A program made the translations under genes and the position numbers. Shown here piece after piece: positions 1-25,532 of a stretch of 25,532 nt of DNA (position 1 is its first letter; each line of letters starts with the position of its first letter). This DNA is from Polychytrium aggregatum (taxonomy: Eukaryota; Chytridiomycota; Chytridiomycetes; Polychytriales): positions 1 through 25,532 of the forward strand of contig NW_026516535.1 of assembly GCF_025602895.1 (NCBI RefSeq), written 5' to 3'. The notes under the pieces are model-generated. The model had not been told where the DNA came from and ran no database searches. It saw only the letters and a program-made list of their open reading frames with translations.

Positions 1-1032
1 CCCACCCAGCAGGCCATCCAACTACCCTGCGATGTCCAGTTTCATCCGAACAACCAACAGCAGCTGGAGCAAGTTGGCTGTCTCCGCCTTCGTCTCGATG
101 ACTTTACCGTCCTCGATGCCAGCCGAGCAGCCCGGGCATTCGTCAAGCACGGCAGAGTCCATTCCGCTCCGCTCCTGAGCGCATTCATGGAACTCTCGGC
201 AGCCAAGCTACAACCCTCCAACGCCGAAGATGTCATGGACCTGGTGTGGGCGGTCGAATATGCTCAAGACCCTGCCGCCGACGTTTCTGCCAGGACGGCG
301 TTCTTCAAGCGAGTTCTCGCAGCCATCGACCAAGCGCCGCTGGACGCCTGGAGCACGAGGAGCCTCTCGGTCGTCGTCTGGGCATGTGGCCCACTCCTCT
401 GCGAAACACCGGGGCTTGTCTGCCGCATCGAAAGCTCTGTGCTGTATCGACTGGATGGCATCGAGCCTTACCATCTCGGCAAGCTACTGTTTCGTTTGGC
501 TGAAAGTGGCCACGCCTCGCAAGAGCTGTTTACTCGCGCCGCAGACACCATCGTCAGACGCATCGCAGGATTCGATCGAGAGCTCGTCGAGATCGCAGCC
601 GCATACGTCAAGATGGATGCCATGGCCCCCGCCCTCCAGGCGGCCCTCACTGCACAGATCCTCCGAACAGCCGGCCGGTTTGCGGTGGTGGATCTATGCC
701 GCGTGCTGGCTTCTCTCTCGGTGCTCAGGCCAGCGCCCCGTGGTGATCTCTCGAAGCTGCTGGTGCATCTGACGGAGCGGCTCGATGGGCTGGCTGCTTG
801 CGATGTGATTCTCATCCTCAAGACAGTGGAATCGATGGATACAAATGGTCTGAGCGAAGCTGCCTCGCTGATCAAGGTCGTCGCGACTAGAGCCGCCGAA
901 GATTGGGACAACATGACGGTTGGAAGCCGTGGCAGAATCAAGAGCCTTCTGGTGCAGCTCGACTGCCCGCCTGAGCTCTTGGCACACATCGAGTCCAAGG
1001 AGTACATCTACCAGCACGACGTGCCGTTCTGA
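1..1032 (+). CDS. Helical-repeat protein, 5'-partial (possibly FASTK/OPR-like)
   Basis: The frame is open from the first base of the window to a TGA ending at 1032, giving 343 visible residues, so the true start (or an upstream exon) lies outside. The first ATG inside is at 187, but sensible protein sequence continues upstream of it. The chain is almost entirely alpha-helical in character, with Leu/Ala-rich segments of roughly 35-40 residues. Phrases such as LSVVVWACGPL and VDLCRVLASLSVL recall the 'LxxLxWAxAxL' helices of FASTK, octatricopeptide and related organellar RNA-binding repeat proteins. It ends in KEYIYQHDVPF, with no visible RAP domain or membrane segment. Function is not established; a mitochondrial RNA-processing role would be inference only. 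It is convergent with the MAPR gene, with 185 bp between the stop codons. Confidence 0.6.
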   Translation, partial: PTQQAIQLPCDVQFHPNNQQQLEQVGCLRLRLDDFTVLDASRAARAFVKHGRVHSAPLLSAFMELSAAKLQPSNAEDVMDLVWAVEYAQDPAADVSARTAFFKRVLAAIDQAPLDAWSTRSLSVVVWACGPLLCETPGLVCRIESSVLYRLDGIEPYHLGKLLFRLAESGHASQELFTRAADTIVRRIAGFDRELVEIAAAYVKMDAMAPALQAALTAQILRTAGRFAVVDLCRVLASLSVLRPAPRGDLSKLLVHLTERLDGLAACDVILILKTVESMDTNGLSEAASLIKVVATRAAEDWDNMTVGSRGRIKSLLVQLDCPPELLAHIESKEYIYQHDVPF

Positions 1033-1217
1033 CGAATCCCGGCTGGCCGCTAAAGCACGGGGGATGCTGATGAATACTGCCACTTTGAGCGGCGTGTATT
1101 GGCCAACGATGGTGCGTCGAGATGCTGCCGGGCCATGTCCGTGCTGCCACTCGCTCCTCATCAACTACAGTGGATGACAACAGGCCCAAAGCCCCCGTTC
1201 GAACAAGCCGGCGTGCC

Positions 1218-2197
1218 TCAGCAGGGTTCTGGAAGCGGTGCGTCCTCGGGAATCGGATCGTGGATCACTTCGCCGACGTAAAAGTACTTTTCATGCGTTT
1301 CGTAGAAATCGGCCCATCCGTCGATCGACTGAAGCCACGTCGAGCAGATGCAACCCGGCGAGCCAGCAGCATTAGTCGAGCGACGCAGACGAGGCAGATA
1401 TCGACGCAATGCCCAGAGCAATGCATACAGCAGATGGCGCACCTTAATCTCGCCCTCGGTGAGTCCACGGACGTCATGCGTAAGATGCGTCTTGAAGCAT
1501 CCGGTGACGTATGCTCTTGAGGCGTCGACGCCGGCAAAGAACGAATAGCCACCGCCCTGGTTGAGGGAAGACTCAGTCGGGCTTTCCTGAACCAGGCACA
1601 GCCGGGCCGAGAGCGCCAGAGTCGACAGAAACTCACCTTGCCGTAATACTGCTGGCCGGCCGTGACGTCAAAGACCTTGCCTCTGGGGAGAATAGCAGCC
1701 GATCATCAATACAACACAGGCATCGAGCTACAGCCCTCCCAGCCAGCCGATTGCTGCCTTACCTGATGGCGATATAGACGGGCTTGTCGGGATCGCTGCC
1801 GTCGTACTGGGCGAGCTCTTCGGGAGTGAATTTGCGTGTGGGTCGCTACAGCAGCGAGCGAGCAGTGTTAGGCAGAGGCGACCGATGATCGACGTAGTTT
1901 CATTGGGAGATGCATCTCGACGCACCCACGACAGGATGCGGCAGGCCGTACCGGAAGGAAGTGGTGGACGTTGGGCAGCTTCTGGCCAAAGGTGTAGGTG
2001 CCGGTGGTGACCTTGGAGACGGACAGAGCAAAGCCCACGGCGCCGACGAGGTAGACCAGGGCCCAGCCGACGGCCGCAAGGCAGGATGTCTTGCGGATGC
2101 CCTTGCTTTTGGCGGAGGGGTCGCTGGCATGCTTGCCCTTGGACGACACGGCGGGATCGGCCGCGGGGGCCGGCTTTCTCTGCTTCAGGTCGGACAT
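1218..2197 (-). CDS. Membrane-anchored MAPR family (cytochrome b5-like heme-binding) protein
   Basis: Five exons (2197-1952, 1845-1763, 1682-1637, 1556-1443, 1328-1218) join in phase to a 199-residue protein. All four introns (106, 80, 80 and 114 nt) have GT..AG ends, and the last carries a GACTAAT branch-like site. The start is the ATG at 2197. Residues about 39-60 form one transmembrane helix after a basic Ala/Pro/Lys-rich tail, consistent with an ER-anchored protein. The b5-like fold follows: RKFTPEELAQYDGSDPDKP, then GKVFDVTAGQQYYGKGGGYS, then FFAGVDASRAYVTGCF. Tyr122/123 and Tyr129 lie where MAPR proteins coordinate heme through tyrosine rather than histidine. The ending with a WADFYETHEKYFYVGEV stretch is closer to neuferricin/CYB5D2 and its fungal relatives than to PGRMC1/Dap1. 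Family members bind heme and support sterol-modifying P450s; that role is known for the family and inferred here. Confidence 0.9.
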
Positions 2198-2490
2198 GGC
2201 TGGCTGGCGGTGGTGCTTGGTTGCGGTGTGGTGTGGCTGCGGCTGCGGTTATGGCGATGATGGGATGGGATGGTGCTGGGTGCGATGAGGGGAGAAAGGT
2301 GCAATCGCCAAAGGCCAAAGCCAAAGCCAAGTGCGTGCTGGCGCAATCAGCGCCAACAGCCAACACAACCGCTGCCGATGCAGCTGCCCTTTGGTCTCGA
2401 AAAGATCTGTCTGGTGCGGTCGCATGCAGGCCTTTATTTCGGATGCTGGGACGCAGGGCCATCAGCCAGACACTCTCGTATTCCGGCCGC

Positions 2491-3473
2491 TCAATTGGAC
2501 TCGTAGATGCGCTTGATCTCGGGGTCGTCAACGAGGTCGACGGGGGCAAATCCTTTCGAGTTCTTGATGGACCGATCGGCGCCCCGCTCGAGAAGCAGCT
2601 TGACCAGCTCGCGGGCACCCAAGAATGTGGCTGCAGATACAAATGCCCGGCGACGAGAGTGTCAGGGTGCGATGCGGCTTTGCACACCGCCCGACGGCTC
2701 TCCTCCTGCTGTGTTTGCTTGCCGATGGAGTACTCACCCAGATGGAGCGCTGTGTTGCCGCCCTGTGGGTCCGTCAAAATCGAACAGCGATGCATGTGAG
2801 AAGCCAGCGGCGAGGAAGCGGATGCAAACGACTGCCCCCGCAGACCAGATCCACCAGCAATCGGCAACGGGCAGCGCATATCGCTCCAGCATCAACCGAC
2901 CCCGAACGCGACGTCAATATCGTCCTTCAGCGTTCGCTCGACAATGTCCTTTGCAATTGCATCCTGGCCGCACATGAGCGCCCACTGCAGAGCAGTAATG
3001 CTGCCGAGATAAGCTCCCAGGAACTTGTACGCGTCCAGCTCCAGCTCGGCGTCGAACTTGATGGTGGGATCTCGGTGCTTGGCCGATGTGAGAGACTTGT
3101 CGTTGAGGAGGATGTTCCGGACGTCGTCGGCACGGTTCTGCTTTATCGCTGCAGATAGGGAGAGGCGTTAGATCCCAGTCGTGCGTCGAGCATGAAGCGA
3201 GTGCGATATGCAGGCCGTGTGATGGAACATGCAAAATGCGTCTATCTGGACAGCAAGTGGTTGCGTCGTGGCTGGAGCGGATCGCGAGAACGCAACAGAT
3301 CGCAGGAAGACCGATGTGGAAGATGAGAGGGCAGGGAAGGCATCGGAAATGCTATGCTCGCCGTCTGGACTACCTTCAAACAGCACCTGTGTTGGGAGCA
3401 GAGTATTGGCGTTAGTACAGCCTCGTCTGGCGGACAAAGTTGCTGAACGAGTACCTACTTCTATGGAGGCCAT
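2491..3473 (-). CDS. Small ankyrin-repeat protein (possibly YGL242C-like)
   Basis: Exons 3473-3459 (15 nt), 3386-3374 (13 nt), 3148-2901, 2762-2738 (25 nt) and 2630-2491 join in phase to 146 residues beginning MASIEVLFEAIKQNRADDV. Intron 1 contains a perfect TACTAAC branch site (3411-3417). The centre reads LGSITALQWALMCGQDAIAK, and the C-terminal part is an ankyrin repeat (GGNTALHLAATFLGARELV, then KLLLERGADRSIKNSKGF), ending IKRIYESN. Ankyrin repeats bind protein partners; no catalytic motif is present. The domain layout resembles the small fungal ankyrin family that includes yeast YGL242C, from memory only. The donor of intron 3 is the unusual GTCGGT. An alternative acceptor at 2831 would add about 23 residues in frame (ending ILTDPQ), so the exon 3/4 junction is the least certain. 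The gene is divergent from the HIT gene. Confidence 0.82.
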
Positions 3474-3741
3474 GGCGGCAGAGACCGAGTTGGATGATCA
3501 GCAGATGGCCTCGGAGATGCTCCCGAGACAGATGCAGTGCAAGCGCTTGGATGGGTGCCGACGGCGACAGCAGCGACGCTGTGCTCTTGGCAGCAGACCA
3601 ATCAGCCCCGAGCGATAACTGCCGACGACGATGAGCAGCGGCGGTGATTGTGCGGCCTTCCCGCCAATTCCGAGTGCTGCGGGGGGGGGAGAGCGGACGG
3701 GCGACGGACACGAAGGCATCGTGTGGGGGTTGATTTAGGAT

Positions 3742-3831
3742 TGATATCATATTTGGTACTGATATCATATTTGGTACTGATATTGTATTTGGTACTGATA
3801 TCGTATTTGGTACTGATATCATATCTGGGAT
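3742..3831. repeat. 18-bp AT-rich tandem repeat, 5 copies
   Basis: The unit TGATATCATATTTGGTAC is present twice perfectly (3742-3759, 3760-3777), then with one to three changes (3778-3795, 3796-3813, 3814-3831). Each unit contains the self-complementary TGATATCA, in a region otherwise GC-rich. It sits in the shared promoter region, so it could bind a dimeric factor, or simply be a minisatellite. Confidence 0.95.
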
Positions 3832-3910
3832 TAACATCAAGCACCAACCCCATAACCAATCCAATAACCAACCTGGCAAGCGCCCGTCCCCACGAGACCA
3901 TGTGCCGCCG

Positions 3911-3973
3911 TGCTCCGAGCACTCCAGCGCTCCTCCGAACACTCCAGCGCTCCTCCGAACACTCCAGCGCTCT
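3911..3973. repeat. 20-bp tandem repeat, about 3 copies
   Basis: The unit ACTCCAGCGCTCCTCCGAAC occurs at 3921-3940 and 3941-3960, with a partial copy from 3961 and a degenerate one before 3921. It lies in the ankyrin/HIT intergenic region, 130-190 bp upstream of the HIT start codon. Confidence 0.9.
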
Positions 3974-4105
3974 GCAATGCGCTCGGCAATGTGCTCTCCG
4001 ATGCACCTGGCGATGCGCCCGTCGGTCCTTCAAGGGGCAGTCGCGGCGCCAGCAAGCCTCTCCTCTTTGTCCCCGATCTGCCTTCCAATCCGCGCAACAT
4101 CAGCC

Positions 4106-5409
4106 ATGAGCCATCTCACCGCCAACTGCATCTTCTGCAAGGTCGGCCACTCCCCGGCTGCGTCGCATCGTCGTCGGACTGTCGTCGGACTGTCGTCGCA
4201 TCGTCGCTGCGGGGCCCGTCTTGCTGTTGCTGCCTCTCACCCTTTCCCTCCTCTCTCCTGGCCACCAGATCATCCAAGGTGCCATCCCCTCCCATAAGAT
4301 CCTCGAGACCGAGCTGACCTACGCCTTCCTGGACATCAACCCCATCAGCACCGGCCATGTCCTTGTGATCCCCAAGTGTCCGTATCCTCTTGTCGTGTTG
4401 CTTTCCTGCCATGGCACTCGTCTGCATCAGACCCCTCGCTGATCCGGCTGGTCCTTTTGCCTCTGGCCCACCCCGATGGCCCCGATGGCCCCGATGGCCC
4501 CGATGGCCCCGATGGCCCCGATGGCCCCGATGGCCCCGATGGCCCCGATGGCCCCGATGGCCCTGATGACCCCGACTGGTCCTGCCACCGGCTTGGTTCT
4601 GCAGACCACGCCCAGTTCTTCCACCAGGTGCCCGAGGCCCACCTCGCTGACCTGCTCCCTGCTGCCCAGAGGATCGTCAAGGCCCTCGGCCCTGCCCAGT
4701 ACAACCTGCTCCAGGTATGTCGATCGATGCACCACCAGCCGGTGGCGCTCTCAGGAACGGCATGCCAGAGCTCTGGCTCTGGGTGTTCAGTTCAAGCCAA
4801 TGCACCTAGACCCGATTTCTTGGCGGCAGTGGACGCTAATGCAATCTGCACATACCCTCCCCCTGTATCCAGAACAACGGCCGCCTCGCTCGTAAGTTGC
4901 ACTGATTTCCATATGTCGGGTCCGCGCTTGATCCTGCGGTCGTCTCTGACAAGCCTCTGTTCTGTTTCCTGCCCTCGGCAACTCTTCATGGCGATACACA
5001 GACCAAGCTGGTAAGTAGGCGCATATGGGCTCTGCATACGAGCGTCGATCTCAGGGCTGCACAGGCTTCGGCTGACCCCTGCTTGCTTCATCTATCCGCA
5101 GTGGACCATGTTCATTTCCACATCATGTAAGCGCATCCCACTGTCTTGGCAAAGTAGCAGCGCAGACTTGCGAAACGGGGCTGCATGTTAGATTGCCGAT
5201 CGATTGTCCGTCGCTCTCTGGCGGTCCGCTTGACTTCCCAAGGTGTGTTTTTGAGTCTTACGTTTTGCTGATCTGCCACCCACCTTTCCAACAGTCCCAA
5301 GACTGAGACTGAAGGCCTCGGTATCCAGTGGCCCATGAAGAGCCCTACCCAGGAGGAGCTTGCCGCCATCAAGGCCCAGATTGTCTCCAAGCTCGAGGAG
5401 AGCAAGTAG
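4106..5409 (+). CDS. HNT1: HIT-family purine nucleoside phosphoramidase (HINT1/Hnt1 type)
   Basis: Seven exons (4106-4141, 4269-4377, 4605-4714, 4873-4891, 5002-5010, 5102-5126, 5295-5409) join in phase to 140 residues, the usual HINT length. The start reads MSHLTANCIFCK, followed by IIQGAIPSHKILETELTYAF and LDINPISTGHVLVIPKYHA, the hallmark HIT N-terminal half. The catalytic histidine triad is HVHFHIIPK at residues 97-105, preceded by NNGRLAHQAVD. HINT enzymes hydrolyse AMP-lysine and other adenosine phosphoramidates in cytosol and nucleus. Exon 5 is only 9 nt (encoding the middle of AHQAV), and without it the triad loses phase with the upstream half. Introns 1 and 2 start with GTCGGC and GTCCGT rather than the usual GTRNGT. 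Intron 2 contains a 9-bp minisatellite. An AATAAA lies 248 nt after the stop. Confidence 0.95.
4471..4579. repeat. 9-bp minisatellite (CCCCGATGG) inside HIT intron 2
   Basis: Ten perfect head-to-tail copies of CCCCGATGG fill 4471-4560, followed by about two degenerate copies. Because the unit is a multiple of three and has no stop, several frames stay open and give spurious PDG-, MAP- or GAI-repeat peptides. The HIT protein skips it by splicing from 4377 to 4605. Confidence 0.95.
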
Positions 5410-6132
5410 GAAAGGTTGTGGTCGTGCTTCATCTCGCCAGCATGGTTCGCTCCTGCTCAAAGTGATCTTGTTGGGCCACATCGTGTGGATGCCGACTCTC
5501 ACTGTCCCACAACTGAAGCTGAAACTAACTCATATCCGCCCCATTCCGCCAGCGATGCGCTTCCTGCAGTGCTAGGCGGCTCAAATCAAGATCCTGCCCG
5601 TCGTGTGCCCTCCCTTTGAGGTCTCAATCGACAGCGCGATCGAAATCCGTCTCTGTAATAAACACCCTCCACCGGATGGATCATCGAATATACCGCACAG
5701 TCACCTGTATAGCCCACTCAGCCCGATAGTCTCCAGGGTTCGGGATGCTAGCGAGGGATGGCATCTGGACCTGTCTGTGGACAATGCCATTCATCTGGAG
5801 CTCACCATGCGACTGCTTGGTCGGCGAGGCGGGGTGGTGCATCTGAGAAGACGAACAGAAAGCGGGGACTGTGATTGCTGAAATGGCGGGCTGTTGGTCT
5901 GGGCCCATGAAGAGCGAGGGCACTCGGCCGAGCACGCCTTCGGTCTTGCATCGGGAAGTGCATACGTGAAAGATGCCTGGGAACCAGTCGATAAAGATAG
6001 TACGCGGCATTTGCGCATGCTTCCATGACTTGTGGCTGCTCGCCGATGCTGTTCGCTTCAGCATTGGATGCAGACACGCCTGCAAGCAGCTTTCTGACGG
6101 CGCATGGATCCTAACCAGCAATCCCGTTCCCC
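5410..6132. other. Intergenic region between HIT and TMEM216-like genes
   Basis: About 720 bp hold the 3' UTR of the HIT gene and the promoter of the TMEM216-like gene. A 146-codon open frame on the minus strand (6121-5681) is present, but its product shows no domain or repeat and it would start 12 bp from the TMEM216 start codon. I do not call it a gene. No RNA gene or repeat was seen. Confidence 0.4.
5657..5662 (+). promoter_or_regulatory. Candidate poly(A) signal AATAAA for the HIT gene
   Basis: A perfect AATAAA occurs 248 nt downstream of the HIT stop codon, in an otherwise GC-rich sequence. It would give a 3' UTR of about 270 nt. Confidence 0.45.
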
Positions 6133-7111
6133 ATGCCGCAGCACTCGTCTCTGCCCCTGCAGATCGCGATTTACTTCAACCAGATATTCGCCATAGTATA
6201 TCTGGTCGTGGCGCTGGGATTCCAGATCTACAAAGGTGAGGCTGCTGCAGACCCACGACCGCGAGTTGCATAGATCGTAGTCGGCAATGTGATGGATCGG
6301 TACAAGCACGCTCGTCGCACTGCGTTGCCATCACCTGTGTGCGTTGCTTTGCGAGCTGGACATTGTATCTTCACGCACGATCCTCGTCCCGGGCTGCATT
6401 CGCTCGGTCCTGAGGGCAGATTCTCACACAGCGACGGGCCCCATTGCTGTTTCTCGCGTCAGGGTATCGTCTGCCGTATCCATCGTCGGTTCTGGGTCTG
6501 GAGATATTTGGGCTATTTGCACTCACGGGCCTGGAGCTGGCTCGGCTTTCGTTCGGTACGCTACATCTAGATGGATCAAAGTCGCTTCTCGGTGAAGGGG
6601 GGATGGGCCCCGCTGACTGCACTGGTTCTTCGCACCGCTCTCTTGGTGCAGACTGGCAAGTGCAGCGACTGAGCACTGCCATGTCCTCTTGCTGATGCTT
6701 GCTTGACTACGGTCGCCTCCAGGATCAAGGGGAAACAAAACCGAGGAGCCGATTCCCCTGATGGTGTTTCTCGGGATGACGCCCGTGGCCATGTGTGGTT
6801 TTTTGTTTTACTTTCTCTGGCAAGCCTATGTGTAAGTGTCTCAAGCCAGCCCAGCGCCGAGCTCGATTTCCCACACGCGGGACAGACGTTTGCATGAATG
6901 TGAATGTGAATATGAATGTGAATACGAGGCAGAATCGGTGCTGCTCACGGCTGCCACGACTGCAACTCGAGATGGCAGCTGACACTCGCTTCACCACTCC
7001 GCCAGACTTATATTCGATGTGGCCCTCAACTCCGTCATGCTCGCGTTCCTGGCTGTCGAATTCTTTGTTGGCATTTGGGAGGCCTCGATTCTGAATCAGC
7101 AGTATCGCTGA
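6133..7111 (+). CDS. TMEM216: TMEM216/TMEM80-family ciliary transition-zone membrane protein
   Basis: Four exons (6133-6235, 6463-6555, 6723-6831, 7006-7111) join in phase to 136 residues. The ATG at 6133 is the first in frame after a stop at 6112-6114. The protein has four hydrophobic segments: IYFNQIFAIVYLVVALGFQI, LGLEIFGLFALTGLELARL, LMVFLGMTPVAMCGFLFYF and VALNSVMLAFLAVEFFVGIW. Family signatures include the initial LPLQI, then YKGYRLPYPSSVLGLEIFGL, ELARLSFGSRGNKTE before TM3, and LWQAYVLIFDVALNSVML. In animals TMEM216 belongs to the tectonic/MKS complex that gates the base of the cilium. Here that predicts a role at the zoospore flagellum base (inference). TMEM80 paralogues share the fold, so the exact orthology is open. 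The gene is convergent with IFT122, another ciliary gene. Confidence 0.88.
6893..6925. repeat. Short 6-bp repeat in TMEM216 intron 3
   Basis: Roughly five imperfect copies of GAATGT/GAATAT lie in tandem inside the 174-nt third intron. It is simple-sequence DNA without evident function. Confidence 0.7.
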
Positions 7112-7182
7112 CGGACAGCGCCAGTCTGCACACTCTTGTGCCAATTGTGTATACGAGAAGCTAAATCAACACATGGATCCAC

Positions 7183-7656
7183 TTATTCCTTCATATCCAC
7201 TCTTGGCGTGAGATTGCTCGGCCAAGCGCCTGTCCAGTCTTGCGCGTTTGCAAGATTGAGAGCCCAGAACGAAACCAGGGCAGCGGGGATGAACGAGTCG
7301 CCCCAGTGTCTGGGTCTGGAGCCCAGCGTGTCAATCGATGTCGCATGGCACTCTTGCCCAGACTCAGCCCTTCCAACCACAGCGAGCATCCGTGCAAGCA
7401 TGACAAAAGTCCGTGCGGCGACCAGTGTGCAAGTGCGCAACGCAGCCCGAACACGGGAAACAGTCGAGGGAATGCCATCACTTGAGTGGCTCTTGCTGGA
7501 CACATGCAAGACGGCACAACACAGTGCACAGGCAATCGAGAGATTCAGATATTGAGTAAAACCGAATGCAACCGTCACCGCCACGACAGCGTTGTGCGCT
7601 TGTGGGGGTCGAAACAGAGAGGCAGCAAGGCAGAGAAACAGAGAAGCAGAAAGCAA
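7183..7656 (-). CDS. Hydrophobic open frame, possible membrane-protein exon (uncertain)
   Basis: In the 626 bp between the stop codons of TMEM216 and IFT122, a 157-codon frame is open on the minus strand. It has three hydrophobic stretches (for example HNAVVAVTVAFGFTQYLNLS, CTLVAARTFVMLARMLAVVG and FIPAALVSFWALNLANAQDW) and ends at TAA. There is no ATG at its beginning; the first codon is TTG, and the first in-frame ATG is internal. If real it would be the 3' exon of a small gene whose start is not resolved, squeezed against the IFT122 3' end. The upstream part (7613-7680) is a low-complexity GCAAGGCAGA-type repeat. I do not recognise a family; a chance open frame is equally possible. Confidence 0.22.
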   Translation of the reverse strand: MLSASLFLCLAASLFRPPQAHNAVVAVTVAFGFTQYLNLSIACALCCAVLHVSSKSHSSDGIPSTVSRVRAALRTCTLVAARTFVMLARMLAVVGRAESGQECHATSIDTLGSRPRHWGDSFIPAALVSFWALNLANAQDWTGAWPSNLTPRVDMKE

Positions 7657-7737
7657 GGCAGCAAGGCAGAAAGCACCTATCGCTGACGCTGCACCGTCGT
7701 GACCATACCGGCGGGTGATGGGTCAGACCTCCATGCG

Positions 7738-10700
7738 CTATTCCATTTCCATCGGCGAGCGGCAAAACGGACAGGTTCCCTTCTGGAGGACCTGATAGCA
7801 CCATTCGTCCGAGAGAAAGAAGCGCTGGCACACGGCACACATCACCACTCGGGTCTCTGACCGCGCCATGCGATAGTACTCGTTTCTGATGCTGGCCTTG
7901 CCCCACTTCCGGATAAAGACCGAGTGGCGGTCCAGCTTCATGAGAGCCGTGCGGTTGAGCCGAGTTGGCATGTACACTGGATTGAGCCCTGCACCACCGG
8001 CCAGCCGAGAGCTATAGTCCTCGTCGCCAGACTCTTTGAGCAGAATCTCGGTGAGAGTATTGCCGTCCTCGCTGCGAGCATAGCTGTCGTAGGGCTTCTC
8101 GGACTCGATCAACTCCAGGGCTTCCTTCTCCGAGATGTCGGGGTCAAAGAGAAACTGAACCAGCGGCAAGTTGCAGTACGAGTAGTGCGAGTGAATCATA
8201 GGCTCCATGCAGTTGATGCAAAAGTCGCCCTTGAGATTAAAGTACGGATTGACGCTCGAGCACTGGAAGCACGACGGCAGGTGCTCCTCGTTGTCGACGA
8301 AGGGCTTGGCTCGGATAATGAGTGTGCCAACGTCGATGGCATCGGCCCACGGCTCGGGCACCCGGAGTGCCTGCATCTTCTCGTATGCATATCGCGCAAA
8401 CTTGAATGTGCCTAGGCTTTGCGAGATCTTGGTGATGGCATAGAGGACGTACACTCTCGACAGGCCCCTGGGCAGCACCGGGTTCTTGTTGAAGAAGTGC
8501 AGGATAAACTTGGCCATGCACAGGATCGACTCGGGCAGATGCGAGGTGAAAGGCTCGTCAATGTAGCGCTGCACAAAGTAGTAGGCGTAGTAGACGTCGG
8601 CCAGCTCCTGATACCGATAGAAGGCCACGACATCCTGGCGCTGCTTGAAGCCCAGCTCGTTGTACTCGACATTGGCGGGGATCTGCTCGAGCGTCTCCAT
8701 CGCCAGCATCCAGTAGTAATATGCGACATCGTCAAACTGCTTCTCGACGATGGCGTTGCGGGTCAGCTTCTCGAGCACCAGCACGGCCTCGGCAGCGCGC
8801 CCAGCCTTGCGGTAGTTGAGCTGTGCCTCGATGTATCGGCCGTTGGCGGCGAGCCAATTGGCGTAGGGCAGATAGATTTGCTCGTTGAACTCGGGGTGGG
8901 TCTCGGCCAGACGGAAGGCCTCGTCCCAGTGCTGAAGCTCGATGTGGAGGTTCAACAGATGGCCAATGTCCCCCATCTTGACGAGAGTCTCGGCCGCGTA
9001 GGCGTGGTGGTTGTGCTTGCGGAAAAAGTGTACGCAGCGGCTCAGGCTCTTGGTTTCGGCCTTGTTGAGACGACGGACGACCTCGATGAGCTTGTCGAGC
9101 CAGCCATTGGGTCCGAGGATGTTGATGGCCTGGATGTAGTCGCCGACTTCGATATAGGTGGTCGCCGCGGCGAGCAGATTGTTTTGGTCCTGCTGCATTT
9201 GCGCCTTTCGCTTGAGGATCTCCTCTCGGTTGGTGTTGGTTTCCTCGGCGATCTGGGTGGCGTACTCCCACATGTTGAGCTCGGTGTACATCTCGATGGC
9301 CTTTTGTGGATTCCCACCGCGCTTGAAGAGCCTTGCAGCCTGGACCGGAGCATATGAGTGAGGGGAGAGGGAGGAAGGGAGGGAGAAGGAGAGGGGAACG
9401 ACATGGCCTGGTGAACTCAAGTTTACCTTCAACAAGCCGCATGCTTCTCCATACTTTGGATGGCCGCGTGATTTCGTTGTGGCCTGTCCATGCTCATATT
9501 AAACCAGCAGTTGCTGTCGACATCAACCTACCTCGTGGTACCTGCCGCTGTAGGCCATGATCTCTCCCATCCAGATATCCTGCACCGCCGTGCCGTCGCT
9601 TTTGGTTCGCTCGATTTGCCCAATCAGATCAATGTACTGCAGATCCCTGATGCGCGTGAAAGACTTTCGGGCCACCTCAAGCTGCATGTTCTCCAGGGCC
9701 TCCATGGCGAGACGTTTCCAGTCGCTTTCGCTCACGCCCAGGCACGCAACTCGGTAGCCCTGCACATAGTCCTTCTTTTCGATGTACCGCTCCAACGAGG
9801 TCGAGTGCGGCACATCGATCGTGGACATGGAGTAGCTGTGCAGACAAAAGACTTTGGAGCCCTTGAAGCCCACGACAAAGCCCTGCATCTTCTGTTGGTG
9901 TGGGGCAAAGTTGTTTGCCTTGATGTTGAGCACGCCATTGCCGGAGAAGCACAGCATATCTTCCATCTCAGAGTTCCAGGCCACGCTGTTGGCGTTGGGC
10001 TCCTGGTAGAGCAGCTCCTTTGTTTTGGTGCTGTAGACGAGGCAGGTGTTGTGCTCGTCGACGATGGCCAGCTTGGTGCGGCCCATGCTGAGATCGAGGC
10101 ACCGAATCGAGGTCGATTGCTTGATGAACGGGATCGGGAAGGGGTTGTCGATGAAGATCTGCAGGATCTGTCCGTTCTTAAGTCCGATCTGCAGACCCTC
10201 TCGACCGGGCGGGCCGCCAATGACCTTGATGTACCGGATGAGTGCATCCAAGGTCCACTCACGCTCTTTCTCGCCGAGAAAGTTGTACATTTGCAGCTTC
10301 TTTTCGAGACACAGGATGATGTGCTGGGAGGTCACGACCAGGAGGTTGCAGTCGAGCTTCTTCTGCAGCTTCTCCTTGATGCGGTAGTGCATGTCCGTGG
10401 CGTCGTCGTGGAAGACCTCGTAAATGATCACCCGGTCGGGGAGCTGCACCGCAAGCCTGTCTTTATAGACAGCTATCTTCTTTACAAAATCACGGCACTT
10501 GATGCGAGCGCGCTGCTCGGTCGACAGGTGCTGGATGACCACGTCGGTCATGTTTTCACGGTAGGCATATCGATCATGGTAGAGCCCGTGGACGGTATTG
10601 AAGAGGATCTGGAAGACCGCTATCGTTCCGTCGTGGCAGCCCACAGCGACATAGTTCTGCTGCGGCTTGACCTTGCAGCACCAGACCCAGTTCTCACGCT

Positions 10701-12036
10701 CACAGACGACGCCGAGCCGGATGCCCTCGCTCGTCCACAAGGTTGCCTTGCGGTCAGACCCGCCCATGACGACATACTCGCCGCTTGGGAAGAACGAGAC
10801 ACAGCACGGATCGTAGTTGAGGTTGCGGTCCTTGCCGATTTGGCGGCCGTTTGCCTGGAAGAACGACAGCTTTTGGCTCCAGTCGGCGACCGCCAGGACC
10901 TCATAGTCACGATCGGCGCTGGGGCAAAATGCCAACGACCAAATGGGCGATGTGCCGCGCTCGATCCGGACCTTTTCGTCGCCGTTCTTGTTTCGGATCG
11001 AGACATTGCCGTTGAACATGCCCAGAGCAAAGCACTGGCCGTCGCTTGTCCAAGAGACCGCCAGGATGCGCGAAGAGACCTTGTGCGTGAACAACGAAGG
11101 ACATGAGTGAGTGTGCAAGTGTGCAAGTGTGCAAGTGTACTGGTGTGCAAGTGCGCAAGTGTCGAGTGATGCCGTAAAGCGCTGTTGTCGTGGAAGTGCG
11201 ATTATGGACCCGAGTCGAATGTCATTGGCGCGGAAAGCTAGATGACAGGCCTCTGTGCGGAAGCGATGCTGATTTGGGCAGCGTCGACATCAAAGAGCGC
11301 ATCTGACGCTGCCGCCGCCCGCTATCCGAGGGAAGAGCGCCTGATCTCTGCATCCTCATATTTTGGTCATTCTCCTCGCCACCATTCTCATACCCACACT
11401 CGGCAGCTCACCTTATATTTCGAGACTGACTTTTGCTCAGGCGACCACAGCCCAAAGTCCGAGGTCGAGCACGACACGACCATGCTCGATGCCGGATTGC
11501 ACGCGACGGCCTGAATCGGGTCGTTGTGGGAAAACTTGAGGACGCCCTCGAGTTTGGGGCTCCAGATGATGACCTGCTTGTCGGCGCCGCCAGACACGAA
11601 ACGCTTGCCATCTGGAGCATAGTCGACGCAGTAGACGGTGTCCTTGTGAGCCTTGAGGGCCTGGATCAGCTCCCCAGACATGGAATCGTAGACGAGCACC
11701 TCGTGCCCTGCTGCGGCGATGATCTGGGTGCCATCAGGACGAAAGGTCAAATCGTAGATGGGCTGCGATGATCCGGTGCGGTCTTGGACCTGCGATGGTG
11801 TTGGGCATAACGGGCAGGGGGAGAAGACGAGCCAGAGTGTGAGAAGGCAAGCGAGACGGGGCAGCGTTGACCATCTTGGTCATGGCGATTTCGTTCTGGC
11901 TGGATCTCGCGTCACAATCCGTGAGCCCAACGAACGGAGGGAAAAGTGGGCGTGCAGGATTGCCAACTACAGGGCAGCCAGCACAGCAAGAGTGTCTCAA
12001 GCGAACCTTATCAGACCACGTCGGGACGGTACGCAT
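7738..12036 (-). CDS. IFT122: Intraflagellar transport protein IFT122 (IFT-A complex)
   Basis: Four exons (12036-12007, 11789-11412, 11079-9532, 9339-7738) join in phase to 1185 residues, matching the family length of about 1180-1240. The start [10 protein letters not shown] is typical. The N-terminal half is a WD40 propeller region with family phrases such as [68 protein letters not shown] and [20 protein letters not shown]. Exon 4 encodes the helical TPR-like solenoid, beginning [18 protein letters not shown]. The C-terminus carries zinc-ligand pairs: C1009-x2-C1012 with C1026-x2-C1029, and C1153-x2-C1156 with C1175-x2-C1178. IFT122 is a core subunit of the retrograde IFT-A train, needed for cilia and flagella. 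Its presence argues for a flagellated life stage. The third, solenoid-side intron (9340-9531) falls between propeller and solenoid parts. No frameshift was seen. Confidence 0.97.
11102..11165. repeat. 8-bp tandem repeat in IFT122 intron 2
   Basis: About six copies of TGCAAGTG with substitutions lie just beyond the exon 3 acceptor of IFT122, inside the 332-nt intron. It makes false open frames on both strands (His/Thr/Leu-rich on the minus strand). Confidence 0.85.
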
Positions 12037-12443
12037 CTCTGGCGCAAGATATAGACGCGGGAATGGTGCTGGTGCAGAGGCCGATGCGGACGAAAACGGC
12101 CGAGTGGGACTGGAGATCGAATCGCCGACAGACGCAGACGTAGAGGCAGACGCAGACGAAGAGATGTGTATTGAAGCGAGAGGGCGCAAAGAGGGAGCAG
12201 TCAGAGAGGCGGCGGCGGCAGATCCTGGGTCGTATTGGCGGGCACAGCAGAGAGTATAGGAGGCCGGCATCCACTCAACCAGGCTCAGGAAGCGAGGTCC
12301 AATTTGGCGCTCTGGTCCACTCCGGCGGAGGTCGAGACGCAACCATACTTGAATATGCGAGAAACAGCCACGATGTATTCTCACAACCAATGCAATAGAT
12401 CGCGACACTCGGCGGATTCAACCAGGCCTGGTTGTGGTAAGGC
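12037..12443. other. Intergenic region upstream of IFT122
   Basis: This stretch of 407 bp lies between the start of IFT122 and the stop of the WD40 gene, both on the minus strand. It should hold the IFT122 promoter and the WD40 3' UTR. A GACGCA-rich simple repeat lies near 12125-12165. No clear regulatory site or gene was recognised. Confidence 0.4.
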
Positions 12444-15400
12444 TCAAGCGCCTCGCTTGCGGAACCACTTGAAGAGCCCCTGGAGTTTGGAAGCCTCGAG
12501 TATCTTCAGTTCCCCTTTGGCTTTTCTGGCTTCTCCTTCAGCCTGTCTTGCTGCTTCAGCCTGTCTTGCTGCTTCAGCCTGTCTTGCTGCTTCAGCCTGT
12601 CTTGCTGCTTCAATCTCTCGGACTTGCTCTTCATAGAGGGCTGTTGCGGCAGTTCGAGCTTGTTTGTAGGATGCGATGTGCGCGTGGATCTCGGGAGTGT
12701 CGAGATGGATGGGCTAATGTGGTGGAGATGTTAGCATGAGTCGCGGAAAGCAGAATGATGATGTGAACTTACCGTGACAATAGTAGGGCGGAGTGGAATG
12801 GCGCTGCTGAACAGGACGAGTGCACCCGATGGAGTGAAGAGGTGGAAGCTCCAATCGCCAAAGAGGGCCAGTGGGATCATGGCAGCGTTCTTGCCATGAC
12901 GGATCCACGGGGACTGTCCGCTATCACTCCCAACCCACTCGGATGAACCAGGTGGAGCGAACGCATCGACAAAGTTGCGGGGAGATTCGTTGGAACGAAC
13001 AAATGTGTCGCCTGCACGGACCCAGATGATTTCTGCGTCGGAATAATCACGGGACTTGATCGAGTTGCCATCGGGAGAGATCGTTACAAAGTTGACTTGG
13101 TTTAAGTGTCCGTCAAGAGTCTGGTTCACCTGGCCCGTGGTAGTATCCCACACTTTGATGGCCTTGTCTTTAGAACCAGAGACAATCCACTTGCCATCAG
13201 GTGAGATTGCGACCGAGTTGACCCAACTGGTGTGTCCCTTGAGGGTGTGCTTCAGCCGGCCAGTGGCGGCATCCCACATCTTGATGGTGCTGTCACCAGA
13301 ACCAGAGACGACCCACCTGCCATCCGGTGAGATTACCACTGAGCGCACATAGCCTGTGTGTCCCTCGAGGGTGTGTTTCACTTGGCCCGTGGTGGCATCC
13401 CATACCTTGATGGTCTTGTCCACCGAGCCAGAGACAATCCACTTGCCATCAGGTGAGATCGCCACGGAGAACACACTGGCTGTATGTCCCTCGAGAGTGT
13501 GCTTCAACTGGCCAGTGGTGGCATCCCACATCTTGATGGTGCTGTCACCAGAACCAGAGACGATCCACCTGCCATCAGGTGAGATCGCCACGGAGAACAC
13601 ACTGCCTGTGTGTCCCTCGAGGGTGTGTTTCACTTGGCCCGTGGTGGCATCCCATACCTTGATGGTCTTGTCCACCGAGCCAGAGACAATCCACTTGCCA
13701 TCAGGTGAGATCGCCACGGAGAACACACTGGCTGTATGTCCCTCGAGAGTGTGTTTCACTTGGCCCGTGGTGGCATCCCACATCTTGATGGTGCTGTCAC
13801 CAGAACCAGAGACGATCCACCTGCCATCGGGTGAGATTGCCACTGAGCGCACATAGCCTGTGTGTCCCTCGAGGGTGTGCTTCACTTGGCCCGTGGTGGC
13901 ATCCCATACCTTGATGGTCTTGTCCACCGAGCCAGAGACAATCCACTTGCCATCAGGTGAGATCACGACAGAATTGACGCCGTCCGTGTGTCCCTCGAGA
14001 GTGTGCTTCAACTGGCCAGTGGTGGCATCCCACACCTTGATTGTATTGTCGCCGGAACCGGAGGCAATCCACTTGCCATCGGGTGAGATCGCCACGGAGC
14101 GCACTTCTCTTGTGTGTCCAAAGAGGATGTCCTTCAACTGGCCTGTGGTGGCATCCCACACCTTGATGGTCTCGTCCCAAGAGCCAGAGACAATCCACTT
14201 GCCATCGGGTGAGATCGCCACGGAGGTCACCCTGTCTGTGTGTCCCTCGAGGGTGTGCTTCAACTGACCTGTGGTGGCATCCCACACCTTGATGGTCTCG
14301 TCCCAAGAGCCAGAGACAATCCACTTGCCATCGGGTGAGATTGCCACAGAATTCACCCGGTTCTTGTGATCGGCAAGCGTCATCTCACACGGATCCCAGG
14401 TGGGTGCTGGACCGCAAGTGACCAGGAACGGGATCTTGTCCTCGAGCTGGGTGGCATATGTCTTGTAGATCGCCGTCTCCTTCGGTGTGAATGCATACCC
14501 CGAGTTGTACACCTGTGGCGCACTCTTGATGATCGGATAGGCAAACTCGCGGATGAATCGATACGTGTCCTTGACCAGTTCCTTCGTGGTGTCGTCGACG
14601 ATGGTGCTGGGTGCCTTGGCGATCACTCCTCGCAGCACAGCCAGTTGCTCGATGATCGGCTTGACCACATGTGTGAGCGACCCACACTCGAGCCAGAAGA
14701 ACACATGAGTCTTGACGAACCGAGTGAGCACCGCTGCCACATCGACCATCTCGGCCGACTGCCAAATCGGACTCGACTCGGCCTCTCCTTCCACACACCA
14801 CACAAAGTGTGTGATCCAGTGCGCGACGCTGTATCGCAGCGACGGTGTGATCTTGACTGCGACCCTGTCCTCGAGGTCTGGGATCTTGTCGTGAAAGTCG
14901 TAGATATCGCAGATGTTGATCACTGGCTCGTGCGAGAGGATCACTCCGAGACATCCCTTGGCAAACACCGTGTGGAACGAGTCCGACACATGCCACGGAT
15001 GGCCAGTCGATGCGTCGCCGAGGAGATAGTCCGCCACCGACTTGTGGTTGAACTTGACCTCGGTGTTGGTGGACTGGCTGTCTCGGGGACCCAATCCATT
15101 AGCGCCAGGATCGAGGACCAGACTGAGGCTCGTGAGACACTCGCGAACGACGCCGATCTCGAGTCCAAACACATCGGCGATTATCTGTGGGGTCAGGATC
15201 GACTGGGCCGTGGCAATCGCCGACACCACCGTGACCAGCTCGGCCGGGTGGCTCGACTGCGAGTGGATCTTGGCGAATGCTTGGGTGCAGTACTCTATTG
15301 GATTCTCGCAGCTTTGAGGGATAGGGAGACAAAACTGGACTCGTGGCTCGTACTGATCTTGCTTCGGCTGGGCGGCGACGTGCACGGCGTCCTCCCGTCG

Positions 15401-16000
15401 CTCAATTGCATTGGAAGCTTCGTGGATTCCGGTGGAAAGACGAGAAGGAACAACAGAGCTGCGCGAATGACCAGGCATTCTCAGCCCAGAAACCGAGGAA
15501 GACGCCGCGAAGGCACTGGGTGCATACGATGGGATTGAGCTCATATGGCTTGTAATCGATCTTTCATTTGCATCGTTGAAGAAAGGGGCAGCATATTGTA
15601 TGACCGGCTCGGCTAACGATCGCTCACTTGGAAGCAGTGGGTAGCTTCCTGGTTGGTTGCTTGGCGGAAGATACGGCAGTGCATCATATGGCTGACGATA
15701 TTGAGGAGGAAATGGCGGTAGGTCGTCGGGTTCAAGATATTTCGGAAGATACGATGATGGATACGAGAGCGGATATTGCGGGGCAGTTGGTGGGTCGGTT
15801 GGTGGATCATTCGACGGATTGGCTGGCGTGGAATATCGAAACGACACAGGACTGAGTTCAAGCACATTGCTCATGTCCTCCTCAGCCAGAGCAGCTGTCA
15901 TGTTCGGACGGAGAATGCCGACAAGGCAGATGAGGCAAGGAGAACGCAGATGAGGCAAGGAGATGCGACAGGATTGGGGCAGGCGAGGCAAGGTGGCCAT
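12444..16000 (-). CDS. NACHT-less NLR-like WD40 propeller protein with charged helical tail
   Basis: Exon 1 is 16000-12773 and exon 2 is 12713-12444. They join by a 59-nt GT..AG intron to 1165 residues, using the first in-frame ATG; an ATG at 15901 is an alternative that removes 33 residues partly encoded by a 20-bp duplication. In order: a Pro/Tyr-rich disordered region (about 40-150); a winged-helix-like segment (LTPQIIADVFGLEIGVVREC) followed by NHKSVADYLL near residue 319, the pattern that follows NACHT in fungal NACHT-WD40 NLRs; a helical region; ten WD40 repeats (540-960) of 42 residues, plus a degenerate eleventh; and an exon-2 tail (1077-1165). The tail has four EAARQA hexamers and ends LQGLFKWFRKRGA, which is basic and amphipathic. 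No P-loop is present, so this is not a complete NLR. The likely role is ligand recognition or partner binding with the adjacent divergent TIR-NB-ARC-TPR gene (inference). Confidence 0.85.
12539..12610. repeat. 18-bp tandem repeat encoding EAARQA, 4 copies
   Basis: Four consecutive perfect copies of CAGCCTGTCTTGCTGCTT (plus strand) lie in exon 2 of the WD40 gene. On the minus strand each encodes Glu-Ala-Ala-Arg-Gln-Ala. The period is in frame, so copy-number change would lengthen or shorten the helix without a frameshift. Confidence 0.95.
13121..14383 (-). repeat. Ten tandem 126-bp WD40 repeats (homogenised array)
   Basis: Repeat starts, in coding direction, are at 14383 (43 residues), then 14254, 14128, 14002, 13876, 13750, 13624, 13498, 13372 and 13246. 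The consensus backbone SVAISPDGKWIVSGS..IKVWDATTGQ is nearly invariant. Variation falls at the two residues after EGHT (DR, RE, DG, GY, AS, GS, AS, GY, SW in repeats 2-10) and the residue after SGS (W, W, G, V, G, V, G, V, G, K). The segment 13352-13501 is identical to 13604-13753, a 252-bp offset, showing recent duplication or conversion of a two-repeat block. Confidence 0.95.
15926..15965. repeat. 20-bp direct duplication near the WD40 gene start
   Basis: The segment GCAGATGAGGCAAGGAGA occurs twice in tandem with a 20-bp period. It lies between the two candidate start codons of the WD40 gene (15901 and 16000), so residues encoded there are doubtful. Confidence 0.85.
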
Positions 16001-16125
16001 GACCAAGAGGCGATGTCAAGGACATCGATGTGCTCCGCCACCCGCACCAGTTCGTCTCCATCATCGTGGCCAGCCTCTCTGCCCGCTTGCTCGGCCATCG
16101 CCAGTCCAACGATACCCATCCGGCC
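16001..16125. promoter_or_regulatory. Shared head-to-head promoter of the WD40 and TIR genes
   Basis: Only 125 bp (or 224 bp if the WD40 gene starts at 15901) separate the start codons of two divergent genes. Transcription of both must start within this segment or inside the facing 5' end. No TATA box was seen. Co-regulation is inferred from the spacing alone. Confidence 0.55.
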
Positions 16126-19100
16126 ATGTTGACCGCCACCAGCAGCCGGCTCTACGCCTGCAACAACCACGGCCCCGACCACGACCTGTTCCTCTCGTAC
16201 CGGGTCGCCACCGATGCAGACACCGCCAGGGAACTCAAGCAGATGCTCTCCTTGGCTGCCCTCCGTCGATACGGCAAACCGCTTGCTGTCTTCCACGATG
16301 TCGACTGCCTCGTCGACGCCCGCGACTGGCGAGACGGCTTTCTTGGTGCCCTCCCCAAGAGCAAGGTCGTTATCCTCCTCCTCAGCCAGGCTTCGATGGA
16401 CCTGATGAAGGACAAGGTCCTCTCGAGCCAGGAGGACAATGTCGTCCTCGAAATCAAGACCGCCCTCGACCTCAAGGATGCCAATCCCGCTCTGCCTGTC
16501 CTTCCCCTTGGAATCGCCACCAAGGAGACCAAGGACGGCGTCGATGTCTTCACTCCCTTCCTACCGCACAAGGTGTCTCTCCCCGACGACCCGGCCTTTG
16601 CCTCGGTCAAGGAAACCCTCGGCAGAATGAACCAGATCCAGATGTTTGGCATTCGTCCCGACCAGATGCACCAGCGAGTCTATCGCATCCTCAACCTGCT
16701 CCACCCCGTGCAAGTCGATTCCGCCACCAAAATCGCACTCTACGACTCGCTCTTCTGCGACTCCAAGTTCCGAGTCGATCCCGCCCACCTCGACACCTTG
16801 CTCAAGCAGCTCACCCTGACTGGCCGCGCCGTCATCTCGGGCATGGGCGGCATGGGCAAGTCCGTCCTGGCCCTCCAGATTCTCCATTTCATGATGGGCA
16901 CCCTCGACGTCAGCAACAAGGACGACCTCAAAACCGTCAAAGACGAGACCATCGGCATCAAGCCGCAGTACAACCAAGTCTTTTGGATCAACTGCTCGAC
17001 CGAGTCGACTGCCCTCGATGGGCTGTGCGAACTGTTTGATGGTGTCGAGCCAGAGAAGGTCAAGAAGCATGCCGCCAAGTTCCTCGCCAACACTCACGGC
17101 TATCTCCTGGTGCTCGACAATGTCGACGACATCAGCGTGGTCGACTCTGTGTTTGAGCACTCCAAGTCGGTCGGGTTCAGCGGCGATGTGGTGGTGACGA
17201 CCCGGCTGGCCTCGCTGCCTCCCGGTGCATTCGCCAGTGCTCTCAAAGCCAAGAACCCTGGATACAGACACGACCCACTCCGCCTGGGTAACTGGGACGA
17301 TGCAACCACGCTCGATTACATCCAGAAGATCTCTCCAATCTTCTCTGAAAAGGTAGGGGCGGACGCAACAAATGAGACGCTGAAGCGAATCATGACCAAG
17401 ATCGACGGATATCCGCTCGTTATTCAGACATTCATGACCTTCTACGAGAACAACGAGGTGCCGCTGTCCGAGATCGAGCGGCTGTTCTCCAAGGTCCTCG
17501 AGGAGCAGGAAGGCGAGGACGAGACTCGGTCGTCGCTCAAGGTGATTGTGGATCTGTCGCTGGACTCGATTATGAAGCGAGGGAATGAAGGCATCGAGGC
17601 AGCCAGGCTGTTCGGTGCCCTCAGTCTGGTGGCGCCGACCAACATCCAGTTCGAGTTGATCAAGGAGATCGTGCAGAAGATGGAGCTCAAGACCGATGGT
17701 GAGTTGTGCTGCGTGGAGATGCACACAGGATGCGACTGAGCACCGCGGCTGCGTGTTGCTGACATTGTCTCATCACAGTGACTGATCTGATCAAGATGGT
17801 GATCCAAAGCGGCCTTCTCCGAAGCGGAGCCGAAGGGCTGTACTCGACCCACTCGCTCACCCAGCAGTTAGCTCGAAGCTACATCAGTCAACACGGAGAG
17901 CTGAGGGTCGAGGACATTGAGGATGCCACGGGCGGGGCACTGCTTCAGTTGACCGTATCGCTGCTTGCAGATGCCTATCCCTATGCCGGGCATCTTGACC
18001 GCTTTGCATCGCTGGCGGTTCCAGATCGATACACAAAGTATCTCCACCAAGCGACTATCTACCGCATTGCATCCATGGCAGAGACCCGTGGCTTCTTTGG
18101 CAAGGCAAGAGATGTCTACGAGCCGTACGTTGACCGATGCGCCGAGTTTTACGGCAGACGCCAGCACCCAGAAGTTGCCACTGCAATGCACTATCTCGGC
18201 GATGTCGTGTATTACCAGGGTGACTACGGGTCTGCCTCCAAGCACTACGAGGAGGCACTCGGCATCTTCAACGAGATCTATGGTCCGCACCGTTATCTGC
18301 CGGCTGCCACTACGATCCAAAATATGGGCAATGTCGCGTACAAACAGGGTGACTACGAAACGGCCCTTGCGTATTTCAAAGAGGCCCAAGAGTTCTTCAT
18401 CGAGATGTACGGCACTCGCGAACATGCCAATGTCGCCGCCACGAACTATTCTCTCGGCCAAGTCGCCAACTCACAGGGCCACTACGAGGCCGCACAGGCC
18501 TACTATCAAGAGGCGCTGGAGATCGAATCCAAGGTATATGGCGGCCGGGACCATCCCGAGGTGGCTACCACGATCCGTCAGTTGGGCAGTGTGGCCAATG
18601 CCCAGGGCAACTACGATGCCGCACTGGCATACTACCAAGAGGTCCTTGCCACGTACACGAAGGCGTACGGCACACGAGAGCACCCTTCAGTTGCCACCAC
18701 GCTCTTTGAGATGGGTAATGTTGCGTTTTCGCAGGACAATATCGAGGCCGCCTTCGCATACTACCAAGAGGCCCTCGACATCAAGACCAAGGCGTACGGC
18801 ACACGCAAACACCCTGAAGTCGGCATAATCATCCACCGCCTGGGTAAAGTCGTGCAGTCTCGAGGCGACTATGATCAAGCCGAGGCACTGTACCAGGAGG
18901 CTCTCAGTATTGGACTCGAAGCGTTCAAGTCTCGGATCCACGAGCATGTTGCACTTGTCCTTGATGCCTCGGGGACGCTAAAGTGCCTCCAAGGCGAGTT
19001 GGCCGAGGCCCAGAGTCTTCTCCAGGAGGCCCTTGACATCTTCACCCAGGTGTACAAAACACGCAAGCACCCCGATGTTGCAACAACTCTCCGCAATCTG

Positions 19101-19259
19101 GGCGATGTGGCGCTTGCCCAGGGCGACGTTGCCAACGCGCTCGCACTGTACCAAGAGGCGCTGGCCATCTGGACTGAGGCCATCAGAAACCCAAACCACA
19201 AGGACATTGTTGCTGTCCTTGGAAGCATTGCTACCGTCGAGAACAAAGCCCGCGAGTAG
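16126..19259 (+). CDS. TIR / NB-ARC / TPR STAND protein (NLR-like immune receptor)
   Basis: Exons 16126-17698 and 17779-19259 join by an 80-nt intron to 1017 residues. 16126 is the first in-frame ATG; the frame is open further upstream, but only with non-ATG codons. TIR domain, residues about 18-140: HDLFLSYR, then FHDVDCLVDARDW, then SKVVILLLS. Glu109 in LEIKTAL aligns with the catalytic glutamate of SARM1-type TIRs. NB-ARC: P-loop GMGGMGKS from Gly239, Walker B YLLVLDNVDD (326-335), sensor TTR (358-360), GYPL (428-431), and YSTHSLTQQLA (His549) in the MHD position. About nine TPRs of 42 residues follow (632-1010), kinesin-light-chain-like, with motifs such as GDYETALAYFKEAQEF. Such proteins sense ligands through the repeats, oligomerise on ATP binding and activate the N-terminal effector; here NAD cleavage is predicted, not shown. 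The gene is divergent from the WD40 gene and convergent with BRE1. Confidence 0.93.
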
Positions 19260-19422
19260 CCTCAAATCGCCAGAAACATGTCGGATCCTGTCTTCACCCA
19301 GCCCGTCCAGCGCATTCCAGCGACACATTGCGACCAGCACCCGCTGTCGATTTCAGTGGTGCCATGCATTCTCGGCCAAGGTGGCTGGGTTTCGCGAGCA
19401 GATCCCGCTGGTGTCAATGCCG

Positions 19423-19428
19423 AATAAA
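19423..19428 (+). promoter_or_regulatory. Candidate poly(A) signal AATAAA for the TIR gene
   Basis: A perfect AATAAA lies 163 nt after the TIR gene stop and 10 nt before the BRE1 stop codon on the opposite strand. Cleavage downstream would make the TIR mRNA end antisense to the last BRE1 exon. Confidence 0.5.
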
Positions 19429-19437
19429 ACGATTGTA

Positions 19438-22400
19438 TTACAAGTAAACTTCCCGAATGTCCTGATGGGCAAAAGTCAGCCCGCACGTTGGACACTTGCG
19501 CTGCCGAGAGGCACACATATCATCGATACACCCTTTACTGTTCGAGCGCAGGGGTACAAAGAGGTGACAGAGTGAGCAAATATGGTTCAATTATCGACCG
19601 GGCCGCACAGCTTGCCGGCCTGTCAACGAAGCACGCATCCAGCGAGGAAACAGCCCGCTCGTGGATAAACGCCCTTTTGACCAGACACGGCCCCACTTAC
19701 CAAAACGTATGCATACACTTGAGCAGTGTGTGGCTCTTGAAGTTGGTATTGCAGGAGCTGCACTTGAGCAGAAGCTGTGGGCGACGAGCATGCCGAAGCA
19801 AACCGGCGGGTCAGTCCAAGCAAGGTATCGATCCCATGCATTGTGATAATATCGCTGCCGAGAAGAGCAATCGCGAGGAAATGAGGGCCCGCCGAGACGG
19901 AAGGTTATGGCGGGACTGACCTTGTAATCCTCAAGCTGCTTCCGCAGAGCCACGTCCGTCTGGCTCTCCTGCTTTTCCATGAGCATCTCGCTCTTTTTCT
20001 TGAGAACCTCGACTTGCTCCGCCAGTCGATTCCGCTGATCAGCGTCCTTCTCCATCGACACGGTTTTGTCCTTCAAGAGCCGCAGAGTCTTTTGCGGAGA
20101 TGCAGTCGCGAAACCACGAGTCAGATATGATGGACTGTCACATTGGCTTGTCCTTGGAGAATCCAGCACACCCTGCGGCCCCCCTCCACCAGCACGATTG
20201 TTATGCTGGCACATGCTTCACCGCCCACACCCACCTCGTCTGCGCGGGTCTTTTGTCGCTCATGCTTCTCCTTAAAGTCTTGCAGTGACTGGAGGCTCTC
20301 GGCTGCCTTGCGCTTGAGTGTGTCGATCGTAGTCTGTCGAGCAGCCAGCTCTCGCTCAAAGTGTTGCTGCCCAACAGCACCGCCGCGCAGCAGGAATATG
20401 ACGGCCGCCAAGGATAACGAACATCCGCGTCAGCCATGGTCAGTGCCACAGATAAATGGCTGGGAAACATGCTGAAAGCGAGCCCACAGTGCGCATCGCA
20501 ACCAACCAATTGTAGGGACAGGTTCTTTTCGCGTTCCTCGAGCTTCCGGATCTGCTCCAGCTGTCGGTCCGACTGCTGTTGCATTGCCTTGCGCATGTGA
20601 GACATGACGTTCATCTGCTTGTACTGAGCATTGTACTTTTGCTCCATCCGCAGTTTCTGGGGGCACAATGGCAAGAGCCGGATGTCAGGTTCGAGATAGA
20701 TACACAGCTGGACAACATCCATTTGGCATCGGCAAGTATCGCTGGCAGATCAAACACGGCCATGCTTGCTCCGGCCCACTTTGGTCGGTGCCATACCTCG
20801 GCTGAAAGTCGGCTGATTTGATCCTCCTTCTCGACGAGATTGAGCACCTTTTGCGACTTTTGGTCCTCCAACTGCGTCCACGCCTCACCAATCGTCTTGA
20901 CTTCCTCCAGCAGGCGGGACTCTGTCTGAGAACGCAAAATGCAAATGTGTTTGAGCATGAGTGGAGCAGGCGGGAGAGTGGATGGACGACGATGTACAGT
21001 GTGGTCGGGACAACTAGACCAGCCAGCGATGGACATACCCGCTGGAAGTACTCGCATTTGAGCTCGAGCTCCTTCAGCTTGGCGTGCCGCTCCGATAACT
21101 GGGTCGCGAGGTACTTGGCCGTCGGGTGATCGGGCGAGGCTGTGTCCACAGCAGGGTCGGATCCGGACGATTCTAGCAGCTCTGGGCCACATATCGACTC
21201 GTACTCTTGGAGGCGCTGCTGCAGACGCGCTAGTTCTTGCTTCAGTGTGCGCTCTGAAAATAGCACCTGAATGGGTCATGTCGTCGCGGGCCAATATGAA
21301 AGCAAGTCCGACCGAGCGTTAGCGTTGCGGCTATTGCGCTGGTTGCGGGGCAACCTTATACAGGGTCGCTGTGTCTCGGGAACCCCCAATGACTGAATGC
21401 CAGGCAGCCAAAATCGTACCGCTTGCCGATCAAATATCTCATCTGAGGCCGCATCGCGGAATGACTGCACCGTGGTTTCAAGCTCTTTGACCTTGGCATC
21501 GGCATCCCTGGGTGATCGATCGGCCGGCACAGAGCACATCAGCGAAACGAATCAGCAACACAAGCCAAGCCTGGCGCTATATCTCTCCCACGCCCTCGTC
21601 AGCCCAGTGACTGCTCTTAGACTGTACAGCTGATGCATCGCCCATCACCGTCACATCGGATCGCGCTGCACAGATGACGCACTTGATCTTTTGTCGCAGA
21701 TCCTCCAGTGGGTTGCCGCTCGGGTTCTCTTCGAAAAACAGCATCAGGGTTCGGTCGCCGGCGTTTGCTGCTATCCCCATCTTCAGCCTCTGTATGTGCA
21801 GCTCCAGCGCTTTGATTCGATCCTGCAAGAGCAACGGCATTTCCAGTCTATTAGCCTACCGAATCATGGACGCAGGGAGATGCTGCCTCGGATACATGCG
21901 ATCCAAGACGCAACATGAGCTTCGAAGCAGCGATGGATGTTGTTCGGCATCGGAGCCTCTCGTCGCTGCCTGCTCCGTCAACAGCGCCTGCTCTTATCAA
22001 GTCTCTGGATGGACGGGCTGCCCTGTCTTGGCCAGCATTTTGATGCAGTGGCGTGCCGCATCGATCCGTTACCTGCCGATTATTTGCAATGTGCGAGATT
22101 TCGTTGTGCTGGATGATTTCCAACTCGCTCTTGACTTTGTACTGCTCCAGCTCTCGCTGAATCGCATCGCGATTTCCGCGCAAGCGCGTGACTTCATTGT
22201 GGATGTTGCGGATCTCATTCTCGAGCATTTTTCGACGGGCGCCTTCCTCGGCCTGTGTACAGTGCCACGACCATCCGTCAAGCGCGCAAGTCCAGCGTCA
22301 ATAAGGGCTATCACCATTTCCTCGACAGCAACTGCCGTGGGGCGTCCGTTACATCCATCTGCACAGACAAAGGCGCACGGTGAACGATGGCCCTCGTTCT

Positions 22401-25179
22401 GGGTCACCGGCAAGGTTATCAGCTACCGCGAGGCACGCAGCCTTCTCAGAACGGGATACTGGCGCACCAATAAATGCGAAAGCAGCCAATCCAATCTGAT
22501 TCAAGTCAATCCAATCTGATTCGCACCTCCAGTTTCTCGATAAACTGGCGCCGTTCGCCGTGTAGCTTCTCAAGCTCGGTCGTCGTTTTCTCGATCCTTT
22601 CCTTGAGCAGAACATTGTCGACTCGATAATAGTTAAGCTCCGACTCGATCGTTGCAAAAATCGGGGTGCGGCGAATGTAGTCCTCGGTGATTTCCTGGAT
22701 CTATGATAGAATGTGGCACAGAGCGTCAGTTGTCTGACAGCCGCTACTCGCTGCTCCGCACAGAGCGTGTGCACGGGCTATTCCGCGATAAACGAGTGTG
22801 ATGGAGACTCGGTCCAAGATGCACTGATGGCATTGCCAGTGCGGAATCATCGAGGGTCATGCGAGTGTCGCCGAGCTCTGCGGATTCACAGCGATATTTG
22901 CAGTTCGGTCTTCGTCTGTAGTGCCACGGACAGCATTTCGCTCGGATATAGCCCACAGCGACAAGGAGCCGGATCGGTTGCCCACCTGTGCCTTCCAAGT
23001 ATCCAGTTCGGTCGCAAGCTGCATCTTTTCGTTGCGAAGAGCCTCGATCTCGGCTAGCCGCGACTCAGCAAGAACAGTGTTGGTGATGACCTCCTTGGAC
23101 TCGGTCACAGCAGGCTCCCCGCCAGTTTGATCCGTCTGTGTGCGGTAACGATGCCGGATGAAATCCAGGAGGGTCCGCGGTGTTACAGGTGGCTCAAAGT
23201 TGTGGCCGCTGAGGCATATGAGAGGCACGACGTCCCGCCGACAACGTACCTTGCCTAACTTTTGTACTTCGGCACTATAGGCGTCCTTTGACGGCCCATT
23301 GGTCACCTTGGATCCCATTTTGGCTTTCTCGACTAACCTCTCGGCCGCAACAAGCTTCTCACTCAGCGATTCAACCGACGCCTCGAGCTCGCTGCGCCGT
23401 TTTTTGTTGATTGCAAGCTTGGTAGTGAGTGTTGCTGCCTGCAGAAAATATGTGCATCATCAGCAATCAATGCATTGGCCTAAGCACACGGCCACGCAAT
23501 CGTCCGGAGGTTCTCGGATGTACCTCTTTCTGAGACTTGGACAGGTTCAGTTGATGCGAGTCCACCAACTTCCTTAGCCGATCGTTTTCTTCTCTCAGAG
23601 CCGCGATATCGGAGCCTTCTGTCGACGTTTTTGAGGCTGGGATGCAAGCGGCGAAGGGACACTCAAGTGCATCAGACGGGGCACGCATCTGTAGTCTCCA
23701 TGAATGACTCGAATGATTGCCCAGGTCGCATCCGGAGCGTCGATACCACTGCAGCGCGTTGGTGTCTACAGCGACAGAAACCGCCAAAGCGGTACAGCAT
23801 GCGTCCATGGACGCCTCCAGCAATGTGGTGATCGTGGCGTCATCGAAGCTCACCATTCTGCGAACTTAATGAGGTCGCCAGCGCCTGGACTTTCCGCAGC
23901 AAATGGCCGAGATTGACTTTGGTCGCTTTCCACCGTTCCCGCGACTTGGTCTCGACCAGATCCGGAGGCTGCTTCTGAGTCGATGCGTTCAGGATATGCT
24001 CCAGGAGACTTGTGAAATCGGGCGTTCCTGAATCCAGCAGACATGTTAGGAAGACGGCGGCGATGGCGACGGTGGTGATGCCGTGCTCGGGACAGTCCAC
24101 GCGGTGTGCCTGGTCTGCCGATGGTGCGGCGTCGCGCCGACTGTGCATTGCATGCTGTCCAAAACGCACGTTCGAGGATGCTTTCGTCCAGCGGCCCGCC
24201 AAAATCTTGCGCCCGTATTGTTAGCAGATTGATGTCCTCGGTGACCTGGTTCCCAGATCGATGAGGCAGAGCGGTGAGTAGGAGAATGGGCGAGTGGGAT
24301 GCCGGCGGACCAGCTCGACGATACGAGAGGACGAGGAGAGGACCAGATGCCAGCGTTGAATCCAGTGATCGCGACAACGCCTGGGCAGAGAGGCAAGCCT
24401 ACCTCGTTCCAGTAATGATTGATAATTTGGACACTCTTCCGAAGGTTATTAACATTGCTTTCCAGCTCATCAATACGCTCGCTGCCGGCCAGCCAGAGGG
24501 TTTTGTATTCTTTCATGCGCAGATAGATGGCCTGTTTCTGGAAGGTTTCTAGCGGGTCCTGTGAGCAGATGGAGGCGGTGCGAATGCACAGGGAAGAACA
24601 GATCACGGACCGATTAGGCTCCTACAGATGCTAGTGCTTTTACGGATCCCTTCGGTTCCGCTTTGGGCCCATGTTAGATATAGATCTCGTGTGAGTCGCA
24701 GGATGCCGGCTGATGTGGGGCTGGATGCAGCCGATTGGCGACGGACAAAGGCAGCGCCAGCGAGGAGTGGCTGACAGGAGGAGATTGAAGGATGCAAAGT
24801 AACAGAGGCAGGAGCGACAGATGATCATCGGTTGGATGAGGATACGGCGAGTAGGATCACGCCGGTGGACGGGTGGACGAGTGGACACACTGATCAGGCC
24901 GCTGGATGGCGAGATGACAGCCAAACGGCGGCGCGATTGGAGATGGTGCGGGAGCCAAAGGAAACGAGCGAGGCGCCGGACAGAGACAGACCTCGTCGAC
25001 ATCGATGTGATTAGCGAGCACGGAAGCGGGTCCCTCGCTCGAGGGCGACGAGCTCGGGTGCATGCCGGGGGGGTTGAGAATCTGGCGTTTGGAGGGCTCC
25101 TGGGAGGCAGATCAGTGGGATCGAGCAGTCGCTTTTTGCGTGGCTGGTCATTCTCGCCCTTCTGAGTGGAATCGGCCAT
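19438..25179 (-). CDS. BRE1: BRE1-type E3 ubiquitin ligase for histone H2B (RNF20/40 family)
   Basis: In-phase exons: 24558-24403, 24245-24170, 24027-23854, 23636-23524, 23438-23250, 23192-22986, 22700-22527, 22252-22073, 21822-21683, 21507-21420, 21266-21039, 20925-20797, 20656-20507, 20366-20235, 20088-19921, 19774-19701, 19537-19438. They give 825 residues, nearly all coiled coil (for example QIIQHNEISHIANNRQ-type heptads and LEDLRQKIKDADAKVKELE). The C-terminal RING is complete: CSSC, 11 residues, CMH, then FCKGC, 11 residues, and CPTC, ending DIREVYL. An intron splits the codon of the first Cys after CMHTF. With Rad6, Bre1 monoubiquitinates H2B in the nucleus to support transcription and H3K4/K79 methylation. 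The 5' end is unresolved: ATG at 25179 opens MADSTQKGENDQPRKKRLLD, but the likely second coding block (25099-24992) is in another frame. The 57-nt intron 23249-23193 is optional, because the frame reads through it. Confidence 0.9.
22491..22523. repeat. Short direct repeat beside a BRE1 5' splice site
   Basis: CCAATCTGATTC occurs twice within about 32 bp, ending a few bases from the donor (GTGCGA, at 22526) of the BRE1 intron 22253-22526. It is probably a small local duplication. Confidence 0.7.
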
Positions 25180-25424
25180 TGATGGGCGGAGAGGACATAT
25201 AATCTGGGGGCAGACTCGAGCAGCAGGGGGGCCACGGCGACGGCCGATGGAGGCGAAAGAGGGATCAAGCGCAAGTGCGGGAGGAACCCGGTCGCCTGGC
25301 CTGGGAAAAAAGAAGAGGAGAGAAGCGGTGTGTGTGGTGCCGGGCGGATTCTGTGCAACTGTGTCGGTTGCAGGACATGCGGGCGGAGTTGTGATGTTGA
25401 GACGGTGCGGTGATGATAGGGACG

Positions 25425-25532
25425 GTGATGTGTGATGTGTGATGTGTGATGTGTGATGTGTGATGTGTGATGTGTGATGTGTGATGTGTGATGTGTGATT
25501 GTGTGATGTGTGATGTGTGATGTGTGATGTGG
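25425..25532. repeat. 7-bp satellite (TGTGATG)n at the window end
   Basis: About fifteen tandem copies of TGTGATG continue to the last base, with one interruption near 25499-25501. The array lies about 250 bp upstream of the BRE1 start codon and continues outside the window. Confidence 0.95.

Follow-up and report, generated by a model that had tools for sequence, protein, structure and literature searches.

In the chytrid Polychytrium aggregatum, a TIR-NB-ARC-TPR gene and a winged-helix/WD40 gene without NACHT lie head to head within a 25,532-nucleotide stretch of contig NW_026516535.1 (the window; C261 in our numbering). This layout raises the question of whether the two proteins work together as a split NLR, as an earlier note on this DNA had proposed. 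We consider it probable that cassette shuffling instead placed a self-sufficient TIR-NLR next to a receptor fragment that is a recent chimera or is degenerating. Relatives within this genome point to a shuffling of receptor pieces as the origin of the neighbourhood, and not to a conserved two-part sensor; two pieces of a large, shuffling NLR repertoire would have ended up head to head.

Anatomy of the two genes

The gene models bear out the head-to-head starts and the single short intron per gene that had been read from the DNA (Table 1). The two ATGs are 125 bp apart if the WD40 frame begins at 16000 and 224 bp apart if it begins at 15901. For sequence leftward of 16030, no copy was found other than that at C359:174k.

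Table 1 Features of the head-to-head genes in window coordinates
Feature	Position	Strand	Remarks
Winged-helix/WD40 gene	12444..16000	-	One short intron; ATG at 16000 or at 15901
WD40 gene exon 2	12444..12713	-	EAARQA repeats, basic end
WD40 gene intron, 59 bp	12714..12772	-	GTAAGT..TTAG
WD40 exon 1, C-terminal tail	12773..12999	-	30-45% aa identity to other members; exon 1 runs to 12773
WD40 array	13000..14380	-	10 closely similar 42-aa repeats and 1 degenerate (11 total)
Winged-helix/helical module, FNHKSVADYLL	14381..15290	-	93-95% aa identity to the four NACHT-WD40 paralogues aligned
Pro/Ser-rich N-terminal frame of WD40 gene	15291..16000	-	Only on C261 and C359; no Pfam match
Inter-ATG region, 125 bp	16001..16125	.	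16030-16125 is part of the cassette common to the C359:38432 paralogue
TIR-NB-ARC-TPR gene	16126..19259	+	1017 aa; one short intron
TIR-NB-ARC exon 1	16126..17698	+	SARM1-like TIR, Walker A GMGGMGKS, Walker B LLVLD
TIR gene intron, 80 bp	17699..17778	+	GT-AG; spliced protein length equals record protein length
TIR gene exon 2	17779..19259	+	End of NB-ARC region, then TPR array

As had been supposed for one of the two genes, the + strand gene was found to encode both an effector and an NTPase. Its spliced product is 100% identical to BJ171DRAFT_602263 across the 560 residues compared, both proteins being 1017 aa long, and the best protein matches are from P. aggregatum. BJ171DRAFT_602263 sits on a 377,065-bp public contig. 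The NB-ARC domain, with Walker A and B motifs, scored above its Pfam cut-off (33.4 bits vs 23.5) and is followed by a C-terminal TPR sensor with strong matches, as in an NLR. With Pfam alone the TIR match was weak (E 0.014, under the cut-off); a profile built from nine relatives matched the SARM1 TIR at E 1.3e-7. E109 is invariant (11/11 in one comparison, 9/9 in another), and it aligns with the glutamate of the SARM1 KEIVTAL stretch, marking it as the putative catalytic-position glutamate of the TIR domain. All 13 TIR-NB-ARC relatives found in the protein database, among matches restricted by length and word filters, are P. aggregatum proteins.

The receptor is complete, and its anatomy predicts that it acts on its own. 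By analogy with the respective families, the TPRs would sense a ligand, the NB-ARC would exchange nucleotide and oligomerise, and the TIR would cleave NAD+. The WD40 protein cannot switch or oligomerise in the NLR manner, since it has no NTPase. The low intron number of both genes had been taken to mark a separate history for the pair, a reading that we rejected: in the relatives L003, L029 and L030, two successive ORFs likewise carry the TIR-NB-ARC and the TPR parts, which fits the same intron, so that having few introns is probably a trait of the family.

The WD40 gene is a chimera

The - strand gene combines a WHD region carrying an HKS motif with a WD40 array, as does a NACHT-WD40 NLR; its presumed winged helix is so labelled by resemblance. 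A winged-helix HKS region is common to this gene and the HET-NACHT-WD40 NLRs of Podospora. That the gene corresponds to a NACHT-WD40 NLR's C-terminal half without the P-loop, as had been suggested, is supported by the rest of the genome. All genome counts given here are minimum figures, 139 of the 298 kinase and 77 of the 212 TIR candidates having been scored, and they include allelic or duplicated contigs. On these counts, NACHT lies directly upstream of the WHD-WD40 module at 86 of 125 loci, a kinase at 25 and neither at 14; one of the four loci fetched from the last class turned out to carry a kinase. The eight relatives of the module found outside the species, again among matches restricted by length and word filters, all carry the NACHT-like NPHP3_N model, and NACHT-WD40 relatives occur elsewhere in the P. 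aggregatum genome and in Chytriomyces.

NACHT gave no match on C261 or C359. A motif scan of WD40 exon 1 found no GK[S/T], and G.GK[S/T], a pattern present in 13/13 NACHT control loci, is absent from all three - strand frames over 15291-17800. The earlier note had named a spliced-on NACHT exon as evidence that would overturn its own reading; such an exon was searched for and not found, and on the same two grounds we rejected a hidden NACHT exon. Relatives do carry NACHT upstream of the module, and in one case (L031) a TIR-like stretch, but here that space is occupied by the TIR gene on the opposite strand, and it is extremely improbable that an unseen upstream exon supplies an NTPase or effector.

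Comparison with paralogues shows that the WD40 gene is a chimera, in which an unrelated Pro/Ser-rich frame meets the WHD-WD40 part of a (TIR-)NACHT-WD40 NLR at 15290. Of the 22 nucleotide comparisons listed, 20 lose homology at 15283-15291, and the Pro/Ser-rich N-terminus was found only in the window and on C359. Searched alone, this N-terminus matched no Pfam family up to E 0.1, and no integrated domain was recognised in it. Replaced or lost N-termini are a recurring pattern among relatives (L045, L047, L048).

Could the gene be a pseudogene, left by 5' truncation of a NACHT-WD40 copy, with a frame that happens to continue into non-coding DNA? At 0.47, the GC3 of the N-terminal frame is unlike that of the coding sequence compared (0.75 in the neighbouring module), and sister copies of the module border on a DDE-transposase ORF (L047) or on unrelated sequence (L048). 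The eight matches to the module include no P. aggregatum protein, which weighs little because the NACHT-bearing paralogues are equally absent. Against decay, about 1,165 codons run without stop or frameshift, the splice sites are intact, and the repeat number differs between copies, the WD40 array on C359 having one 126-bp repeat fewer. Among 20,000 mononucleotide shuffles, just 10 gave a run of 203 stop-free codons. The WHD module of the window copy has one non-synonymous and two synonymous private changes relative to 19 other loci; with the open frame and clean intron, so few changes mean that the gene is not visibly decayed. Its dN/dS of 0.17-0.43 against 20 paralogue loci resembles that between the paralogues (median 0.34) and is uninformative on the window branch. 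We regard a pseudogene as plausible though doubtful, a judgement that overlaps with the preferred explanation, of which it forms one half. Overall, the WD40 gene most probably represents a degenerating fragment or else a WD40 binding protein working independently, rather than an obligate partner.

Pairing among TIR loci

The proposal of a split NLR stands in so far as the WD40 gene lacks an NTPase; a dedicated two-gene system finds no support, as 64 of 74 scored TIR loci have no scored family head to head within 1 kb. A sequence-level check of 14 5' flanks of partnerless TIR loci (two of them allelic) revealed no missed partner. The closest TIR paralogue, C359:38432, has a near-identical TIR-NB-ARC cassette (96-100% identical in 100-bp steps from 16030 to 17829, dipping to 72-87% at 17230-17429) and no adjoining WD40 gene; beyond the shared cassette its TPRs have 37% aa identity to those of the window gene. 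With these loci partnerless, the pair is not conserved within P. aggregatum, and the TIR family seems independent of a partner.

A functional pair, with the WD40 protein as dedicated sensor, decoy or brake of the TIR-NLR and a shared bidirectional promoter, would suit the tight head-to-head layout and the existence of other TIR-NLRs head to head with NTPase-less receptors. The repeat difference between the two assembled copies also resembles that of Podospora het-d/het-e, as described in PMC12222747. However, the arrangement is confined to the window and C359, its closest TIR paralogue lacks it, and the WD40 N-terminus is unique and weakly coding-like, which makes such a pair unlikely. Joint function of the two genes is possible, but comparison with relatives does not favour it.

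Ten TIR loci have a head-to-head partner within 1 kb, in three arrangements that we grouped from contig, spacing and score: the Pro-rich WHD-WD40 gene of the window, kinase-WHD-WD40, and a kinase gene ending in Sel1 repeats where sequenced. They are on C261/C359, C68/C363, and C70 with five loci of equal spacing. With gene ends set from assumed lengths rather than gene models, there are 10 divergent, 1 tandem and 0 convergent neighbours within 1 kb, and 14 divergent, 5 convergent and 4 tandem within 5 kb over all copies. Under a uniform distribution, each orientation class would hold about 0.14 at 1 kb, a figure exceeded by the three tight arrangements. On C373 (C135 shows the same spacing), a kinase-WHD-WD40 gene and a TIR gene are separated by a reverse-transcriptase ORF, as though a fourth pair had been broken up by it.

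These ten loci make recurrent pairing with NTPase-less receptors conceivable. That TIR-NB-ARC-TPR NLRs repeatedly stand head to head with such receptors and cooperate with them is nevertheless quite unlikely: divergence of three out of four tight arrangements gives p ~0.05 under random orientation, few kinase loci have a divergent TIR-NB-ARC gene within 8 kb (4/25 kinase-WHD-WD40 loci; 10/139 kinase matches), and general clustering explains much of the pairing, because the other orientations are also enriched within 5 kb. A module of this kind, with the NLR as switch and, as second, fast-evolving sensor, a partner that lost its NTPase or never possessed one, would be a split receptor of separate origin from the plant pairs; we think it very unlikely. 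We rejected a single duplication as the source of the C68 and C373 pairs, because the C68 kinase is closer to TIR-unpaired copies (93%, 90% and 90%) than to the C373 kinase (86%).

In a Pfam scan of one divergent ORF from each of 8 flanks (of 11 fetched), the TIR gene of L039 proved to have a WD40-repeat gene as its head-to-head neighbour (E 6.8e-6, just under the cut-off). This neighbour has no match to the window WD40 module and is presumably a housekeeping gene of the WDR70 type. The L034 ORF is an LRR gene and that of L042 a reverse transcriptase; the other five showed no Pfam domain, and neither did two ORFs at L003.

Likeness to known NLR pairs and fungal receptors

The plant pairs RPS4/RRS1 and RGA4/RGA5 are head to head, as here, and one TIR-type NLR partner is common to plant pairs and the window pair; in RGA1/Rpg5, the kinase domain of Rpg5 parallels the kinase-bearing partners elsewhere in P. 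aggregatum (PMC9528088). The intergenic region of plant pairs spans several hundred to several thousand bp (PMC9528088), so that the region shared by the window genes is shorter. Unlike in plant pairs, only one partner is an NLR, the WD40 gene having no nucleotide-binding domain and no Pfam integrated domain, and the pairing is not retained among paralogues. If the pair did cooperate, fungi would have an equivalent of plant sensor/helper NLRs in which one partner lacks its own switch. Either way, the locus shows receptor building in a chytrid: the same sensor module is found behind NACHT, kinase or other N-termini, one TIR-NB-ARC cassette stands at two places with different TPR sensors, and dozens of copies in one genome make shuffling measurable.

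Among fungi, NLR-type genes also adjoin in nwd2/het-S (PMC9815663, PMC10197012), where the paired genes share an amyloid motif, whereas the neighbour in the window is a sensor half and not an executioner. In Sordariales, PMC12258605 reports 13 of 225 two-NLR clusters as head to head, with 19 of the 26 genes being complete NLRs, and its authors see no convergence on the plant type. The window pair resembles these rare head-to-head NLR genes but differs from their mostly complete architecture. The WD40 repeats of Podospora HET-E/HET-D show high internal conservation and copy-number differences, according to PMC12222747; the window WD40 gene lacks their HET and NACHT domains but shares with them closely similar repeats and a difference in copy number.

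Anatomy of the pair and the missing NTPase

The head-to-head pair described in the earlier note is real in the gene models and domains of both strands (see table). The spliced TIR protein equals BJ171DRAFT_602263 in length and is identical to it across the 560 residues compared; the top protein matches bear the annotation Polychytrium aggregatum. Pfam placed NB-ARC above the cut-off and gave a weak match to TIR; a profile built from nine family TIRs matched SARM1 TIR structures (E 1.3e-7), and the invariant E109 of the family aligns under the glutamate of the SARM1 KEIVTAL stretch, which is the catalytic residue of SARM1. The WD40 gene encodes a winged-helix-like (WHD) region of the NACHT-WD40 NLR type, containing FNHKSVADYLL, together with 11 WD40 repeats, of which ten closely resemble one another. 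A gene for the intraflagellar transport protein IFT122 adjoins these NLR genes.

Coordinates of the genes and frames discussed, in window positions or in positions of the fetched locus
Locus	Feature	Position	Strand	Detail
Window	TIR-NB-ARC-TPR gene	exons 16126-17698, 17779-19259	+	1017-aa protein
Window	WD40 gene	ATG 16000 or 15901, end 12444	-	intron 12772-12714 (59 bp)
Window	IFT122 gene	7738-11118	-	
L029 (C68:226500-234400)	kinase-WHD-WD40 gene	1165-4236	-	without NTPase
L029 (C68:226500-234400)	TIR-NB-ARC-TPR gene	4442 onward	+	head to head with kinase-WHD-WD40
L030 (C373:253500-263100)	reverse-transcriptase ORF	3768-6068	-	RVT_1, E 6.9e-18
L039 (C397:546000-548700)	WD40-repeat gene	866-2062	-	
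L045 (C334:382400-386400)	WHD-WD40 frame	1-1653	-	without NACHT or kinase
L047 (C112:930900-934900)	DDE-transposase ORF	1618-2592	+	precedes WHD-WD40 fragment

When the 320 aa preceding the WD40 repeats were searched against the genome (64.7 Mb in 418 contigs, the window being the entire contig C261), 129 hits merged to 125 loci. By coordinates, NACHT lies directly upstream of the module in 86 of these, a kinase in 25 and neither in 14, window included. Eight relatives were found outside the P. aggregatum genome: four from Chytriomyces, three unnamed JGI proteins and one from Mycena. Each of them has the NACHT-like NPHP3_N model. The GK[S/T] P-loop motif is absent from exon 1 of the WD40 gene, and G.GK[S/T] from its strand up to 17800; the P-loop pattern is present in 13/13 NACHT loci. 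On these counts the window gene is best read as a NACHT-WD40 NLR that has lost its front half, and the earlier description of it as half an NLR, the C-terminal part of a NACHT-WD40 receptor without a P-loop, was correct.

Probable shuffling of modules and cassettes

Nucleotide similarity between the WD40 gene and its paralogues (82-96%) ends at 15283-15291 in 20 of the 22 comparisons listed, some of them allelic or of the same locus; in the other two, both kinase-WHD-WD40 (72-75%), it ends earlier. The stretch 15290-16029 matches the genome at the window and at contig C359 only, where the two are identical. The N-terminal frame is rich in proline and serine (34 and 29 of its 203 residues, respectively), and a Pfam scan of it gave no match. 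With a GC3 of 0.47, against 0.75 for the module and 0.74 for the TIR gene, the frame is unlike the coding sequence with which it was compared, although a run of 203 codons without a stop seldom arises by chance (in 10 of 20,000 shuffles).

Four of the 14 loci with neither domain were fetched for a sequence check. One (L046) does have a kinase; L045 has a distinct Pro/Ser-rich N-terminus unrelated to that of the window, and its contig gave no TIR-NB-ARC hit; in L047 the module is a fragment behind a transposase ORF, and in L048 it continues into unrelated sequence. Across the loci compared, the WD40 module therefore stands behind several different N-termini.

Over the 12755-16840 stretch compared, the second copy of the pair, on C359, lacks one 126-bp WD40 repeat (13606-13731) and carries nine substitutions next to it, the rest being identical. 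These differences may reflect allelic variation or stem from the assembly. Instability of WD40 repeats is known in Podospora (PMC12222747).

A genome search with exon 1 of the TIR gene gave 80 hits that were scored; merging left 74 loci, many of them allelic copies, and 13/13 TIR-NB-ARC relatives in the protein database are from P. aggregatum. C359 carries two TIR genes with a common TIR-NB-ARC cassette and divergent TPR sensors. The separate paralogue at C359:38432 (fetched as L003, C359:36932-41638, and compared with window 16030-18129) is 96-100% identical per 100 bp over 16030-17829, except that identity drops to 72-87% at 17230-17429; beyond 17829 it falls to 60% and lower. Its TPR part is 37% identical to that of the window gene. 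The same cassette is thus followed by two different sensors, which suggests a recent transfer of the cassette or gene conversion. The 1.5 kb next to this paralogue contain no member of the partner families. Such mixing of cassettes is the background for judging the window pair.

Head-to-head pairing across the genome

The hallmarks of plant NLR pairs are that two NLRs cluster, that they lie head to head and that a domain is integrated (PMC9528088). A 2014 survey reported no NLR hits for chytrids (PMC4986451), while a later paper states that TIR domains had been described in Chytridiomycota NLRs (PMC9815663). Judged from search listings, we found no paper on P. aggregatum NLRs.

The proposal of a dedicated partnership between the WD40 and TIR genes fared less well, as comparative tests within the P. 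aggregatum genome speak against it. With gene ends assumed, scored genes of the WHD-WD40, NACHT and kinase families lie within 1 kb of a TIR gene head to head at 10 of the 74 loci, in tandem at one and tail to tail at none (uniform expectation ~0.14 per orientation class). However, TIR and scored partner families cluster: the counts within 5 kb are 14 for divergent, 5 for convergent and 4 for tandem neighbours, against 0.7 expected each (tandem split into two classes). The ten head-to-head loci reduce to three arrangements: the window and C359; C68 and C363, with a kinase-WHD-WD40 partner (start codons ~515 bp apart in L029; C363 alike by coordinates); and six equally spaced kinase loci, of which one was sequenced and five were assigned by equal spacing. 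The sequenced one, L033 (C70:7000-14500), has a kinase gene ending in Sel1 repeats head to head with a TIR-NB-ARC gene, start codons ~284 bp apart. Divergent orientation in three of four tight arrangements corresponds to p ~0.05. At L030 a reverse-transcriptase ORF lies between kinase-WHD-WD40 and TIR-NB-ARC genes, and C135 shows equal spacing.

Fourteen 5' flanks of TIR loci (two allelic), chosen as partnerless by coordinates and so a check for missed partners rather than an independent sample, contained no partner families at the sequence level. In one of them, L039, a TIR-NB-ARC copy does lie head to head with a WD40-repeat gene, but this gene is WDR70-like and looks like an ordinary housekeeping gene. 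The window pair could still function jointly, but the kinase-bearing head-to-head pairs are a better place to look for joint function. Of the six kinase loci with the L033 spacing, four are only 7-8 kb away from where their contig begins and are perhaps subtelomeric.
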